Shown: one piece after another, positions 1 through 64,000 of the stretch | Layout of the letters: the number at the start of each line of letters is the position of its first letter | Numbering within the stretch: position 1 is the first letter of the stretch | NCBI RefSeq assembly: GCF_023973145.1 | Contig: NZ_CP099546.1 | Location: 1,798,001 to 1,862,000 of the forward strand | Reading direction: 5' to 3' | DNA length: 64,000 bases | DNA from: Natronosalvus vescus | Lineage (GTDB): Archaea > Halobacteriota > Halobacteria > Halobacteriales > Natrialbaceae | Notes under the pieces: generated by a model | Seen by the model: the letters and a program-made list of their open reading frames with translations, nothing else | What the model was told of the DNA's origin: nothing | Database searches by the model: none | Translations under genes and position numbers: made by a program

Positions 1-1
1 G

Positions 2-1252
2 TTCAACGCGATGGTCGAGGAACTCGAGGAAACGACGAGCCACGTCAAGGCGTTCGCCCACGAGGTGGCGACGGCCAGCGAGGAGGTCACCGCGAGCGCG
101 GAGGAGGTTCGCTCGGCGTCCGAGCAGGTGACCGCCTCAGTCCAGGAGATTTCCGACGGCGCTGATCGCCAGCACGAGGAACTCGCGGCGGTCTCGAGCG
201 AGATGGAGGGACTGTCGACGACGACCGAGGAGATCGCCGCATCCTCGAACGAGGTGGCAGACATCGCCGAGCGCACGGCCCAGACCGGTCGAAAGGGCCG
301 GGCGGCCGCTCAGGAGGCTATCGACGGGATGGCCGAGATCGAAGCCGAGTCCGAAGACGCCGTCGAAGCGATCGCCGCCCTCGAGGCGGAGATGGAACAG
401 ATCGACGAACTCGTCGAGTTCATCTCCGACATCGCCCGGGAGACGAACATGCTCGCGCTCAACGCGAACATCGAGGCCTCCCGCGGCGGCAGCGGCGAGG
501 ATCGCGAGAGCGGCTTCGCGGTCGTTGCCGCCCAGGTCAAGGAACTCGCTGCTGACGCGAAGACGACCGCCGACGACATCGAGGATCGACTGGAAGGGAT
601 CACCGACCAGACGCACACGACGGCCGCCGAAATCGAGGGGACGGCCGATCGAATCGCCGCTCACAGCGAGTCGATCGAGAACGCGGTGGCGGCGCTCGAC
701 GAAATTTCGCGGTACGCCCAGCAAACCAACGACGGCGTGCAGGAAATTTCGGCGGCGACCGAACAGCAGGCGGCGTCGACACAGGAGGCGGTCTCCATGG
801 TTTCGAGTGCGACGGGGATTGCGGATTCGACCTCGCGGGAATCCCAGCACGTGGCAGCCGCGGCCGAAGAACAGACCTCCGCGCTCTCGGAGGTCACCAC
901 GAGCGCGAGTTCGCTGACCGATCAGGCCGCCCAGCTCAGTGTGGCTCTCGAGCGGTTCGAGACGGACACCGACCGTGCGGATACGGAAGCGGATTCGGAT
1001 GCTGAATCGCCGCCAGCGGTCGAGTCACCGGACGTCGCCCGATTGACGGCCGCTTCCGAGTCGTTGAGCGAAACCGGTGACCACCGAGACGAGCCACCGA
1101 TCCTCGACGACGCAGACGAGGACGCGAACGGTTCGGATGACGAAAGTGGGACGACTTACGAAGCTGAGGATACGGTTAAATCGGTCGACAGCACAACGAC
1201 TGACGAAGACGGCGCTGACATGTTCACCTTCGGCGACACCGAGGACGAATAG
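2..1252 (+). CDS. Methyl-accepting chemotaxis transducer, C-terminal part (5' truncated by window edge)
   Basis: This is the cytoplasmic signalling part of a haloarchaeal transducer (Htr/MCP), which relays sensor input to CheA and CheW. The frame is open to the left edge, so the start, sensor and most of any HAMP domain lie outside. A long Ala/Glu/Ser-rich coiled coil runs through the visible part. The conserved hairpin tip, around visible residues 140-180, reads IARETNMLALNANIEASR followed by GFAVVAAQVKELA, the MCP signature. Flanking Glu/Gln/Ala patches are typical methylation regions. The last ~95 residues are an acidic, disordered tail. No chemotaxis genes are adjacent, so the stimulus cannot be inferred. 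Confidence 0.95.
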   Translation, partial: FNAMVEELEETTSHVKAFAHEVATASEEVTASAEEVRSASEQVTASVQEISDGADRQHEELAAVSSEMEGLSTTTEEIAASSNEVADIAERTAQTGRKGRAAAQEAIDGMAEIEAESEDAVEAIAALEAEMEQIDELVEFISDIARETNMLALNANIEASRGGSGEDRESGFAVVAAQVKELAADAKTTADDIEDRLEGITDQTHTTAAEIEGTADRIAAHSESIENAVAALDEISRYAQQTNDGVQEISAATEQQAASTQEAVSMVSSATGIADSTSRESQHVAAAAEEQTSALSEVTTSASSLTDQAAQLSVALERFETDTDRADTEADSDAESPPAVESPDVARLTAASESLSETGDHRDEPPILDDADEDANGSDDESGTTYEAEDTVKSVDSTTTDEDGADMFTFGDTEDE

Positions 1253-1452
1253 TTGGGATAGACTCCAGCCGATCGCTGAACGGTCTGTTCGCCCCTGGAT
1301 CCTGGCTCGAACCGTTTTCACGTGGACAGTGGACGCACGAACACGTACCTGCTCGAGACGTCTCTCTACCGTTCGAGATCGGAAAATAATCCCCACGTCG
1401 AAGAGCCAATCCACCGGTTACCGCGTGGTGGGGTCAGCGAGCGGTTTCCGCC

Positions 1453-2736
1453 CTACGTCCCGTGATCCCACGAGCCCATGTACTCGCGCTGGACGTCGGT
1501 CAGGTCGTCGAACTCCACGCCGTCGGCCGCGAGTTTGATCTCGGCGATTTTCCTGTCTAACTCGTCGGGCACGTCGTGGACGCCCGCGTCGTAGTCCTCA
1601 CCGTTATCGACCAGCTCGCGCACACACGCCGCCTGGACGCCGAAGGACTGATCCATGACCTCGACCGGGTGGCCCAGCGAGACCGGGGCCGCTAGGTTCA
1701 CGAGTCGCCCCTCCGCGATGACGTTCAGCCGACGTCCGTCCGCGAGTTCGTACGCGTCCACGCCGTCACGGGCCTCGTAGCGGTCGGCAGCGAGGTCGTT
1801 GAGCGCCTCGAGGTCGATCTCGATGTCGAAGTGGCCCGCGTTGGCCAGCAAGACGCCGTCCTGCATGACTTCGAAGTGCTCCTCGACGATGACGTCGCGG
1901 TTGCCCGTGGTCGTGATGAATACGTCGCCGACCTCTGCTGCGTCGGCCATCGGCATCACGTCGTAGCCCTCCATGTGGGCCTCGAGGGCGCGGCGAGGCT
2001 CGACTTCGGTGACTATGACGTTCGCGTTCTGACCTGCTGCTTTCCGGGCGACGCCTTTGCCACAGTAACCGAAGCCAGCGACGACGACGTTCTTGCTGGC
2101 CCACGAGAGGTTCGTGGTCATCGCGATGCTCGCGAGGGAGGACTCGCCGGTGCCGTGGATGTTGTCGAACAGCCGCTTCATCGGGGTGTCGTTGACGGCG
2201 AAGACTGGATACTCGAGGGCTCCGTCGTCGTCCATCGCGCGCAGGCGGTGGACACCCGTGGTGGTCTCTTCGGCCCCGCCGACGATGCCGTCGATGAGTT
2301 CGGGGTAGTCCTCGTGGATAGCGGCGACGAGATCCATCCCGTCGTCGACGGTGATCGTCGGCTCGAGGTCGATCGTGGCGTGAATCGCGTCGTAGTACCC
2401 CTGATCGTCGACGCCGCGTTTGGCGTAGCTCGTGATGTTCTCGTGGGTGTCGAGCGCCGCGCTCACGTCGTCGTGGGTCGACAGCGGGTTGCAGCCGGTG
2501 ACGGCGACCTCGGCGCCGCCGTCAGCTAGCACTTCGACGAGGATCGCCGTCTTGGCTTCGACGTGCATGGCCATCGCGATGCGCTCGCCTGCGAGAGGCT
2601 GGTCGGCCTCGAACTCCTCGCGGATGGCCGCCATAATCGGCATGTGCTGGGCCGCCCAGTCCATCTTGCGTCGCCCCTCTCGCTGGGCCGACTCGAGATC
2701 CGATAGCTGCTCGCTGATCGGTGGGTAGTCGTTCAT
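1453..2736 (-). CDS. ahcY: S-adenosylhomocysteine hydrolase (adenosylhomocysteinase)
   Basis: It hydrolyses S-adenosylhomocysteine to homocysteine and adenosine, removing the product inhibitor of SAM-dependent methyltransferases. The 427-aa protein carries the family motif EETTTGVHRL (about residues 156-165), NDTPMKRLFDN with the substrate-site Lys, and the NAD loop GFGYCGKGVARK (about 221-232). Its length fits the shorter archaeal/bacterial form. I start at MNDYPPISEQ because the family begins there; a 56-residue upstream extension in the same frame is unlike it. A TTTTGA-type TATA lies near 2762-2767. The MTA/SAH deaminase lies two genes away, on the same strand and in the same pathway. Confidence 0.95.
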   Translation of the reverse strand: MNDYPPISEQLSDLESAQREGRRKMDWAAQHMPIMAAIREEFEADQPLAGERIAMAMHVEAKTAILVEVLADGGAEVAVTGCNPLSTHDDVSAALDTHENITSYAKRGVDDQGYYDAIHATIDLEPTITVDDGMDLVAAIHEDYPELIDGIVGGAEETTTGVHRLRAMDDDGALEYPVFAVNDTPMKRLFDNIHGTGESSLASIAMTTNLSWASKNVVVAGFGYCGKGVARKAAGQNANVIVTEVEPRRALEAHMEGYDVMPMADAAEVGDVFITTTGNRDVIVEEHFEVMQDGVLLANAGHFDIEIDLEALNDLAADRYEARDGVDAYELADGRRLNVIAEGRLVNLAAPVSLGHPVEVMDQSFGVQAACVRELVDNGEDYDAGVHDVPDELDRKIAEIKLAADGVEFDDLTDVQREYMGSWDHGT

Positions 2737-3004
2737 AGCTCGACAGACGACAAGGGCGCTCAAAACCCTACCGAAGGCGGCTTCCGAGGATGGGTTCTCC
2801 GTTGGAGTGGACTGTACGGCGGAAAATCGTCGAAAACGGAATACAGCGGACGTGCGGTACGGGGTGGGTGCCTCTGGAAGCGTGCTCGAGTGGGGTACCG
2901 TCACGCCAGCGGTGCAGTGCCCGCGTTTGACGGCGATATCGACGCCGAAACCGAACGCGGGTGGGTTACGTTACGAGTTGGTGTGTCCGAAAGTTGACGT
3001 CCGA

Positions 3005-3775
3005 TCAGGCGTCCTCGACGTCGTCGCCGTCGTCACCGTCTTCTTCCTCGTCGGCGTCAGCTTCTTCCGTGTCATCGCCACCAGGGCCAGCGTTGGCTGG
3101 TGGGCCGCGCTCGTCATCGTCGTCCTCGGATCCCGCGTGTTCAGGTGGGCCGCGTTCGTCATCGTCACCGTCCTCTGCGTCGTCACCGGAGCCAGCGTGG
3201 GCTGGGGGGCCGCGTTCATCGTCAGCCGGTGGGCCAGCGTGGGATGGCGGGCCAGCGTGTTCTGGCGCGTCACCGGGGTTGTTCTCGATCACGAAGTTCG
3301 CCACGGCGATGCCGAACGGACCGTCCGTGTCGTCTTTGTTCTCATCGACGAACTGTGAGACGAGCGCACCGAAGGAGCCGGGTTGCTCGTCCTCATCGTC
3401 GCTGTCCTCGTCGTCCGCGGCCTCGAGGGTTACCGTAATCTCATCGCTCAACCCGCCGGTGGAGGCGGCGAGTGTGACGTTGACGGAGTCGTTCGGCGTT
3501 ACCAACTCGACCGATCCGCTTTCGTCGGTCGTGTAGTTGCCGACGCCCTCGTAGGTGTCGTTCTCATCTTCGAGCGAGACCTCGAGCGTGGTGTTTTCGA
3601 CAGCGGTGTCGTTGTGCGTGACCGTCACGACAACGCCGTCGGTCTGGTCGACGTCGATCGAAAGGTCGTCGTTCGTTGCAGCCGTCGCGGCTCCGGCCGC
3701 CGCACCGAGTGGGGCCAGCACCGCGAATATCATGGCCGCAGCCAGTGCCACTGCGGTGAGTGTGTGTCGTTGCAT
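3005..3775 (-). CDS. Secreted acidic protein with GPP/HAG repeats
   Basis: This is a predicted exported protein of 256 aa with unknown function. The start MQRHTLTAVALA begins a Sec-type signal peptide (residues ~1-32, hydrophobic core LAAAMIFAVLAPLG). A Thr/Val/Asn-rich beta-sandwich-like segment follows (~35-130), with several N-glycosylation sequons. Two short repeats come next (FGALVSQFVDEN and FGIAVANFVIEN). The last third alternates acidic stretches with ERGPPxHAG units. No membrane anchor is visible at the C-terminus. A TTTATG box at 3803-3808 is well placed for a leaderless start at 3775. The repeat region resembles a multi-copy haloarchaeal surface family that I know only as uncharacterised. 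Confidence 0.75.
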   Translation of the reverse strand: MQRHTLTAVALAAAMIFAVLAPLGAAAGAATAATNDDLSIDVDQTDGVVVTVTHNDTAVENTTLEVSLEDENDTYEGVGNYTTDESGSVELVTPNDSVNVTLAASTGGLSDEITVTLEAADDEDSDDEDEQPGSFGALVSQFVDENKDDTDGPFGIAVANFVIENNPGDAPEHAGPPSHAGPPADDERGPPAHAGSGDDAEDGDDDERGPPEHAGSEDDDDERGPPANAGPGGDDTEEADADEEEDGDDGDDVEDA

Positions 3776-3989
3776 CCAAATGGTACGGGGCCGACGACCC
3801 TCATAAACCCCGTCAGCAGTTCGGTTCCGTTGGGGGTCGTTTTTAGGCACTCAAAACGGTTTTTAGCGTTTATCGGATTCTGTGAACGTTTAGATTCCGT
3901 TCACAACCTCTTCGGATCGATCGCCCGTTTACGTTCCTGCTAAGACGGAAGAACAGGAAACACCTGCAGAGATCTCTCGAGACACACCT

Positions 3990-5282
3990 TCAGACGCGAT
4001 CGAGCACGTCCGTCGCGTGCGTGCGTGCTCGCTCGAGGACAGCACCCTCGTCGAGCGTCTGTACCTCGCGCTCGCGCATCAGCACCTGTCCGTCACAGAC
4101 GGTGTGGCGGACGTCGCTCGCGCTGGCGGCGTATGCCAGGTGACTCACCGCGTCGTGAGCGGGCGTCAGGTGCGGGCTCTCGAGGTCGATTACGGCGAAA
4201 TCGGCCGCCCCGCCGACCTCGATTCGACCGGTCTCGAGACCGATGGCGTCGGCGCTGCCGGCGGTGAGCATGTCGGCGACCGCCGGTGCGGGGACGGCGC
4301 TGGCGTCGTCGGCCGCGAGTTTGCCGAGCATCGCCGCGTCGCGGGCCTCGTCGAGCATCGAGAGGTCGTTGTTGGAGGCCGCGCCGTCGGTGCCGAGACC
4401 GACCGTGACGCCCGCGTCGAGCAGTTGCTGGACGGGGGCCATCCCGCTTGCGAGTTTCATGTTCGAGGCCGGGCAGTGGACAACGCTCGCCCCCGACGCC
4501 GCGAGGAGGTCGATCTCCCGGTCGTCCAGGTGGACGCCGTGGGCCAGAAAGTCGCCCTCCTCGAGCATCCCGAGGTCGGCGGCGTACTCGAGCGGGCGGA
4601 CGCCGCGTTCCTCGACGATGGGGTCGACCTCGTCGGTCGATTCGTTGGCGTGATAGTGCAACGGGACGCCGGCGTCGCGTGCTTTCGGGACGAACTCCGA
4701 CAGGACGTCCTCGGAGACCGTTGTCAGCGAGTGGGGCATGAACGCACTCGAGATGCGCCCCTCCGCGGCCCCGTCGAGTTCGATCGCCATTTCCAGACCC
4801 TCCTCGGCGTCGGCGCGTGCGTCCGCCTCGTCCTTGCCGACGGTGACGATGCCGTGGCCGAGTCGGGCGCGAACGCCAGCCTGCTCGACGACGGAGGCGA
4901 TTTCTGGCATCTCGAAGTACATGTCCGCGAACGTGGTGACGCCGCCTTTGATGAACTCGAGGACGCCCAACTCGGCCCCGACACGGATGTCCTCGGCCGT
5001 GAGCGCGGCTTCGACGGGCCAGATGTCCTCTTGCAGCCAGGCGTCGAGGGGTTTGTCGTCGGCGTACCCCCGCAGGAGCGTCATCGCGACGTGGGTGTGG
5101 CCGTTGACGAAGCCGGGCGTGACCAGACAGCCCGAGGCGTCGAGGGTTTCGTCGGCCCCGCTCCCGAGGTCATGGCCGATCTCGAGGATCTCGCCGCTCG
5201 TCTGCTCGACCAGTACGTCCGCGCGTTCGACGGTGTGGTCCGGCCGGAGGAGGTCGCCGCCGGTGATCGCCAGCGTTGTCAT
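3990..5282 (-). CDS. mtaD: 5-methylthioadenosine / S-adenosylhomocysteine deaminase (amidohydrolase)
   Basis: This 430-aa metal-dependent amidohydrolase deaminates MTA, SAH or related adenosyl compounds to their inosine forms. Visible motifs are the zinc HxH in GHTHVAMTLLRG (~60-71), HYHANE, LAHGVHLD and the metal Asp in LGTDGAASNNDLSMLDE. These are the arrangement of the MtaD/SsnA/TrzN branch. The gene lies downstream of ahcY on the same strand, separated by the secreted-protein gene. This suggests a shared role in clearing SAH, possibly through S-inosylhomocysteine as reported in methanogens. A TTAA box at 5309-5312 on the coding strand fits a leaderless start. Guanine or chlorohydrolase-type activity cannot be excluded. 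Confidence 0.88.
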   Translation of the reverse strand: MTTLAITGGDLLRPDHTVERADVLVEQTSGEILEIGHDLGSGADETLDASGCLVTPGFVNGHTHVAMTLLRGYADDKPLDAWLQEDIWPVEAALTAEDIRVGAELGVLEFIKGGVTTFADMYFEMPEIASVVEQAGVRARLGHGIVTVGKDEADARADAEEGLEMAIELDGAAEGRISSAFMPHSLTTVSEDVLSEFVPKARDAGVPLHYHANESTDEVDPIVEERGVRPLEYAADLGMLEEGDFLAHGVHLDDREIDLLAASGASVVHCPASNMKLASGMAPVQQLLDAGVTVGLGTDGAASNNDLSMLDEARDAAMLGKLAADDASAVPAPAVADMLTAGSADAIGLETGRIEVGGAADFAVIDLESPHLTPAHDAVSHLAYAASASDVRHTVCDGQVLMREREVQTLDEGAVLERARTHATDVLDRV

Positions 5283-5308
5283 TGTTCGATGTTTCGGCGG
5301 GGTGGGCC

Positions 5309-5312
5309 TTAA
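5309..5312 (-). promoter_or_regulatory. TATA box of the deaminase gene
   Basis: On the minus strand the sequence reads ATTAAGG. Its centre is 27-28 nt from the ATG at 5282, the spacing of a leaderless haloarchaeal promoter. Confidence 0.55.
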
Positions 5313-5430
5313 TCTGGCGTCTCGAGTTCGTCGGTAATTTCTGCCTTGTGGGCGGCGTGGTGGCCTCGTAGTGCATGGATCCAGAAGTGTAGGGCATTTC
5401 TGCGGACGGACACGGATTGGAAATGCAATG

Positions 5431-5487
5431 CTACAGAAAGTGTGCCTATGGCGGTAGTAGTGTATTACTACCGAAAGTATAGCTATG
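5431..5487 (+). repeat. Duplicated 20-nt promoter-like element around a 7-bp hairpin
   Basis: Two 20-nt copies (5431-5450 and 5468-5487) agree at 16 of 20 positions and share GAAAGT and CTATG. Between and overlapping them is a perfect inverted repeat, GGTAGTA (5453-5459), loop GTGTAT, TACTACC (5466-5472). The second copy contains CGAAAGTATAG, which looks like a BRE plus TATA. It could be an upstream promoter or a repressor site for the PLP enzyme gene at 5569. Confidence 0.5.
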
Positions 5488-5537
5488 TAGACCCCACTCG
5501 ATGGTGGTGCACTGACCGCCTCACCGAGAGCCAGTAG

Positions 5538-5543
5538 TATAAG
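5538..5543 (+). promoter_or_regulatory. TATA box of the PLP enzyme gene
   Basis: TATAAG lies 26 nt before the ATG at 5569, consistent with a leaderless transcript starting at or just before the codon. Confidence 0.6.
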
Positions 5544-5568
5544 TGGCGGCCGACCGTTCCCCCGCTCG

Positions 5569-7035
5569 ATGGCCCCCGAGGACTCCCTGGCAACCCGTCA
5601 CCGATCGCTCGCCGACCCGTCGATCACCTACCCGCTCGAGCCGGCACTTACGGCCGGCTGTCCGGAGACGAGCACCGACGAGATCCAGTACCCCGTGGGC
5701 GTCGATTACGACTACGACGCCGTCGATCCCGGACTGTTCGATCCCGCCGGTTCGACGTGGGGGACGCCGGGGCTCGAGCGCTGGCAACCCCTCCTTCCTC
5801 CGCTCGCAGCCGACACGCTCGGTGAGGGGAACACACCGTTGCTTCCGGTGGACGACCTCGAGAACTGGCTCGGTCTCGAGTCCTGGCACGAGCCAGCAGG
5901 AGCATCGAACGCCGATGGCGGCTCCGACACGACGGTGTTCCTCAAAGACGAGTCCCAGAACCCGACCTGGAGCCACAAGGATCGGCTCAACCGCTGTACG
6001 GTCAGCGCGGCCGTTCGCGAGGATGCTGCGGGTGTCGTCGCCTCGTCGACGGGCAACCACGGCGCTGCGGCCGCCGCCTACGCCGCTCGAGCCGGCCTCC
6101 CCTGCGTCGTCTTCACCGCGCCACGGACGCCCGCGGCGGTGCAGGCGTTCATCCGGAGCTACGGCGCGGTCGTCCTCGCCGTCGACGACATCGACGCTCG
6201 TCAGCTCGCGGTCGACCGGCTGACCGAGGAGCACGGCTTCCACCCCGTCAGCAGCCGCACCGCCGTCCACACCGGCCACGCCTGGGGGCCGGAGGGGTAC
6301 AAGACGATCGCTTTCGAACTGTACTGCCAGTTCGGCGGGGCGGTTCCGGGCACGGTCGTCATCCCGACGTGCTACGCGGAACTGCTCTACGGCGTCTGGA
6401 AGGGGTTTCGCGAACTCGAGCATCTCGACGTCGTCGATCGAACCCCGCGGATGGTCGCCTGCGAACCAGGCGTCCGGGCACCACTCTGTCGCGCCCTCGA
6501 GTCAGGGGCCGAGGTCGCCCACGTCGAGGCCGAGCCGACCGAGGCGTACTCCATCAAGGCAACGACCAGCAGCGTCCGCGGGCTGCGGGCGATCCGCGAG
6601 AGCGACGGCATCGCCGTCGGCTTCTCGGAGGCCCACCTCGAGGCCGCCCAGCACCGACTCGCCCAGACAGGCTTCTGGCAGGAGTCCTCCGGCGCGGCAG
6701 GGTTCGCGGGACTTCGGGCGCTGACCGACGTCCTCGACGGGAACGCAGCCGGAAATTCCGCCGCTCGAGCGGTGGCCGCCGACGGAACCGAACTCGAGAA
6801 CCAGCGACTCGAACTCGAGCTCGAGACCCCCGTCGCCGTGGTCGCGACCTCGAGCGGCTTCAAAGACGGCGCTGCGCTCCCGGGCGATCGGATGGGTGGA
6901 GCGATCGACGGAGTGGACGAGACCGCCGACGGCCGACAGGGAGGGGCCGGCGGCTGGTTCCTGGCACCAGCGGTCGACCCCACCTGGGAAGCGATTCGAG
7001 AAGCGCTCGAGGCACACGATGGGGTGCCGGTCTGA
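5569..7035 (+). CDS. Threonine-synthase-like PLP-dependent enzyme
   Basis: This 488-aa fold-type II PLP enzyme is related to threonine synthase. The Schiff-base Lys is about K137 in SHKDRLN, preceded by FLKDESQNPTW. The phosphate-binding motif is SSTGNHGAAAAAYA. A second conserved Ser/Gly stretch (ESSGAAGFAGLRAL) sits near residue 370. The ~85 residues before GEGNTPLL and an Ala/Glu-rich insertion at ~390-415 enlarge it over canonical ThrC. No homoserine or threonine biosynthesis genes are adjacent, so the substrate is uncertain: threonine synthase or a diverged threonine/serine-acting lyase are possible. Confidence 0.82.
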   Translation: MAPEDSLATRHRSLADPSITYPLEPALTAGCPETSTDEIQYPVGVDYDYDAVDPGLFDPAGSTWGTPGLERWQPLLPPLAADTLGEGNTPLLPVDDLENWLGLESWHEPAGASNADGGSDTTVFLKDESQNPTWSHKDRLNRCTVSAAVREDAAGVVASSTGNHGAAAAAYAARAGLPCVVFTAPRTPAAVQAFIRSYGAVVLAVDDIDARQLAVDRLTEEHGFHPVSSRTAVHTGHAWGPEGYKTIAFELYCQFGGAVPGTVVIPTCYAELLYGVWKGFRELEHLDVVDRTPRMVACEPGVRAPLCRALESGAEVAHVEAEPTEAYSIKATTSSVRGLRAIRESDGIAVGFSEAHLEAAQHRLAQTGFWQESSGAAGFAGLRALTDVLDGNAAGNSAARAVAADGTELENQRLELELETPVAVVATSSGFKDGAALPGDRMGGAIDGVDETADGRQGGAGGWFLAPAVDPTWEAIREALEAHDGVPV

Positions 7036-7116
7036 GTGTAGACAGTGCCCGAGGAGGCCACAGACCCAACTGTCTCAGTCGGCGGATTTATCGCCACGTT
7101 GACCGAACGAATGCGT

Positions 7117-7932
7117 ATGGACACGCAGACGCGTTCACAGTCAACCGTGACCTCGGCCACTGGCCGCCTCGTCCTCGCGTTGACGGCCCTGTCGCTCCTG
7201 ATGGCCGTGTATCTGGGGCTCAGTCAAGAGAGCGCTCTCCCGGCCGTCGGCGCGACGTTGCTCGCGCTTGGGTTCGCCGCGTTTCTCGTCGGCGACGTCG
7301 CTGGGAAGGTTCTTACGCTCGGCGCCCTCGAAGTGAGCTGGGTCGAACACCGTCGGTACGTCGGCTTCGCCGCCGGCACGTTCGGGTTCGGTATCCTCCT
7401 CGGAGTGCTGTTGTACGTCGCCGGCGTCGACCTCCTCGAGTTCTTCCTCGAGATGCTCGGTGAGGAGTTCACCGAGAGCGAGTCGCCAGACCCCGATACC
7501 TTCGAGTTCGACCTCACGGCGGAGTTCTTCATCCTCAACAACACGCCGCCGTTCCTGTTCTCGATTCTGGGTGCCGTTACGCTCGGGCTGTTCACGCTCG
7601 TCGTGATGGTCTTCAACGGTATTTTGATCGGGAACATCGGTGTCGGCGCGGGCGCAGAGATGGGATTCGACCTCATGTTCGTCCTGCTCGTTCCCCACGG
7701 CATTTTCGAACTGACAGCCCTCTTTATCGCCGCTGGCGTCGGATTCCGTCTCGTCCACCGCTTCGCCCAGCGCTTGCGAGGGACTCGAAAGTCGTTCCTC
7801 ACGAAAGCCTACATCTATCGTACGTTGCTGTTCGTATTCTTCGGCTGGCTGTTGCTCGTCCTCGCGGCGTTCGTCGAAGCCTACGTGACGATTGCGCTCG
7901 CCGAATTCCTCTATGGAGATCTGCTCGAGTGA
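7117..7932 (+). CDS. Stage II sporulation protein M-like (SpoIIM/DUF95) membrane protein
   Basis: This is a polytopic membrane protein of about 271 aa with five or six hydrophobic segments. Family signatures are NNTPPFLFSILGAVTLG followed by VMVFNGILIGN, and LLVPHGIFELTALFIAAG. In haloarchaea the family has no link to sporulation; a role in membrane remodelling or transport is only inferred. In-frame ATGs exist at 7045, 7111 and 7117. I prefer 7117 because a TTTA box at 7087-7090 lies about 27 nt upstream, which suits a leaderless message. Confidence 0.82.
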   Translation: MDTQTRSQSTVTSATGRLVLALTALSLLMAVYLGLSQESALPAVGATLLALGFAAFLVGDVAGKVLTLGALEVSWVEHRRYVGFAAGTFGFGILLGVLLYVAGVDLLEFFLEMLGEEFTESESPDPDTFEFDLTAEFFILNNTPPFLFSILGAVTLGLFTLVVMVFNGILIGNIGVGAGAEMGFDLMFVLLVPHGIFELTALFIAAGVGFRLVHRFAQRLRGTRKSFLTKAYIYRTLLFVFFGWLLLVLAAFVEAYVTIALAEFLYGDLLE

Positions 7933-8060
7933 GTGGTGTCGTTCTCTCAGTTGAGTGACTGGCGGTGGTGCCGGTGGGACGCCGACTCGTGCACGTATGC
8001 GACTCACGACATGTGCTGATATTGACAGTAAAACAAATAGTACGTTTTAAACGACTTTCT

Positions 8061-10709
8061 TCAGCCGCGAATCCACTCGAGTGGCTTCAACAGCCACAGC
8101 GTGTAGTCCTCGTGTGGGTCGTAGGTCGCGAACGAGAGGCTGTTCGCCATCACGCTCACGCTCGAGCTGGCCATCGCGAGTCCGGCCAGGGCGGGGTTGA
8201 GCAGCCCCAGGGAGGCGATCGGGATGAGCGTCGTGTTGTAGGCGAACGCCCAGAAGAGGTTCTGACGAACCTTCGAAATCGTCGCCTCCGAGATACGGAC
8301 GGCTTTGAGGACGTCTGCCGGATCGTCACGCATCAGCGTCACGTCGGCGGACTCGATGGCCACGTCGGTTCCCGACCCGATCGCGACGCCGACCTGGGCC
8401 GTCGTCAGCGCGGGGGCGTCGTTGACGCCGTCGCCGACCATCATCACGCGTGAGTCGTCCGTCTGGAGCGCCTCGACGTGATCGGCCTTGTCCTCCGGAA
8501 GCACCTCCGCACGGACGTTCTCGGGATCGATGCCGACCGTCTCGGCGACGGCTCGAGCCGTTCGCTCGTTGTCGCCGGTGAGCATGACGACCTCGATGCC
8601 GCGTTTTCGCAAAGCGGCGACGGTCTCTTTGGCGCTCTCGCGGATCTCGTCGGCCACGGCGACCACGCCCAGCAACTCGCCGTCGACGGCGACCGGGATG
8701 GCGGTCTTTCCCTCGTACTCGAGTCGAAGCAGCGTCTCCTCGGCGGGTTCGGGGTTGATCCCCTCGTCCTCGAGCAGTTTCCGTCGGCCGACGACGACCG
8801 TGCCGCGGGTGGTTTCGGCGCGAACGCCGTGCCCGGGAACGTTTTCGAACTCCTCGAGGTTGCCGACGTCGACCGCTCGATCCTCGGCACCTGACACGAT
8901 GGCACGGGCGATGGGGTGTTCTGACCCCGACTCGGCGGCAGCGGCTGCCCCGAGAACGAACGCCTCGAGGGACTCTTCGCGTTCGGCCAGCATCCCGCCG
9001 TCAGGCAGGCGGTCGTCACCGTCGCCACCATCGGTTCGGGCCGCCCCTTCATCGAAAACGACCACGTCGGTCAGCGTCATCTTTCCGTGGGTCAGCGTCC
9101 CCGTTTTGTCGAAGATGACGGTGTCGATGCCCCGAACCTGCTCGAGGACGTCGCCGCCTTTGAACAGGACGCCGTTTGTCGCCGAGAGCGTCGATCCGAC
9201 CATCGTCGCGGCGGGTGTCGCCAGTCCCAGCGCGCAGGGACAGGCGATCAACAGCGCGGATGCGAGAACGACGACGGAGAACTCGAGGATGGGTACGCCA
9301 CCGGTGACCGGGCCGCCCCCGACGGGGCTCAGGATCGGAATGTACGAGCCGAGCCAGGCGGAGGCGCTGTAGAGCGTCTCGGGGAAGAACGCCCAGACGA
9401 GTGCCCAGAACACGGCATTGACGATCACTGCAGGGACGAAGTAGGCGCTGACTTTGTCGACCAGCCGCTGAATCTCGGGCTGGCGCGACTGGGCTTCCTT
9501 GACCCGTTCGACGATCTGTTTGAGCGCCGTCTCGGAGCCGACTTTCGTCGCTTCGACGTAGAGGACGCCGTTCTCGTTGATCGTGCTGCCGACCACGTCG
9601 TCGCCCTCGCCCTTTTCGACCGGGACGGACTCGCCGGTTAGCATCGATTCGTCGACGGCGCTCTGGCCCTCGAGAACGACGCCGTCGGTCGGAATCCGTT
9701 CACCGGGACGAACCTTGAGGACGTCACCGACTTCGACGTTTTCGAGGGCGATCTGCTCTTCGTCGCCGTCGCCGTCGCCGTAACCACGGACGACGGTCGC
9801 CTCGTCGGCTTCCATCTCGAGCAACTCTCGCAGGGCGTTCCCGGCCCGGGCCTTCGAGCGAACCTCCAGCCAGTTACCGAGCGTGATAAACCAGAGGATG
9901 AACGCGACGGCCTCGAAGTAGAGCCCTTCGCTGACGATGACGCCGCTGAGTGCACCGACGCTGTAAATGTAACCGGCGGAGGTGCCGACCGCAACTAAGG
10001 TGTCCATGTTCGCCCGGCGATTGTGTTTGAACGCCCGCCAGGCACCGACGATGAACTCCTTACCGAGGGTAGCCATCAGAACCGTCGCGAGGACGAACTC
10101 GAGCCACCCCGGTGGGTGGGAGATTGCCATCGGCACCGGCGAGGTCAGGCCGAACTGGACGACCACCATGTCGACCATCATCGGGATGAAGGGGAGGGTG
10201 AGCAGGCCGCCGAAGATGACTAGCTTGCGCTGACGGGATAGTTCGCGCTCGACGGCTCGCTCGCGCTGATTCTCCTCGCCGTCGTCGTCCTCCCGAACGG
10301 GTTCGTAGCCCGCATCTTCGATCGCTCTGTGGATCTCGGAACGGGAGACGTCGGCCGGGTTGTACCGAACCCGTGCCTCGTCGGAAGCGAAGTTCACGTC
10401 CGCGGCGAGAACGCCCGGGAGAGACTCGACGGCCTCCTGTACCGACCCGGAACAGGTCGAACAGGACATTCCCATTACGGTGATCGATTTGGTCTCGGTC
10501 GCGGCCTCGTAGCCGGCGTCGGCGATCGCCTCGACGATGGTCTCGAGGGAGACCACCTGGGGATCGTACTCCACGACGCCCTCGTCGGTGGCGAAGTTCG
10601 CGCTCACCTCGGCGACGCCTTCGATGTCGGTTACGGCATCCTCGACGCTCCCCGAACACGTCGCACAGGACATGCCGGTGATCTCGAGGTGGGCCCGTCT
10701 GGTTGTCAT
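8061..10709 (-). CDS. copA: Copper-translocating P1B-type ATPase with two HMA domains
   Basis: This 882-aa ATP-driven pump probably exports Cu(I) across the cytoplasmic membrane. Two N-terminal metal-binding domains carry [11 protein letters not shown] (~12-22) and [11 protein letters not shown] (~80). The ion-channel motif ACPCALG, phosphorylation site [16 protein letters not shown] with the class-specific HP dipeptide, TGDNERTA and [10 protein letters not shown] follow in order. An acidic insertion (RTDGGDGDD region) lies in the P/N-domain junction. I start at [12 protein letters not shown], since nine upstream residues add nothing conserved. An ATAAAT box on the coding strand near 10761-10766 would give a ~27-nt leader. 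No CopZ or CopY-like gene is adjacent. Confidence 0.95.
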
Positions 10710-11223
10710 GGCTAGTACTATGGGTTGGGGGTTCAAGCGAGTTGTGCCTTTGAAAAGCCGATTTATCCGTACTTCAATCTCCGATTCTAAACTACTCTCG
10801 TCGTCGCCTTCCGGTGACGTTCGCGCTCCGGCCGTGAACCGACAGACTGGCTGCTCCCATCCACAATAAACAACTCGATCAGTCCGAGTTACTCCGCTTG
10901 TGCTGGTCAGCTTTCCACACGGGAAATATATCCAGGCTACGTCAAGTTCCAGACTACGTCAAGTTACGACACCGCTCGAGCGGTGCCCCTCGAAAAACTG
11001 CTGTCTTCCGACTCCGACTTTAGATTCGAAAGCTCGCGGTGGGTTGCGCTGTGGAATCAGCGGGGCGTCTCGTGGCCTGCCGTCGGGTTCAGTTCACTCA
11101 TCCGTCAGTGTGCGTGACGTCGGTCGAATTGGACGCCGACGTGGTACTCGATCCCCGTCGCCCGAACGCGCAGTGGCCCTCGAGATGGAAAGACAATTGG
11201 CCGCTCGCTCCCAACTCCGGTCA
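10710..11223. other. Divergent intergenic region copA-hisG
   Basis: About 510 nt without a convincing gene. It holds the probable copA promoter (ATAAAT, minus strand, 10761-10766) and a weak ACAATT box near 11193-11198 ahead of hisG. An open frame upstream of and continuous with hisG has no conserved look and is rejected as an extension. Confidence 0.5.
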
Positions 11224-12078
11224 ATGCGTATCGCCGTCCCCAACAAGGGCCGCCTGCACGATCCGACGATCGACTTACTCGAGCGGGCCGGTCTCCATCT
11301 GGAGAACGGGGCCGCCAGGAAACTGTACGCCGACACCGTCGACCCCGAGGTGACGATCCTCTTCGCTCGAGCTGCCGACATCCCCGAGTACATCGCCGAC
11401 GGTGCGGCCGACATCGGGATCACGGGCCTCGATCAGATGCGAGAGGCGAACGTCGAGTCCGTCGACGAGTTACTCGACCTCGCGTTCGGGCGCTGTCGCC
11501 TCGTCCTCGCCGCTCCCGAAGACGGTGACATCGACACCGTCGACGCGCTCGAGGGAAAAACCGTCGCCACGGAGTTCCCCAACGTCACCCGCGCATTCTT
11601 CGCGGAGCACGGCCTCAGCCCGACGATCGTCGAAGTGACGGGCGCGACCGAACTCACTCCCCACGTCGAGATGGCCGACGCAATCGTCGACATAACGAGC
11701 ACGGGGACGACGCTCAAAATGAACCGCCTCGCCATCATCGAGGAGGTGCTCGCGAGTTCCGTCCGGCTGTTCGCCCACGAGGACGTCCGCGAGGAGCCGA
11801 AAGTTCAGGAGATTAAAACGGCGCTCTCGTCCGTCCTCGCCGCCGACGGCAAGCGCTACCTGATGATGAACGTCCCCAGGGATCGACTCGAGGACGTTCG
11901 CGACGTGATCCCCGGGATGGGTGGGCCGACGATCATGGACATCGCCAACGGCGGCGGCGAGAAGGTGGCCGTCCACGCCGTCGTCGACGAACGGGACGTT
12001 TTCGAGACGATTACCGAGGTCAAAACGGCCGGCGCGAGCGATATTCTCGTCACCGAAATCGAACGCCTCGTCGAATAG
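11224..12078 (+). CDS. hisG: ATP phosphoribosyltransferase, long form
   Basis: HisG catalyses the first committed step of histidine synthesis, joining ATP and PRPP. The 284-aa length matches the long, self-contained form with a regulatory domain. Motifs seen are [15 protein letters not shown] at the start, [25 protein letters not shown], and the PRPP loop [14 protein letters not shown] (~155-168). The C-terminal ~75 residues form the ACT-like histidine-binding domain ([21 protein letters not shown]). No other his genes are in the window, which is usual since haloarchaeal his genes are scattered. The expected regulation is feedback by histidine. Confidence 0.95.
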
Positions 12079-12155
12079 CGTACGGTACACCGACTCGGCG
12101 GGCGTCGCGTGCCGGCTTCAGAACGTTCATTGCGCTTCCACATCACATCCCAGCA

Positions 12156-13964
12156 GTGAGCGACGAGCACAGTTACTCGAGTGACGAATCCGACGGCTCG
12201 AGTACCGACTCCGCTCCCGATCGGTCGATAGTGACCGACGGTGGAGGGGAACGCGGGGACGACTCGAGCGGGGTCGACGGTGGCTCGAGCGGGGGTGACG
12301 GTACCTCGAGCGGCGACCCGTCCGGTTCGGACGATGACGTCTCGGTTGGTTCGAACGGCGACGCCACGTCCGATTCGAGTACTGAGGCGTCGTCCGACTC
12401 GACCGGCGACGAAGCTCCTCGAGACTCGATCACCGAGGGGAGTCTCGTTCGCCCGCTCTTTCACCTCGCCTGGCCCATCGTCGTCATTCAGCTGTTGCAG
12501 GTCACCTACAACGTCGTCGACACCCTCTATCTCGGCCGGCTCTCCGCCGAGGCCGTCGGCGCGATCAGCCTCGCGTTCCCCCTGATCTTCCTGCTGATCG
12601 CCGTCGCCGGCGGCTTCACCACCGCGGGGGCGATCCTGGTCGCCCAGTACACCGGCGCGAGCGGCGACCGCTCGGCCGGCCTCGTCGCCGGGCAAACGCT
12701 CTCGTTCGTCGCCTTCCTCTCGGTGTTCATCGGCGTCGGTGGCTACTTCTACACCCGCCCGGCGCTCGAGTTGCTCCCCAGCGACCCGGACACGGCCGCG
12801 ACCGTGATCCCGCTCGCCGCCGACTACATGGAGATCATCTTCCTGGGGATCCCCCTCATGTTCGGCTTCTTCGTCTTCTCCGCGTTGATGCGGGGGTACG
12901 GCGACACCCGAACACCGATGCTCGTGATGGTCGTCTCGGTCGTCATCAACGTCGTCCTCGACCCGTTCCTCATCTTCGGCTTCGCCGACAACCCGCTGTT
13001 CACCTGGCTCGGCCTCCAGGGGCTCGAGGCTGCCATCTACGCCCAGACCGGCTTCACCGGCTTCGGCATCCAGGGGGCCGCCCTGGCGACGATCCTCGCC
13101 CGCGGCGTGGCGACCGGGATCGGCCTCTGGATTCTCTTCACGACGGCCAGTGGCCCGGCCGTCACCCTCGAGCACCTGTACCCGGATCTCGAGTTTATTC
13201 TGGATATCGTCCGTCTGGGCGTTCCAAGTACGCTCGAACAGACCACGAGCGCGATGGCCATGATCACGCTGACGGCGATGGTCGTCACGTTCTCACCGCC
13301 GGTCGTCGCCGCCTACGGGCTCGGCAACCGGCTGATCTCGCTCGTCTTCCTGCCAGCGATGGGGTTGGGTCGGGCGATCGACACGATGGTAGGCCAGAAC
13401 CTCGGGGCCGACCGGAGCGACCGCGCCGAGCGCTCGGTTTGGCTCGCCGCCTCGACGGGTGCCGGGGTGATGCTCGTCGTCGCCGTGATCGCGGTTGCGT
13501 TCACCGAACCGATCGTCAGCGTCTTCCTCGGGGACGTCCCCGACGCGCCAGCGACGATCGCCTACGGAGTCGAGTACGTCCAGATTCGCTCCGTCGAGTT
13601 CGCCTTCATCGGCGTCTCACAGGTAATCCTCGGGGCGTTCCGTGGCGCCGGGAACACGAAGACCGCTATGGTGATATCGATGCTCACGCTGTGGGTCGGC
13701 CGCGTCGTGAGCGTCCTCGTCCTGGCGCTGTCGTGGTCGATCACGCTCCCCGTCGTGGGAATCACCGTCGCCGCACTCGACTGGGGGGCGACCGGTATCT
13801 GGGTCGGCATGGCCCTCGGCAACGTCCTCGGTGCCATCGTCGGCGTCGTCTGGTTCACTCGCGGCACGTGGAAGGAGAAGTACATCGACGACGCCGATGT
13901 CGAAGACGAGCCGACCCGAGCGGCGGATGGACAGGAACTCGAAGGGACACCACAGGAAGACTAG
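12156..13964 (+). CDS. MATE family efflux transporter
   Basis: This 602-aa multidrug/toxic compound extrusion protein probably uses a Na+ or H+ gradient. Residues 1-~90 are a Ser/Asp/Gly-rich, very acidic cytoplasmic extension. Twelve hydrophobic segments arranged as two MatE repeats follow. Repeat 1 starts at LFHLAWPIVVIQLLQ; repeat 2 starts near IVRLGVPSTLEQTTSAM. GTG at 12156 is the first in-frame start after hisG. The extension is longer than usual for MATE proteins, and its true start could be a later codon. The substrate is unknown. Confidence 0.88.
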   Translation: MSDEHSYSSDESDGSSTDSAPDRSIVTDGGGERGDDSSGVDGGSSGGDGTSSGDPSGSDDDVSVGSNGDATSDSSTEASSDSTGDEAPRDSITEGSLVRPLFHLAWPIVVIQLLQVTYNVVDTLYLGRLSAEAVGAISLAFPLIFLLIAVAGGFTTAGAILVAQYTGASGDRSAGLVAGQTLSFVAFLSVFIGVGGYFYTRPALELLPSDPDTAATVIPLAADYMEIIFLGIPLMFGFFVFSALMRGYGDTRTPMLVMVVSVVINVVLDPFLIFGFADNPLFTWLGLQGLEAAIYAQTGFTGFGIQGAALATILARGVATGIGLWILFTTASGPAVTLEHLYPDLEFILDIVRLGVPSTLEQTTSAMAMITLTAMVVTFSPPVVAAYGLGNRLISLVFLPAMGLGRAIDTMVGQNLGADRSDRAERSVWLAASTGAGVMLVVAVIAVAFTEPIVSVFLGDVPDAPATIAYGVEYVQIRSVEFAFIGVSQVILGAFRGAGNTKTAMVISMLTLWVGRVVSVLVLALSWSITLPVVGITVAALDWGATGIWVGMALGNVLGAIVGVVWFTRGTWKEKYIDDADVEDEPTRAADGQELEGTPQED

Positions 13965-13968
13965 CGGT

Positions 13969-14334
13969 CTAGTACCTCTCTACGCCGCCCTGTGAGTTCG
14001 TCCGGTCTTCGGCTTCTGATTCCGATTCAGCGTGAGAGTCGGCTTCGGACACTCTCTCGCGGCCGCGGACGTCCCACGGCACCTCGTCGGCTCGAGACGG
14101 GTGGACGTTGACCGCTCCGTCCCGGTAGGGATCGGTTTCCGGATCGTAGTCGAGTTCGCTCCGGGTTAGCAGATAGATGATGAAGCCATACACGGGGACG
14201 AACAGGACAATCAACGCCCACCGGCGCGGATTCTTCATGCCGATGTCGGTCGCGTCGTAGTAGGTGAACGCCGACAGTAAAACGAGGACGAACACCGGGA
14301 TGAAGACGAGTGCGACGAGCAACAGCGTGCTCAT
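13969..14334 (-). CDS. Small membrane protein, PLDc_N-like
   Basis: This 121-aa protein has two transmembrane helices (residues ~2-24 and ~36-58) and a charged C-terminal tail. The pattern MKNPRRWALIVLFVPVYGFI then YLLTRSE resembles the phospholipase D N-terminal (PLDc_N) membrane unit. No catalytic domain is present, so the function is unknown. The ATG at 14334 is supported by a CTTTACG box near 14364-14369 on the coding strand. It is convergent with the MATE gene, with four bases between the stops. Confidence 0.6.
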   Translation of the reverse strand: MSTLLLVALVFIPVFVLVLLSAFTYYDATDIGMKNPRRWALIVLFVPVYGFIIYLLTRSELDYDPETDPYRDGAVNVHPSRADEVPWDVRGRERVSEADSHAESESEAEDRTNSQGGVERY

Positions 14335-14600
14335 ACGGGATCTTCGAGGCGGAGCGACGTAAAGCGATTGCCTCGACTGATGCAAAGAGTGGGGTGATCT
14401 CGTTCGAGCGGCATTCGTCACGCTCGGATCGACCCCCGCCGTCGCCATTTTTTAGCTGAAAGTAGGTGCTAAGCCCCCTTCCTCAGCGAACGCCGACCGA
14501 ACGGGAGGCGTGAGCAGGGAGGGGATACAGCGCCGCACAGTTCTCAAACACGTCTGTTGCTCGGCCCACAGGCCAACGCTTCATCGAAGCTATTATACGT

Positions 14601-14623
14601 GTAACGTGCATAGTGTGCATTAC
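14601..14623 (+). repeat. Left-end hairpin of the IS1341-type element
   Basis: The arms are GTAA/TTAC and TGCA/TGCA with a two-base bulge and a five-base loop. It sits directly before the GTG of the small ORF, as left-end imperfect palindromes do in IS200/IS605 elements. Confidence 0.5.
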
Positions 14624-14624
14624 G

Positions 14625-14744
14625 GTGAAACGGAAGACAATCACTATCCGAGAGGATCAAGACGAGTGGATAGAGGATCAACACCTCAACCTCTCGTCGT
14701 TCATCCGAGAGAAACTGGACGAACTAATTGAAGAACGGGAGTAA
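14625..14744 (+). CDS. 39-aa ribbon-helix-helix-like protein upstream of tnpB
   Basis: This short GTG-started frame encodes 39 residues beginning MKRKTITIREDQDEWIEDQ and ending SSFIREKLDELIEERE. The layout of a beta strand and two helices is that of a ribbon-helix-helix DNA-binding fold. It ends three bases before the tnpB ATG, so the two would be co-transcribed and perhaps translationally coupled. Small ORFs like this commonly precede haloarchaeal tnpB genes. It could bind the left-end palindrome just upstream and regulate the element; that role is inferred. Confidence 0.65.
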   Translation: MKRKTITIREDQDEWIEDQHLNLSSFIREKLDELIEERE

Positions 14745-14747
14745 CGG

Positions 14748-16032
14748 ATGTACTACGCCTACAAGTACCGTCTCAATCCGTCCGACGCCCACCGTGAGGA
14801 GTTGAACCGCCACCGTGAGGAGTTGAACCGCCACCGTGAGGAGTTGAACCGCCACCGAGACATTTGTAGGCAACTGTACAATCACGCGCTCTATCGCTTC
14901 GACCAAATCCCCAAGGACGCAGGCACGCTCAATCAACGCGTCCGGTCTATACGAGACGAAATCCCGTCCCTGAAAGATTGGTGGGATGACCTTTCGAACG
15001 TGTACTCGACAGTTCTGCAAACGGCGGTCATGCGAATCGAGCAGAACGTCAAAGGCCTCTCCGCACTCAAGAAAAACGGCTACGGCGTCGGCCAACTCAC
15101 GTGGAAGCCGCCACGGGAGTTTCGCAGTTTCACGTACAGTCAGTCTGGCTTCAAGCTCGACAAGAAGGGCGGTCAGACTGTCCTATCACTCTCGAAACTT
15201 GCGGACATACCGATACGGCTTCACCGCGCCATCCCCGACGACGCCACACTCAAGCAGGTCACGCTCAAGAAAGAGCCGACGGGCGAGTGGTTTGCCACGT
15301 TCGGTATCGAAATGAACCGTGAACCTCCTGAACTGCCCGATACTCCCGAGAAGTGCGTCGGTATCGACGTGGGGGATTCTCACGTATGCCCACGATACGG
15401 ACGGCACGGCGGTCGGGTCGCTCGACCTCTCGAACGAACGTGAACGCTTGGAACGCAAGCAACGGAAGCTCTCGCGGAAGCAACACGGGTCGAACAACTA
15501 CGAGAAGCAAAGACGGCGCGTAGCGAAGTGTCACGCCAACCTCCGACGGAAGCGCCGCGACTTCTTGCACAAACTCTCGGCGTACTACGCTCGGGAGTAT
15601 GACCTCGTGGCAGTCGAAGACCTGAACGTCAAGGGGATGATGGAATCGCCGTCGAACAGCCGCAACACCGCCTCTGCCGCGTGGCGAACGTTCCTCTCGT
15701 TGCTTGAATACAAGTGCGAACGCGAGGGAACACACTTCGTGGCGGTCAACCCGAGAGGGACGACTAAGGAGTGCGCGTCCTGCGGCGTCTCGACTGACAA
15801 GCCGTTGTGGGTTCGTGAACATTCCTGCCCCGCTTGCGGGTTTGAGGCGGACAGGGACGCAAATGCGGCGTGGAACGTTCTTTCTCGCGGTATCATGAAG
15901 CTATTAGGAGTGGGATGCTCCGAATCAACGCCTGTGGAGACTGCGCTCCCTGTGGAGACACCTGTATCTGCAAAGCGCGTCGTGGAAACAGGAAGCCCCT
16001 CCCTCAAGCGCGGGCCGTTAGGCGAGCGATAG
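14748..16032 (+). pseudogene. tnpB: tnpB, RNA-guided nuclease ancestor of Cas12, frameshifted
   Basis: TnpB is an RNA-guided DNA endonuclease of IS200/IS605 elements. The frame starting at 14748 reads correctly up to the RuvC-I motif CVGIDVG and then shifts. The rest resumes in the +1 frame at 15376 with ILTYAHDTDG. A run of five G at 15371-15375, where four would keep the frame, explains it. Downstream the RuvC-II Glu (VAVEDLNVKGM), the zinc finger pairs (CASCG and CPACG) and the RuvC-III Asp (DRDANAAWNVL) are intact. The joined product would be about 427 aa. The N-terminus also carries a tandemly repeated HREELNR heptad. A sequencing error in the G run is an alternative. Confidence 0.85.
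14790..14852 (+). repeat. Three perfect 21-bp tandem repeats inside tnpB
   Basis: Three copies (14790-14810, 14811-14831, 14832-14852) of a 21-bp unit encode HREELNR each, with a partial fourth copy (CACCGAGA). The unit is a multiple of three, so the frame is kept and a helix is lengthened by two heptads. Confidence 0.9.
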
Positions 16033-16047
16033 GGTGGGGTAGTTCAC
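15996..16047 (+). ncRNA. Probable 3' scaffold of the TnpB omega/reRNA and IS right end
   Basis: CCCCTCCCT (15996-16004) pairs at eight of nine positions with AGGGTGGGG (16031-16039); inner GC-rich stretches can pair further. In IS200/IS605 elements the guide-RNA scaffold overlaps the tnpB 3' end and the right-end hairpin. The guide is the host DNA just beyond the element, here starting near 16048. Transcription is not shown by the sequence. Confidence 0.5.
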
Positions 16048-16068
16048 TCTCGCCGTCGAATCACGCGT

Positions 16069-16353
16069 ATGGCGGCCGAAACCGACGACACGGTACGTGT
16101 CTGGCTCGTCGAACGAACGTACTCCGACGACGAGCAGAACCTCATCATCCTCACCTACGCCACCACCGATGGCGAGCGGTACTTCCGCAAGGAGCGAGCG
16201 CTCACCTCCTTCACCGACGTTCGTGACACGACCGCCGCCGTCGAGGCCGAGCGGGATAATCTAGGCACCGTCGACGACCCCGAATTGCACAAGCAGTACG
16301 CGACCGAGGCGACTCGAATGGCGGCGGAGCACGATCCGAACGACGTCATCTGA
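16069..16353 (+). CDS. Conserved haloarchaeal protein, 94 aa
   Basis: This small acidic, soluble protein has no signal or membrane segment. It reads as a beta-rich start (VRVWLVERTYSDDEQNLIILTYATTDGERYF) followed by a helical half (VEAERDNLGTVDDPELHKQYATEATRMAAEHDP). Strong codon bias and haloarchaeal acidity support a real gene. I do not recognise a function. The IS1341 element ends about 20 bases before its ATG, so the native promoter may have been replaced or displaced. Confidence 0.7.
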   Translation: MAAETDDTVRVWLVERTYSDDEQNLIILTYATTDGERYFRKERALTSFTDVRDTTAAVEAERDNLGTVDDPELHKQYATEATRMAAEHDPNDVI

Positions 16354-16519
16354 GTCGATTCGGAACTCGAATCCCGTCCTGCTGTGAGAACCGATGGCCT
16401 CATTTCGCGGCCGCGTGAACGGGCGCTATGGAACGCCGCCCTCGAGCACTCGAGTGCGACTGCGACCGCGACCGGTTTCGCTCGGCCGCCCGAGAAGGTA
16501 CCAGCGGCGGTGATCGGCC

Positions 16520-17128
16520 ATGACCGACACCTACCGAACGGTTGACGAGGCCGCCACCGCGCGGTTTGTCGTCCAGGGCTCGGAGTTCATCGGCCACGTT
16601 CGCCCGGTCGAAGACGTCGAGGCGGCCGAAACCTTCGTCGAGGCGATCGAAACGGAGTTCGACGACGCGACGCACAACGTTCCCGCCTACCGTGTGCGCA
16701 CCGGGGCCGACGGCGGGATGCTCCGGGAGTACTCGAGCGACGACGGCGAACCCACCGGTTCGGCGGGCAAACCCGCGCTCAACGTCCTCACCCAGCGCGA
16801 CCTCGAGAACGTCGTCGTCGTCGTCACTCGCTACTACGGCGGAACGAACCTCGGGGTGGGTGGTCTCGTTCGCGCCTACTCCCGAGCGGTCAAAGACGCC
16901 GTCGACACCGCGGGGGTGGTCGAAGAGCGCCCCCACGAACGCCTCGAGATTACCGTCGAGTACGACGATTCGGGCACCGTGCGGGGGATCCTCGAGAGCG
17001 AGGGGCTCGAGTTCGAGGCCGACTACACCGAATCTGTGCATTTCGACGTCCGGGTACCGGTGGCCGAGGCCGCTCACATACGGGATCGGATCCGGAGCGC
17101 GACGAGCGATCGGGCCGTTCTCGAGTAG
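16520..17128 (+). CDS. IMPACT/YigZ family protein
   Basis: This 202-aa protein has the UPF0029/IMPACT N-terminal domain followed by a DUF1949-like C-terminal domain. Diagnostic stretches are SEFIGHVRPVEDVEAAETF, HNVPAYRV, SDDGEPTGSAGKPALNVL and VVVVTRYYGGTNLGVGGLVRAYSRA. Eukaryotic IMPACT binds GCN1 and affects translation control. The prokaryotic proteins are structurally known, but their role is not settled. It stands alone between the TnpB element and the TRAP operon. Confidence 0.9.
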   Translation: MTDTYRTVDEAATARFVVQGSEFIGHVRPVEDVEAAETFVEAIETEFDDATHNVPAYRVRTGADGGMLREYSSDDGEPTGSAGKPALNVLTQRDLENVVVVVTRYYGGTNLGVGGLVRAYSRAVKDAVDTAGVVEERPHERLEITVEYDDSGTVRGILESEGLEFEADYTESVHFDVRVPVAEAAHIRDRIRSATSDRAVLE

Positions 17129-17259
17129 CCGGTTTCCGGGCCTGAACGCTGTGTTGCCGTCGTCTCACGTCTCGAGTTCCGTGGAACCCGTACCTCGAGT
17201 TTTTCAGGATGTAGTCTGTTATCCGAAACGTAGAACGATCGCTGGTTCGAGGACAACGA

Positions 17260-19992
17260 TCAGCTGTCGCCCCCAGCCACTGCCGGGCCGTCAGCACCGG
17301 CCTCTTCGGCGTCAACGCCGCGCGACCGGTTTTGGTTGGAGAGGACGACCAGCATCACGAGACCGATCGCCCGGAGGGTGCCGGTGATCGAGAAGATGAG
17401 CAGATCCGAGGGGATACCGGCGAGGGTGAAGATCCCTTCGGCGATCAGGAGCGGAATCTCGGGTACCATCAACAGGATGGAGGCGACGGCGTAGAGCGCG
17501 CGATTGAGCGGCCTGACGCTGGCGTACTGGTAGCCGATGATCGTCACCCCGAGGGCGTACACCCCGAGGAACATCCCGGTCACGGGGATCACGACTTCGG
17601 GGACGAAGAAGCCGAGGTCGGCGACGTCAGCCCAGCCGATGACGTACCACTCTTCTTCGCCCTCGCGGAGGAACATGATCCCCGGCGAGAAGACGAACGC
17701 GAACGGCACCAGCACTTTGTTCAGCGAGAGCAGGAAGGCGATGATCGCCGTCGCGAATTCATCGGCTTTGGCGACCCCGGCCCCGGCGAAGGCGGCGACG
17801 GCGACCGGCGGGGTCACGTCCGCCATCAGCCCGAAGTAGAGCACGTAGAGGTGGGCCGCGAGGATGGCGATCCCGGCGGCTTCGATGGGCCCACCGAGCA
17901 TCGCGATCAGGATGATGTACATCGCCGTCGTCGGCATCCCCATTCCGAAGATGATCGAGCCGATGCCGGTCAGGACGAGCAAGACCAACATCGAGCCCCC
18001 GCTGACGGCGTCGATGAGCGCCGCGAGGTTCGGCCCCAGCCCGGAAACGCTGATCACGCCGGGGATGACGCCCGCCGCCGCGACCGCGATCACGACCGTC
18101 GTCGCCGTCCGTGCTCCCGAATCCATCGACTTCAGCACGAACGTGCCGAAGCGATACGCACGGTTTCGCGAGAGCGTCGGCCGACCGATCCGTGAAGCGA
18201 CCTCGGTCGCCGTGTCGTCGACGGCGTCGTCGAGCTCGAGCAACGACGCATCCTCTCGTGGGCGGGCCAGCAAGAACGCGACGCTGACGAGCGTGACGAT
18301 CAGGCCGAGATCGCTGGCGGCGACGAACGCAGCATCCTCGAGGCCCAGACCAGCGCCCGCAGTCTCGAGGCCCAGAGCGACCTGGATCCCGTCGACGAGA
18401 CCGCCACCGACGGCGGCGTAGCTTGCGGCCTGGGCGAGCGCGAGGACGACGATCGTTCCGATCAACGGAACTCGAGAACGCTCGCTGTAGGCCGCGACGA
18501 ACGCGATGAGCGCGATCACGGAGACGATGGTGAACCAGCCGGCGCGGTTGATCGAGAACCGGGCGATCACGAGGAAGTACAGCAGGAGGACGATCGGCAC
18601 CAGGTAGAACCAGCCGGTACGAACGAGGAGCCTGGCGTCGGGCAACTCGGCCCGCGGAAGCCCACCGATGCCGCCGCGAACGGCCTCGAAGTGTACCATC
18701 ACCCACATCCCGAAGAAGAAGGCGATGGCTGGCAGGGTCGCGGCGATGATCACGTCCGCGTACGGGGTGCCCGTGAATTCGACGATCAAGAACGCGGCGG
18801 CACCCATCACGGGCGGAAGCATCTGTCCCCCGGATGAAGAGGAGGACTCGACGGCCCCGGAGAACTCGGGTGAGTACCCCGACCGCTTCATCAGCGGAAT
18901 CGTGAACGCACCCGTCGTCACCGTGTTGGCGATCGACGACCCCGAGAGCATCCCCATGAACCCGCTAGAGACGACACTGGCCTTCGCGGGGCCGCCCTTC
19001 CGGGTACCGGTCATCGAGTAGGCCAGATCGATGAACCACTTGCCGGCCCCGCTCATCTCGAGGAACGCGCCGAAGAGGATGAAGATGTAGATGAACCGGA
19101 CGCTCACCGTCACCGGCGTACTGAACACGCCAGCTTCGACGGTGTACCAGAGGTTGTAGACGATGTTCGCCCAGTTCTCGGGCTGGATCGCCAGCGCGCC
19201 GAGGGGGGAGTCACGCGGGATGACGTGGCCCCAGCGGGCGTAGACGATGAACATCCCGACCAGGCTCATGAGGAGGATGCCGAGTGCGCGCCGGGTGGCC
19301 TCGAGAACGAGCAAAAGGCCGAGGACGCCGAGCCAGAACGCGTATGAAACCTCGTCGAGCGGGATGCCGAGCCAGGCGATTCCCATCACGAGGGGCTCGA
19401 GGAATTGGACACCCTGGAACGTGAGCACCTCGTGGATCGCCTGGGTACCGTCGAACCGATGAACGGCAATCGTTCGGATTTCGTCGTACTGGGTGACGAT
19501 GTAGTGGGCCGGCAACAGCGCGAGGACGATCATCACGACGTCGATCGGCGTCACCCGGTTCATGTTGGGGTCGACGACGGCCCACCGAACGAACCCGGCG
19601 AGGCGTCGCACGCCTCGCGTCAACGGATGCCCGTCGCCGAACCGTCCACGGACGGCGGGTTCGATCCGACCCAGGCGGCGGGCGAGAAAGCCGTCCCCGC
19701 GACTGGCCGGAAACAGCAAGAAGGCGATCACGAGCGCGAACGTGACGTGAATCGCGTTGACCTGCAGCAACTGCAACGAGCCAAGGCGGAGCGTGCCGTA
19801 CAGCGGGAGCGTCAGTTCGAACGTGAAGCTGCGAGCGGCGATCCACATCTGGAACGCCGAGAAGGCGATGCCGATGAACGCGACGACGATGGCTGCCACG
19901 CCGGTGAGCGTTCGCCGTCGCTCGACCTCCTGTAGGATCTGCTCCTGTTCGGCCTCCGATAACTCGTCCGTGCCCCCAGTGTCTACGCTCAT
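17260..19992 (-). CDS. TRAP transporter fused permease (DctQM type)
   Basis: This 910-aa membrane protein of the TAXI-TRAP class is a secondary transporter driven by an ion gradient and fed by a solute-binding protein. The N-terminal ~250 residues hold the small-subunit-like helices. The DctM-like core follows, with the signatures GSSIANTVTTGAFTIPLMKRSGY, SSSSSGGQMLPPVMGAAAF and GMGMPTTAMYI. The C-terminal ~150 residues add further helices. A long charged loop near residues 610-630 separates two helix blocks. It is the last gene of a three-gene operon with a TAXI binding protein and a DUF1850 protein. The substrate is unknown; organic acids or glutamate are typical for the class. Confidence 0.93.
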   Translation of the reverse strand: MSVDTGGTDELSEAEQEQILQEVERRRTLTGVAAIVVAFIGIAFSAFQMWIAARSFTFELTLPLYGTLRLGSLQLLQVNAIHVTFALVIAFLLFPASRGDGFLARRLGRIEPAVRGRFGDGHPLTRGVRRLAGFVRWAVVDPNMNRVTPIDVVMIVLALLPAHYIVTQYDEIRTIAVHRFDGTQAIHEVLTFQGVQFLEPLVMGIAWLGIPLDEVSYAFWLGVLGLLLVLEATRRALGILLMSLVGMFIVYARWGHVIPRDSPLGALAIQPENWANIVYNLWYTVEAGVFSTPVTVSVRFIYIFILFGAFLEMSGAGKWFIDLAYSMTGTRKGGPAKASVVSSGFMGMLSGSSIANTVTTGAFTIPLMKRSGYSPEFSGAVESSSSSGGQMLPPVMGAAAFLIVEFTGTPYADVIIAATLPAIAFFFGMWVMVHFEAVRGGIGGLPRAELPDARLLVRTGWFYLVPIVLLLYFLVIARFSINRAGWFTIVSVIALIAFVAAYSERSRVPLIGTIVVLALAQAASYAAVGGGLVDGIQVALGLETAGAGLGLEDAAFVAASDLGLIVTLVSVAFLLARPREDASLLELDDAVDDTATEVASRIGRPTLSRNRAYRFGTFVLKSMDSGARTATTVVIAVAAAGVIPGVISVSGLGPNLAALIDAVSGGSMLVLLVLTGIGSIIFGMGMPTTAMYIILIAMLGGPIEAAGIAILAAHLYVLYFGLMADVTPPVAVAAFAGAGVAKADEFATAIIAFLLSLNKVLVPFAFVFSPGIMFLREGEEEWYVIGWADVADLGFFVPEVVIPVTGMFLGVYALGVTIIGYQYASVRPLNRALYAVASILLMVPEIPLLIAEGIFTLAGIPSDLLIFSITGTLRAIGLVMLVVLSNQNRSRGVDAEEAGADGPAVAGGDS

Positions 19993-20003
19993 GAGTGGTC
20001 TAA

Positions 20004-20618
20004 CTAGGTTCGTGTGCTTGCGTGGTGGCCAGGGTGGATATGTGTATGGGTGTGTATCACGCCGCTGGCCACGTGATCGTCTCGCCCGTCGCTGGTACTA
20101 TCTCCGAGAACGCGCTCGAGAACGTTCCGATCGTCGACGTCGACGGCGATGACCACCGGGCCGTTCGAGCGGTCGACGAGATCGAAGCGGTCGCCGCCGA
20201 CGATCAGTTCGTGACCGGCGATCGCCCCCGGTGTGACGCGCAACGTCTCGAAGGTGGTGTTCCGCTCGACGACGAATCCGTCGTCAGTCCGCTCGACCGT
20301 CTCGTCCGACGGCAGGCCAGCGCCGTGTGACTGAAACACCATTCTCGTCATCCGAAGCCGGTCGTCGTCGACCACGTAGACGTCATCGACCTGGGTTTTC
20401 TCGACGCTGTGGGTGTACGACAGCGTGACCTCGGTGCCGTCGTCGACCTCGACCGCGAGCAGTTGCTCGCCGGACTCGGCGTCGGAAACGACGAGCGTAC
20501 GCGTCGGCTCTGATTGCGCACTCGAGACGAGCGCGACGCTGGCCACGACGAGAACGAGGAGTGCGACGACGAGCGTTCGTCTCCGGCGGTGAAACACGAT
20601 CGAGCCTGTCGGTGCCAA
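20004..20618 (-). CDS. DUF1850 family protein of the TRAP operon
   Basis: This 204-aa protein has one N-terminal membrane helix or uncleaved signal (~14-34) and an extracytoplasmic beta-rich domain. The stretch LSYTHSVEKTQVDDVYVV is the DUF1850 hallmark. It sits 11 bases before the permease and 13 bases after the binding-protein gene, the usual place of this family in TAXI-TRAP operons. The C-terminus ends with a His/Thr-rich tail (HTHTHIHPGHH) that could bind metal, though it may be chance. The role in transport is inferred from context only. Confidence 0.8.
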   Translation of the reverse strand: MAPTGSIVFHRRRRTLVVALLVLVVASVALVSSAQSEPTRTLVVSDAESGEQLLAVEVDDGTEVTLSYTHSVEKTQVDDVYVVDDDRLRMTRMVFQSHGAGLPSDETVERTDDGFVVERNTTFETLRVTPGAIAGHELIVGGDRFDLVDRSNGPVVIAVDVDDRNVLERVLGDSTSDGRDDHVASGVIHTHTHIHPGHHASTRT

Positions 20619-20631
20619 AACGGGTCAGTCG

Positions 20632-21711
20632 TTACCCGAAGTAGGCCTCGGCACCCGGGTGGAGGTCGATCGGCATTCCGTCCTGGGCGGTGTCGGCGCT
20701 GATGAAGTCAGCTTTGATGCTGAAGTCGTCGGTGTTGTCGAAGATGGCCGTGGTGACCTCCTCGACGATTTCCTCGTCGACGCCGTCGTGAGTGGCGATC
20801 ATCGCCTGCACCGAGACGGTCTCGACGTCGTCGTCGACGCCGTCGTAGGTGCCGCCGGGGATCGTGTCTTCGGCCATCCACTCGGCGTCTTCTTGCACCT
20901 GATCCCGGACGTCGCCGTCGACGGAGACCAGCGCGATGTCCTCCGAGGAGGCGAGTTCCTCGACCGAGCCGACGGGCCACCCGCCGACGATGACCGCGGC
21001 GTCGATGTCGCCGTCGCGGATCTGGTCGGTGGCCGACGCGAAGTCGGTGTTCTGCTCGTCGAAGTCATCGATACCCGCGGACTCGAGGATCTGCAGCGCG
21101 TTGACCTGCGTCCCGCTGCCGAGGTCGCCAGTGTTGATCGTGGCGCCCTCGAGATCCTCGACGGATTCGATCCCCGAATCCGCCTGGGTGATGATGTGGA
21201 TCGTCTCGGGGTACAGCGTCGCGACCCCGCGAAGGTTCTCGATCGGCTCATCCTCGAAGTCCTCGATGCCAGTGCCGTTGTAGGCGAAGTAGGCGATGTC
21301 GTTCTGGATCAGCGCGAACTCGGCTTCCTCGCGACCAAGACTGCCGACGTTCTCGACGCTGGCACCGGTCGACTGCACCTGGAGGCCGTGTGGCGTGTGC
21401 TCCTCGACGATGGATTTCATCTCACCCGACAGCGGGTAGTACGTGCCGCCGGTACCGCCCGCGTGCCAGGAGAGGACTTCGCCGCCCTCGTCTGGATCGG
21501 CGTCACCGATGTCCTCCTCGTCGCCGTTTCCGTTACCGTTCCCGTTACCGTTGTCGTCGGTGTCGTCGGTGTCGTCGTCGCCATTACCGTTGCCATTACC
21601 GTTGCCGTTACCGTCATCGTCGACATCGTCACCAATACAACCGGCGATGCCGGCGAGTCCAGCAACCCCAGTTGCCGCAATGAAGCGGCGGCGTTTGATA
21701 CGTTGCACCAT
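20632..21711 (-). CDS. TAXI family TRAP solute-binding lipoprotein
   Basis: This substrate-capturing lipoprotein is exported and lipid-anchored. The N-terminus has RIKRRRFIAATG, a Tat-like twin-arginine region, then a lipobox ending in GIAGC. A low-complexity Asn-Gly / Asp linker of about 40 residues follows. The mature domain opens with SWHAGGTGGTYYPLSGEM and has IESVEDLEGATINTGDLGSGTQ, both typical of TAXI proteins. The first gene of the operon, it is preceded by an AAATATTAA promoter near 21748-21756. I prefer ATG 21711; an ATG two codons upstream is also possible. Confidence 0.9.
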   Translation of the reverse strand: MVQRIKRRRFIAATGVAGLAGIAGCIGDDVDDDGNGNGNGNGNGDDDTDDTDDNGNGNGNGNGDEEDIGDADPDEGGEVLSWHAGGTGGTYYPLSGEMKSIVEEHTPHGLQVQSTGASVENVGSLGREEAEFALIQNDIAYFAYNGTGIEDFEDEPIENLRGVATLYPETIHIITQADSGIESVEDLEGATINTGDLGSGTQVNALQILESAGIDDFDEQNTDFASATDQIRDGDIDAAVIVGGWPVGSVEELASSEDIALVSVDGDVRDQVQEDAEWMAEDTIPGGTYDGVDDDVETVSVQAMIATHDGVDEEIVEEVTTAIFDNTDDFSIKADFISADTAQDGMPIDLHPGAEAYFG

Positions 21712-21830
21712 GCACACTACCTACGTTCCGGGACGGGATTAATATTTTGCACGTACATTGATATCCACGCTGAATTTCAGTGCACTCTGACAATCTTCAC
21801 AGGTAACTGTCTCCACTTGGAACCTACGAA

Positions 21831-21844
21831 CCGAAACCTATAAT
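21831..21844 (+). promoter_or_regulatory. BRE and TATA of the S9 peptidase gene
   Basis: CCGAAACC is followed by TATAAT at 21839-21844. The TATA centre lies 26-27 nt before the ATG at 21868, which favours that codon over the GTG pair at 21859-21864. Confidence 0.65.
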
Positions 21845-21867
21845 CGGAACCAATCGGAGTGGTGACT

Positions 21868-24015
21868 ATGCACACGGTCGATCCCGCTGACGTTCACGAG
21901 ATCACACAGGTTTCCGATCCTCAGATCGCCCCTGATGGCGAACGAGTCGCGTTCGTCAGGAAACGTCCCACGGACGACGAGTCCTACGAGGCGACGGTGT
22001 ACGTGGTTCCTATCGGCGGCGACGAGCCGAGACAGTTCACCGTGAGCGAGGGCGTCGACAGCCAGCCCCGATGGAGTCCCTGTGGCTCGTACCTGGCGTT
22101 CGTCAGCACCCGCGGTGCCGACGACGACCGACCACAGCTCTGGATCCTCCCGACCGACGGCGGCGAGGGTCGACAGGTCACGAGCGTCGTCGGTGGCATC
22201 TCCCAACTCGAGTGGAGCCCCGACGGCTCTCGACTGCTGTTCTCCCAGTCCTCGACCGTCGAGGATCGTGAGGAGGGGCGCGATTTCGCCGTCGATCCCG
22301 AGTACGAGCCCGAGGCACCCGATCCTCGGGTGATCGATCGACTCGTCTATCGGGCCGCCCAGCGGTATATGGACGGCCGCCGAAGCCACGTCTACACCCT
22401 CGACGTCGCGACGGCGCTCGAGAACGGGGTCGTTACCGAGGGGGACAACGAGGCGATGGAACGACTCACCGACGGCGACACTGATTACGTTGCACCGACG
22501 TGGGGCGACGACGACACCATCTACTACGCGACCAAACGCGGCGAGGAACCCGACGACTCGATCGAGTTCGAGATCCTGGCCCACGACCTCCCGTCCGGCG
22601 ACGTCGAGTCGGTCGTCGAGACGCGGGGCTGGATCGCCTCGCTCGAGGGGACGACCGACGGTCGAATCGCCTACCCCTGGACGCCCGAGGAGGGGTTTAC
22701 GCTTCGCCAAACCGAGCTTAAGGTGTTCGATCGGCAGGACGACTCGGAGCGAACGGTCACCGCCGACCTCGATCGCACGATCGGCTTTGGCGGCTACGAG
22801 TGGGATCCGGACGAGGAGACCCTCTACTTCGGGACGCCCGACGAGGGGACGGTCGCGCTCTGGTCGGTTCCCGGCGACGCGAGCGAGGAACCGAGGCGCG
22901 TTCTCGGCGACGCCACCCTCGAGGGCTTTTCGGTGGGCGAGCACGCCGTCGCGTTCGTCCAGAGCGAGTGGGATCACCCCGGCGACGTGTTCGTCTCCAC
23001 GCGCGGCGGCAACGAGGCCACCCGACTGACACGGGTCAACGCCGACTACCTCGAGGATCGAGCCGTCGCCCAGCCCGAGGAGCTGTGGTACGAGAGCGAG
23101 CAGGGGCCGGTACAGGGCTGGCTGTTGATGCCGCCGGAGTTTGGGGGCGAGGCGCCACGCGCCTCGGAGTCGTCGAGCGGGCAGCGCCCGGGAGACCCCG
23201 AGGAAACGTATCCGCTGGTCGTCGAGATTCACGGCGGCCCCCACTCCCAGTGGACGACGAGCGGCACGATGTGGCACGAGTTCCAGAGCCTCGCCGCCGC
23301 CGGGTATGCCGTCTTCTGGTCGAATCCACGCGGTTCGGTTGGCTACGGCGAAGAGTACGCTGCGGCGATCGAACGCGACTGGGGAGACGTGACGCTGACC
23401 GACATCCTCGCTGGCGTCGACCTCGTCTGCGAGCGCGAGTACATCGACGCCGACGAGCAGTACGTTACCGGCGGGAGCTTCGGCGGGTTCATGACCGCCT
23501 GGACGGTCGGCCAGACCGACCGCTTCGGTGCCGCGGTCAGCCAGCGTGGTGTCTACGACTTCACCAGCTTCTACGGCTCGACGGACGCCTTCAAACTGGT
23601 CGAGGGCGACTACGGCGTCACGCCGTGGGAGGATCCCGACTTCCTCTGGGAGCAGTCCCCGGTCGCCCACGTCCCGAACGTGACCACGCCGACGCTGCTG
23701 ATTCACTCCGACCAGGATTATCGGACGCCCGCCAACACGGCCGAACTGTTCTACCTCGGGTTGAAAAAACACGGCGTCGACACCCGGATGGTGCGCTACC
23801 CTCGAGAGGGCCACGAACTCTCCCGCTCGGGCGAACCAGGCCACATGGTCGACCGAATCGAACGCATCGTCCGCTGGTTCGACGGCTACTCGACGTACAC
23901 CGAGGCGTCGCCAGCGCTCGAACGAGACCCGAACGAGGGACTCACGGCGGGCAGCGACGAGAACGGGGAGGAGGAGGACGACGCTGACGGTGACGACGAT
24001 TCCCAGGCCGACTGA
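21868..24015 (+). CDS. S9 family prolyl oligopeptidase / acylaminoacyl peptidase-like
   Basis: This 715-aa cytoplasmic serine peptidase trims short peptides. Residues ~1-420 form a beta-propeller of WD/TolB-like repeats (SQLEWSPDGSRLLFS, GGYEWDPDEETLYF). The alpha/beta-hydrolase domain starts at YPLVVEIHGGPHSQW. The nucleophile is about Ser537 in GGSFGGF, the Asp lies in HSDQDYRTP and the His in REGHELSRSG. Residues ~427-443 are an insertion encoded by a 48-nt palindromic repeat, between propeller and hydrolase. The C-terminal ~35 residues are acidic and disordered. An imperfect hairpin just after the stop may terminate transcription. Confidence 0.93.
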   Translation: MHTVDPADVHEITQVSDPQIAPDGERVAFVRKRPTDDESYEATVYVVPIGGDEPRQFTVSEGVDSQPRWSPCGSYLAFVSTRGADDDRPQLWILPTDGGEGRQVTSVVGGISQLEWSPDGSRLLFSQSSTVEDREEGRDFAVDPEYEPEAPDPRVIDRLVYRAAQRYMDGRRSHVYTLDVATALENGVVTEGDNEAMERLTDGDTDYVAPTWGDDDTIYYATKRGEEPDDSIEFEILAHDLPSGDVESVVETRGWIASLEGTTDGRIAYPWTPEEGFTLRQTELKVFDRQDDSERTVTADLDRTIGFGGYEWDPDEETLYFGTPDEGTVALWSVPGDASEEPRRVLGDATLEGFSVGEHAVAFVQSEWDHPGDVFVSTRGGNEATRLTRVNADYLEDRAVAQPEELWYESEQGPVQGWLLMPPEFGGEAPRASESSSGQRPGDPEETYPLVVEIHGGPHSQWTTSGTMWHEFQSLAAAGYAVFWSNPRGSVGYGEEYAAAIERDWGDVTLTDILAGVDLVCEREYIDADEQYVTGGSFGGFMTAWTVGQTDRFGAAVSQRGVYDFTSFYGSTDAFKLVEGDYGVTPWEDPDFLWEQSPVAHVPNVTTPTLLIHSDQDYRTPANTAELFYLGLKKHGVDTRMVRYPREGHELSRSGEPGHMVDRIERIVRWFDGYSTYTEASPALERDPNEGLTAGSDENGEEEDDADGDDDSQAD
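23148..23195 (+). repeat. 48-nt in-frame palindromic element, copy 1 (in S9 peptidase)
   Basis: Hairpin 1 is CGAGGCGC, loop CAC, GCGCCTCG (8-bp stem). After a 6-nt spacer comes a 23-nt block (23173-23195) containing CGGGC, loop AGC, GCCCG. The element spans exactly 16 codons' worth of DNA and is read through as EAPRASESSSGQRPGD. A second copy with the same layout and frame lies in the siroheme reductase gene. Confidence 0.75.
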
Positions 24016-24039
24016 TAGGGTACCAGTGTACCGTCTATC
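24014..24039 (+). terminator. Imperfect hairpin after the S9 peptidase stop
   Basis: GGTAC (24019-24023), loop CAGT, GTACC (24028-24032), extended by GATAG and CTATC with a two-base bulge. It overlaps the stop codon, so it could act as a terminator or 3' stabiliser. No clear T-run follows. Confidence 0.35.
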
Positions 24040-24393
24040 GCCGACCCTCTGGCGGGTGATCGGCGGTACGTGACTACAACGATCCCTGTGACTGCTCGCG
24101 TATGGCCTGAACACCGCGGAATCGTTTTCACCGTCGTGGTCGGGTCTGCGAACCCGGACTCGTTGTCGACGGCGCTCGAGAAGACCGTGATCACACTCGC
24201 TCGAGTGAGACTCTGCTGTCGATCCGGTGAAACGGCGCTGAGCATTCCTGCGTGAACTGGCGGGGTGCTCGACACACAGCGCAGATTGATCCACAGCCCT
24301 CTCGATCAACGTTCAGGCAGGGCTTGGGGTGACACTGTCAGAAACCAACGTACGCGGATAGTCCGTGAAACTGCCCCGATCGATGAACCGCGC
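24040..24393. other. Intergenic region between S9 peptidase and PCNA 3' ends
   Basis: The two genes converge here. About 350 nt with no frame that looks coding, no tRNA-like fold and no repeat. Confidence 0.5.
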
Positions 24394-25137
24394 TCAGTCG
24401 CTCTGAATCCGCGGGGCAAGCATGTAGGTAACCTGTCCCTGCCCCTCAGCGAAGCCGAAGTAGAGCTTGATGGGGAACTCCTCGCCCAGGTCGAGGGTGA
24501 CCTCCGTATCGCCGGGGATCGCCTTGTTCATGTCCTTCAGGTAATCCAGCGAGAACAGCGAGTGGGCCGGGCCCACCTGCAGGTCGATCAGGTCGTCGCT
24601 CGTGAGCTCGAGGTGGACGTCGTCGGTGTCCCCCTCCGCGTTGACGTAGAAGAACTCGTCGGCGTCGTCGACGCCCAGCGCGATGTGATCGCTCACCATG
24701 TCGGCCGCCTTCACCGAACGGTTGACGTCCTTCCCCTCGAGGACGACCCGTGCGGGCAGGTCGAGATCCGGGATGTCGGGCTCCTGGCGGATCGAGTCGG
24801 GATCGATCAGCGCCAGAGTGTACTCGAGTCCGTCGATCTGGATGTGCAGTTTGCGGGTCTCTTCGTCGAGTTCGAGCTGGATGAGCTGGCCGGATTCGGC
24901 CATGCCGGCGATGTCCTCGAGTCGGGAGAGGTCGACGCCGATCAGGCCGCCGTCGGCTTCGTAGGATTCGAACGCGGCCGCCTCGAGCGAGAGGTCGACC
25001 ATGCCGACGTTGGCGGGGTCGACGGCCCGAATGGAGAGTCCCTCCTCCTCGAGGTGGATCTTACACTCGTCGACCAGCACGCTGACGGAGTCGAGCGCGC
25101 TGGTGAGCGTTTCCGCGCTCACGATGGCCTTGAACAT
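24394..25137 (-). CDS. pcn: DNA polymerase sliding clamp PCNA
   Basis: This 247-aa ring-forming processivity factor tethers replicative polymerases and other partners to DNA. It begins [27 protein letters not shown], and includes [17 protein letters not shown] and [11 protein letters not shown]. The C-terminus [10 protein letters not shown] is the edge that contacts PIP-box partners. The length and two-domain layout match archaeal PCNA; the chain is very acidic. ATG 25137 is chosen because it is the family start. A TTTTTGTAC box near 25163-25170 on the coding strand gives leaderless spacing. Confidence 0.96.
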
Positions 25138-25374
25138 ATATGACGGGCTACGGACGGTCGGTACAAAAAGGCACCCTTTGGCGGCGAACAGGGTGGTCGA
25201 CTGGTGGCTGTCCGTCGCCGCTGTGACCCTCGACGTTCGGGTGCCCTCGAACACCCGCGACTCGAGCGGACTTATAGCGATTTCTGAACGTTCTGATACG
25301 GTCTGCTGTAGTCTCTTCCCGCTGAGTGCCGACCCGGTAGTGCAATCACCGGTAAAAAGTCACGGCAAACTGTA

Positions 25375-25875
25375 TCAGTGGCCCCCTTCTTCCCCCAGTT
25401 CACGGAGTTTCTTCTGCACTTGCGCGTAGACTTTCGGGTGCAGGTTCATCCCTTCGTCCACGAGGCTGTACAGGACGTCGGTTGCCTCGTCCCGCGTCAC
25501 GTCTCCTTCTTTCGTACACCTGAGCAACAACGTCGTCACCCACCAGCACTCGACACCGTGAGAGCGGGCAACGTCGATCAGCCCTTTGTCGTTCGCGAGA
25601 AGGATCTCCTCGTCGACATCCGCCAACAGGATCACCGACGCATCGGCCACTGCAATTCCTTCCATCGACGCCACATCGTCGGCTGTCTCCGGTGTCTCGT
25701 GGATAGCTGCGTCCGACAGAAACTCCTCGAGCGTCGCGGTACCGCGTTTCCCTTCCGTGAGGACTTCATCCCGAACGGCTTCCGTCGTCCGAATATCGTC
25801 AAAGGCGGTCGAGACGAGGTCGAGTCGTCCGATCCACGCGAGCGGAATCAGCGCGGAGGAATCGACGACGACCAT
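25375..25875 (-). CDS. PIN domain toxin-like ribonuclease
   Basis: This 166-aa PIN-fold protein is probably the toxin of a type II module that cleaves RNA. The acidic residues expected in the Mg2+ site are visible: D5 in VVVDSSALIPL, E about 37 in AVRDEVL, D about 78 in VADASVILLA and D about 96 in LLANDKGL. It resembles the PIN branch paired with UPF0175 antitoxins. Its ATG overlaps the antitoxin stop by one base (TAATG on the coding strand), so translation is coupled. Physiological targets are unknown. Confidence 0.85.
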   Translation of the reverse strand: MVVVDSSALIPLAWIGRLDLVSTAFDDIRTTEAVRDEVLTEGKRGTATLEEFLSDAAIHETPETADDVASMEGIAVADASVILLADVDEEILLANDKGLIDVARSHGVECWWVTTLLLRCTKEGDVTRDEATDVLYSLVDEGMNLHPKVYAQVQKKLRELGEEGGH

Positions 25876-26168
25876 TAGATGCGATCGAGGTCGCGTTCGA
25901 GGTCGTCCGTCGTGTACCCGACGTCGATTCCCTCGTCGGAAGCGAGGGTCACCATCTCGAGGTACGAGACGTCCGCCAGTTCCGCTGCCTTCCGCAGCGT
26001 GATACGGTGATCGCGGAGCTGGTCGAGGGCTCGCTCCGTGCGCCAGTCCGAGAGCCCCTGTCGGATCAGACGGCGAAGCACCTCGGATCGGTCGGCGCTC
26101 ATCTCCTCCTCGAGTTCGGCGAGCGCCTCCTCGTCGTCTTCCGGGATGCGCGTAGTGACGGTTTTCAT
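25875..26168 (-). CDS. UPF0175 antitoxin with RHH and HTH parts
   Basis: This 97-aa protein is upstream of and overlapping the PIN gene. Residues 1-~42 (MKTVTTRIPEDDEEALAEL, then SADRSEVLRRLIRQGLSDW) form a ribbon-helix-helix. Residues ~45-75 (ALDQLRDHRITLRKAAELA) form a UPF0175-type helix-turn-helix. The order antitoxin-toxin and the one-base overlap fit an autoregulated type II module. Two direct repeats of CGTTACGAT and one inverted GTAACG just upstream are probable operator sites. The module is short and self-contained, as horizontally acquired TA pairs often are. Confidence 0.82.
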   Translation of the reverse strand: MKTVTTRIPEDDEEALAELEEEMSADRSEVLRRLIRQGLSDWRTERALDQLRDHRITLRKAAELADVSYLEMVTLASDEGIDVGYTTDDLERDLDRI

Positions 26169-26209
26169 CGTTACGATTCACTCCGTTACGATACACAATA
26201 GTTGTAACG
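26169..26209. promoter_or_regulatory. Putative operator of the PIN/UPF0175 module
   Basis: CGTTACGAT occurs at 26169-26177 and 26184-26192 (15-bp period), and the inverse core GTAACG at 26204-26209. The first repeat begins one base upstream of the antitoxin start codon. Spaced direct repeats like this suit cooperative binding of RHH dimers. Confidence 0.5.
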
Positions 26210-26223
26210 GAAAACCTCATCTC

Positions 26224-26243
26224 CCGTTTCGAATCCGAAACGG
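26224..26243. repeat. Perfect 8-bp inverted repeat with 4-nt loop
   Basis: CCGTTTCG, loop AATC, CGAAACGG. It lies ~55 nt upstream of the antitoxin start and ~270 nt before rrmJ. It could be a regulatory site or a transcript boundary. The rest of the 26244-26512 interval shows no gene. Confidence 0.5.
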
Positions 26244-26512
26244 TAGCGCACCGACCGGATCGCTCGATCAGAACATCTACAGGTGAAACGAGCACGTCGA
26301 GAACCACGGGTTCGGAAAGTGGCGCGAATTTGCGCTCGGTGCGTGTGCACGATAGTCGTTGCCACGGGGTGACGAGACGCGTTTGCAGATCACGGCAGTT
26401 GACAGCGACTATCCGATGTCCCTTTCCGAGTTGGGAACGTCACGTTCCGTATGAACGCAGATCCACAGACCGTTCCGACGTGGAACGGAACACGGGATTC
26501 GGTGAGGTACCC

Positions 26513-27292
26513 ATGACGCGAAAGGACGACTACTACAACCGAGCCAAGCAACAGGGCTACCGTTCGCGGGCGGCCTACAAACTCAAACAGCTCGACGACC
26601 TCGAGAACCTCATCTCCGGTGGCGACACCGTCGTCGACCTCGGGGCGGCCCCCGGCGGCTGGCTCCAGGTTGCCGCCGAGAAGGTCGGCCCCCGGGGCCG
26701 CGTGATCGGCGTCGACCTCCAGCGGATCAAGGATCTCGAGGATTCCGACCTCGCCGACCGAACCGAAACCCTCCGGGGCGACATGACCCAGGAGAAGACT
26801 CTACAGCGCGTACTCGACGCCGCAGGCGGCCCAGTCGACTGCGTCGTCTCCGACATGGCTCCTAACATGTCCGGGGAGTACTCCCTCGATCAGGCCCGGT
26901 CGCTGCACCTCGCCCGGATGGCCTACGAGACCGCCCTCGAGTTGCTCGACACGGGCGGCAATCTGGCCGTGAAGGTGTTCGAAGGCTCCGACGTCGACGC
27001 CCTCCGCGAGGAGATGAGCGAGGAGTTCCAGTACGTTCGGGCGACGAGCCCCGACGCCTCCCGGAAGTCCTCCTCCGAGATCTACCTGCTCGCGAAAGGC
27101 CGGCTGACGGCACCCGTCGACGTCGGCGACGAACTCGAGGTCGAGATTATCGACGTCGGCTCCGAAGGCGACGGCATCGCCTCCGTCGACGGCTACCGTT
27201 TGTTCGTGAATGGGGCTGAAGAAGGAGACACCGTCACCGTTCGCGTCGAGGACGTGAAGCCGAATTTCGGCTTTGCAACACAGCTCGAGTAA
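26513..27292 (+). CDS. rrmJ: 23S rRNA 2'-O-methyltransferase RrmJ/FtsJ with TRAM domain
   Basis: This 259-aa SAM-dependent methyltransferase modifies a uridine ribose of 23S rRNA. The SAM site is VVDLGAAPGGWLQVA (~38-52). The catalytic K-D-K-E set is seen as the early Lys of AYKLKQLDD, Asp in VVSDMAPNMSG, Lys in NLAVKVFEG and Glu in SSSEIYLLAKG. Residues ~200-259 (VGDELEVEIIDVGSEGDGIA) are a TRAM RNA-binding domain, the usual haloarchaeal fusion. I start at MTRKDDYYNRAKQQGYRSR, matching the family; an upstream in-frame stretch of 61 codons has no conserved character. Confidence 0.95.
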   Translation: MTRKDDYYNRAKQQGYRSRAAYKLKQLDDLENLISGGDTVVDLGAAPGGWLQVAAEKVGPRGRVIGVDLQRIKDLEDSDLADRTETLRGDMTQEKTLQRVLDAAGGPVDCVVSDMAPNMSGEYSLDQARSLHLARMAYETALELLDTGGNLAVKVFEGSDVDALREEMSEEFQYVRATSPDASRKSSSEIYLLAKGRLTAPVDVGDELEVEIIDVGSEGDGIASVDGYRLFVNGAEEGDTVTVRVEDVKPNFGFATQLE

Positions 27293-27371
27293 CCGGGTCC
27301 GAGTTTCAAGTATCTATGATCGCCGTCCGAGTATTGAGTATCGAGTATCGTACCTCGAGCTTCGAGCGAGC

Positions 27372-28364
27372 CTACTCGTGGACGCCGACGAGGTCGAACG
27401 GCGACCCCTTCTCCTCGCTCGCGGCCTGCTCGTAGACGACGTGAGCGGCGGCGACGTCCTGGATGGCGAGGCCGGTCGAGTCGAAGACCGTCACGCCGGT
27501 GTCGGCGTCGCGGCCGGTCTTCCCGCCCTCGACGAGCTGGCCGATCTCACCGTAGATGTCGTCGTCGGTGAGCGTTCCGGCGTGGTAGGGGACGTTGATT
27601 TCGCCGGAGTGGGTGCACTGTTTGTGGTCGTCGATGACGATCCGGGCCGCCAGCAGCAGTTCGTCGGCCAGTTCGTGTTTCCCCTCGGCGTCGGCCCCCA
27701 TCGCATTGATGTGGGTGTGCTCGGCGACGTCCTCGAGGGAGACGATCGGCTCCTCGACGGGCGTGACGGTGGAGAGGACGTCACAGTGGCCGGCTTCGCT
27801 GATCGATCCGGCACGAACGTCGAACGCGTCGCCGTAGGTGTCGATGAATCGCTCGACGCGGGCGTCGTCGAGATCCGAGACGACGACCTCCTCGATGGGG
27901 CGGATCGCGGCGATGGCGTCGAGCTGGGTGTACGACTGCACACCGGCACCGACGATCCCCAGGCTGGTGGCGTCCTCGACGGCCAGGTAGTCGGTCGCGA
28001 CGGCCGCGGCTGCGCCAGTGCGTTTCATCGTGAGCTCGGTTCCGTCCATCACCGCCAGCGGGAACGCCGTCTCGGGGTCGGAGTAGATCATCGTCCCCAT
28101 CACGGTCGGGAGGTCGTGGTCTCGCGGGTTGTCGGGGTGGACGTTCACCCACTTCAGTCCCGCCGCGTCCCAGTCGCCGGCGTCCATGTACGCTGGCATC
28201 GAGCGAAAGTCGCCGTTGTACCGAGGGAGATCGATGTAGGACTTCGCCGGCATCTGTGCGTCGCCGCGTTCGTAGGCGGCGAAAGCGTCCTCGACGGCGC
28301 TGATGACGTCGGCCATCAGGGCGTTCTCGTCGACGTCATCGCTGTCCAGCAGGAGCGTTTGCAT
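27372..28364 (-). CDS. Ornithine cyclodeaminase / alanine dehydrogenase family enzyme
   Basis: This 330-aa NAD(P)-dependent enzyme is of the OCD/mu-crystallin family. The Rossmann motif is GIVGAGVQSYTQLDAI (~135-150). The substrate side shows SMPAYM, GLKWVN and MDGTELTMKRTGAAAA, with Lys and Arg positions typical of the family. Archaeal members include alanine dehydrogenase, the more likely reading. Ornithine cyclodeaminase or an imine reductase are alternatives that motifs alone do not separate. It is monocistronic, convergent with rrmJ. Confidence 0.85.
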   Translation of the reverse strand: MQTLLLDSDDVDENALMADVISAVEDAFAAYERGDAQMPAKSYIDLPRYNGDFRSMPAYMDAGDWDAAGLKWVNVHPDNPRDHDLPTVMGTMIYSDPETAFPLAVMDGTELTMKRTGAAAAVATDYLAVEDATSLGIVGAGVQSYTQLDAIAAIRPIEEVVVSDLDDARVERFIDTYGDAFDVRAGSISEAGHCDVLSTVTPVEEPIVSLEDVAEHTHINAMGADAEGKHELADELLLAARIVIDDHKQCTHSGEINVPYHAGTLTDDDIYGEIGQLVEGGKTGRDADTGVTVFDSTGLAIQDVAAAHVVYEQAASEEKGSPFDLVGVHE

Positions 28365-28667
28365 AGGCGCGAATATTGCGGGCCAGTACTTAATTCATGA
28401 GATATTCCGGCGACGGCCTCGAGTTGCGATAGACGTGTCTGCTCGAGTCTACGTGCCCGTTGCACAACGGGAGGAACATGCTCCGCTGATCGAGTCACAA
28501 ACGCACACAAACCGTAAAAATCGGGCCGACTGTGCGCGGATCTGGATGGGTTCGATGAAATTGCTCCTGACGTCGCAATTTCTTCTCGCAGGCGGTGCCC
28601 GCTCGCATTTACGCAGTTCTCGTCTCGCTCCGAACTGCGCCTGGCTCACGGCTCCGCCGCGCCTCGC
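28365..28667. other. Intergenic region after the thermosome gene
   Basis: About 300 nt with no coding frame that I trust. It contains one inverted repeat, GAAATTGC (28557-28564) and GCAATTTC (28575-28582), with a 10-nt loop, about 85 nt past the thermosome stop on the minus strand. Confidence 0.4.
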
Positions 28668-30347
28668 CTACATCGCGCCGCCCATTCCACCCATTCCGCC
28701 CATGCCGCCCATTCCGCCACCCATGCCGCCGCCGGGTGGCATCTCGTCCTCGTCGTCGTCGCTGCCGCCGCCTTTCAGCTCGCCAGCGGCGATCACGTCG
28801 TCGATGCGCAGCAGCATGACGGCTGCTTCGGTGGCGGACTCGATGGCCTGGCTCTTCACGCGGAGGGGCTCGTAGACGCCCTCCTCGCCCATGTCGATCG
28901 TGTCGCCCGTGTAGGCGTCCAGTCCAGCGGCGACGTCGCCGCCGTCGTGGGCGCTACGGAGTTCGACGAGCGAGTCGATGGGGTCGAGCCCAGCGTTCTC
29001 GGCGAGCGTGCGTGGGATGACCTCGAGCGCGTCTGCGAACGCTTCGATCGCGAGCTGTTCGCGGCCGCCGACGGAGTCGGCGTAGTCGCGCAGGGCCAGC
29101 GAGAGTTCGACTTCGGGGGCACCGCCGCCAGCGACGACCTTCCCGTCCTGGAGCGTCGTGCGAACGACGCCGAGGGAGTCCTCGATTGCACGGTCGACCT
29201 CGTCGATGACGTGTTCGGTGCCACCGCGGAGGATGAGGGTGACCGCTTTCGCGTCGTCGACGTCCTCGACGAAGATGCGCTGGTCACCGGCGATGTCCTT
29301 TTGGGCGACGCTGCCGGCGAAGCCGAGGTGCTCCTCGGTCAGGTCGTCGACGCTGTTGACGGGACGGGCACCGGTCGAGCGGGCCAGTCGCTTCATGTCG
29401 CTGGATTTGACCCGGCGGACGGCGATGATGCCTTCCTGGGCCAGGTAGTGCTGGGCCATGTCGTCGATGCCGCCGTCGACGAAGACGACGTCGGCGCCGA
29501 CGGCAGCCAGCTGGTCGACGATCTCCTTGAGCTGGGCTTCCTCCTGCTCGAGGAACTGCTGAAGCTGGTCGGGGTCGGTGACGTTGACTTCGGCGTCGAT
29601 CTCGGTCTCTTTGATCTCGAGTGCGCCGTCGACGAGCGCGATGGAAGCGTCCTCAGCGAAGTACGGCATGTTCTCGTTGACGCGCTCTTTGTCGACGATG
29701 ACGCCCTCGACGAGTTCGGAGTTCTCGATCGAGCCGCCAACGACCTTCTCGACTTTGACGTTGTCCGTGTCGATGCCGTCCTCGTCGGCGACGGTCTGGA
29801 CGGCGCGAACGACGAGTTCGGAGAGCAGATCCTTCGCGTTCTCCGCGCCTTTCCCGGTCATCGCGGTGGCTGCAATCTGCTCGAGAATCTCGTCGTTGTC
29901 CGCGTCGACCTCGACGGCGATGTCCTCGAGAACCTCGGTCGCCTTCTCGGCGGCCTGGCGGTACCCCTGGGCGAGGGTGGTCGCGTGGATGTCCTGCTCG
30001 AGGAGTTCCTCGGCACGCTTGAGCAGTTCACCGGAGACGACGACGGCGGAGGTGGTGCCGTCGCCGACTTCCTCCTCCTGGGTCTCGGAGACTTCGACGA
30101 TCATGTTGGCGGCTGGGTGATCGATCTCCATCTCCGTCAGGAGCGTGACGCCGTCGTTGGTGACGACGACGTTCCCCGTCGAGTCGACGAGCATCTTGTC
30201 CATCCCTTTCGGGCCGAGAGTCGTGCGGACGGCCTCGGCGACTGCTTTCCCGGCCGAGATGTTCATCGATTGTGCGTCTTTTCCGGACGTACGCTGACTG
30301 TCGTCGGAAAGTACGATAAGTGGCTGGTTGCCCATCTGTTGTGCCAT
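28668..30347 (-). CDS. ths: Thermosome (group II chaperonin) subunit
   Basis: This 559-aa ATP-dependent chaperonin subunit builds the double-ring thermosome. Motifs include [22 protein letters not shown], the ATP motif [15 protein letters not shown] and [16 protein letters not shown]. The C-terminus is a run of GGM repeats facing the cavity, preceded by an acidic stretch. I start at [13 protein letters not shown]; an ATG two codons upstream (30353) is possible. A strong promoter, TTTATATA with CGAAG before it, lies 26-30 nt upstream, as expected for a highly expressed, heat-responsive gene. Several paralogous subunits usually exist in haloarchaea. Confidence 0.97.
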
Positions 30348-30373
30348 AGTCATGGATTGATTGTTTGCTATTC

Positions 30374-30381
30374 TATATAAA
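30374..30381 (-). promoter_or_regulatory. TATA box of the thermosome gene
   Basis: TTTATATA on the minus strand, centred ~25 nt upstream of ATG 30353 and ~31 nt upstream of ATG 30347. Confidence 0.7.
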
Positions 30382-30500
30382 GGCTTCGTTATGGGGTGTG
30401 CCAATGAACAACACAACGCTTCAGTGGGGCGGTTGTACGTTCGCCGTCCGTGAGGTATATATGTACATCCTGGCAGTGTCGTGACTCCCTGGCAGTTCGC

Positions 30501-31286
30501 TCACTCGGCGTCTCGATCGTCAGTTTCGTTCGCCCAGTCTGGCGTTTCGAGGTCGATCGACTCGCCGATTCGGTCGATTCGGTGCTCAACCGAAACGTCG
30601 ACCTGTTCGCCGTTCCGAATGCGTTCGCCCTCGAGCGAGAGGTATTCGATGACTCCACGCTCGGTAAGAATCAGCGTGAACGTCGTATTCTGATATGGGA
30701 TGGCGTTACCGGATCCGGTCAGGACGTACCGAGGCCGATCGCCAGAGCGGTCGACCGAAACCGACTCGACGGCCGTAAACAGCGTACTCGCCACGACGGG
30801 CAGCCGGGTCGCTGGATTGCTGATCTCCCGACCACTCGAGACGGTTGCTTCTCCCCGCTCGCCGACCACCCGGTTCGTCACCTGGTCGCCGTCGACCCAC
30901 TGTGTCGTCGTTCGTGTCGTCGTCACGTTCGTGGCGCGATCGTACACGTATCGGGTGTGTTCGGTATACTCTCTCCCGTCAGCGGTGATAACTGCCCGCT
31001 GAGTGGTGTTCGACAGCACTGTCCCGTTCGCATCAACGTACGTCGTCTCCATCGTGCGCACGTAGGACGTGTCCGTGAGCCGTTCGATATGCCCGTACCA
31101 CAGCGCCTGCCAGCTGGTGACCCTGTCTCCGGAAACGCCGGCGAGCCCGATATCGTTCGTTGGTTCGACCGGTTCGTCGACGCCGTACGGATCGCGGTCG
31201 ACCTCGCTTCCGACCAGACCGGTACACCCTGCCGTGAGGAGGCATACGGCGAGAACTATCGGTCGGATACCGGGCGGGATGCGCAT
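30501..31286 (-). CDS. Haloarchaeal lipoprotein of unknown function
   Basis: This 261-aa exported lipoprotein has a signal peptide MRIPPGIRPIVLAVCLLTAGC with a lipobox ending in Cys21. The mature part is rich in Thr/Val beta strands with many Asn-X-Thr sequons (NGTVLSNTT, ATNVTTTRTTT) and ends in an acidic helix. Two YxxTL/RYVLTG strands suggest a LolA/LppX-like half-barrel, but this is weak. It lies downstream of and convergent with nothing obvious. A family of such lipoproteins occurs in many haloarchaea. Function unknown. Confidence 0.72.
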   Translation of the reverse strand: MRIPPGIRPIVLAVCLLTAGCTGLVGSEVDRDPYGVDEPVEPTNDIGLAGVSGDRVTSWQALWYGHIERLTDTSYVRTMETTYVDANGTVLSNTTQRAVITADGREYTEHTRYVYDRATNVTTTRTTTQWVDGDQVTNRVVGERGEATVSSGREISNPATRLPVVASTLFTAVESVSVDRSGDRPRYVLTGSGNAIPYQNTTFTLILTERGVIEYLSLEGERIRNGEQVDVSVEHRIDRIGESIDLETPDWANETDDRDAE

Positions 31287-31375
31287 TCGACGGTGCTCAT
31301 TGTGTCCAGACCACAATAAACCCGTCCCACGAACTCACCGTTGGTCGTACCCACCGCAAATTTCGATCGTCCGCC

Positions 31376-31431
31376 GATCGGATCGGCTCTCGCCAGTGGT
31401 ACCCGGTGATCGGATCGGCTCTCACCAGTGG
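31376..31431. repeat. 24-bp direct repeat, 32-bp period
   Basis: Copies at 31376-31399 and 31408-31431 differ at one base. They lie between the lipoprotein start and the KH gene stop. A second pair (16 bp, 31466-31481 and 31486-31501) reaches into the last codons of the KH gene. Confidence 0.75.
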
Positions 31432-31491
31432 AATCCGTCACTCGAGATCTACGTGGTACGTTTAGCGGCGTTCAGGATTCGTTGACGGCGT

Positions 31492-32049
31492 TCAGGACTC
31501 GCCGCCGGGGTACCGGTGGTACTGCATACCCTGGTGTTTCATCTCGTTGTGGCGCTCCTCGAGGTAGGAGTAGACGGCCCCGTGGGGAGCCCCATCGAGG
31601 AGCATCTCGGCTGCCGTCCGAGCGGCGTCGACTTCCGGCGGCGTGCCGATGATGCCGAGTGTCGAGCCGTAGATGACGACGGAGGCTCCGGAAAGCTCTT
31701 CCATGAGTTCGCGGGTGCGACCGCCCTCGCCGATGAGCCGCCCCTTCTGTCGCTGGAGGTCGTTTTTGTTGCGGGAGGCGGCGTCGATGTCGACCAGATC
31801 GAACAGCATCATATCGTCTGCCAGGAGTCGGAGGGCGTCATCGGGGGCGAAGCCGCGGCCGATCGCCCGCACGATTTCGGGCCCTTTGAGGCCGCGGACG
31901 GGGTCGCCAACTGCGTCGACGGCGACCGAGCCGTTCTCGGAGTCGATGTCGAGTCGCACTTCGGCTTCGGACTCGATTCGACGCATCGTCTCCCCGCCTT
32001 CACCGATGAGAACGCCGATCCGATCCTGCGGAATCTTCACGTGCTGCAT
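31492..32049 (-). CDS. Two-KH-domain RNA-processing protein (Dim2/Pno1-like)
   Basis: This 185-aa RNA-binding protein, related to eukaryotic Pno1/Dim2, acts in small-subunit rRNA maturation. KH domain 1 has IGVLIGEGGETMRRI with the GxxG loop GEGG. KH domain 2 has KGRLIGEGGRTRELMEELSG. The C-terminus ends in AVYSYLEERHNEMKHQGMQYHR, typical of the archaeal family. In other archaea it accompanies eIF1A and a Rio kinase; here it is alone. A TTAA box at 32076-32079 on the coding strand supports a leaderless start at 32049. Confidence 0.93.
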   Translation of the reverse strand: MQHVKIPQDRIGVLIGEGGETMRRIESEAEVRLDIDSENGSVAVDAVGDPVRGLKGPEIVRAIGRGFAPDDALRLLADDMMLFDLVDIDAASRNKNDLQRQKGRLIGEGGRTRELMEELSGASVVIYGSTLGIIGTPPEVDAARTAAEMLLDGAPHGAVYSYLEERHNEMKHQGMQYHRYPGGES

Positions 32050-32333
32050 ACACCCGCTGTACTCGGTCTGGCTGGTTAAGGCCTTTGTCCGACCGGACGT
32101 TCCATCGGGTGGATCGCCCCCTCCGTCGTGCCTACAGACTCCCCCGAGCCACAGACCATCTTTCGAACCCACAGCCCCTCTCTCGAGTCCGAACTCGCGC
32201 TGGTACTCGCGCGCAAGCGACGCTACCGAACGTCGACACCCCGCGCCCATCACGTCGAACGCTCCACCTGCCACGAGACGTCCGCCGAAACCAGCACACG
32301 TTTTGGCCGGGGCGTCGAACGACGACTCGAGGA

Positions 32334-33050
32334 ATGAACCGTCGTGAGACCGGCACACCCGCGTCCATCGAGTTCGACTGGGGTCGGGCACTCGAGCGGC
32401 TGTGTTTTCTGTACCCGCCGGTGATCGGCGTCGGTGCGATCGGTGTCCTCGGCGACCTCGATCCGGGGGTGCCGGGTGTCCAGTGGGCACTCCTCGCGAT
32501 CGGTTCGTTCGGGTACACGGTCGTCACAATCGGTGTCATGGTGGCGCTCTATCTCGATGCCAATCGCTTTCGTGATCACCCCTCGTGGCATCCCAGCCCG
32601 GTGGTGTATCCGGCCCTGGCGTTCGTCGCCGCCCCGCTGGTCGCCGTCGTCTACCTCTCGAGACGCCATCGACAGCTCGGAACGCCCGCCGGGTGGGACG
32701 GCTGGTGGCTCGTAATCGCCCTCTCGCTGTGTACCTCGGTACTCGCCATTGCGACGTTCGTCGTCGCCGTCGTATTCCAGTTACCGGGGCTTCTGGTGAC
32801 CGCGGCGGGGGTCGCCGGGACGATCGCTGTCGGGGCGTTTCCGGTGGCGATCCACCAGGACGCGGCGTTCGTCTCCGTCCACGAACCCGGGTGGCGACCG
32901 AATCCGGGAACCTACCTCGGTCTCGCGTTCGCCAGTCTCTTCGTTCCGGTGTTCCAGCCGCTGCTCGCTGCGTTCTACCTGGTTCGGCGGTGGCAAACGT
33001 GGGGGCTCGAGTGGCCCTCACGCCCCGAGCGGCCGGCTGTGCTCGAGTAG
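32334..33050 (+). CDS. Polytopic membrane protein, haloarchaeal
   Basis: This 238-aa protein has about six hydrophobic segments (residues ~22-42, 48-70, 90-110, 127-150, 153-170, 195-215). A conserved-looking motif, H(P)SWHPSPVVYPALAF and later EPGWRPNPGTYLGLAF, appears twice: two internally repeated halves, each W(H/R)P(S/N)P followed by a helix. No known transporter or enzyme signature is visible. The ATG at 32334 is the first good start and fits the beginning of the hydrophobic domain. Function unknown. Confidence 0.7.
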   Translation: MNRRETGTPASIEFDWGRALERLCFLYPPVIGVGAIGVLGDLDPGVPGVQWALLAIGSFGYTVVTIGVMVALYLDANRFRDHPSWHPSPVVYPALAFVAAPLVAVVYLSRRHRQLGTPAGWDGWWLVIALSLCTSVLAIATFVVAVVFQLPGLLVTAAGVAGTIAVGAFPVAIHQDAAFVSVHEPGWRPNPGTYLGLAFASLFVPVFQPLLAAFYLVRRWQTWGLEWPSRPERPAVLE

Positions 33051-33186
33051 CCCCGGCCACGCTTCAGAATCCTCACCTCGCTCATGGCGCTCTCATAAGC
33101 CGTGAGTCTTTGGGCGACGGCCTCGAACGCTCGATTTGATCCCTTCACCGTTCACAGCTCGAGTGCTTCAACATCGTGTGGTGGCG

Positions 33187-34746
33187 TCAACAATCGTATT
33201 CGATAACCGTGCGGTGTCGGACGTCGTCGTACTCGCCGTCGATAGGACTCGACTGGAGGAACCGGTGGACGGTCACCGACTCGACCTCGGCGTGACCCTC
33301 GAGGTTCTCGGTAGCCGATTGACAGGCCCACTCGGCGTAGTTGACGGCGATGAGCCCGTTCGTGTCGCCGCCTCCGGAGTCCCGGACGGTCTCGAGGTAC
33401 TTGCGCTCGCGGAAGTCAGCGTACTCCTGTGAGGCGTCCGGTGGGCGATCCGCGGTGACGGTTCCGCCGTCGAACGGATCGACGGTCTGGCCGATCGCTA
33501 GCTCCGCCTCGACCGCGTACCAGCTGTAGGCTGTCGAGGGGTTCGGCGCGTACAGCCCCCAGCGCTGTTCGTTGAGGTGCTGGTGATCGATCTCGTCGGG
33601 TACCTCGTAGGACGTCACGTCGGCGGCGCTGAACAGGACGATCCAGACGAGCGCGAACAGTCCGATGATCGAGACGAACGAGCGGGCGTATTCAACGCCG
33701 AAGTCCGCTACCCGCTCGTAGTCGCTTTCGCGGAGTTGCGCGAGCACTCGGCGCTCGAGCGGAGGCTTCGAGAGCGGGCCCAACGCCTCGGCAGTCGGTC
33801 GGTAGCGGGTGACTCGATCGGGAACGCGGCGGGCGATGGTGTCCCAGAACGGCGGCGTCAGATACGCGAGTACCGAGGCGGTCAACACGAGCGGAAACAG
33901 GCCGACCGACATCGCCGTCGCCATTCCCGCGAACGCGCTGATGTACACGAGGGCGAAAAACGCACGAAGCCGCCCAACTGTCAGGAATAAAAAGACGATA
34001 GATCCGCTCAGGAGGACGACCCAGCCGTAGGTAAGTCCCTCGAGCAGGGGTGGAAACGCGGTGAGGTAGTTCCCGAGGTAGACCGTCATGACGTCGTTGG
34101 CCATCGCGATCTCGAGGGCCTCGCCCTGGTACCAGGTGTCGCCCTCGTGTTTTTCGACCGCGTTTGCGGAGAACACCGCGAGCGGTTGGGCGAGCAACGC
34201 GAGGGTAGCGAAACCGGTGACCTGCGTGCGGGCCGACCCTCGGCGGAGGGCGTCGATCGACCAGCGTTCGCCGATGGGCGTCAAGATCGCGAGCAATAAC
34301 AGCACTCGAAACAGCCGATCTCCCCCGTTGAGGACGGCTGGGTTGCGCGCTTGCAACGAGACCAGAAAGACGAGGGAGACGATCGCAACCAGCCGCGTGC
34401 GATACCCCAGGATCAGGGCGACCGCGAACAGCGCGGCGATCACGAACAGCAGCTGCTGGAACCACACCTCCCCCGACCAGGCGTGCATCGAGAGGCCGGT
34501 AAACCGGCTGTAGGTCGTCTCGTACGCTGACACGGGGTACATACCGTAATCCGAATAAAACAGCTCGATACCGCTCCAGCGGTGGGCCAGGTCGATCAGA
34601 ATCGTCACACCGAGGAGGATCCGGAGGGCGGCCAACGCACGCGTATCGACGGTTGCCCGTGCCCGAACGCGGTTCCAGACGGCGGCTCGGCTGGGGCGAG
34701 GAAGGGAATCTGGCTTCAGGTCAGTCACACGCGTTTTCACGTCCAT
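33187..34746 (-). CDS. HTTM domain membrane protein (vitamin K carboxylase-like), paralog 1
   Basis: This 519-aa polytopic protein has a horizontally-transferred-transmembrane (HTTM) domain, homologous to vitamin K-dependent gamma-carboxylase. Key stretches are DTRALAALRILLGVTILIDL, GERWSIDALRR (cytoplasmic loop), FSANAVEKHEGDTWYQGEAL (matching the K/H-W-G-A segment of the family) and WGLYAPNPSTAYSWY in the soluble C-terminal part. Some HTTM proteins export or modify substrates, but no peptide substrate gene is obvious here. I start at MDVKTRVTDLK; the promoter may be the TATA-like sequence near 34817-34822. Confidence 0.85.
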   Translation of the reverse strand: MDVKTRVTDLKPDSLPRPSRAAVWNRVRARATVDTRALAALRILLGVTILIDLAHRWSGIELFYSDYGMYPVSAYETTYSRFTGLSMHAWSGEVWFQQLLFVIAALFAVALILGYRTRLVAIVSLVFLVSLQARNPAVLNGGDRLFRVLLLLAILTPIGERWSIDALRRGSARTQVTGFATLALLAQPLAVFSANAVEKHEGDTWYQGEALEIAMANDVMTVYLGNYLTAFPPLLEGLTYGWVVLLSGSIVFLFLTVGRLRAFFALVYISAFAGMATAMSVGLFPLVLTASVLAYLTPPFWDTIARRVPDRVTRYRPTAEALGPLSKPPLERRVLAQLRESDYERVADFGVEYARSFVSIIGLFALVWIVLFSAADVTSYEVPDEIDHQHLNEQRWGLYAPNPSTAYSWYAVEAELAIGQTVDPFDGGTVTADRPPDASQEYADFRERKYLETVRDSGGGDTNGLIAVNYAEWACQSATENLEGHAEVESVTVHRFLQSSPIDGEYDDVRHRTVIEYDC

Positions 34747-35208
34747 AGGTCTTCGTTCGAGGGTGCCCCGACGGACGAATCGCTCACGTGGGCGTCGATC
34801 CGACTGTCGTGGAGGGCGATATACTACCTGTTGTGAAATTGACCGGTAAATACTTTCTCCCTCGTTGTCGTGTGGCGCGTGTCCGACGCTCGAGGCACGA
34901 CTCCCCTCGAACCGAGCGCCGGCATGTGCGTATTTCGACCTCGCCGTTTTCGAGCTGATTGGTGACCGCTCGAGTCCGGGTGGCGATCGTACCCGGTACC
35001 TCCCCACAGTCTCGCCTCTGTGAGTCCCTACGTTTCGGTGTTCACCCCCGTGGCGTATTCTCCAATACGTCGCTGGCGACCCTGTACGCTCGAGCGACCG
35101 TCGGGTTCCGGTGTGGGAGCCCGAGAGGTTGTTACGACATCCAGCGTGCCTGCCCCGTACTCCGCCGTCTCTCCGCCGTCTCTCCGCCGTCTCTCCGCCG
35201 TCTCGAGG
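34747..35208. other. Intergenic region between the two HTTM genes
   Basis: About 460 nt. It has an AT-richer stretch near 34815-34860 that may carry the promoter of the downstream HTTM gene, and an 11-bp tandem repeat near the far end. No coding frame is convincing. Confidence 0.5.
35162..35204. repeat. 11-bp tandem repeat, about four copies
   Basis: The unit CCGCCGTCTCT repeats at 35162, 35173, 35184 and 35195, the last ending early. It lies five bases beyond the stop of the second HTTM gene on the minus strand. Confidence 0.9.
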
Positions 35209-36804
35209 TCACGGGCGCATGCTGTCCGGGAAATTGATCTGCTCCGGTTCGTGATCGCCACAGCCGTACTCGTAGAACAGCCGCGAACTGCGGTCGCGGT
35301 CTTCGGGGCTGTTGATCGTCTCTATCGTGATATCCTCGCTCACGACGTACATATTGATGTGGGTGAGCGTGATGTCGTGTTCTTCCTCCCAGGTCGTACA
35401 CAGGTGTTCGGCCAGCAGTGCTGGCGTGTTGCTTCCGTCGCCAGCCCGTCGCACGCTGTTCATGTAGAACCGCTCCCGGTAGGTGCCGTACTGCTTCTGG
35501 AGTTCCTGGTGGGGCCGGTCGAACGTCAACGGCCGATCGTTGTAGACGTCGAGCAACTCACCGTTGTCGGTCTGGGCGACGAAGACGTGGTACCGATCGG
35601 TCGTTCGCGGGTTCGGGGCGAACACCGTCCAGTCGGGCTGACTGATCATGTAGGCGTTCGCCGTCGATTCGATCTGCTGTTTGTGCGGCGCGTCTTCGTC
35701 CACGAGGGCCCCCGCGGGGAGGTACGGCCCAACCGAGAACAGGAGAATCGTGACGACGATGGTCACGATCGCGAGCGTGTACAGCTGCGATCTAGCTCGG
35801 CGCTGGGCGTCCCCCCTGAGCCGCCAGTCCGGAACCGCGTGGGCGACGTGCTCGAGTCGTTTCAGGCGGGCGTGCGGCTTCTCGATATCGACGTCGAAAT
35901 ATCGGAGGACGGCTTTTCCGTCGCGCCAGATCTGGGGCTGTATGAACAATAACAGGCCGGCCATCGCGACGTACGCGAACGCGCCGATTCGAACCGTGAT
36001 GGCGAACGCGAAATGCCCACCCATGAACAGCGCGACCAGGCCCATGCGCTTTCGCCCCACGAGGACGAGCAACAGCGGCGAGATGAGCATCATGGCATAC
36101 CACAGCAACCCGCCGTAGCTGAGCAGTGTCGGCATCGCCCGTACCTGCTCGGCCAGCAGAAACGTCATGTCGTCGAGGCCGAGGACGAGTGGGGCGGCTT
36201 CGCCGGTTCCCCACACGTCCGACTGGGCCTTGTGATAGCCGTTGTAGAAGTACATGAATACCATCTGGCCCAGGATCAGCGTGGAGGCGACGCTCGCGAT
36301 TTCGGCCCGCGGATTCCGCTCCCGGTGAACGGCGTCGATCGACCACCGTTCGCCGAGCGGAAGGAAGATTGCCCAGAACACGAGCAACCGGAACAGGACG
36401 TCGGCGTAGCTCGTGACGAACGGGTTGTGGTAGTCGAGCGAGATGACGAACAGGAACGACAGAATCGTCGCCAGCCGGGTCTTGTAGCCGACGATCAGCT
36501 GAATTGCGATCAGCACCTGGATGATCATCAGCCCGGCGATGACGGTCGGATCGGTCGAGATGTGGTAGATCGAGAAGGCGTTGTCGGCAGTCACCGCCAT
36601 CGCGTGGGAACGCGGGACGACACCCTCGTCCGTATAGAAGAACCAGAAGTTTCGCGAGCGCAAGAGGACGTCCGCGATGATGAGCAACCCGACGAACACC
36701 CGAAACACCGCGAGCGACCGGGCATCGATGGTGACCGATTCCTTGAGGTTGCGGCTGACTCGAGAACGGAGGGCAGATCCCGTTAGCCGTGTGTCACGGA
36801 CCAT
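35209..36804 (-). CDS. HTTM domain membrane protein, paralog 2
   Basis: This 531-aa paralog of the neighbouring HTTM protein has a matching order of motifs. They are DARSLAVFRVFVGLLIIADVL, GERWSIDAVHR, FYNGYHKAQSDVWGTGEA (the catalytic-region-like K/H segment) and the C-terminal WTVFAPNPRTTDRYHVF. About ten hydrophobic segments precede the soluble domain. The ATG at 36804 is supported by an AAAAAATATA box at 36831-36840 on the coding strand with leaderless spacing; in-frame ATGs further up are less likely. Both genes point the same way and are 460 nt apart, so each probably has its own promoter. Substrate unknown. Confidence 0.85.
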   Translation of the reverse strand: MVRDTRLTGSALRSRVSRNLKESVTIDARSLAVFRVFVGLLIIADVLLRSRNFWFFYTDEGVVPRSHAMAVTADNAFSIYHISTDPTVIAGLMIIQVLIAIQLIVGYKTRLATILSFLFVISLDYHNPFVTSYADVLFRLLVFWAIFLPLGERWSIDAVHRERNPRAEIASVASTLILGQMVFMYFYNGYHKAQSDVWGTGEAAPLVLGLDDMTFLLAEQVRAMPTLLSYGGLLWYAMMLISPLLLVLVGRKRMGLVALFMGGHFAFAITVRIGAFAYVAMAGLLLFIQPQIWRDGKAVLRYFDVDIEKPHARLKRLEHVAHAVPDWRLRGDAQRRARSQLYTLAIVTIVVTILLFSVGPYLPAGALVDEDAPHKQQIESTANAYMISQPDWTVFAPNPRTTDRYHVFVAQTDNGELLDVYNDRPLTFDRPHQELQKQYGTYRERFYMNSVRRAGDGSNTPALLAEHLCTTWEEEHDITLTHINMYVVSEDITIETINSPEDRDRSSRLFYEYGCGDHEPEQINFPDSMRP

Positions 36805-36830
36805 CTGATCGCAGACTCCAGTCGTGCTCG

Positions 36831-36838
36831 TATATTTT
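36831..36838 (-). promoter_or_regulatory. TATA box of HTTM paralog 2
   Basis: AAAATATA on the minus strand, about 28-30 nt upstream of ATG 36804. Confidence 0.6.
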
Positions 36839-36930
36839 TTGTGGTGCCGTGTCAGATCGTCGGTCATACGCACAGGACAGTCGGTCGAGTGCAAACGGGA
36901 AGCGCGGTCACGGATCCGTCCGAGACGCCT

Positions 36931-38628
36931 TCAGTGCCCGGTGTCGTGTGGATTCAGTTCCGTCCCGTACCACTCGGCGTGGTCGGTGTAGTCGATGAAT
37001 CGCGGTGCGTCGGCATCGAACGGTCGCTCGAGGCTCTCGAACGCCTTTTTCTTGTCCCAGCTCTGGAGGCCGCCGACGGCTCCTCGATCCTCGAGGTCAT
37101 GGTAGTCGAGGTCGGGTTCGGTCAGCTCCCAGGCTTTCAGCCCCTGTTCGGTTCGAACGATGACGCTCGAGTACTCGTCGCTCGAGCCGACCGAGCCGAC
37201 GGTGAGATCGGCACAGTAGCCGGTGAAGTCGGCACACTCGTCGCAGCCCTTGAGCGCGGCGTCGTGGAAGTTCCCGATGTCTTCCTCGAGGATCATCTCG
37301 CCGTCGTGGTCGTACACCATGAGCTTCCCGTGGAGGACGTCCATCTTCCCGACGTCCGCGCGGGCGATCCCTCGCTTCTCCTCGAGTTGCTCGCCCATCA
37401 GGCTGTAGTAGTTGAAGTTCTTGGTGCACATGAGCGCGATCGTGTAGTCGACGGCGCGGACGCCTGCCTCGTGGGAGTCGTACTCCCACTCGAAGTCCTG
37501 CAGGGCGCGGATCCCCTCGATCTCACAGGGAGTGCCCACGAGAGCGAGGCTGATCTCCTCGAGCGGCTTGTCGGGGAGTTTGTGCGTCCACTCGTCGAGG
37601 TCGAGGTGACCCAGCGCCATCGTCTGGTTGTAGATCGTCCCCGCGTTGGCGATCAGATCCTCGTAACTCGTCGCGAGGTAGCTCTCGGCTTTCCAGGGTT
37701 CGTCCTCGCTCTCGGTCGCGATCAGCGCCCCGTCGATTTCGCCCGCCTCGAGCAGGTGCGCCAGCACGGTCGTGACGAGGCCGCCGTCCTGTGCGTTTTC
37801 GGTCCACTCCTCGTCGACGCGCGCGGAGAACTCCGTGATTGGGTCGCCCGCGCCTGTGACGTTGTCGTCGCCGCCGGTGATCTTCCACTGGCGTTCGTAC
37901 CGGAGCCCACCGCGGGGACAGAAGTCCCAGCAGAGCGAACAGCCGGTACACATCTTCACGAGTTCGGGCAGGTCGTCGTCGCCGATGCCGATCGAGTCGG
38001 AGGGGCAGGCGGCGACGCAGGTTCCACACTGGATACAGCGCCCTTCGTCGATGACGGCCTCGTCGAGTTCCATGAACCACGTCTTCTCGTCCGGCGTTTC
38101 GATGTCGTTCATGGACGATCGAATCGAATATGACGGCGTCTCGAGGTCGACACCCTCCGGAATCCCGACGCGAGTAGCGGGGTCGCCATTATCGACGTCC
38201 TGGCTCACGTCCCCGGCGGGCGTCGTGAACTCGAGGTCGGTCAGGTTGCCGCCCTCGTCGACGTTCGAGACGCCCGCGCCGTCGGCGCGGATTGCCCGTT
38301 CGCCGCAGGTGCAGTCGTTCGGGCTGCAGCCGTCTTCAGTCAGTTCCGTTTCGCGGTCGTTCGTCCCTGACTCGACCGCTCGAGCCCGATCGGGCGTCGC
38401 CGCCGGAACGACGTCCTCGTCTAGACCCGTCGCGCCTTCGATTGCCGGAACGCCCGGGTACGGCTCCTCGTGACCGCCGTCGGTGAGGATGTGGCGGCCG
38501 CTCTCCGTCACTGCGCCGTCGCGTTCGTCAGCACCGTCGTTCTCGACCAGTTCCGGGGCGGCGTCGGCGGGAGCGTTCGTCGGAACCGTCTCAATTGGAT
38601 CACTCGAGTCCCGCCCGTCAGTCGCCAT
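36931..38628 (-). CDS. F420 hydrogenase/dehydrogenase beta-like (FrhB/FpoF) iron-sulfur flavoprotein
   Basis: This 565-aa protein is expected to oxidise reduced F420 and pass electrons on through FAD and two [4Fe-4S] clusters. The cluster ligands are C198/C201/C204/C208 (CIQCGTCVAAC) and C227/C230/C233/C237 (CTGCSLCWDFC). The FrhB N- and C-terminal domains follow, with VGTPCEIEGIRALQ, GKMDVLHGKLMVYD and CDECADFTGYCADLTVGSVGS. Residues 1-~172 are an acidic extension with an extra C-X4-C-X-C (101-108); Met173 is an alternative start. The gene overlaps the end of the siroheme reductase gene by 11 bases. Together they resemble a two-gene version of methanogen F420-dependent sulfite reductase. Confidence 0.88.
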   Translation of the reverse strand: MATDGRDSSDPIETVPTNAPADAAPELVENDGADERDGAVTESGRHILTDGGHEEPYPGVPAIEGATGLDEDVVPAATPDRARAVESGTNDRETELTEDGCSPNDCTCGERAIRADGAGVSNVDEGGNLTDLEFTTPAGDVSQDVDNGDPATRVGIPEGVDLETPSYSIRSSMNDIETPDEKTWFMELDEAVIDEGRCIQCGTCVAACPSDSIGIGDDDLPELVKMCTGCSLCWDFCPRGGLRYERQWKITGGDDNVTGAGDPITEFSARVDEEWTENAQDGGLVTTVLAHLLEAGEIDGALIATESEDEPWKAESYLATSYEDLIANAGTIYNQTMALGHLDLDEWTHKLPDKPLEEISLALVGTPCEIEGIRALQDFEWEYDSHEAGVRAVDYTIALMCTKNFNYYSLMGEQLEEKRGIARADVGKMDVLHGKLMVYDHDGEMILEEDIGNFHDAALKGCDECADFTGYCADLTVGSVGSSDEYSSVIVRTEQGLKAWELTEPDLDYHDLEDRGAVGGLQSWDKKKAFESLERPFDADAPRFIDYTDHAEWYGTELNPHDTGH

Positions 38629-40357
38629 GGGCGACACCTCCTGCAATCGGGGCGTCGGCTCGACGAGCGATCTCCCGGAGGCGATCGTTCTCGAGGCGAC
38701 GAGTCCACTCGTAGAACCGCTCGCCTTCGGAACGGTCGTCGGAGTACGCGTCGAACAGCGACTCGAGGGCGGGGACGACGGAGTCGGCGGGGACGGCGGT
38801 CTCGATCCAGTCGAGGAACTCGTTGTCGGTACCGAGGGAGCCGCCGAGGCCGACGTCCATCCCTTCGACCAAGGCGTCTCCATCTCCCGGGCTCTGCCCG
38901 CTCGATCGTGTCGCGGAGCCATGCTCCGCGCCGTCCCCGTCGGAATCGAGTTTCACCGTCTCGCCGCGAAAACCGATGTCCGCGATCTGGGGCTGGGCGC
39001 ACGAGGCCGAGCAGCCGGACATGTGCATTCGGATCACCTCGACGTCGTCGGGGACGTCGATGCGTTCGTCGAGTTCCCGCGCCCATCGTTTCGTGCGCTG
39101 TTTGGTCTCGATGATGGCATATTTGCAGAACTCGTTGCCCGTACAGCCGACGGCTCCGCGCGAGAACGGCCCCGGATCGGGGCTGTACTCCTGGGCGAAC
39201 GGTTCGGCGAGGAGGTCGTCGACGCGCGCTTCCGGGACGTGGGTGATCAGGAGGTTCTGGTCGGTCGCGAGTCGAACGGAGGCGTCGTCGGTGCCATAGC
39301 GCTTCGCGGCTCGAGCGGCGGCGGCGAACTCGTCGCCGCCCATGCGGCCGGTGACGACGTTGAAACCGACGTATTTGAGGCCGTCCTGTTTCTGGTCGTG
39401 GACGCCGACGTGGTCGCCCTGGTAGCCCACGGTGAGCCCCTCGCCGCTCCCGGGGAGGTCGACCGTACACCGATCTCTCACGGCTTCTTCGAATTTCTCG
39501 GGGCCGAGCTGTTCGACGAGGTAGCGCATTCGGCAGAGGCCGCGATTGTACCGGTCGCCGAGTTCCTTGAACGTCTGGGCGACCGCCCGCACGAACTCGA
39601 CGGCGTCCGCCGGCGGGACGAACACGTCGAGTTCGGAGGCCATTCGCGGGCCGTCCGAGAGGCCGCCGCCGACTCGAGCGTGGAAGCCGTAGGTGACCTC
39701 GTCCGCCTGCGTCTTCCTCGCGGGCACGAGGCCAACGTCGTTGATCTGGGACTGTGCGCAGTCGTGTGCGCAGCCGGTGATCGTGAGCTTGAACTTCCGG
39801 GGGAGGTTGGCGTACTCGCGGTTTTCGGTGAAGAAGTCCGAGACGGCGTCGACGACCGGCTGGGCGTCGAAGCACTCGTGGCCGTCGAGGCCGGCGGCGG
39901 GACAGCCGAGGACGTTCCGCGCGGAGTCCCCACAGCCCTGCACCGTGGTCAGGCCGACCTCGTCGTAGCGATTCCAGAGTTCCGGCACGTCCTCGATCCG
40001 AATCCAGTGTTTCTGGATGTCCTGGCGGGTCGTGATGTCGAGGTAGGCGTCACCCCACAGCTCGTTCTGTTCCGCGCCGCCGTACGCCCCGGGGGCAACG
40101 GCGAAGTCCGTCGCCGCCTGGCCGATCACCTCAGCCTGCTCAGGCGTGAGGTAACCACCCGGAACCTTCGTCCGGATCATAAAGTATCCCTCCTGTTTTT
40201 GCGCATACATGCCGGCCCACTTGAGGCGTTCCCACTCACCGTCGCCCGCTCGAGCCTCGATTTCCTCGAACGACAGTCCCTCCTGGGCGTACTCGTGGAC
40301 GTCCTCGAGGACGTCGAGGGGGTGTTTTTCCTGTTTGTGGCGCTCGGTCGTGTTCAC
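38618..40357 (-). CDS. nirA: Siroheme [4Fe-4S] reductase, probable assimilatory nitrite (or sulfite) reductase
   Basis: This 579-aa protein reduces nitrite to ammonia (or sulfite to sulfide) by six electrons. It has two ferrodoxin-like half-repeats and the siroheme/cluster ligands C405-X5-C411 (GCTGNEFCKYA) and C449-X3-C453 (GCSASCAQ). CTGNEFC followed by ETKQR is closer to nitrite than to sulfite reductases. Residues ~476-492 are an insertion encoded by the 48-nt palindromic element, in the loop before EGMDVGLGG. I start at GTG 40357 (VNTTERHKQEKHPLDV), preceded by a GGGGGTGG Shine-Dalgarno-like run. No nitrate reductase or transporter is nearby. The overlapping downstream gene probably supplies electrons from F420. 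Confidence 0.9.
   Translation of the reverse strand: MNTTERHKQEKHPLDVLEDVHEYAQEGLSFEEIEARAGDGEWERLKWAGMYAQKQEGYFMIRTKVPGGYLTPEQAEVIGQAATDFAVAPGAYGGAEQNELWGDAYLDITTRQDIQKHWIRIEDVPELWNRYDEVGLTTVQGCGDSARNVLGCPAAGLDGHECFDAQPVVDAVSDFFTENREYANLPRKFKLTITGCAHDCAQSQINDVGLVPARKTQADEVTYGFHARVGGGLSDGPRMASELDVFVPPADAVEFVRAVAQTFKELGDRYNRGLCRMRYLVEQLGPEKFEEAVRDRCTVDLPGSGEGLTVGYQGDHVGVHDQKQDGLKYVGFNVVTGRMGGDEFAAAARAAKRYGTDDASVRLATDQNLLITHVPEARVDDLLAEPFAQEYSPDPGPFSRGAVGCTGNEFCKYAIIETKQRTKRWARELDERIDVPDDVEVIRMHMSGCSASCAQPQIADIGFRGETVKLDSDGDGAEHGSATRSSGQSPGDGDALVEGMDVGLGGSLGTDNEFLDWIETAVPADSVVPALESLFDAYSDDRSEGERFYEWTRRLENDRLREIARRADAPIAGGVAHGD
38883..38930 (-). repeat. 48-nt in-frame palindromic element, copy 2 (in siroheme reductase)
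   Basis: Reading the minus strand: hairpin 1 is CGCGGAGC, loop ATG, GCTCCGCG; then a 6-nt spacer; then the 23-nt block (38905 to 38883) with CGGGC, loop AGA, GCCCG. Compared with copy 1, the block differs at one loop base. The first stem differs at two base pairs, both compensated. The translation is AEHGSATRSSGQSPGD, in the same frame as copy 1. Confidence 0.75.
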
Positions 40358-40864
40358 GGCGACCACCCCCGGGAGAAGGCGGGAGTTGGGCGGATCGTCG
40401 CTGCCGGTGTGGCGGAGAGTGACATAGGGGGTAGTCACGAGTGACGCACATACCGCCGTGCGTTCAGGCGAAGCCTGGCGTCTATCGGCTGTTCCGGCAA
40501 TCATTGCTCCTCCGGAGGCTGCTCCAACTCGGAACCGAGTCCGAACGGGGGTGATGTAGGCGTCTCGAGCGACGAACCGCGAACCACGTCACTGATCGCG
40601 GCAATGCTCTCCTGAACCGGACACGGAGGTTCAGGCGGCAGCCGGCTGGCTCGAGCCGCCGCGCACGCCCGACTGCCATTCCCATCGGTCTCGGAGCTAC
40701 CGCGCACGTCCGACTGCCATTCCTCGGCTGCCTCGAGTTTCTGGTATGGGTGTCAGCTCTAGCACTCGCTCTCGGTGCCCACTCTAGGACTTGTTATCTG
40801 CATCCGCTCGAGCACCCGCTATCCGTGCTTTTCGATCCGTCCCTCCAGTCGATGTCCGTCGCGA
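40358..40864. other. Upstream region of the siroheme reductase gene
   Basis: About 500 nt. A 24-bp direct repeat (40659-40682 and 40700-40723, one mismatch, 41-bp period) is the only structure seen. A 68-codon minus-strand frame (40501-40707) exists but its third-position GC is lower than that of neighbours, so I do not call it a gene. Confidence 0.45.
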
Positions 40865-41710
40865 TCACCATTCGCGGACGAGGTAGTCCTCGAGTCGGTT
40901 GAAGTCGACGGCATGCTCGGCCTGGATCTCGTCCATCGGCGACTCGTAGCCGTACTCGTTGAACCACTCGAACATCACCGCGTACTCCTCGCCCTGGTGT
41001 TCCTCGACCTCGTCGATCGAGAGATGCTGGGCACGGACGCCGCTTCCGAGCGCGTCGGCGAACCTGACTGCCATCGCCCGCACCGTGAGTTCGTCGCCCG
41101 CGAGCTCGAACGCCTCGTCGATGTAGCGGTCGGGGTCGGCGAACGCTTCGGCCACGAACGCGCCCAGATCCTCGACGTCGAGTACCTGCAGCGGGGTTCG
41201 TGGCTCGAGCCCCATCGCGAGGGTGCCGTCCTCGATGGCCTCGCGGAATCCCTCGAAGTTCTGGGCGAAGAAGACCGGACGAACGACCGTCGCCGGCACG
41301 TCCAGTTCGTCGATCCGTCGTTCGATCTCCCACTTCGAGTCGAAGTGCGGGATGTCGGTGTCGCGGTCGGCACCGCCGACGGACGAGAAGACGAGGTGTT
41401 CGACGCCGACGTCGGCGGCGAGTTCGACGACGTTCGTCCCCTGTTCGACCTCGTCGTCGTAGCCGTGCTCCCAGAAGTTCGTCATCAGGAAGACACCGTC
41501 GGCGTCCTCGATCAGCGCCTCGACGTTGTTTTTCGAACTGATCGTCCGTTCGACGAGCTCGGCCCCTTGGTCGGCCAGTTCCCGAGCCTCTCCCTGGTCG
41601 CTGTCTCGTGTGAGGGCGAGCACGTCGACGTCGCGCTCGAGGAGGTGCCTCGTGACGGCCCCGCCCTGCGTGCCGGTCGAGCCGATCACCAGGATCGTGT
41701 CTCGTTCCAT
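40865..41710 (-). CDS. NmrA-like NAD(P)-binding protein
   Basis: This 281-aa atypical short-chain-dehydrogenase-fold protein has the nucleotide loop VIGSTGTQGGAVTRHLL (~8-24). It lacks an obvious YxxxK catalytic pair and has the NmrA pattern (GVFLMTNFWEH, EHLVFSSVGGADRDT, ATVVRPVFFAQNF). Family members act as NAD(P)H-sensing regulators or as quinone/isoflavone-type reductases. Start ATG 41710 fits the first beta strand. The gene is divergent from the ferredoxin gene. The specific function is unknown. Confidence 0.85.
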   Translation of the reverse strand: MERDTILVIGSTGTQGGAVTRHLLERDVDVLALTRDSDQGEARELADQGAELVERTISSKNNVEALIEDADGVFLMTNFWEHGYDDEVEQGTNVVELAADVGVEHLVFSSVGGADRDTDIPHFDSKWEIERRIDELDVPATVVRPVFFAQNFEGFREAIEDGTLAMGLEPRTPLQVLDVEDLGAFVAEAFADPDRYIDEAFELAGDELTVRAMAVRFADALGSGVRAQHLSIDEVEEHQGEEYAVMFEWFNEYGYESPMDEIQAEHAVDFNRLEDYLVREW

Positions 41711-41927
41711 GGTACCACCACTACGGAGCGCATCGCCACAAAGCCTCGACAGGCGAGTGCAACGGAGTCGACCGAATCGAAACGTTCCTCGAGGTAGCTG
41801 GATTCCCGAATCAGCGGCGTCTGTGGGACTGCTCGATGACCCACCGCCGCCCCTTTCGAACCAACATATATACGAACGAGTCGACGTTTCCGTCACTCTC
41901 AGCGGTACGCCGCTCCGTCTAACACTT

Positions 41928-42339
<412 letters not shown>

Positions 42340-42446
42340 TTCACTGTCTACACTGGTCGGTGTCAGGGACATTCGAACCAGCCGACTGACTGCTTTTTCG
42401 TCGGCTCCTGAGAAGGGACAGAACGAGAGAATCGACTAGCGAAACT

Positions 42447-42611
42447 TCACTCCGCACGGTCGACGTTCACTTGCTCTTTGAGCGTCTCGAGCCCGTCTGC
42501 CTCGGCGAGTTCTTGCAACCGCTCCCGGAAGTGCTCCTCACAGAGGCCGACCCTGAGCCCGTCGGACTCGGCGGCGAAAGCGGCTTCCTGGTCGCAGTAG
42601 TGGCAGTTCAT
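42447..42611 (-). CDS. Small zinc-binding-type haloarchaeal protein (DUF6757-like)
   Basis: This 54-aa protein reads MNCHYCDQEAAFAAESDGLR then VGLCEEHFRERLQELAEADG. A CxxC pair and a later C-x2-H pair form a likely zinc knuckle followed by a helix. Start 42611 places the CxxC at residue 3. Such mini zinc proteins are common in haloarchaea; function unknown. Confidence 0.65.
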   Translation of the reverse strand: MNCHYCDQEAAFAAESDGLRVGLCEEHFRERLQELAEADGLETLKEQVNVDRAE

Positions 42612-42706
42612 ACTCGACCGTATGTAGCCAGCCACATTGAAGGCTCCGTTCTCGGCTGCCACTGCCAGTGTTTTCTGTTCAGGGTCGACACATCGACCCG
42701 TCCACG

Positions 42707-43492
42707 TTACGTTGAGACCGACTCGAGGCCCAGTTCCTCGAAGGAAGCCCGAGAGAGTCCGGCGCGACCCAGTTGGTCGTCGTGGGCGTCGCTGCCGCCG
42801 GTCTCGAGCAGGTCGTTGCGCTCGATCGTCCGCTCGACGGCCGACAGGTCGACTGCCCGCCCGTAGGGGTACTCGCGTTCGACCGCGTCGAGGTCGGCCG
42901 CCAGCTCGAGTGCGCTCACCGGATCGGGATACCGTAGCGGGTGAGCGAGGGAGACGACGACGCAGGCCTCGGCGAGTATCTCGCGTCCCTCCTCGAACGG
43001 GCAGACGTCACGGGCCACGAAACACGGCCCGTCGTTCCCGATGAGGTGGTCGAACGCCCCCTCGTAGTCGTAGCCCGAGTCGGGGTCGGCGTCGATCGCT
43101 CGCGCCACGTGAGGACGGCCGAAGCCGGTATCGACGTCGAGGTCGAGGTCGATCCCGAGCCGATCATCGACGTTCTCGACGATCGCTCGGCCGCGTTCGC
43201 GTCGGTCGCGCTGGATGCGTTCGGTCTCGGCCCGGAGGGCATCGGTCGGCTCGACGCCGTAGCCCAGTAGGTCGACACGCTGGCCGTCGTCGGCCTCGAC
43301 CCGGAGTTCGATACCGTGGACGAGCGTCACGCCGTCGCGCTCGATTACCGGGGCCTCGAACGGCTGGAGGCGGTCGTGATCGGTAACGGCGACGACGGAA
43401 ACGTCGGCGCGACGGGCGGCGGCCGGGACGTCCGCCAGCTCGAGGCTTCCGTCCGAGCGCGTCGTATGGACGTGCAAGTCGGCGTAGGGCAT
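42707..43492 (-). CDS. PHP domain metal-dependent phosphoesterase
   Basis: This 261-aa TIM-barrel-like PHP protein is probably a phosphoesterase acting on nucleotides or sugar phosphates. The metal ligands are visible in order: DLHVHTTRSDGS (H6, H8), VTDHD, HGIELRVEA, GRPHVARA, VSLAHPLRYP and ETGGSDAHDD. It resembles the TrpH/RNase AM-type PHP family, so a 5'-3' exonuclease or nucleoside bisphosphate phosphatase are possible. The start MPYADLHVHT is typical. It is in tandem with, but ~95 nt from, the small zinc protein. Confidence 0.9.
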   Translation of the reverse strand: MPYADLHVHTTRSDGSLELADVPAAARRADVSVVAVTDHDRLQPFEAPVIERDGVTLVHGIELRVEADDGQRVDLLGYGVEPTDALRAETERIQRDRRERGRAIVENVDDRLGIDLDLDVDTGFGRPHVARAIDADPDSGYDYEGAFDHLIGNDGPCFVARDVCPFEEGREILAEACVVVSLAHPLRYPDPVSALELAADLDAVEREYPYGRAVDLSAVERTIERNDLLETGGSDAHDDQLGRAGLSRASFEELGLESVST

Positions 43493-43608
43493 GCCTATCC
43501 CTTTCCGTGACTCCCTAAAGCGGTTGTGACCCGTTCGCGACCGTCAGTTCTAGGGGCATTAAGGAAGCCTAGGTGTCGGGTGTGCCTGAAAGACGTTTAT
43601 GGACAATG

Positions 43609-43615
43609 TTTATAA
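43609..43615 (+). promoter_or_regulatory. TATA box of the 95-aa conserved gene
   Basis: TTTATAA, centred ~29 nt before ATG 43641, favouring that start over the ATG at 43599, which lies upstream of the box. Confidence 0.55.
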
Positions 43616-43640
43616 TTATCGTTCAGGTGGTTTGGGTGTG

Positions 43641-43928
43641 ATGTTCCGTAACCGAACCGGCGAGTTCATCGACACTCACGAGTACCCCGCAACCACCGAG
43701 GAACTGATCAACGCCTACGGCGAGGAGGATCTCGAGTTGGCGAATGGGAGTGAGCGACTCGCGGACGTCCTCTCCCGCCTCCAGAACGAGACGTTCGAGT
43801 CGCCGGACGACGCCCGACTGGCGGTCTACTCCGCGATGAGCAACGAGGTGGTGGGTCGCGTCGGGTACTCCGACCGCGATCCGACCCCTCTCGGCAGTCG
43901 GTACGCACCCGAGCCGATGTCGTTCTGA
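43641..43928 (+). CDS. Conserved haloarchaeal protein (DUF5789-like)
   Basis: This 95-aa soluble acidic protein begins MFRNRTGEFIDTHEYPATTEEL and is largely helical, with a conserved middle GEEDLELANGSERLADVLSRL and a C-terminal RVGYSDRDP. No catalytic motif is visible. The family is known to me only as a haloarchaeal domain of unknown function, and the assignment is tentative. Confidence 0.65.
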   Translation: MFRNRTGEFIDTHEYPATTEELINAYGEEDLELANGSERLADVLSRLQNETFESPDDARLAVYSAMSNEVVGRVGYSDRDPTPLGSRYAPEPMSF

Positions 43929-43977
43929 GCATCCAGCTTCGCCTTGCTGAGGAACTGATTGCTCGAGCGTGATACGA

Positions 43978-44871
43978 TTACAGTTCGATTTCTTTGTTTG
44001 CGTCGTCGATCTCGTCCCAGGAGACCTGTCCCTGCTCGAGGATCCGGTCTGGCTCGAGGGCGGGGTCACTCAGCACAGTCATCGCGGCACCGACCGGTGG
44101 TCTGGGTTCGGGTGCACCATCCCCGTTCTCGTCTTCGCGCTCCGGTTCGTCGTCACCGTCTGCCGACTCATCGCCGCCGTTGGCGTCGCCATCAGTGGCG
44201 TCGTCTCCGTTTCCGCCTCCCAATCCGGGAATCGGTTCCGCACCCGGCCCGGTCGCCTCTCCTACGACGAGTCGGACGACGTGGCCGAACAGCTCGTGTG
44301 GGCCACAGTGCATGTCGTACACGCCCGGTGTGTCGAACGTGTAAAACCAGGACGCACCGACCGGAAGCACGGGTGACGAAACCGGCGGGACACCGTCCGG
44401 AACCCGCTGCTGGATACCGAGCGCCGGATGGAACGCCGTCACGCTGTGATGTGGCGAGACGAGCAGGAACTGAACGGTCTCACCCGGCTCGAGCGCGAGC
44501 CCCGTCGGTTCGAAGAAGAACTCCGGGATCTCGCGGTCGTCACGTGGCGTGATGTGGGCTTCGATCGTGTGGGCCGGCGCGGCCGGCGGCTCGACCTCGT
44601 TATCCAGTGCCGAAAATCCAAAGACTGGATGCATACCCTCGCCGGATCGATTGGCTTGCACCCCATCTTCGTCGTCACCTTCTCGATCCCGGTCTTGGTC
44701 TTGGTCTTGGTTTTGGTCGTCGCAGTCAGTTCGTCGTTGGCCGTCGCTCGCGAGAACCGACCCGGTGCCGATCGTTGCGAGAATCGCTCCTGCACCGAGG
44801 GTCTGGACGACGGTTCGTCGATCGAAGCCGACGGTTTCGGTGGGTTCGCTACGCTCGTTCTGTGGATTCAT
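43978..44871 (-). CDS. Tat-exported cupredoxin (halocyanin/plastocyanin-like)
   Basis: This 297-aa exported blue-copper-type protein is a candidate electron carrier on the outer membrane face. The twin-arginine signal is FDRRTVVQTLGAGAIL near residues 17-32. A Gln/Asp/Arg-rich linker follows (from NQDQDQDRDRE). The cupredoxin domain has His in VSPHHSVTAFHP and Cys/His in YDMHCGPHELFGH, three of the type-1 copper ligands. The C-terminal ~90 residues add an acidic Asp/Gly/Glu stretch and a conserved end SDPALEPDRILEQGQVSWDEI. Start 44871 is supported by a TATTATG box near 44902-44908. The partner oxidase is unknown. Confidence 0.82.
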   Translation of the reverse strand: MNPQNERSEPTETVGFDRRTVVQTLGAGAILATIGTGSVLASDGQRRTDCDDQNQDQDQDRDREGDDEDGVQANRSGEGMHPVFGFSALDNEVEPPAAPAHTIEAHITPRDDREIPEFFFEPTGLALEPGETVQFLLVSPHHSVTAFHPALGIQQRVPDGVPPVSSPVLPVGASWFYTFDTPGVYDMHCGPHELFGHVVRLVVGEATGPGAEPIPGLGGGNGDDATDGDANGGDESADGDDEPEREDENGDGAPEPRPPVGAAMTVLSDPALEPDRILEQGQVSWDEIDDANKEIEL

Positions 44872-44997
44872 AGCTCCACCAGTCCCGGCGACTCGCGGCA
44901 GCATAATACTATCATACGACAAACAATTTGATTATAGAACAGTCGTTACCTGGCTATAGGGTACTCACCAGGCCCGAAACCGGTTGCTGGTCTTCGG

Positions 44998-46011
44998 TCA
45001 GCTAACAAATGATATTACGTCGTCCAGCTCGAGTGGCACCGATCCCTTCCGGTACCCTTCGATCCGGCCATCCGGTCGAGCGCGGTAAACCACTGCGGGG
45101 CGGTGCCTGACGTCCGGCTGTTCGCCCCGGACGGCCGCCCAGGCGTCGTCTGGGAAACTCGAGCAGTCGACGAAGAGCGTCGCGCCGCCGCCGTGTTCGG
45201 CCAGTTGGCCGCTGGTTTTCGTCTCGGCGGTGTCCCGGACGGCTGCGACGGGACCGGCGGCAGCGCGGTTGGCCGGCGGCTGCGGTCGGGTGACCTCGAC
45301 CAGGACGTTGGTGTTCGTCGCACGATCGACGGCCCGGTAATCGAGGGAGTGGCCGGTCGTAACCTCGATTTCGGGTGTGATCTCGTAGTCGGCATCGACG
45401 AGCACCTTGGCGGCGATGAACTCGGCCATCGCCGCGCTCATGCGGACGCGGTCGACGTGTGGACTCGTGCCGAGTTTGCCGGCCATGACGTCTCGGTACT
45501 CGTCCAGGGCCCCGGTCTCGAGGATCGACTCGATGTATCGGGTGCTCTCGCGTCGACCGGCGTCGGGAAAGCCTGCGGCGTGTTCGCGAAAGAACGCCCG
45601 GGTCGATTCTCGGCCGTCCTTGGACATGAACACGGGGAGGAAAAACCACGAGAGGTAGGGGTAGTCGGCCAGCCACGCATCGCGTTCGTGCAGCGTCGCG
45701 AGCAGCTCTCGCTGGGACCACCGAGCGACCTGGTACGGGACGGACTCCCAGCCGAACTTGTCGGTTCGCCACAGCGAGGACGGTGTTTCGGTGTTCCCCA
45801 TCCAGTAGGCCCCGTCGTCCGAGCGAGCGAAGAGGGCGACGTCACCGTTTGCCATCTCGAACCGGTGGGTGTCCCACGATCCGCCGATGGCGAACCACGG
45901 GCCGGCGGCTCGAGCGCCGAGATTGTTATTTAGCGGGGTGTAAATCTCCTGGTGAACGCGCTGATCGCTCCAGCGTTGGGGCGAGTATCGAAAGCGAAGC
46001 GGCCGTGCCAC
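44998..46011 (-). CDS. Conserved haloarchaeal protein (DUF5784-like)
   Basis: This 337-aa soluble protein starts MARPLRFRYSPQRWSDQRVHQEIYTPL. The N-terminal ~110 residues contain aromatic/Trp-rich motifs (GPWFAIGGSWDTHRF, YWMGNTETPSSLW). The middle is helical, and the C-terminal ~130 residues read EIEVTTGHSLDYRAV and VLVEVTRPQPPANRAAAGPV. The E-x-T/D...V-E-V-x-R pattern could be a nuclease-like (PD-D/ExK-type) fold, but this is a guess. It is well kept and single-copy in style. Function unknown. Confidence 0.7.
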   Translation of the reverse strand: MARPLRFRYSPQRWSDQRVHQEIYTPLNNNLGARAAGPWFAIGGSWDTHRFEMANGDVALFARSDDGAYWMGNTETPSSLWRTDKFGWESVPYQVARWSQRELLATLHERDAWLADYPYLSWFFLPVFMSKDGRESTRAFFREHAAGFPDAGRRESTRYIESILETGALDEYRDVMAGKLGTSPHVDRVRMSAAMAEFIAAKVLVDADYEITPEIEVTTGHSLDYRAVDRATNTNVLVEVTRPQPPANRAAAGPVAAVRDTAETKTSGQLAEHGGGATLFVDCSSFPDDAWAAVRGEQPDVRHRPAVVYRARPDGRIEGYRKGSVPLELDDVISFVS

Positions 46012-46121
46012 GAAAGAGGGTATGGCTCGCGTCGCAATACGTCTTCCTTTCTTTCGATCCGATCCGTATGAACGACCGTTACATTCATATGAGATAGGTG
46101 CCTACAGTGTGTGTACTTACC

Positions 46122-46295
46122 ATGTCAATGGGTGCCTATGACGAAGACGAGCACGAGCGCCGTGAACGCCAGGCGTCGAAGGTCGACACCGATTTCGACG
46201 ACGAGCGAACGATCTATCACGGGAAGGTGGAGTACGACTCGGGGGAGTCTGCGGAAGCGCTTCTCGATAAGTTCCAGGAGATCAAGTCGAACTAG
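46122..46295 (+). CDS. Small acidic haloarchaeal protein (DUF5786-like)
   Basis: This 57-aa protein reads MSMGAYDEDEHERRERQASK and later IYHGKVEYDSGESAEALLDKF. It is a short soluble protein, highly charged, found widely in haloarchaea with nearly unchanged sequence, and of unknown function. ATG 46122 begins the conserved part; eight upstream in-frame codons are not conserved in character. Confidence 0.75.
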   Translation: MSMGAYDEDEHERRERQASKVDTDFDDERTIYHGKVEYDSGESAEALLDKFQEIKSN

Positions 46296-46350
46296 CGACG
46301 GACGAACGATCGGCTCGTGGGTCACGGTCTCGTCGTTACAACATCACTGA

Positions 46351-46382
46351 GAGTGACATCGCCGTGCTCACGGCGATGACTC
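46351..46382. terminator. Strong inverted repeat after the DUF5786-like gene
   Basis: CATCGCCGT (46357-46365), loop GCTC, ACGGCGATG (46370-46378): a 9-bp perfect stem. Outer GAGT/ACTC arms are separated by a two-base bulge on one side. It lies ~55 nt past the 57-aa gene and could end its transcript. No T-run follows. Confidence 0.45.
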
Positions 46383-46636
46383 TACACATGAGTAGTGTAA
46401 CGTGTCCACATAGCGCGACGCTCGCCCACCAGCAGGTACCGATCCAATAGCCGACATCCTAGCGGTTCCAGCGGAGCAACAACACGAATCCAGGGCGAAT
46501 TCCGGCGGTTCCGACCCATAGCTCGTCGATCCGAGCGTTCGATTCTCGGCAGCGCCCTAACGAGGCGCTCGTACACCCATGTCTCACCGTGCTGGGGCTT
46601 TCCAGCGCCGGACTCGTCGTGGATGACTGCGGTCAC
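46382..46636 (-). CDS. Possible short ORF downstream of NAD(P)-binding protein
   Basis: This 84-codon frame starts with an ATG that overlaps the stop of the preceding gene (ATGA). The overlap suggests translational coupling. The protein is Arg-rich, unlike acidic haloarchaeal proteins, and shows no motif. It may be non-coding, a degraded domain, or a fast-evolving gene. Apart from it, the 46296-46632 interval holds only the inverted repeat. Confidence 0.25.
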   Translation of the reverse strand: MTAVIHDESGAGKPQHGETWVYERLVRALPRIERSDRRAMGRNRRNSPWIRVVAPLEPLGCRLLDRYLLVGERRAMWTRYTTHV

Positions 46637-47646
46637 GGCTTCTCCGCCGTTTGCTCGGGGTGTGCTCGATCGTGATCGTGGTCGTATCCGTAACCGTGAT
46701 CACGACCCCGACTGCGACGAGCCGAGTTCGACTCCGAACTCTGCCTGACGGATGACGCTTGCCGGTCGGCTACTGTCCGGCGCACGGCGGCGTCGAACCC
46801 CATCGGCTGCACCTCGAGGAGCGACTCGAGGCGGTCGTCGGTAACGACGACAGGATTTTTCATTCCCTCGATGAGCGGGGAAGCCACGTTCGTGGGGACG
46901 TCGGTCACGAGGCCAACCCAGTACGACGACAGTTGGAGCGAGCGCACGGGAACTGGCAGAATACGTGGCTCGCGCCCACCGCAAATACGCGCGATCTCGA
47001 GCAGCATTTCCCGGAAACTGAGGGCCGCTGGCCCGCCGATCTCGTACGTTTCGTTGGCAGTCTCCGGCGTCTCGAGGACGCCGACCAGATACTCGATCAC
47101 GTCCTCGATCGCGATTGGCTGACAGGGGGTATCCACCCAGCGGGGCGTGATCATCACGGGCAGTCGGGTTGCAGGTTGGAAGAGCATTCGAAAACTCGCG
47201 CTTCTTTCGCCAACGATCACAGCGGTTCGGAGCACCGTGAGGTCGTACGATCCGGCTCCCAGCAAAATTTCGACCTCGCGGCGCGACCGAAGGTGCGCCG
47301 AGACCCCGTCTCGATCGGCCCCGAGGCCGCTGAGGTAGACGACTCGGTCGACGCCCGTCGCGCTCGCCGCCCGTTCGAACGTGCGGGCGGCCTTCCGATC
47401 CCGGGCTGCGATGTCGCCCGACGATCCCATACTGTGAATCAGGTAGACAGCCACGTCGACGCCCGCGAGTGCTGGCTCGAGTCGCTCGCTATCGGTGACG
47501 TCGCCTTCGAAGACGGTCACGTCGTCGGGAAACGCTGTCGTCGTCGCATCCCTGACGAACACCGACACATCGTGCTCCCGGGCACGCAGCGTCTCGAGCA
47601 GGCGACTCCCGACGAAGCCGGTCGCTCCCGTGAGGAGGATCCGCAT
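46633..47646 (-). CDS. NAD(P)-binding protein, atypical SDR (NDUFA9-like)
   Basis: This 337-aa Rossmann-fold protein has the nucleotide motif LTGATGFVGSRLLETL (residues 5-20). It also has VYLIHSMGSSGDIAARDRKAARTF and VVYLSGLGA. The strict Tyr-x3-Lys pair of classical SDRs is not evident, placing it with atypical SDRs related to complex I subunit NDUFA9. The C-terminus (~285-337) is a disordered, His/Arg/Asp-rich tail (DHGYGYDHDHDRAHPEQ). No function beyond nucleotide binding can be assigned. Confidence 0.85.
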   Translation of the reverse strand: MRILLTGATGFVGSRLLETLRAREHDVSVFVRDATTTAFPDDVTVFEGDVTDSERLEPALAGVDVAVYLIHSMGSSGDIAARDRKAARTFERAASATGVDRVVYLSGLGADRDGVSAHLRSRREVEILLGAGSYDLTVLRTAVIVGERSASFRMLFQPATRLPVMITPRWVDTPCQPIAIEDVIEYLVGVLETPETANETYEIGGPAALSFREMLLEIARICGGREPRILPVPVRSLQLSSYWVGLVTDVPTNVASPLIEGMKNPVVVTDDRLESLLEVQPMGFDAAVRRTVADRQASSVRQSSESNSARRSRGRDHGYGYDHDHDRAHPEQTAEKP

Positions 47647-47683
47647 ATGGCCGGTACGGGCGGAACTGGCTTAATGGATGGCC

Positions 47684-48700
47684 CTACCCGCCGGCTTCCT
47701 CGTTCTCGAGTGCGTCCCACCCAGGGGTCGGTGGTGCGCCGTCAGCCACCTCGAACGAGCCGTCGATGGCGGACGAGACGGCCGTTCCCGGCGCATCGCC
47801 GTCGGCAGCCTCGAGGCGCTCCCACTCGCGGATCGCCCGACCGGCCCAGGAGTCCGCCTCGAGTACCTGCGTTCTCGCGCGTTCGGCGTGTGGTTCGGAG
47901 TGGCTAAGCGTGCCTGGTGCTGAGGCGGCCGCGATGGCGACGAACGTGGCCCGATCCTCGTCGGTCGCCTCGCCGGCGACAAGTCGGTCGATTCGACCCT
48001 CGAGTGCCTCGGGATTGGGATGGACGAAGAGCTTCTGGCCGATGGCCTGTCGTCCGAGCAGGAGGCCGTCTGTGGGATCGGCGTCGACGGTGACGGTGAT
48101 TCCGCGACCGGCGGCGGTCTCGTCGCGGCGAATTCGCGTCCCGCCAACCGCCCGTTCGACTCGTTCACACTCGGTCTCTTGCTCGAGGGCCACGTTGTGG
48201 GCGGGGTAGGCCGCGCACTCGTCCGGATACCGGCTATCTTCGTGCAGGCGACACTGGAGGGTGTCGGGATCGAGGAAGACACAGGTGGGGAGCCACGCTC
48301 GCGTCGTCCGACCGAAGGGCGCGACCGGTTTTGGTGGTTTTCTGAGGCCGACGAAGAAGGTCGGGCGACCCTCGATGGCAGCGAGGTCGTAGCCGTCGAC
48401 CGTGACCGCGTCGTCGACGGCGTCGGCTTCCCACAGCCGCGGGATCAACACGTCGCCCAGGCCGGTCTCGAGGAACGCCCGGATCTCGTCGCGGGTGAGT
48501 GGGACGAGGTTGTAGACGTCGTCGATTGCGGGTCGTCGACGGAGTCTGCGTTCGTGCTCGTGGCCGTTTTCGTCGGCCTCGTCGACGGCCGTCTCGTCGT
48601 GCCCCTTCGTTCGTGTCGGTTGTGTGGGACGCTGGTCGTCCTCGAGTAGCGGCCGCCAGTCGATACAGCACCCGGCACAGCCCTGGCAGTACACCTCCAT
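47684..48700 (-). CDS. YkgJ-family cysteine cluster protein
   Basis: This 338-aa protein has a Cys cluster predicted to chelate zinc or an iron-sulfur centre. The N-terminal CQGCAGCCIDW (~5-15) is followed by a ~45-residue charged insertion. The later CVFLDPDTLQCRLHEDSRYPDECAAYP completes the YkgJ ligand set. The rest is a helical domain without known motifs. Start MEVYCQGCAG at 48700 places the cluster at the N-terminus as in the family. Function unknown; some family members are linked to metal handling. Confidence 0.83.
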   Translation of the reverse strand: MEVYCQGCAGCCIDWRPLLEDDQRPTQPTRTKGHDETAVDEADENGHEHERRLRRRPAIDDVYNLVPLTRDEIRAFLETGLGDVLIPRLWEADAVDDAVTVDGYDLAAIEGRPTFFVGLRKPPKPVAPFGRTTRAWLPTCVFLDPDTLQCRLHEDSRYPDECAAYPAHNVALEQETECERVERAVGGTRIRRDETAAGRGITVTVDADPTDGLLLGRQAIGQKLFVHPNPEALEGRIDRLVAGEATDEDRATFVAIAAASAPGTLSHSEPHAERARTQVLEADSWAGRAIREWERLEAADGDAPGTAVSSAIDGSFEVADGAPPTPGWDALENEEAGG

Positions 48701-48832
48701 GGTCGATCCCTCGCCTTCCAGGCGTATCAATCGCTCTCCGTGCAGCCACCCGTCGGAACACGTTCACCGAGAACGCATCGTTACAGTCGAGCCAACGCGA
48801 ACGACTTTGCGCCTCGAGTCCAACCACTCGGT

Positions 48833-49108
48833 ATGGGTCGAACCGCCTGTGACGGCTGTGGTCGCCCGATCTCGATCACCGGCGGCATCGCCAACTTCTG
48901 GACGTTCGGCGACCGCGACGGAACCGATGGCGCAGCGCTGACGCTCGAACTCGAGGACGGCTCGAGTCACCTGCTGTGTTATCCCTGTATCGACGCGCTG
49001 CCGGAACACCCGACGGCGGCGGATGTCGAGACGTTATCGACGGCAGATCACGCGGACTCGGTGGACTTGGGTAACTCCGTGGAATCCGGGGACTCGCCAG
49101 CCGAGTAA
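48833..49108 (+). CDS. Small zinc-ribbon-like haloarchaeal protein
   Basis: This 91-aa protein begins MGRTACDGCGRPISITGGIANFW and has a second pair CYPCIDAL around residue 52. The two CxxC motifs make a zinc ribbon. The last ~25 residues are an acidic tail. It is divergent from the YkgJ gene with ~130 nt between starts. It is conserved in style; no function known. Confidence 0.7.
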   Translation: MGRTACDGCGRPISITGGIANFWTFGDRDGTDGAALTLELEDGSSHLLCYPCIDALPEHPTAADVETLSTADHADSVDLGNSVESGDSPAE

Positions 49109-49167
49109 TCGGGGTCGTCGGGGCTCTCGCCCTGTACCACCTATAGAAGACACCCTCGAGCAGCCGG

Positions 49168-49356
49168 TCACCGCCTTCGCGAATCGGGATACTCGTGGCC
49201 AACGATGAGCGCCACGACGTTGATCGCCACGAGGGCGACGAAGAGGCCGAGCCGAGTCGTGGAGTTCAATCCGGTGAGGAAGACGGGCACGTAGGCGAAC
49301 GGCAGGAGGGTACCGACCCAGAAGCCGACGGCCGTGATGGTCTGTCCAAGGGACAT
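49168..49356 (-). CDS. Small two-helix membrane protein
   Basis: This 62-aa protein has two hydrophobic helices (~5-28 and ~34-53) and a basic C-terminus (HEYPDSRRR). It begins MSLGQTITAVGFWVGTLLPF, a form seen in other haloarchaea. There is no enzymatic motif; function unknown. Confidence 0.6.
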   Translation of the reverse strand: MSLGQTITAVGFWVGTLLPFAYVPVFLTGLNSTTRLGLFVALVAINVVALIVGHEYPDSRRR

Positions 49357-49775
49357 CGGTTACTGGGTTGTGTGACGTCGGCGATGTGGGCTGGAATCGC
49401 GTTCGACGGCTTGCCTGGGGTGTTTGGTTGGCGTTACAGACGGACGTGAGGGGATCGAGACAATCAGTGGCGGGCGTTCATCGGGGAACTGAATGGACGT
49501 CATAGCTGGGGCATGGCGGTCGTGCGCCACACGTCTCTACACGAAACGGGGCTATTGTTATCGGCCGATTACCCCGAGACACCCGGCGATTGTGAAACGG
49601 ATACGAGTCATTTCGGGATGACTTCACACCGGCTGTGACTCTCTCGAGTCCTGAACTGTACGCGGCCGTTACTCCCATCTGCGCCGTTTTTTGGCGGTAG
49701 GCTCCGCTTGCATCACGGCTCGAGGAGGGGTCGGGTCTTCGATGGCCGCATTCGAGTACTGGGTCACCCAGGTTC
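49357..49775. other. Intergenic region before the HtrA-like gene 3' end
   Basis: About 420 nt. I see no coding frame with haloarchaeal codon bias, no tRNA-like fold and no repeat. Confidence 0.5.
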
Positions 49776-50909
49776 TCAGAACGGACTCGATCCCGGTTCG
49801 GGCCGCGCGCCAAGCGTGAGGTCGACGGTTTCCTCGTCGTTATTCCGCGAGACCGTGAGTTCGACCGTGTCGCCCGGATCGGTCTCGAGGGCCAGATACG
49901 TCGAGAGGGCGTGGTTATCCGGGATGGGTTCGCCGTCGACCTCTCGGATGACGTCGCCGCCGGTGGGAATTTCCCCCGGCGAGCCGTCGCTCGGCTCGAG
50001 AACGCCGTCGGCGGGGCCGTCGGGTTCGACCTCCACGATCAGGATACCGTTCGCCCGCTCGAGGTCGTTCGCCTCGGCGATCGTCGGATCGACGGGGAGC
50101 AACCTGATCCCCATGTGGGAGTGGTGGAATTCGCCCTCGTCGATGAGTTCGGGGACGACACGGCGGCTCAACGCCGCGGAGATCGCCAGCCCGATGTTTT
50201 CGCCCTGTGTGGCGTGGACGACGCCCACGACTTCGCCGTTCATGTCGACCAGCGGGCCGCCGCTGTTGCCGGGGTTGACGGCCGCATCGGTCTGCACTAC
50301 GTTCGGGTACGAGAAGTCGTGCCAGGCGGGCGAGATCGACCGGTTGACGCCACTGACGATCCCCTGTGACATCGAGCCGTCGAGCCCGACGGGGTTCCCG
50401 ATGGCCAGTACCTCCTGGCCGACGACGGGGCGCTCCTCGGTGAACGCGAGCGGCTGTATCTCGTCGGGAACCGCCTCGACCTCGAGGACGGCCAGGTCGC
50501 TGTAGAAGTCGGTGCCGACGACCTCTGCCGTCGTCCACCGGCCGTCGGTGTACTGTATGTCGACGTCGACGTCGTCGCTGCTGAAGACGACGTGATCGTT
50601 GGTGACGACGTAGCCGCTGGGGTGCAGAAAGCCCGACCCCTCTCCCTGTGCGGGGCCGCCGAATCCGCCCTCGCCGTGGACGCGGACGAGCGTCACGGCG
50701 TCGATGGTCGTCTCGTAGACGTCGGTGTACGCGGAGCCGTCGGCCAGGGATCCCTCGTCGGTGTCGACCGAGGCGGCGTTCGGTTCGGAGTCGGGCTGGT
50801 CGGGTTGGCCCGTGCTGGAGCCAGGCTCGGCACAGCCGGCGATAGCCGCGAGCGCGCCCGTCCCTGCGAGCGAGAGAAAGCGACGACGATCTACTCTCGA
50901 GCGTGTCAT
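49776..50909 (-). CDS. HtrA/DegP-like S1C serine protease lipoprotein
   Basis: This 377-aa exported protease likely handles damaged proteins at the cell surface. It starts MTRSRVDRRRFLSLAGTGAL, a Tat signal, with lipobox AIAGC. The catalytic triad is His in VVTNDHVVF, Asp in FYSDLAVLEV and Ser in NPGNSGGPLV. The C-terminal ~90 residues are a PDZ domain (MGIRLLPVDPTIAEA and ANGILIVEVEPDGPADG). Only one PDZ is present. A CTTTACCCGTATAGG promoter region lies ~27 nt upstream, consistent with this start. Confidence 0.92.
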   Translation of the reverse strand: MTRSRVDRRRFLSLAGTGALAAIAGCAEPGSSTGQPDQPDSEPNAASVDTDEGSLADGSAYTDVYETTIDAVTLVRVHGEGGFGGPAQGEGSGFLHPSGYVVTNDHVVFSSDDVDVDIQYTDGRWTTAEVVGTDFYSDLAVLEVEAVPDEIQPLAFTEERPVVGQEVLAIGNPVGLDGSMSQGIVSGVNRSISPAWHDFSYPNVVQTDAAVNPGNSGGPLVDMNGEVVGVVHATQGENIGLAISAALSRRVVPELIDEGEFHHSHMGIRLLPVDPTIAEANDLERANGILIVEVEPDGPADGVLEPSDGSPGEIPTGGDVIREVDGEPIPDNHALSTYLALETDPGDTVELTVSRNNDEETVDLTLGARPEPGSSPF

Positions 50910-51040
50910 GCTAGTGCGATCGATTCCTATACGGGTAAAGCTCATGCCAACGTTCCGTGGCTCAGTCGTTTCTCCTCCCGTGGCCCAGTCACGACCGGGG
51001 AAGGGAAAGGATGTTACCGTCGGCCTCCCCATACCGGTAC

Positions 51041-52420
51041 ATGACGCTCACGGAAGACGCCCGCGAGCTGCTCGCGGCGGGGCCCGTCTGTGACGCCTGC
51101 CTGGGCCGCCCGTTCGCCGACCGCAGTTTCGGGCTGACCAACGCCGAACGCGGCCGGGCGCTGCGGACGACGATTGCCCTGGCCGACGACGTCGATTTCG
51201 AGCCGGTCGAACCGGCCGACTGCTGGGTGTGTGAGGGGTACTGCGGGACGTTCGACGCCATCGCCGAGATGATCGTCGATCAGCTCGAGGGGGTCGGCTT
51301 CGAGACCTACCAGGTCGGAACGCGGGTGCCGCCGCTGGTCGAGGAGAACGACCGACTGCTTCGGGAGGACGCCGGTCTGGCCGAGGACGCGGGCGAGCCG
51401 CTGAAACGCGAGGTCAACCGCGAAGTCGGCCGCCGCGTCGGTAAACGGACGGGTGCCGAGTTCGATCTCGACCGCCCCGACGTGCTCGTCGTGATCGATC
51501 TCGAGGCGTTCGATCCGCTGACGATGATCGCTGACGACGAAGCGGGCGATGCCACGGTCACGAGCCACGCCGCCGACGTCCAGATCAACCCGGCGTTCGT
51601 CTACGGCCGCTACCGCAAACTCGAACGGGATATCCCGCAGACGGAGTGGCCCTGCCGTGAGTGTGGCGGGAGCGGCGTCCAGCTCGGCGACGACGGCGAG
51701 GAACCCTGTGAGTACTGTGGTGGCTCGGGCTATCTGTACGACACGAGCGTCGAGCAGGTCGTCCGACCCCACGTCGTCGAGGCGATGGACGGCGACGAGG
51801 GAACCTTCCACGGTGCTGGCCGCGAGGACGTCGACGCGCTGATGCTCGAGGGTGGCCGACCGTTCGTCCTCGAGGTCAAGCGACCCAATCGACGTTCGCC
51901 CGATCCCACCGAACTCGAGGAGGCGATCAACGAGGCTGCCGACGGCGCCGTCGAGGTCGAGGGGTTGCGGCTGGCGACCTACGAGATGGTCGAGCGGGTG
52001 AAAGAACACGACGCGAGCAAGCAGTATCGAGCCGACGTGACCTTCGAGGAGCCGATCGACGAGGAGACGTTCGCCGAGGCGCTCGCGGAACTCGACGGGG
52101 CGACCCTCGAGCAGTACACGCCCGAGCGCGTCGACCACCGGCGGGCGAGCCTGACACGGACGCGGACGGTGCATTCGATCGAGGGCGAGTTGCTCGAGCC
52201 CACTCGGGCGGAGATCCGCGTCCACGGGGAGGGTGGGCTCTACATCAAGGAACTCATCAGCGGCGACAACGGGCGCACCGACCCGAGCGTTGCCGGCCTC
52301 GTCGGAACGGGTGCCGAGGTGACGGAACTCGACGTCCTCGCCGTCGAGGGTGAGGACGAGCCGTTCGAACGGGAGGCCTTCTTCAGGGACTCGCCGGACG
52401 ACGACGACGAGGCTGTATAG
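51041..52420 (+). CDS. pus10: tRNA pseudouridine(54/55) synthase Pus10
   Basis: This 459-aa enzyme isomerises U54 and U55 in the T-loop of archaeal tRNA. The N-terminal zinc module has CDACLGRPFADR and CWVCEGYCG. The catalytic domain has HGAGREDVDALMLEGGRPFVLEVKRP, with the nucleophilic Asp in REDVD. A second cysteine region (CRECGGSG, CEYCGGSGYLYDTSVE) fits the family's archaeal version. Start 51041 (MTLTEDARELLAAGPVCDACLG) is chosen over an upstream in-frame ATG because the family begins just before the first Cys pair. It is divergent from the HtrA-like gene. Confidence 0.95.
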   Translation: MTLTEDARELLAAGPVCDACLGRPFADRSFGLTNAERGRALRTTIALADDVDFEPVEPADCWVCEGYCGTFDAIAEMIVDQLEGVGFETYQVGTRVPPLVEENDRLLREDAGLAEDAGEPLKREVNREVGRRVGKRTGAEFDLDRPDVLVVIDLEAFDPLTMIADDEAGDATVTSHAADVQINPAFVYGRYRKLERDIPQTEWPCRECGGSGVQLGDDGEEPCEYCGGSGYLYDTSVEQVVRPHVVEAMDGDEGTFHGAGREDVDALMLEGGRPFVLEVKRPNRRSPDPTELEEAINEAADGAVEVEGLRLATYEMVERVKEHDASKQYRADVTFEEPIDEETFAEALAELDGATLEQYTPERVDHRRASLTRTRTVHSIEGELLEPTRAEIRVHGEGGLYIKELISGDNGRTDPSVAGLVGTGAEVTELDVLAVEGEDEPFEREAFFRDSPDDDDEAV

Positions 52421-52591
52421 GCTCGAGAACGGCTACTCGCCAGCCGCTTCCCGAGCTCTTCGCGTCCATCGCCACTCGAGCACGTCAGATCGAACCGGTA
52501 CGATCCTCAGCACTCTTCGAAGCGTCGACTGACGAGCCGAACCGGACGCCGACCATCGGTTCGGCTCCTCACTACAGCCCTCGAAACGCAC

Positions 52592-54265
52592 TCACTCCGC
52601 CGACCGAAACACCTCGGTGAGCTTCTCGATCACCTCGTCGTGTTCGTCGACCCGTGACTCGAGCGACCGCTGTGTGGCGTCGACGCCGGCGTGGTCGGCC
52701 TCGAGTGCCTCGAGTTGCGATTCCAGCGCGTCGATCCGTTCTTCCAGGGTTTCCTGGCGTTCGTCGAGTCGTGTTTTCAGCGCCTCGTGGCGTTCCTCGA
52801 GATCGTTCTGCCGTTCGTCGATCCGCGAATCCAGCGCGTCGATCCGTTCCTCGAGCGCGCTCTGTCCCTCATCGATGCGTGTTTCGAGCGTGTCGTGGCG
52901 CTCTTCGATCGCATCGTGGCGCTCGTCGATCTGGACTTCGAGTGCCTCGTGGCGTTCCTCGATTCCCTCGAGCGCCTCCTGGGCGGCCTCGGCTTCCGCG
53001 ATGAGTTCGTCGGCGGTACCGCTGTCGTCGATAAACGCTTCCATCGCGTCCGCGTAGGCACCGATCTCTTGCACCCGTCCCTCGAGATACGTGAGCCGGA
53101 CGGCTTTGCTCCGGCTGTCCACGACACCGAGGGCATCCCGAAGCCGCTTGCGTTGCTCGTCGTCGGCGTCTTCGAGTTCCGCGAGGAGGCGCTCGAGCGT
53201 GTCGGACTCGGTCTCAAAAGTCGCGTCACCGGTTTCGACTTCGGATTTGGTTGGTTCGATCGGTTCGGTCGGTTCGGTCGGTTCGGTCGGTTCAGTCGGT
53301 TCGGTCGATTCGGTCGACAAACTGCTCTCGTCCTCGTCCAGTACCGCCTTGTCGCCGGAGTCGACCGCCCCACCGCCATCCGTCGCACCCATGCCCGCCG
53401 TCGAGGTGTCCGTTGCCGTCCGGGTCGGTTCGTCCATATCGTCCTCGCCGTAGGCAACCGTCTCCGCGAAGCTGAGTTCGTCTTCCGGCCCGCTCAACTC
53501 GCTTTCGCCTTCAGCCTCGAGCCACTCCGCAACCGCTCCTTCGGGTTCGTCGTGCCCGCCCGGAATCGTGTGCATCGTTTCTGCCGCCTGGACGTAGGTC
53601 AGTTGTTCCAGAGAATCGACGACCGTCTCGACGTCGTCGCTCGTTGCAATTACAGGCTCGATGGCCGCCGATCCGTTCCTGTCGTGGGTATCGCCGTCTG
53701 CACGTCCGCTCGAGACGACGGTACACATCGACTCGAGCCCGTCCAGCAGCGCCTGCTCGTCGGTATCGGAACTCCCCGCGGCGAACTCGATGTGGATCCG
53801 CGCGAGCGTTCGCCCCGCCGTGTCGGCTCCGTCCAACTCGCCGCCATCACCGTCTGCGGCTGTGGACGTGTCGTCTTCGCCCTCCTCTTCAATGAGCACA
53901 GTCTCGACAATTTGCGGTGTTTCGGAGATCGCCTCGACCTGTTCCGGCCGCTCACACCGGATGGTGTAACAGGTCTCGATCACTGCCGACGGCTCGATTC
54001 GACTCTCGAACGTCACCGTTGCCTCCTCGAGCGACCACCTATCGGCGTGCTCCACAAACTCGACAGCCGCCGCCAGCCCCGGGGGCACCTCGTCTTCGAG
54101 GACGATGGTGTACGGCTCGTCGGCCGCCGACTCGAGTCGGACGTGGACGTCCGCTTCCGTTTGTCGAGTCGTTTCGATGTCTTTCTCGACCGTTATTTGT
54201 CCTATTTGGTCTATTTGCCCTCGATGGCTCTGTTCCCCCTTCGTCTCACGTTCGCATCCCCCCAT
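52592..54265 (-). CDS. Large acidic coiled-coil protein with TEP repeats
   Basis: This 557-aa soluble protein has unknown function. Residues ~15-125 look like a beta-sandwich related to DUF11-like repeats (DVHVRLESAADEPYTIVLEDEVPPGLAA). Residues ~130-300 are acidic and largely disordered. A TEPTEPTEPTEPIEP stretch (~318-340) is encoded by 9-bp repeats. From ~420 to the end there are ~20 heptads of Glu/Arg coiled coil built from ERHDALExRIDERQ-like units. No membrane segment or signal. A TTTTTAACT promoter box at 54292-54300 supports ATG 54265. It may be a structural or scaffold protein. Confidence 0.75.
   Translation of the reverse strand: MGGCERETKGEQSHRGQIDQIGQITVEKDIETTRQTEADVHVRLESAADEPYTIVLEDEVPPGLAAAVEFVEHADRWSLEEATVTFESRIEPSAVIETCYTIRCERPEQVEAISETPQIVETVLIEEEGEDDTSTAADGDGGELDGADTAGRTLARIHIEFAAGSSDTDEQALLDGLESMCTVVSSGRADGDTHDRNGSAAIEPVIATSDDVETVVDSLEQLTYVQAAETMHTIPGGHDEPEGAVAEWLEAEGESELSGPEDELSFAETVAYGEDDMDEPTRTATDTSTAGMGATDGGGAVDSGDKAVLDEDESSLSTESTEPTEPTEPTEPTEPIEPTKSEVETGDATFETESDTLERLLAELEDADDEQRKRLRDALGVVDSRSKAVRLTYLEGRVQEIGAYADAMEAFIDDSGTADELIAEAEAAQEALEGIEERHEALEVQIDERHDAIEERHDTLETRIDEGQSALEERIDALDSRIDERQNDLEERHEALKTRLDERQETLEERIDALESQLEALEADHAGVDATQRSLESRVDEHDEVIEKLTEVFRSAE
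53248..53318. repeat. 9-bp coding repeat (Thr-Glu-Pro array)
   Basis: The unit GGTTCGGTC recurs about seven times with some GATC/CAGTC variants. It encodes the TEP array of the coiled-coil protein on the minus strand. Confidence 0.85.
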
Positions 54266-54291
54266 ACGACCTCGAAAAACCAGTCAAGACA

Positions 54292-54300
54292 GTTAAAAAT
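54292..54300 (-). promoter_or_regulatory. TATA box of the coiled-coil protein gene
   Basis: ATTTTTAAC on the minus strand, ~30 nt upstream of ATG 54265. Confidence 0.55.
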
Positions 54301-54435
54301 AGCTACCGTTTACATGTTTTGAGACGCGTCAACGCGTGGTTGACCCCCGGACGCCGGCGTGTGAGGCCGAACCGTCGAGCACGGTCTGGCCAGTGGACAG
54401 TAAAGGCTATTGGCCGGGCGACAGCAGTCGCAATC

Positions 54436-55092
54436 ATGATCGCGTTCGGCGTCGACGAGGCGGGCAAGGGGCCGGTCTTCGGGTCGATGTTCGCGGCTGC
54501 CGTCGCCGCCGATCCCGATCGGCTCCCCGACGGAATCGCCGACTCGAAACGGCTCTCACCGTCCCGGCGGGAGACCCTCGCCGCGACCCTCCACGAGGAC
54601 GACCGCGTTCACGTCGGCGTCGCCGAAATCACGCCCGCCCGCATCGACACCTCAGACACCGACATGAACAGCTTGACCGTCGAGGCGCACGCCCGCGCCC
54701 TCGAGGTGGCCGGAACCGACCTCTCGCTCGACCCAACGCAGATCGCTCGGTGTGACGCCTGCGACACCGACGCCGATCGGTTCGCACGCCGGGTTGCCGA
54801 CGCCTGCAGCCTCGACGTCGCGGTCGAAGCCGAGCACGGTGCCGACGACGACGACCCGCTGGTCGGGGCCGCGAGCATCGTCGCGAAGGTCGAACGCGAC
54901 GCCCACGTCGACACCATCGCCGCGGAGTACGGCGATATCGGGAGTGGGTACCCCTCCGATCCGACCACACGAGCGTTTCTCGAGGACTACGTGGACAGCC
55001 ACGGCGACCTCCCGCCGTTCGCCCGCGCCTCGTGGTCGACCTGTGCCGACGTCCTCGCGGCGGCCGAGCAGACGGGACTCGAGCAATTTTGA
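54436..55092 (+). CDS. rnhB: Ribonuclease HII
   Basis: This 218-aa enzyme cleaves the RNA strand of RNA-DNA hybrids, including single ribonucleotides. The active site begins with GVDEAGKGPVFGSMF (D7, E8). Further acidic residues are found in ARCDACDTD and in DPLVGAASIVAKVERD. The C-terminus SHGDLPPFARASW is typical of archaeal RNase HII. Start ATG 54436 is directly before the first strand. The methyltransferase gene follows 25 bases after the stop, perhaps in one transcript. Confidence 0.95.
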   Translation: MIAFGVDEAGKGPVFGSMFAAAVAADPDRLPDGIADSKRLSPSRRETLAATLHEDDRVHVGVAEITPARIDTSDTDMNSLTVEAHARALEVAGTDLSLDPTQIARCDACDTDADRFARRVADACSLDVAVEAEHGADDDDPLVGAASIVAKVERDAHVDTIAAEYGDIGSGYPSDPTTRAFLEDYVDSHGDLPPFARASWSTCADVLAAAEQTGLEQF

Positions 55093-55117
55093 TGGGTCAG
55101 GGTCGAGAAGGACGGCT

Positions 55118-55720
55118 GTGAACGAAGACGACGTCGCCAGCACCCTGTCCGCCTACGAAGCCGACGTCGACGCCTACGTCGAGAAATACCGCTCGATGTC
55201 AGTGCTCGAAGCACACGGCGAGCCGTTCCTCGAGGCGATCGACGACGAGAGCGAGGACGGGAGTGGCTGTCGGATCCTCGACGTCGGCTGTGGCCCCGGC
55301 AGCGACCTCGAGGCGCTTTCAGCCCGTGGCTACGAGGTGATCGGGCTCGATTTCACCGCCTCGTTCCTCCGTGCAGCGGCCGAACACGTTCCGGTCGCGA
55401 ACCTCGTTCGCGGTGATATGCGGGAGTTGCCGCTCGCGGACGACGCCATTCACGGGGTCTGGGCCAGCGCATCGTTTCTGCACGTCCCGCGAGCTGACGC
55501 ATCGCGCACGCTGTCGGAGTTCCGGCGCGTTCTCAGACCCGACGGGGTGCTGTACCTCTCGGTGAAGCGGGCGAGATTCGCGGCTCGAGACGACAGCGAG
55601 CGCGCCTTCGAACCCTATGATCCTGATGCGATTCGAACGCTGCTCGAGACCGCCGGCCTCGACGTACAGGTCGTCCACGCCAGCGACGGCTGGGTGGCGG
55701 CGCTCGCGACCGCGAATTGA
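55118..55720 (+). CDS. Class I SAM-dependent methyltransferase
   Basis: This 200-aa methyltransferase has a GTG start (VNEDDVASTLSAYEADVDAYVEKY). The SAM-binding loop is ILDVGCGPGSDLEAL (~49-63), then GLDFTASFL, VRGDMRELPL and a post-motif FRRVLRPDGVLYLSVK. The substrate is not apparent; ubiquinone/menaquinone or small-molecule methylation are usual for this UbiE-like group. It closely follows rnhB. Confidence 0.88.
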   Translation: MNEDDVASTLSAYEADVDAYVEKYRSMSVLEAHGEPFLEAIDDESEDGSGCRILDVGCGPGSDLEALSARGYEVIGLDFTASFLRAAAEHVPVANLVRGDMRELPLADDAIHGVWASASFLHVPRADASRTLSEFRRVLRPDGVLYLSVKRARFAARDDSERAFEPYDPDAIRTLLETAGLDVQVVHASDGWVAALATAN

Positions 55721-55762
55721 TCGGATGGTAATCGACTTCCGTCCGGCGCTCGAAGCTCGAGT

Positions 55763-56275
55763 ATGGGATACGTCTGCCCCGTCTGCGATGCCGGCGTCGT
55801 CGACACCCGCCAGCTGGCCGACCACGTCGCCGTCACGGCCTCACTCGGGCGCGCCGACCACCTCGAGTGGCTCGAGTCCCACGCCCCGGAGTGGGAGTCC
55901 TCGACGCGCGAGGAGCTCGCCGCCGTCGTCACGGAGTACGCCCTCGAGATGGAGACGCCCGTTTCCGAGGACGACCCCGAAGGCCCGAGGCCGTCGTCAC
56001 CAGGACAGGCACAGGTTCAGGAACCGATGCTCGAGGACGCCATCGCCAGACAGAGCCGCGGCCCTGGCCGCGGGGAGTTGACCGGAACGGCCGAGTCGGT
56101 GCTCGAGGAGGCGATGGCGATGACCAGAGAGATGGAGTCGACAGACGGCGAGGCCGATGACGAGGACGCCGGTGCAGCGGACTCGAGTTCGGACGACGGG
56201 AGTGGCTCGAGTTCTCCCGACGACGATCAATACTCGAGCGATAGTGCTGTGGACGATGACGAGTGCGACCCGTAA
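55763..56275 (+). CDS. DUF5810-like haloarchaeal protein
   Basis: This 170-aa protein has an N-terminal CxxC pair (MGYVCPVCDAGVVDTRQLADH), then a helical domain with EWLESHAPEW and TPVSEDDPEGP. The last ~50 residues are a Ser/Asp/Glu-rich tail. A zinc-finger-like fold with His/Cys partner residues is likely. It is followed ~210 nt later by a DUF5809-like gene, and the two families often occur together in haloarchaea. Function unknown. Confidence 0.75.
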   Translation: MGYVCPVCDAGVVDTRQLADHVAVTASLGRADHLEWLESHAPEWESSTREELAAVVTEYALEMETPVSEDDPEGPRPSSPGQAQVQEPMLEDAIARQSRGPGRGELTGTAESVLEEAMAMTREMESTDGEADDEDAGAADSSSDDGSGSSSPDDDQYSSDSAVDDDECDP

Positions 56276-56482
56276 TCGAGGCACAGAACCGATGCTACAC
56301 TTTTCAAAGCTTTGCTGACCGCGGCCACCCTCAAAACTACAAAATCAATAGTGATGGCTACGGCGAGTGCAGCCCCGGGTCAGGCCGCTGCTCTCCGGTG
56401 GTAGTGGCACTCGAGCAGCAAATTGGTGACTCTCGAGCAGCGAACGAAAACGCGTAACTGCCCCGGATCCGACACCCCAGGT

Positions 56483-56893
56483 ATGCACACAGTGGGAACG
56501 TTCGCACCCGACACCCTCGAGGAAGCCCGCGAACAGTACGACTCGGTCGGCCCCGCGGCCCAGACCGTCGTCCGCGAAGTCGCCAGGGCCATGGACTTCG
56601 ACCGCGAGGAGTACGGCGACCGCGTCTCGAGCGACGTCGTGGAGACGGCCCGAGATGCCCTCTTCGCGAGTTTGCTCACCGTTCACGTCGCCAGTCGAGA
56701 GGAGTACGACGAGTGGCGCGACGGCTACGACGGCGAGGTGATCGAGGCCGGGAGTGAGCACGTCGACAACGTAGCCTGGCACGCCGGGCCCGCGGATGAG
56801 GCGGTTGCGGCGACGTTCCAGGAACAGGAGGAGGCGGCGATCGCCACGCTCAGACGGCAGGCGTTCGGACGGCTGTACCGAGAGCAGCTTTGA
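56483..56893 (+). CDS. DUF5809-like haloarchaeal protein
   Basis: This 136-aa soluble helical protein starts MHTVGTFAPDTLEEAREQYDSVGPAAQTVVREVARAM. It contains WHAGPADEAVAATFQEQEEAA near its end. No catalytic motif. ATG 56483 begins the conserved part. It is a probable partner of the DUF5810-like gene just upstream. Confidence 0.75.
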   Translation: MHTVGTFAPDTLEEAREQYDSVGPAAQTVVREVARAMDFDREEYGDRVSSDVVETARDALFASLLTVHVASREEYDEWRDGYDGEVIEAGSEHVDNVAWHAGPADEAVAATFQEQEEAAIATLRRQAFGRLYREQL

Positions 56894-57074
56894 GAACGCG
56901 GAAGACGCTGTTTTCGTCCGTTCGGTGCCGTCTCGTCACTCGGCGTTTTCGTCCACGTCCACGCCCTCGAGTCGCCTGCTCGTCCTCGAGGTCGGCCGCC
57001 TCGAGTTCCCGGACGAGCACGGGGCCACACCGACGACGAAACGCGTATCTTTCGTCGGCCCCGACCGCTAGCCA

Positions 57075-57497
57075 ATGCGCCGACGGAATCTGTATCTCCT
57101 CATTCTGGTCGTCCCGCTGGTCGTCTTGCTGGCGCTCGGGGCGCTCCCCTCCCTGATCGGCGGCGGCGACGTCTACTACGTCGTCGCGACGGAGGTCGAC
57201 CTCGAGGACGGCGAACCGCCGACGGAGAACGTCACCGAGACGATCGACGCCGCGAATCTCTCGGCGAATCGCTTCCCCTACACCACCGCCGCGCTCGAGG
57301 ACGGCCGCTCCGATGCGTACGAGGAGGGCCGCTTCGGCTTCGAATCCGCGTTCACCCACACGCCGTTCGACGAGTTCAGCGAGTTCGAGGCGTGGAACAG
57401 TGCGGCGACCGACCCCGAGGGGGACGTCGCTTACGTCGAACGGAACGGAACCTACTACCGACTCGAGATCACACCGGCTAGCGATGTCGACACCTGA
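57075..57497 (+). CDS. Membrane-anchored haloarchaeal protein
   Basis: This 140-aa protein has one N-terminal membrane helix (MRRRNLYLLILVVPLVVLL), then an extracellular acidic domain with Asn sequons (ENVTE, NLSAN, NGT) and a repeat of aromatic/Tyr strands (DVYYVVATEVDL, TYYRLEIT). It overlaps the Nudix gene by 14 bases. Function unknown. Confidence 0.72.
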   Translation: MRRRNLYLLILVVPLVVLLALGALPSLIGGGDVYYVVATEVDLEDGEPPTENVTETIDAANLSANRFPYTTAALEDGRSDAYEEGRFGFESAFTHTPFDEFSEFEAWNSAATDPEGDVAYVERNGTYYRLEITPASDVDT

Positions 57498-58128
57498 TCC
57501 GGACGCCGATTCCGATCGCGACCCTGATTCCGATCGCGACTCCGATTCTGGCTCGTCGTCCGACGACGTAGATTTCGCTTCGTCCTCCGACGGCGATGAG
57601 CCGCCAGCGTGGCCCGTCCTCGAGTCGACGACCGAGTACGAGACCGGCTGGTATGACGGCGGCTACGACCTGGTCGAACAGCCCGACGGCTCCGAGAAAC
57701 GCTACTACTGGGCCGACCTCCCACGGGCGGTCGTGATCGTCGCCGACGCCGGCGAGGACATCCTGTTCGTCGAGCAGTACCGCCCCGCGATCCGGGAAAC
57801 GCACCTCGAACTCCCCGCCGGAATCGTCGAGGACGGCGAGTCCTATACGGCCGCCGCAGCGCGGGAACTCGAGGAAGAAACCGGCTTCCGTCCCTCGAGT
57901 CTCGCCTTGCTCCAGGAGTATCGCGTCGCGACGGGCGTGCTCAAACATAACCGTGGCGTCGTCTACGCCGAGGGGCTCGAACCCGGCGAGCGCGAACTGG
58001 ACTCGAACGAGTTCCTCGAGGTGCACGCAATTCCGAAGTCCGAAGCGCTGGCTCGCGCGCGAGAAGAACCTGCGAACGACTCGACGCTCAGCGCGCTGTT
58101 GCTGGCGCGCGAGGACGGGTTGCTGTGA
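57484..58128 (+). CDS. Nudix hydrolase
   Basis: This 214-aa Nudix protein probably acts on nucleoside diphosphate sugars such as ADP-ribose. Residues 1-~40 are an acidic, Ser/Asp-rich extension. The Nudix box is GIVEDGESYTAAAARELEEETGF (G-x5-E-x7-REUxEExG). LPRAVVIVADAGEDILFVEQYRPA before it fits the ADP-ribose pyrophosphatase (NudF-like) branch. It overlaps the upstream gene by 14 bases, so it is likely co-translated. Confidence 0.88.
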   Translation: MSTPDPDADSDRDPDSDRDSDSGSSSDDVDFASSSDGDEPPAWPVLESTTEYETGWYDGGYDLVEQPDGSEKRYYWADLPRAVVIVADAGEDILFVEQYRPAIRETHLELPAGIVEDGESYTAAAARELEEETGFRPSSLALLQEYRVATGVLKHNRGVVYAEGLEPGERELDSNEFLEVHAIPKSEALARAREEPANDSTLSALLLAREDGLL

Positions 58129-58204
58129 GCGCTGTGAACGCGTGCGTTTCACGACCCCAGACCCGCATCGCTTAACCGCCTCGCGGCCAAATCATCCGTA
58201 ACCG

Positions 58205-58588
58205 ATGGACGGTGAAATCACGATCGACGACCTGCACGACCTCCTCGAGCGCGACGACGACGTCCGAATCGTCGATATTCGCAACTCGATGCAGTTCGAA
58301 CACGGACACATCCCCGGCAGCGAAAACGTCCCGTTCCACGAACTCACCGCCCGTATCGATGAGTTCGATGACGCCGACCGCGTCGTCACCGTCTGCCCGG
58401 TCGGCAAATCGAGCATCCAGGCGGCGCGGCTACTGGCGTCCTACGAGGGGAGCGCCGACGCCCACATCGAGAGCCTCGCCGGCGGACTCGATGCCTGGGC
58501 GGAGTCCTACGAGCTGGTGTCGGGTTCAACCGAAGCGGATACGACGTCGAACGACGCTGCCGACACGGACTCGAGCGCGCCGTTCTGA
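58205..58588 (+). CDS. Rhodanese-like sulfurtransferase
   Basis: This 127-aa single-domain protein may transfer sulfane sulfur. It starts MDGEITIDDLHDLLERDDDVRIVDIR, and the active-site loop is VTVCPVGKSS (Cys about 64). The C-terminal ~25 residues are an acidic extension. Acceptor unknown. Confidence 0.88.
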   Translation: MDGEITIDDLHDLLERDDDVRIVDIRNSMQFEHGHIPGSENVPFHELTARIDEFDDADRVVTVCPVGKSSIQAARLLASYEGSADAHIESLAGGLDAWAESYELVSGSTEADTTSNDAADTDSSAPF

Positions 58589-58764
58589 TTCTCCGTTTAA
58601 ACTGACGTGAACGAGGTGTTTGAGCCCGACACGAACTCGAGGCCAGTGACTGCCTCGAGCGCGACGGCTGGGGGTAAAAACGCGGAAAAAGCGCCGCTGA
58701 TCGTTCGTTGCTCGAGCACGCGTCGCCGTGGATCGGAAGTCCGGTCAGATCATCGCGGGCATAG

Positions 58765-59058
58765 TTAGGCGACGTTGAAACCGCGATCGCGGAGGAAGTC
58801 CTCGATGCGACCGCGGTGGTTGCCCTGCAGTTCGATGTGACTGTCCTCGACGGTACCGCCACAGGCGAACTTCGACTTGAGATCCGACGAGAGACTGTCG
58901 AGATCGACGTCCTTCGGGTCGAATCCTTCGATGATCGTTACCTCTTTTCCGTATCTGCGCTCGTCAATGCGGATGTTGAGTTGCTGCTGGCCCTTGGCTA
59001 CGTCTTCACAGACGCAGAGTTCCTGAGGCAGCCCGCACGTCGAGCAGACTTCCGACAT
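58765..59058 (-). CDS. sui1: Translation initiation factor aIF1/SUI1-type
   Basis: This 97-aa SUI1-domain protein acts in start codon selection on the small ribosomal subunit. An N-terminal zinc knuckle [13 protein letters not shown] (~5-17) precedes the SUI1 domain with [22 protein letters not shown] and [19 protein letters not shown]. The length and cysteines match archaeal forms. A TTTAATATG promoter lies near 59082-59090 on the coding strand, ~28 nt upstream. Confidence 0.94.
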
Positions 59059-59081
59059 TACGTTCGTCCGTACGAAATGAG

Positions 59082-59090
59082 CATATTAAA
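59082..59090 (-). promoter_or_regulatory. TATA box of the aIF1-type gene
   Basis: TTTAATATG on the minus strand, ~28 nt from ATG 59058. Confidence 0.55.
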
Positions 59091-59369
59091 CACTATCGGG
59101 ACTCCCACCGCGCTGGGAGCGATTCGAGGTGACGGCTCGCGGTTTCTGCCCGTGCCTGCAGTCGCTCGTGCACACCCGAGGATTGATTTCGTTTGTTTTT
59201 GTCAACGTTCGCTTTCTTTCTGTCACCTGTCTCGAGCAGCGCTCGAGTTCCAGGAATCACCTGGGTGACCGCTGACGGCCGCGCCCTTCCTATAGAAACT
59301 CTCGTACCCGTGCCCGGTTCACCCCGCCACTGTCCCACACTTTCACTTTCATTTTGGTGTTAACGAGGG

Positions 59370-59375
59370 TTTATA
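59370..59375 (+). promoter_or_regulatory. TATA box of radA
   Basis: TTTATA, centred 27 nt before ATG 59400: ideal leaderless spacing. Confidence 0.75.
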
Positions 59376-59399
59376 CCCGATCCCGCGCAACGACGAAGT

Positions 59400-60431
59400 A
59401 TGCCAGAAGTTGATCTCGAGACGCTCCCCGGCGTTGGACCGGCAACCGCGGACAAACTCAGCGAAGCGGGCTACGACTCCTACCAGAGTCTGGCCGTCGC
59501 CTCACCCTCCGAACTGTCGAACACGGCCGACGTCGGCGAGTCGACCGCGGGCGACATCGTCCGCGCGGCTCGAGACGCGGCGGACATCGGCGGCTTCGAA
59601 ACCGGCTCGGCGGTGCTCGAGCGACGCAACCAGATCGGCAAGCTGACCTGGCACATCGACGAGGTCGACGACCTGCTCGGCGGCGGGATCGAGACCCAGT
59701 CGATCACCGAGGTGTACGGCGAGTTCGGCTCCGGGAAGTCCCAGGTCACCCACCAGATGGCTGTCAACGTCCAGCTTCCCCGTGAAGTCGGCGGGCTCCA
59801 CGGGAGCACCATCTTCATCGATTCGGAGGACACCTTCCGTCCCGAGCGGATCGACGACATGGTTCGCGGCCTGCCCGACGACGTCATCGAAGCGACCCTC
59901 GAGGAACGCGAAATTGAGGGCTCACCGGGCGACGAGGAGACGATGGAGGAACTCGTAGGCGACATCCTCGAGAAGATCCACGTCGCGAAGGCGTTCAACT
60001 CCAACCACCAGATGTTGCTGGCCGAGAAGGCCAAAGAGATCGCGAGCGAACACGAGGACTCGGAGTACCCCGTTCGCCTCCTCTGTGTCGACTCGCTCAC
60101 CGCGCACTTCCGCGCGGAGTACGTCGGCCGTGGTAACCTCGCGAACCGCCAGCAGAAGCTGAACAAACACCTCCACGACATCGACAAGGTCGGCAACCTC
60201 TACAACGCGGCCGTCATCGTCACCAACCAGGTCACCTCGAACCCCGATGCGTTCTTCGGCGACCCGACGAAGCCGATCGGTGGCAACATCCTCGGCCACA
60301 AGTCGACCTTCCGAATCTACCTCCGCAAGTCCAAAGGCGACAAGCGGATCGTCAAACTCGTCGACGCGCCGAACCTCGCCGACGGCGAGGCCGTGATGCG
60401 CGTCCAGGACGGCGGCCTGATGCCCGAGTAG
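59400..60431 (+). CDS. radA: DNA repair and recombination protein RadA
   Basis: This 343-aa archaeal Rad51/RecA homologue forms filaments on ssDNA and drives strand exchange. The N-terminal helix-hairpin-helix is [19 protein letters not shown]. The Walker A motif is GEFGSGKSQ (~105-113), and Walker B is LLCVDSLTA (~224-232). The L2 region [20 protein letters not shown] is typical. The C-terminus [16 protein letters not shown] is canonical. No intein is present. The ATG is set by a perfect promoter spacing. Confidence 0.98.
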
Positions 60432-60443
60432 TAGCGTTTCGCC

Positions 60444-60854
60444 TTATTCGATTCGTTTTTCCAGCACCTCGAGCGCCCGCTGTCGCCGGTCGACGACGCC
60501 GTCGATTCGGTCGGACTTGTCCTCCGCGTCCTCGAGCCCCTCGAGCCAGCGAAGACCGGTGTAAAACGACACCAGCGCGTCGATCTCGGCTTCGGAGAGG
60601 CGGCCGAGGTTCGCCGCGGCGCTCGCGTACAGGACGGGCTGGTCGACGCGCTCGGTAAGCTGTTCATACCGACCGTCCGAGGCGAACGCCTCGAGGTAGT
60701 CGTAGGCGCGAAGTTCTGCGAGCAGCCCCTGACGAAGCCGCCGGGTGGCGTCGCGTTCGCGCTTCCAGTAGCGGAGGTACGAGCCGACCGCCGTAGCGAT
60801 CGACCCGATCAACGCACCCAGCACGAAGCCGACGGCGGTGTCGACCATACCCAC
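60444..60854 (-). CDS. Membrane-anchored helical protein
   Basis: This 136-aa protein has one N-terminal hydrophobic helix (AVGFVLGALIGSIATAVGSYL, ~6-26), then a soluble helical domain (LRQGLLAELRAYDYLEAFA, RQRALEVLEKRI). No known motif; conserved character is modest. It is convergent with radA, stops being 12 bases apart. ATG at 60848 is an equally possible start. Confidence 0.65.
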   Translation of the reverse strand: MGMVDTAVGFVLGALIGSIATAVGSYLRYWKRERDATRRLRQGLLAELRAYDYLEAFASDGRYEQLTERVDQPVLYASAAANLGRLSEAEIDALVSFYTGLRWLEGLEDAEDKSDRIDGVVDRRQRALEVLEKRIE

Positions 60855-60947
60855 GTACCCGCTGCTCGCCGGGTAGTGCTTTGGCTTGCGACGATTTGGA
60901 AATCACAGAACAGGCGCTACTGTGGCGTGTTTCGATCGAAGTGCCGA

Positions 60948-61382
60948 TCAGTCGTCTTCGGTCGTCGTCTTCTCGGCCTCGAGTTCGCCCCGATAGATCT
61001 CCGCGCCGTCCTGGGCGACCTTTTCGGCGAGAACGGCACACTTGATCCGCATCGGCGAGATTTCGACGCCGAGCATGTCGACGATGTCGTCGCGATCCAT
61101 CTCGAGCAGTTCGTCGACCGTCGTGCCAGGGAGCTCCGTCGAGAGCATGCTGGCGGCGGCCTGGCTGATCGCACAGCCGTCACCCGAGAAGGCGACCCGC
61201 TCGATGACCGCCTGGTCGTCGTCACCGTCGTCAGCGAGGCGAACGTCCATTCGGATCTCGTCGCCACACATCGGGTTCTCGCCGACGTGGGTGAACGTTG
61301 GATCCTCGAGTTCCCCGTAGTTGCGGGGACTCTTGTAGTGATCGAGGATCTGCTGTCGGTACATATCCGAGCCAAGTCCCAT
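60948..61382 (-). CDS. sufU: SufU-type iron-sulfur scaffold / sulfurtransferase protein
   Basis: This ~144-aa protein of the IscU/SufU fold probably receives sulfur from SufS for Fe-S assembly. Ligand residues are in NPMCGDEI, DGCAISQAAAS and RIKCAVLAEKV (three Cys), with the Asp of CGDEI. The opening DMYRQQILDHYKSPRNYGEL is typical. An adjacent sufS, ~2 kb away on the same strand, supports the role. An ATG two codons upstream is possible. A CCTTTTGG box near 61408-61415 is the likely promoter. Confidence 0.92.
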   Translation of the reverse strand: MGLGSDMYRQQILDHYKSPRNYGELEDPTFTHVGENPMCGDEIRMDVRLADDGDDDQAVIERVAFSGDGCAISQAAASMLSTELPGTTVDELLEMDRDDIVDMLGVEISPMRIKCAVLAEKVAQDGAEIYRGELEAEKTTTEDD

Positions 61383-61503
61383 ATGCATTCGTGTAAGCGA
61401 GTGGCGTCCAAAAGGGTTCCGGGGCGGCCGCCGCGGCTCGAGGTGGCTCCAGACGCGGTCGGGGATGTCGTGGGTTCACCCGTCACTCGCGTGAGTTCCG
61501 TGA

Positions 61504-62691
61504 TCAGTAACCGAACCCCAGCACACGGTTGCCGACGAGCAGACTGAGTGCGACCCCCAGCAACACGCCCAGAACGCCGACAGCGACGGGCCAGCTAGCC
61601 AGGTCGGCGACGAACCCCACGACGACAGCGCCGCTCGCAGAGAGCACCATCGTGACGCTCTGGGTGAGTCCGAAGCCAGCGCCGCGTTCCTCGGCACCGA
61701 AGAGATCCATGAATCGAGCCATCACGGCCGCGAAGGCGCTCAGCCCGAGGCCGACGAGGACGATGCCCGCGGCCACGAGGGCGAGCCCGCTCCCGAGGAC
61801 GAGGACGGCGAGGCCGCCGATGGCGAGGGACAGACAGGCGACGGTCACCGCATCTCGGCCGTACTGGTCGGAGGCAGCACCGACGCCGACCTGGGCGACG
61901 CCCTGGACGACGAAAAACAGCGAGAACATCATCGCTGCCAGCGTCTCGGAGTGGTCGTGGTGGGCGATGAGAAACGTCGGCAGGAACGACGCCAGTCCCT
62001 GCCAGACGAAGGTGATGATGACGGCGATGGTGACCGAGAACGCGACCGGTGGCCGAGAGAGCACCGCAACCAGCGGCTCGAGGCGAAACTGCTCGCGCAC
62101 CTCAAGGTCGGGTTTCCGGGGCGGCGTCGGTCGAACGTACCGGTAAAAGAGGACGAAGACGGGGACGGCGACGATGGCACCGATGGCGACTGCCGGCCGC
62201 CAGCCGATGCGGACGGCGATCCAGGCGGCGAGAATGGGGCCGATGAGGCCGCCGCCGGTGCCGCCGAGGGTGTGCAAGCCGATGGCCGTCCCGACGTCAT
62301 CGTACGTGCGGGTGAGCAGCGTGGTCGCGACGCTGAAGTGTAAGCCAGCGAGCGAGCCGAGGACGATGGTCGCGAGCGCGAAGAGGACGAACGTGGGTGC
62401 GATGGCGATCAGCGCGCTGCCGAGTGCGGTGCCGAAAACGGCGATCAGGATGATCGGCCGTTCGCCGTACCGATCCGCGAAGACGCCGCTCGGGTACTGG
62501 GCGAGCCCGTAGGCCAGCCACATCCCGGTGAGAGCGAGGCCCACGGCCGCGTTCGTGACGCCGAAGTCGGCCATGATCGCGGGCACCAGCGGACTGATCG
62601 CTAACCGGGCGACCATCGTCGCGAGCAGGGCGAACGTACACAGCGTGAGGACGGTGTGGCGATAGGGCCACCGCCTCGAGGCGGTCGTCAT
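61504..62691 (-). CDS. MFS transporter
   Basis: This 395-aa secondary transporter has 12 predicted helices. Motif A-like GVFADRYGERPII lies between helices 2 and 3, and ASDQYGRDAV is its second-half counterpart. It begins MTTASRRWPYRHTVLTLCTFALL. No substrate-specific feature is visible; it resembles the drug/organic-anion branch. Start 62691 is taken at the first Met before the first helix. Confidence 0.9.
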   Translation of the reverse strand: MTTASRRWPYRHTVLTLCTFALLATMVARLAISPLVPAIMADFGVTNAAVGLALTGMWLAYGLAQYPSGVFADRYGERPIILIAVFGTALGSALIAIAPTFVLFALATIVLGSLAGLHFSVATTLLTRTYDDVGTAIGLHTLGGTGGGLIGPILAAWIAVRIGWRPAVAIGAIVAVPVFVLFYRYVRPTPPRKPDLEVREQFRLEPLVAVLSRPPVAFSVTIAVIITFVWQGLASFLPTFLIAHHDHSETLAAMMFSLFFVVQGVAQVGVGAASDQYGRDAVTVACLSLAIGGLAVLVLGSGLALVAAGIVLVGLGLSAFAAVMARFMDLFGAEERGAGFGLTQSVTMVLSASGAVVVGFVADLASWPVAVGVLGVLLGVALSLLVGNRVLGFGY

Positions 62692-63010
62692 CGACGTCGA
62701 CTCCTTTCGGTTACGTGTTCTGGGGGAACGCCAAGGGTGTATCGTTCGCGGAACCGGCGGTGAGTACTCACGAGCGGGGTGTACGTCTGGCGAAATTCGA
62801 ATGGAGCACACGAAACGTTCGCGGCTCGAGGGTACACCAACGGTTGACCACCTCCGGTGTGGTATAGTAACAACTGAAACGATTTATACGCCGATCGCGG
62901 ACACGTTTTGCGATAGGACGTGTATTGACTTTCAGTGGCTACTATAGTTCACTCCACGCTGGAACTACCAAGCCGTGATTTCATCCGACACGGCGGAGAT
63001 ATCCGACAAT
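62692..63010. other. Divergent intergenic region MFS / holin-like gene
   Basis: About 320 nt. A TTTATA box at 62883-62888 on the plus strand would give a ~100-nt leader to the holin-like gene. Nothing else is evident. Confidence 0.4.
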
Positions 63011-63322
63011 ATGAGTGACTCACATTCCTCGTTCGGAGAGCGGATCCGCAGTTCCCAGGACGGATCCCCCGAGGCCGCAGGCAGGGTCGATCCACGTGCA
63101 CTCGGTCTCACGGCCGGGATCGTGTGGGGTTCAGCGGTCGCCTTCTTCGAACTCGCAGCCGGGACGCGGTACGGTGAGCGCTGGCGACTGTTGCTGGCCG
63201 ATCTCTACCCAGGGTACAGCCACGAACCGGGCGATCTCGTCTGGGGAACGGTTCTGGGGTTCATCGACGCCTTCGTTCTTGGGTACCTGTTCGGAAGGCT
63301 GTACAATCGCCTGGCGAAATGA
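63011..63322 (+). CDS. Small membrane protein of the archaeal holin-like family
   Basis: This 103-aa protein has two hydrophobic helices (~33-53 and ~77-97) after a polar N-terminus (MSDSHSSFGERIRSS). GLTAGIVWGSAVAFFELAAG and YPGYSHEPGDLVWGTVLGFIDAFVLGYLFGRLYN resemble a family loosely labelled bacteriophage holin. No phage gene is nearby, so the name is not evidence of prophage. Function unknown. Confidence 0.72.
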   Translation: MSDSHSSFGERIRSSQDGSPEAAGRVDPRALGLTAGIVWGSAVAFFELAAGTRYGERWRLLLADLYPGYSHEPGDLVWGTVLGFIDAFVLGYLFGRLYNRLAK

Positions 63323-63472
63323 ACGATCCATCCGGTTTCGGCTGCATCGCCACGAGAATACGGGTTTTGACTGAATTGGCACTGCTCGGTTCATAACGGC
63401 TGCGTGCCAAAGCTGTCCCTCGAGTCGAAACCGACTACAGAGAACGCTCGCCCCACCTGATCCCAGTCTGGC

Positions 63473-64000
63473 TCAGGCGAACAGTTGCCGCGCGCTGTCG
63501 ATCGCATCCACCAGCGCGTCAATCTCCTCGCGGGTGTTGTAGACGTAAAACGATGCGCGGGCCGAGGCGGCGACTCCCAACTTGTCGTGTAGCGGCTGCG
63601 TACAGTGGTCGCCCGCCCGGATCGCCACCGCGTGGTCGTTCATGATCGAGGCCAGGTCGTGGGCGTGGACGGATGCGAGGTTGAAGCTCACCAGCCCGCC
63701 CCGGTCGGGCCCTGGTTCGGGGCCGTAGATGTCGACGTCACCCTCGGCGGCCAGTCGCTCGTAGGCGTAGGCCGCCAGCTCCTCCTCGTGGACGCGAACG
63801 CGCTCCATCCCGATCTCCTTGAGGTAGTCGATCGCGGCCTCGAGGCCGACGGCTTCGGCGATCGGCGGCGTACCGGGTTCGAACTTCCAGGGGAGTTCGG
63901 CCCAGGTGGAGTCCTCGAAGGTTACCTTCTCGATCATGCCGCCGCCGTAGAGGTACGGGGTGAGCGCCTCGAGCAGTTGTCGCTTGCCGTAGAGGACGCC
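63473..64000 (-). CDS. sufS: Cysteine desulfurase SufS, C-terminal part (5' truncated by window edge)
   Basis: This is the C-terminal ~175 residues of a PLP-dependent cysteine desulfurase, which supplies persulfide for Fe-S cluster assembly. The frame stays open to the window edge (GVLYGKRQLLEALTPYLYGGGMIEKV). The catalytic Cys is in RAGDHCTQPLH. GTPPIAEAVGLEAAIDYL is typical. The PLP Lys lies beyond the edge. It is in the same orientation as sufU. Confidence 0.93.
   Translation of the reverse strand, partial: GVLYGKRQLLEALTPYLYGGGMIEKVTFEDSTWAELPWKFEPGTPPIAEAVGLEAAIDYLKEIGMERVRVHEEELAAYAYERLAAEGDVDIYGPEPGPDRGGLVSFNLASVHAHDLASIMNDHAVAIRAGDHCTQPLHDKLGVAASARASFYVYNTREEIDALVDAIDSARQLFA

Follow-up and report, generated by a model that had tools for sequence, protein, structure and literature searches.

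Two in-frame double hairpins in unrelated genes of Natronosalvus vescus belong to a haloarchaea-wide family of translated palindromic elements

Why should two unrelated genes of Natronosalvus vescus carry, in the same codon phase, the same pair of hairpins? The window analysed here, a stretch of 64,000 nucleotides of contig NZ_CP099546.1, contains an S9 family peptidase gene (21859..24015, + strand; PF00326, E=9e-52; PDB homologue 8wt1, E=7e-104) and a gene for a ferredoxin-dependent nitrite/sulphite reductase of the NirA type (38618..40504, − strand; PF01077, E=6e-54; PDB homologue 3b0l, E=4e-82), which has PF01077/PF03460 domains and an uncertain start codon. An earlier note, made from the letters alone, had reported a 48-nt stretch in each gene, and both the sequence and the Pfam assignments confirm the two stretches at their places, in frame in two unrelated genes. 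Copy 1, on the + strand, consists of hairpin 1 (23148..23166; CGAGGCGC-CAC-GCGCCTCG), a spacer (23167-23172) and a second half forming hairpin 2 (23173..23195; TC-GAG-CGGGC-AGC-GCCCG-GGA-GA). Copy 2 runs 38930..38883 on the − strand, with hairpin 1 at 38912..38930 (CGCGGAGC-ATG-GCTCCGCG; DNA fold z=-4.3) and hairpin 2 at 38883..38905. Besides the sequence and the DNA folds, hairpin 1 of copy 1 has the stem covariation of the family behind it and hairpin 2 of both copies a shuffle test. The arms of hairpin 1 differ between the copies as described, while the 23-nt second half, TCGAGCGGGCAGNGCCCGGGAGA, differs only in its loop; both points were verified in the sequence. This half occurs twice in the window against an expectation of 0 (100 shuffles) and, without mismatches, only at those two sites in the 3.84-Mb genome. 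At the foot of hairpin 2 both window copies have C changed to G, a rare state (3/129 copies, the third carrier having it compensated); that they share it suggests copying or conversion between the two.

The boundaries were set by ortholog alignment. In the peptidase gene the insert is absent from all seven congeners, and the gap is exactly 51 nt (23145..23195, + strand; congeners L043 and L045); where the window has PPEFGGEAPRASESSSGQRPGDPEE, 7/7 congeners and almost every other relative show PPDFDPDE or a close variant. The 48 nt first noticed stand as the visible repeat, but the real insertion in the peptidase is 51 nt long. In the reductase gene the in-frame insertion (38883..38933, − strand) is about 51 nt by its anatomy and is missing from congeners L091 and L092; the net difference from the nearest empty congeners is 45 nt because these have extra linker codons. 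Congener G235 has an insertion at the same reductase site, with the same stem arms and other loops, and a genome of another family (G017) carries a different element copy at the same point of the S9 peptidase. The PDB homologues 8wt1 and 3b0l show a gap at both insertion places. As judged from these alignments, both window copies are insertions.

The same kind of comparison at further loci showed presence and absence between congeners at exact positions (several loci), with most congeners lacking the insert and empty sites dominating at each locus tested; mobility is read here from presence and absence among relatives. Insertion lengths were 54 nt at four loci, 51 nt at two (including the window peptidase), 99 nt at two, 105 nt at three and 114 nt at one. 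All well-aligned lengths are divisible by three; two low-quality alignments (L265, L268) gave other net lengths and were left out of the tally. Where short insertions are best resolved, the break follows GA or GG and usually precedes C, falling between the second and third position of a codon (for example AAG GA|C, TTC GA|C, GTC GA|Y and GAG GG|C), and the 105-nt site L154 also follows GG. A target duplication was considered, as a GA...GA reading fits several sites and a 2-bp GA is possible there, but it is contradicted by L167 (GG..CA) and L154 (GGG..AA), so that no consistent duplication exists.

The element is not confined to these two genes. A third, diverged copy lies in the window at 28578..28645 on the − strand (model match of 32.9 bits, E=0.004; core with two mismatches). 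It is intergenic, 3' of gene 28668-30416, whose C-terminal tail is GGM-rich, which we take to be typical of a thermosome. Elsewhere in the window, tandem repeats of 54 nt and 9 nt were seen at 52690-52959 and 53237-53316, inside ORF 52592-54265 (−). The covariance-model search proposed in the earlier note gave 8-9 matches in the N. vescus genome, and of the 293 genomes of the order that were sampled, 250 had the element. Two near-identical intergenic copies of N. vescus (L103, L104) form a covariant subtype, CGAACGGGC-AAC-GCCCGTGAG, embedded in a longer conserved block. A search with the core pattern found relatives in 207/293 genomes of the order, its reversed-pattern control being nearly empty, and most of these relatives had an upstream hairpin at constant spacing, a feature that was no part of the search pattern. 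Full scoring of ten genomes gave 23-41 copies in nine and three copies in the tenth, congener G235. All named matches (38/38; 84,980 species searched) are haloarchaea, including Halobacterium, Haloarcula, Halorussus, Natrinema, Natronococcus and Halococcus, and ten plasmid records carry the element. Outside the order, one of 124 other genomes of the phylum matched the core, with two mismatches. The element family is haloarchaea-wide and essentially absent elsewhere. Carriage by viruses or phages was considered and dropped, there being no exact core match in IMG/VR contigs and no match in 50,697 phage records. Membership of a known RNA family was likewise rejected, as six loci gave no Rfam match above the gathering score.

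The family consensus is (GR)T-AGCGCGGAGCGAAGCTCCGCGGACCRTTCGAGCGGGCNNNGCCCGCGAGAAGA-(C). Its basic unit consists of two hairpins in 51 or 54 nt, and multi-hairpin forms of 99-114 nt also occur. Behind an RTAG-like foot, hairpin 1 has an 8-bp stem and a 3-nt loop; a spacer of about 6 nt leads to hairpin 2, GCGGGC-NNN-GCCCGC, with GA/GA flanks and a TC/GA closing, the core of which is invariant or nearly so across the family. A long form in Halobacterium (L154, L155, L195, L199) reaches 105-114 nt by further hairpins flanking the 54-nt unit on either side, again in multiples of three. The earlier note had proposed selection on, or copying through, a folded form on the strength of two copies, and the family supports it: in 32 core-selected sequences, chosen without reference to hairpin 1, 211 of 256 stem cells were paired, against 146.8±8.1 with shuffled 3' arms (0/2000 reaching the observed value), which is strong evidence, though the sequences are related and so not independent. 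The pairing collapses when the register is slid, and intragenic copies include ten fully complementary arm pairs of hairpin 1, four of them common. Since substitutions in stem 1 are compensated across the stem even as they alter the encoded residues, it is, by this comparison of sequences, the fold of hairpin 1 that is conserved rather than the stem-1 peptide. As to the form in which the element might fold, at the foot of hairpin 2 in all copies TC-GA-G...C-GA-GA gives tandem G/A positions (5'-CGAG-3' twice), and GCGAAGC, present in hairpin 1, is known as an unusually stable DNA mini-hairpin. The foot and this loop hint at a single-stranded DNA form.

The common codon phase of the two window genes extends to a near-total lock of strand and phase, a result beyond the reach of two copies. 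Coding frames were assigned by a codon model trained on the window genes, except for seven annotated plasmid genes, and the classification is conservative. The main sample comprised the 97 copies with coding sequence on both sides, the codon model having left 43 of 140 unresolved; several of these sit at gene ends, in the canonical frame. All 97 lie in one orientation and one phase (SAERSSADRSSGQSPRE). The frame in use is stop-free in 97/97, but so, in 94-96 of the 97 copies, are the three antisense frames as well as +0, and only the +1 frame is commonly closed (62/97 closed, 35/97 open). In independent samples the canonical strand and phase were found at 19/21 loci of named genomes and in 7/7 NCBI-annotated plasmid genes, for which the phase was computed from CDS coordinates. 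The core was derived from two genic copies, which could have biased the sample towards genes; against this, 20 lower-scoring divergent matches from two genomes were taken regardless of context, and 17 were intragenic, all 17 canonical, with three not intragenic. A tRNA cross-match was also considered, and the one tRNA concerned lies near, not at, one of these context-blind matches. Possible exceptions called by the codon model are L337 (antisense), L338 (another phase) and one antisense call with a wider window; intergenic copies are L103 and L104 in N. vescus and L383 and L391 elsewhere. Almost all intragenic copies thus share one strand and phase. Translation of the element adds 17-18 residues to the host protein, with a near-invariant SSGxxPR motif. 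The peptide of the canonical frame has a GRAVY of -1.78, a net charge near 0 and a hydrophobic fraction of 0.11, whereas the other frames give basic peptides (net charge of +1.0 to +3.8 per 17 residues) with hydrophobic fractions of 0.29-0.47, some containing cysteine.

We consider it likely that the family is a mobile DNA element of haloarchaea, hairpin-forming and non-autonomous, whose copies sit inside genes and are translated, and that it is selfish and filtered by translation. The folded single strand would be what gets copied, by machinery that would act on DNA and be distinct from both a resident Y1 transposase and a reverse transcriptase. Copies landing in other frames would be purged as breaking or burdening proteins, since of all frames it is the canonical one whose peptide is most hydrophilic and carries the least charge, a peptide that should be tolerable in surface loops, and intergenic copies may be lost or diverge faster. 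Non-orthologous copies resemble each other more within genera than between them (identity 0.832 against 0.788; 0/2000 permutations), as expected of lineage-specific amplification, and in Halobacterium 19 of 24 copies have one stem arm in common.

A pure survival filter does not account for everything. By a rough estimate it predicts roughly equal numbers of genic and intergenic copies (~0.86/6 against 0.14), and three of the 20 context-blind matches were not intragenic; this deficit of intergenic copies calls for targeting or faster intergenic loss in addition, and for that reason we keep as the main rival an insertion coupled to coding, in which the machinery itself picks the sense strand and the codon phase, for instance through action on DNA that is being transcribed or translated. 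That 0/97 copies are antisense, with three antisense frames open in at least 94/97, agrees with such a choice, as do the 17 canonical copies among the 20 context-blind matches, more genic than the filter alone predicts, and the insertion points lying mostly between codon positions 2 and 3. We nevertheless hold coupling to be unlikely. We know of no enzyme that chooses sense strand and codon phase, the one RNA-level route examined would need a reverse transcriptase, and the gap in peptide properties between frames gives selection an easy handle. RVT_1 was found in 0/28 genomes, the controls being positive, and dispersal of the element as an RNA spread by retroelements was dropped on that account. 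In its most specific version, an order-wide element whose machinery, neither Y1 nor reverse transcriptase, inserts pairs of hairpins of 51/54 nt on the coding strand, at the 2|3 boundary within a codon, the proposal is again a doubtful one; if true, it would describe a reading-frame-coupled insertion system that makes new protein loops and leaves genes unbroken.

Descent from IS200/IS605 elements, in the manner of PATEs, or from REPs, with a Y1 HUH transposase moving the element through single-stranded hairpins, seems to us distinctly improbable. It would agree with the RTAG-like foot before hairpin 1 and with the 52-bp terminal-only form of PATEs, close to the 51/54 nt here, both families lacking a consistent duplication (PMC3119063). 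However, several genomes rich in copies lack Y1_Tnp (G005, G029, G034, G072, G086, G136, G055), and genomes free of copies have it (G094, G009, G010, G011, G052), so that a resident Y1 transposase is not required; with no association between these genes and copy number, a Y1, RAYT or IS605 transposase was rejected as the universal driver. Moreover, neither hairpin repeats the other, in contrast to HqIRS46 as that element is described, and PATEs are not presented as in-frame genic insertions in the portion of the account consulted (PMC3119063).

Positive selection for a useful peptide, that is, a domesticated linker serving as a flexible loop compatible with an acidic proteome or as a modification site, is a quite improbable explanation. 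Several separate lineages use the same site within one gene, which would suit it, as would the near-invariance of SSGxxPR. Thus the S9 peptidase point is used in two families, and in a TrpB-like gene one site (GGGSNTMGAF..FV|) is occupied with different stem arms in at least three lineages (L014, L017, L219, L359; carriers G166, G194, G264 and Halolamina). Annotated plasmid merA genes carry the element in four genera, Halorussus, Salinirubellus, Salinigranum and Natrinema, always in the canonical frame (L367, L368, L369, L372). The hosts are functionally unrelated, however. By Pfam they include a PLP enzyme (TrpB by context), an AMP-binding ligase, an amine-oxidase/desaturase-like flavoprotein, a cupin, a class I tRNA synthetase, GatB/GatE, an HhH-GPD repair protein and a TRM5/TYW2 methyltransferase, and on plasmids mercury reductase, CobN, a mismatch repair protein and an Xaa-Pro peptidase family protein. 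The stem-1 residues also change freely while the pairing holds, and most congeners do without the insert. An intron-like element that is excised from RNA or bypassed by the ribosome, and so never translated, would explain the strong conserved hairpins, but we find it very hard to credit, as neither lengths that are all multiples of three nor a stop-free frame in 97/97 would be required of an excised element. That the inserts are ancestral and lost in most lineages, or chance low-complexity similarities, is contradicted despite the variable linker at the reductase site and the partial look-alikes there in G122 and G193, since empty sites dominate every tested locus, in congeners and PDB homologues alike, shuffles predict none and the covariation is family-wide. 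The earlier note had itself named a lack of further copies, or ancestral residues in orthologs, as grounds against its reading; copies are abundant and the orthologs lack the residues.

Most of what is known of translated selfish palindromes comes from a few intracellular bacteria and a single methanogen, and in those systems low copy number and non-model hosts left the mechanism and the choice of phase open. A selfish element filtered by translation would here be an order-wide family in free-living archaea, including genetically tractable genera (Halobacterium, Haloarcula and others), with dozens of copies per genome, exact empty sites in congeners and a nearly absolute lock of strand and phase. 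Two old questions become testable with it, namely by what means such elements move when there is no recognised transposase, and whether the frame is set by selection or by mechanism. The family also accounts for the SSGxxPR insertions that recur in haloarchaeal proteins and that, if unrecognised, mislead alignments, the calling of start sites and structural models. An earlier description of it was not found in the open-access literature, and the haloarchaeal two-hairpin family appears to be undescribed before.

The nearest known systems share some of its features and differ in others. Bacterial REPs are also short palindromes in many copies with an RTAG-like tetranucleotide at the foot, but they are described as lying mainly outside genes and as linked to Y1 RAYT genes (PMC3733652, PMC8266576), whereas the haloarchaeal element is mainly intragenic and without Y1 association. 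The PATEs of Haloquadratum walsbyi, described as IS605-derived, with near-terminal palindromes, a 52-bp minimal form and no target duplication (PMC3119063), resemble it in being haloarchaeal, transposase-free and palindromic, of similar minimal size and without consistent duplication. They differ in having similar palindromes at both ends and in not being reported as translated in the part of that source consulted, and our family shows no dependence on a resident Y1 transposase. Closer in kind are the Rickettsia palindromic elements and the protein-coding palindromes of Wolbachia (Ogata et al. 2000, 2002, 2005; PMC2229807, PMC3733652), which are likewise palindromic repeats lying in frame in conserved genes as well as in intergenic DNA, with the used frame open and the host protein tolerant. 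The likeness to the Rickettsia elements proposed in the earlier note holds for the kind, in-frame palindromic insertion; homology is not claimed, and the anatomy differs. Rickettsia elements proper are given as 105-146 bp long, with one long stem-loop and terminal inverted repeats (PMC2229807, PMC3733652), an anatomy that the haloarchaeal unit does not share, being 51/54 nt long, GC-rich, built of two separate short hairpins, order-wide, mostly intragenic and phase-locked. What it does share with protein-coding palindromes in general is that palindromes stand in several unrelated genes, in frame, are absent from orthologs and occur outside genes too. In archaea, palindromic coding repeats of Methanocaldococcus jannaschii, from a 2005 study known to us as cited in PMC2996958 and PMC2229807, are also fused in frame into protein genes; their host is a hyperthermophilic methanogen, and the comparison is one of description, not of sequence. 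Translated palindromes are a known kind, represented in Rickettsia, Wolbachia and Methanocaldococcus, and the haloarchaeal family appears as a new one within it.

Follow-up and report, generated by a model that had tools for sequence, protein, structure and literature searches.

Two overlapping genes in a 64,000-nucleotide stretch of Natronosalvus vescus DNA, analysed as a whole and hereafter called the window, raise the question of what feeds electrons to a haloarchaeal siroheme reductase and which oxyanion it reduces with them. The initial annotation had read the pair as a split F420-dependent nitrite/sulfite reductase, with a preference for nitrite. In the sequence of the window both reading frames are open on the minus strand, with the following features:

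38618..40357, minus strand: aFsr-alpha, predicted siroheme-[4Fe-4S] reductase of the sulfite type (class A); GTG start, 579 amino acids; PF01077/PF03460
39788..39790, minus strand: codon of alpha Lys190, equivalent to E. coli CysI Lys217 and tobacco NiR Asn226 (alignment)
39125..39145, minus strand: alpha C405-X5-C411, siroheme/[4Fe-4S] ligand motif (alignment)
38999..39013, minus strand: alpha C449-X3-C453, siroheme/[4Fe-4S] ligand motif (alignment)
38618..38628, minus strand: end of alpha and start of beta, overlapping by 11 bases (sequence)
36931..38628, minus strand: aFsr-beta, predicted F420H2-dehydrogenase-type subunit; ATG start, 565 amino acids; PF04432, PF04422 and Fer4
38080..38280, minus strand: beta residues 117-183, conserved segment ahead of the ferredoxin domain (alignments)
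37909..38058, minus strand: beta dicluster ferredoxin domain, residues 191-240 (domain scan, alignment)
37123..37827, minus strand: beta FrhB N and C domains, residues 268-502 (domain scan, alignment)

The domain scan resolves alpha into two NIR_SIR halves (PF01077, E 4.6e-54; PF03460, E 2.9e-28) with no Fer4 match. Its C405, C411, C449 and C453 align with C434, C440, C479 and C483 of E. coli CysI, which we take to be the siroheme-cluster ligands; the C-X5-C and C-X3-C ligand motifs proposed at the outset are thereby borne out, as is the 11-base overlap between the two genes. Further, the alignment places in alpha the Arg, Arg, Lys, Lys substrate-binding set of siroheme sulfite reductases (R62, R147, K188 and K190), as described in the available text of PMC10229431. 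In beta, the scan finds a dicluster Fer4 domain (residues 191-240), FrhB_FdhB_N (268-342) and FrhB_FdhB_C (361-502; E 3.3e-32). The ferredoxin motifs C198/201/204/208 and C227/230/233/237 are accompanied by PC368, C401, C462 and C465, which in the alignment reproduce the unusual PC...C...CX2C pattern reported for cluster 1 of Fsr (PMC10229431, part available). All 12 expected cluster cysteines, those of the ferredoxin motifs included, are invariant in 32 aligned sequences, in keeping with the original description of two [4Fe-4S] motifs joined to FrhB domains. The best solved relatives of the catalytic part of beta are 8riu_B, 9tn7_A and the F420-dependent sulfite reductase 7np8_A (E 2e-39 to 9e-39); the resemblance to F420 enzymes is one of sequence similarity to solved structures, since the AF2 structure of beta, in which FAD and F420 binding residues would be sought, is of low confidence, with a mean pLDDT of 49.

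Susanti & Mukhopadhyay predicted a pair of this kind in 2012 under the names aFsr-alpha and aFsr-beta, proposing for haloarchaea an assimilatory-type sulfite reductase that depends on F420H2 (PMC3448663, in the portion available); a biochemical proof of aFsr was not found in the literature. The window presents what that prediction describes, namely an aSir/NiR-type siroheme reductase gene paired in a haloarchaeon with an Fsr-N homologue, the latter combining FrhB with two N-terminal ferredoxin-type [4Fe-4S] motifs, and its sequence is compatible with F420H2-dependent sulfite reduction. We consider it probable (roughly 0.7) that alpha and beta are the two subunits of an F420H2:sulfite reductase (aFsr), a reading that draws, at the level of sequence, on the domains, the ligands, the conserved pairing, the sulfite-type residue and the presence of cofE and npdG. 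From these we infer that the two proteins form a complex with F420H2 as the donor and sulfite as the real substrate. A hydride from F420H2 would pass to a flavin in the FrhB fold of beta, and electrons would then travel singly through the [4Fe-4S] cluster of the FrhB domain and the two clusters of the ferredoxin domain, which presumably docks on alpha in place of a free ferredoxin; the siroheme-[4Fe-4S] centre of alpha would thus be fed for the six-electron reduction of sulfite to sulfide. F420H2 would be regenerated from NADPH by the F420:NADP oxidoreductase of the same genome, which encodes both this enzyme (npdG) and CofE (cofE), together with one single FrhB_C gene.

Class A reductases are present in 83 of the 292 halobacterial genomes, and an FrhB-like partner lies directly downstream on the same strand in 83/83 of these (raw counts, without correction for phylogeny); the alpha-beta arrangement was also found in 79 of 80 named loci. 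Such recurrence means that the arrangement is not chance, and the survey of haloarchaeal genomes, set beforehand, located the FrhB gene beside the reductase and not away from it. The recurrent neighbours of the pair across the 80 named loci encode an FtsY/SRP54-like protein (an identity read from sequence, without a domain scan), a hydroxyethylthiazole kinase, an acetyltransferase, a rhodanese (9/80) and an NmrA protein (10/80). None of these families is strict, and the idea of a conserved sulfur/nitrogen operon around the pair was rejected on this ground. The ferredoxin gene at 42016-42339 was likewise discarded as a donor, no such gene having been noticed among these recurrent neighbours. 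One locus (L113) holds an orphan beta with no reductase alongside, and at another (L040) a beta paralogue adjoins a flavoprotein; hence beta may be able to serve other partners.

Two further reductases occur among the genomes surveyed: C1, which is of the lysine type, and the NasD-type C2. Class A is present in 43 of the 48 reductase-bearing genomes without C1, across 19 genus codes, and tends to replace it. No siroheme reductase other than class A was found in 14 genomes, 12 of which are without NasA. The genome of the window also encodes C1, which may make the pair redundant in this organism. These distributions bear on the physiological role of the pair. It is possible, if tentative, that the reaction serves to detoxify sulfite, or to salvage it from thiosulfate or organosulfur compounds, and not to assimilate sulfate; this alternative concerns role, keeps the same F420H2 chemistry and overlaps with the reading given above. 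The coexistence with C1 would suit it, as would the absence of a PF01747 ATP sulfurylase from the window's genome in a family search, the rhodanese domains on the sister pair discussed below and the description of methanogen Fsr as sulfite-detoxifying (PMC10229431, available text). However, the 14 genomes with no siroheme reductase found beyond the pair fit a biosynthetic need, and among sulfate-activation enzymes the absence noted concerns the PF01747 family. The window's genome has one PAPS_reduct-family gene besides NcsA, with a weak CysD/CysH match; as regards the supply of sulfite, this and the missing PF01747 enzyme tell against the F420H2:sulfite reductase reading.

With regard to substrate, the alignment shows a sulfite-type lysine at the Lys190 position in class A (78/78), class B (5/5) and C1 (21/21), as against an asparagine in C2 (8/8) and tobacco NiR. 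The class A count comprises 77 alphas from the 80 named loci plus the window, leaving out L113, with no reductase beside its beta, and two with aligned stretches below 380 residues; that of C2 covers eight of nine loci, L152 being excluded for a stop that interrupts its frame; and those of class B and C1 sample 5 of 24 and 21 of 204. The initial annotation had taken the CTGNEFC motif as pointing to nitrite, a marker that we reject as non-discriminating, since CTGTEFC is identical in 21/21 C1 and 8/8 NasD-type proteins. No paper on a change of tobacco Asn226 was found in a literature search. In ANME FsrII, according to the available part of PMC9295563, substrate choice arose in the reductant-processing part and not in the substrate pocket, which counts against the residue-based sulfite reading.

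An F420H2-dependent nitrite reductase, serving nitrogen assimilation or nitrite detoxification, appears unlikely when these residues are set beside the genomic distribution of NasA. It could appeal to the best NCBIfam model for alpha, ferredoxin--nitrite reductase PRK09566 (below cut-off, 374 of 594 bits), to the plant nitrite reductases that are its closest solved structures, to the nitrite reductase among the ANME relatives of Fsr (PMC9295563, available text), to the positive overall association of class A with NasA (62/83 genomes), and to two genomes (G106 and G192) in which NasA is present and class A is the only reductase found, such that nitrite use is possible there. Yet the lysine is invariant in class A, and NasA tracks C2 and not class A: it is present in 124 of 129 C2 genomes, and C2 lies near NasA in 8/9 loci. 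Further, among genomes without C2 the link to NasA disappears (class A in 3/13 with NasA versus 20/150 others, p 0.40). The 21 of 83 class A genomes without NasA include that of the window, which yields no NasA at E<=1e-150 and no C2/NasD above the cut-offs used. As initially stated, no nitrate genes were seen flanking the pair in those ORFs of the window that were read; likewise, none of the large ORFs scanned near C1 matched a nitrate reductase in NCBIfam. The new evidence hence favours sulfite over nitrite as the predicted substrate: the split Fsr counterpart with reversed order and an F420H2-dehydrogenase-type subunit, already published (PMC3448663, available portion), survives from the initial annotation, and its preference for nitrite is given up in view of Lys190 and of NasA following NasD. 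The Lys/Asn residue would offer a simple handle for re-annotating haloarchaeal 'nitrite/sulfite reductases'.

In a second class, B, the reductase is fused to two rhodanese domains, of which the second has its CNTARR loop intact; an FrhB partner of its own accompanies this reductase in 24/24 cases. The beta of this class lacks in the alignments the segment corresponding to residues 117-183 of class A beta, which is possibly a docking element. A tree that includes 16 of the 77 class A rows from named loci, and 9 of the 21 from C1, has open forks where a sisterhood of classes A and B would be decided. A looser arrangement, with alpha working as a conventional sulfite reductase supplied by ferredoxin and beta acting apart from it as an F420H2:ferredoxin oxidoreductase (or running in reverse), the two being no more than co-transcribed, is improbable given the strict 1:1 pairing in both classes and the lack of a ferredoxin gene among the recurrent neighbours noticed, even though the plan of alpha is near that of ferredoxin-dependent enzymes, beta has the L040 paralogue and the L113 orphan, and C1 and C2 must use another donor, as no FrhB neighbour recurs beside them in the loci fetched. 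The F420H2:sulfite reductase reading can be extended, with considerable reserve, to a haloarchaeal family of F420H2-driven sulfur-oxyanion reductases, in which the window's pair could stand in for the widespread C1, class B could be an F420H2-dependent thiosulfate-to-sulfide machine whose rhodanese passes sulfite to the siroheme within one protein, and beta could be a plug-in donor, as the close paralogue adjoining a flavoprotein suggests.

The role of F420 in haloarchaea has been called enigmatic, and a single reaction dependent on it is reported there (PMC8305020, in the part available). If the proposed function is true, the pair would assign F420 a specific task in sulfur metabolism, and the genomes with no other siroheme reductase would provide a clean genetic test of it.

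Among known systems, methanogen Fsr (groups I and II) has a homologous F420H2-oxidase half with the same three-cluster plan as beta; however, it is one fused protein with the F420H2-oxidase first, whereas the window's pair comprises two genes with the reductase first, and its reductase half is single-repeat with an inserted ferredoxin domain (PMC10229431, available text), unlike the two-repeat, aSir/NiR-type alpha without insert. Haloarchaeal NasD (C2), an assimilatory nitrite reductase, shares the fold and ligands of alpha at about 39-43% identity but is NasA-linked, with asparagine in place of Lys190 and no FrhB partner seen. FpoF/FqoF, the input subunit of F420H2 dehydrogenase, couples the FrhB fold to an N-terminal dicluster ferredoxin domain like beta (whose match is below the family cut-off); it serves a membrane respiratory complex (PMC3448663, portion available), whereas beta has a reductase partner and is longer at its N-terminus by about 180 residues. 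The rhodanese-fused halobacterial NirA already published (PMC11237513, available text) belongs to the same reductase family and is class B here; an FrhB partner for it was not found in print and has no mention in the available part of that paper. Finally, aFsr as predicted in 2012 agrees with the window's pair in organism group, two subunits and proposed chemistry, and nothing essential differs in the available text of that prediction; to it are now added the 83/83 pairing, the substrate residue, the replacement of C1 and the FrhB partner of the rhodanese-fused sister.

The minus-strand overlap of a siroheme reductase gene with an FrhB-like gene, put forward in the initial annotation, is present in the window:

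Gene pair in the window
38618-40357, minus strand: siroheme reductase (alpha), 579 residues, GTG start
36931-38628, minus strand: FrhB-like protein (beta), 565 residues
38618-38628, minus strand: overlap of alpha and beta, 11 bases

Pfam matches resolve alpha into two NIR_SIR halves, and beta into a dicluster ferredoxin followed by the N and C domains of FrhB. By sequence, the solved structures nearest to beta are those of F420 enzymes, among them Fsr, the fused F420-dependent sulfite reductase of methanogens. Among solved structures, plant nitrite reductase is the closest to alpha, with M. tuberculosis NirA next; as the title of a cited reference describes the latter as a sulfite reductase, overall similarity does not decide the substrate of alpha. 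In the passages covered, PMC3448663 (Susanti & Mukhopadhyay 2012) had already named the pair aFsr-alpha/aFsr-beta, likened it to Fsr and proposed that in haloarchaea it serves as an assimilatory-type sulfite reductase dependent on F420H2; those of PMC9295563 still term aFsr putative. No report of aFsr activity was found in the open-licence PMC literature, subscription papers lying outside this scope. The pair is real and conserved and would form the two-subunit enzyme predicted earlier, with a putative F420 dependence. Downstream of it lie tandem, similar-looking membrane-protein genes (35209-36894 and 33187-35007), the first matching HTTM (PF05090). Another gene close to the pair (42016-42339, plus strand) encodes a dicluster ferredoxin of its own; among the neighbours that recur at other loci, no such gene was noticed.

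Among 292 genomes of the class, each at least 90% complete, 83 carry a window-type reductase (class A, 73-100% identity) and 83 a class A-type beta. In 83/83 class A genomes beta directly follows the reductase on the same strand, so that the proposed pairing holds across haloarchaeal genomes and the FrhB-like gene does not usually lie apart. Two further class A-type betas stand without an adjacent reductase, one in G104 and one in G241. Of the named loci from the genome collection, all with haloarchaeal titles, 79 of 80 have an adjacent reductase; the sole exception is an orphan beta (L113, 5935-7350) of YIM A00010, an organism with a further beta locus (L108) on another contig. In a 392-genome sample of the phylum, matches at class A identity are confined to halobacterial genomes, with four genomes of another family giving matches of 33-36% at most. 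Additionally, a beta paralogue (68% identical) at L040 7801-10886 has no reductase and lies downstream of an FAD_binding_2 flavoprotein and near a gene read as SDR-like, an arrangement that suggests reuse of the F420H2 module for another acceptor.

Regarding the substrate, the diagnostic position is Lys217 of E. coli CysI, equivalent to Asn226 of tobacco nitrite reductase. In our alignments it is Lys in 78/78 class A reductases, including that of the window (Lys190), in 5/5 of the rhodanese-fused sister class B and in 21/21 of the widespread single reductase C1, as against Asn in 8/8 of the NasD-type nitrite reductase C2. An Arg-Arg-Lys-Lys set is described as conserved across sulfite reductases in the parts of PMC10229431 covered. 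The initial annotation had preferred nitrite over sulfite on account of CTGNEFC; this is not borne out, given the lysine and given that C1 and C2 both carry CTGTEFC, which leaves the motif no guide. These alignments shift the predicted substrate from nitrite to sulfite. The nitrate reductase marker NasA, found in 137 of the 292 genomes, follows C2, being present in 124 of the 129 genomes that carry the latter. Class A occurs without NasA in 21 genomes. Its overall enrichment with NasA (62/83, p 2e-9) counts against the sulfite reading; however, among C2-free genomes there is no enrichment, with class A in 3/13 genomes with NasA versus 20/150 others (p 0.40). The three are G106, G192 and G291, the last also having C1. 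As a caution, PMC9295563, in the part covered, holds that the substrate in ANME FsrII is set by the electron-transfer part and not the pocket.

The E-value to the C1 of the window's genome served to tell C1 from C2 (<1e-250; 1e-250 to 1e-190; or two matches), the best values per genome leaving an empty gap between ~1e-258 and ~1e-229. In the tree A, B, C1 and C2 form separate groups, with C1 and C2 joined (support 100; C1 alone 74) and the branching of A and B left open. A NasA-type gene lies near C2 in eight of nine loci (one of these genes was scored with the model NF041323 and reached 1224 bits, above its cut-off of 1000) and ~14 kb off in the ninth. C1 is found in 204/292 genomes, the window's genome carrying one (L036 8098-9873), and no recurrent FrhB or nitrate gene was recognised in its conserved surroundings. 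In two genomes (G060 C11:65277-67115 and G123 C1:785204-787027) the C1 matches fall in two adjacent pieces, through decay or assembly error. Class A and C1 co-occur in 40 genomes, with class A alone of the two in 43, C1 alone in 164 and neither in 45 (p 1e-6, kinship ignored), a distribution read as class A tending to stand in for C1; the association is weaker inside the window's family (p 0.017, kinship ignored) and not significant outside it (p 0.12). Class A is present in 43 of 48 reductase-bearing genomes lacking C1, from 19 genus codes, a selection on reductase presence that inflates the association. It is the only siroheme reductase found in 14 genomes, 12 of them without NasA.

The class B reductase, a frame of ~800 residues in 24 of the 292 genomes, is paired in 24/24 with a shorter beta of ~415 residues; named loci of this class are L037 (8172-11822), L038, L039, L042 and L043. 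The one scanned is fused to two rhodanese stretches; in the five proteins examined, the CNTARR rhodanese catalytic loop is present (5/5) and the first rhodanese domain is missing its cysteine. Two more class B-type betas, in G002 and G191, have no listed class B reductase, an 803-residue reductase frame lying close to the beta of G002. The passages covered of PMC11237513 report a rhodanese fusion in 19/529 halobacterial NirA proteins and do not mention an FrhB partner. Together, fusion and FrhB-like partner may constitute an F420H2-dependent thiosulfate reductase.

The window's genome encodes CofE and npdG (the latter scoring 264.6 bits, above the 149.8 cut-off), making it plausible that F420 is present and reduced by NADPH. 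It has no match to PF01747 and two PAPS_reduct genes, one being NcsA and the other a weak CysD/CysH-type match. By these few searches sulfate activation looks incomplete, and hence sulfite from sulfate, thiosulfate or organosulfur compounds are all kept as candidates.

Twelve cysteines of beta, for three [4Fe-4S] clusters, are invariant in 32 aligned sequences. Its AF2 model is poor (mean pLDDT 49.3). The first ~116 residues (window 38281-38628) look unstructured. Within them the stretch APADAAPEL recurs, and many relatives have a CX4CXC-like or CGCGxxCGCG cysteine motif there. Residues 117-183, a stretch conserved in class A and absent from the class B beta, are a candidate docking element. 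Relative to Fsr, as described in the covered part of PMC10229431, PC368-C401-C462-C465 of beta matches the pattern of cluster 1, although the exact spacing differs. Further, Fsr has a ferredoxin domain inserted in its reductase, whereas alpha is without one; on this account, beta's own ferredoxin domain would most likely dock on alpha.
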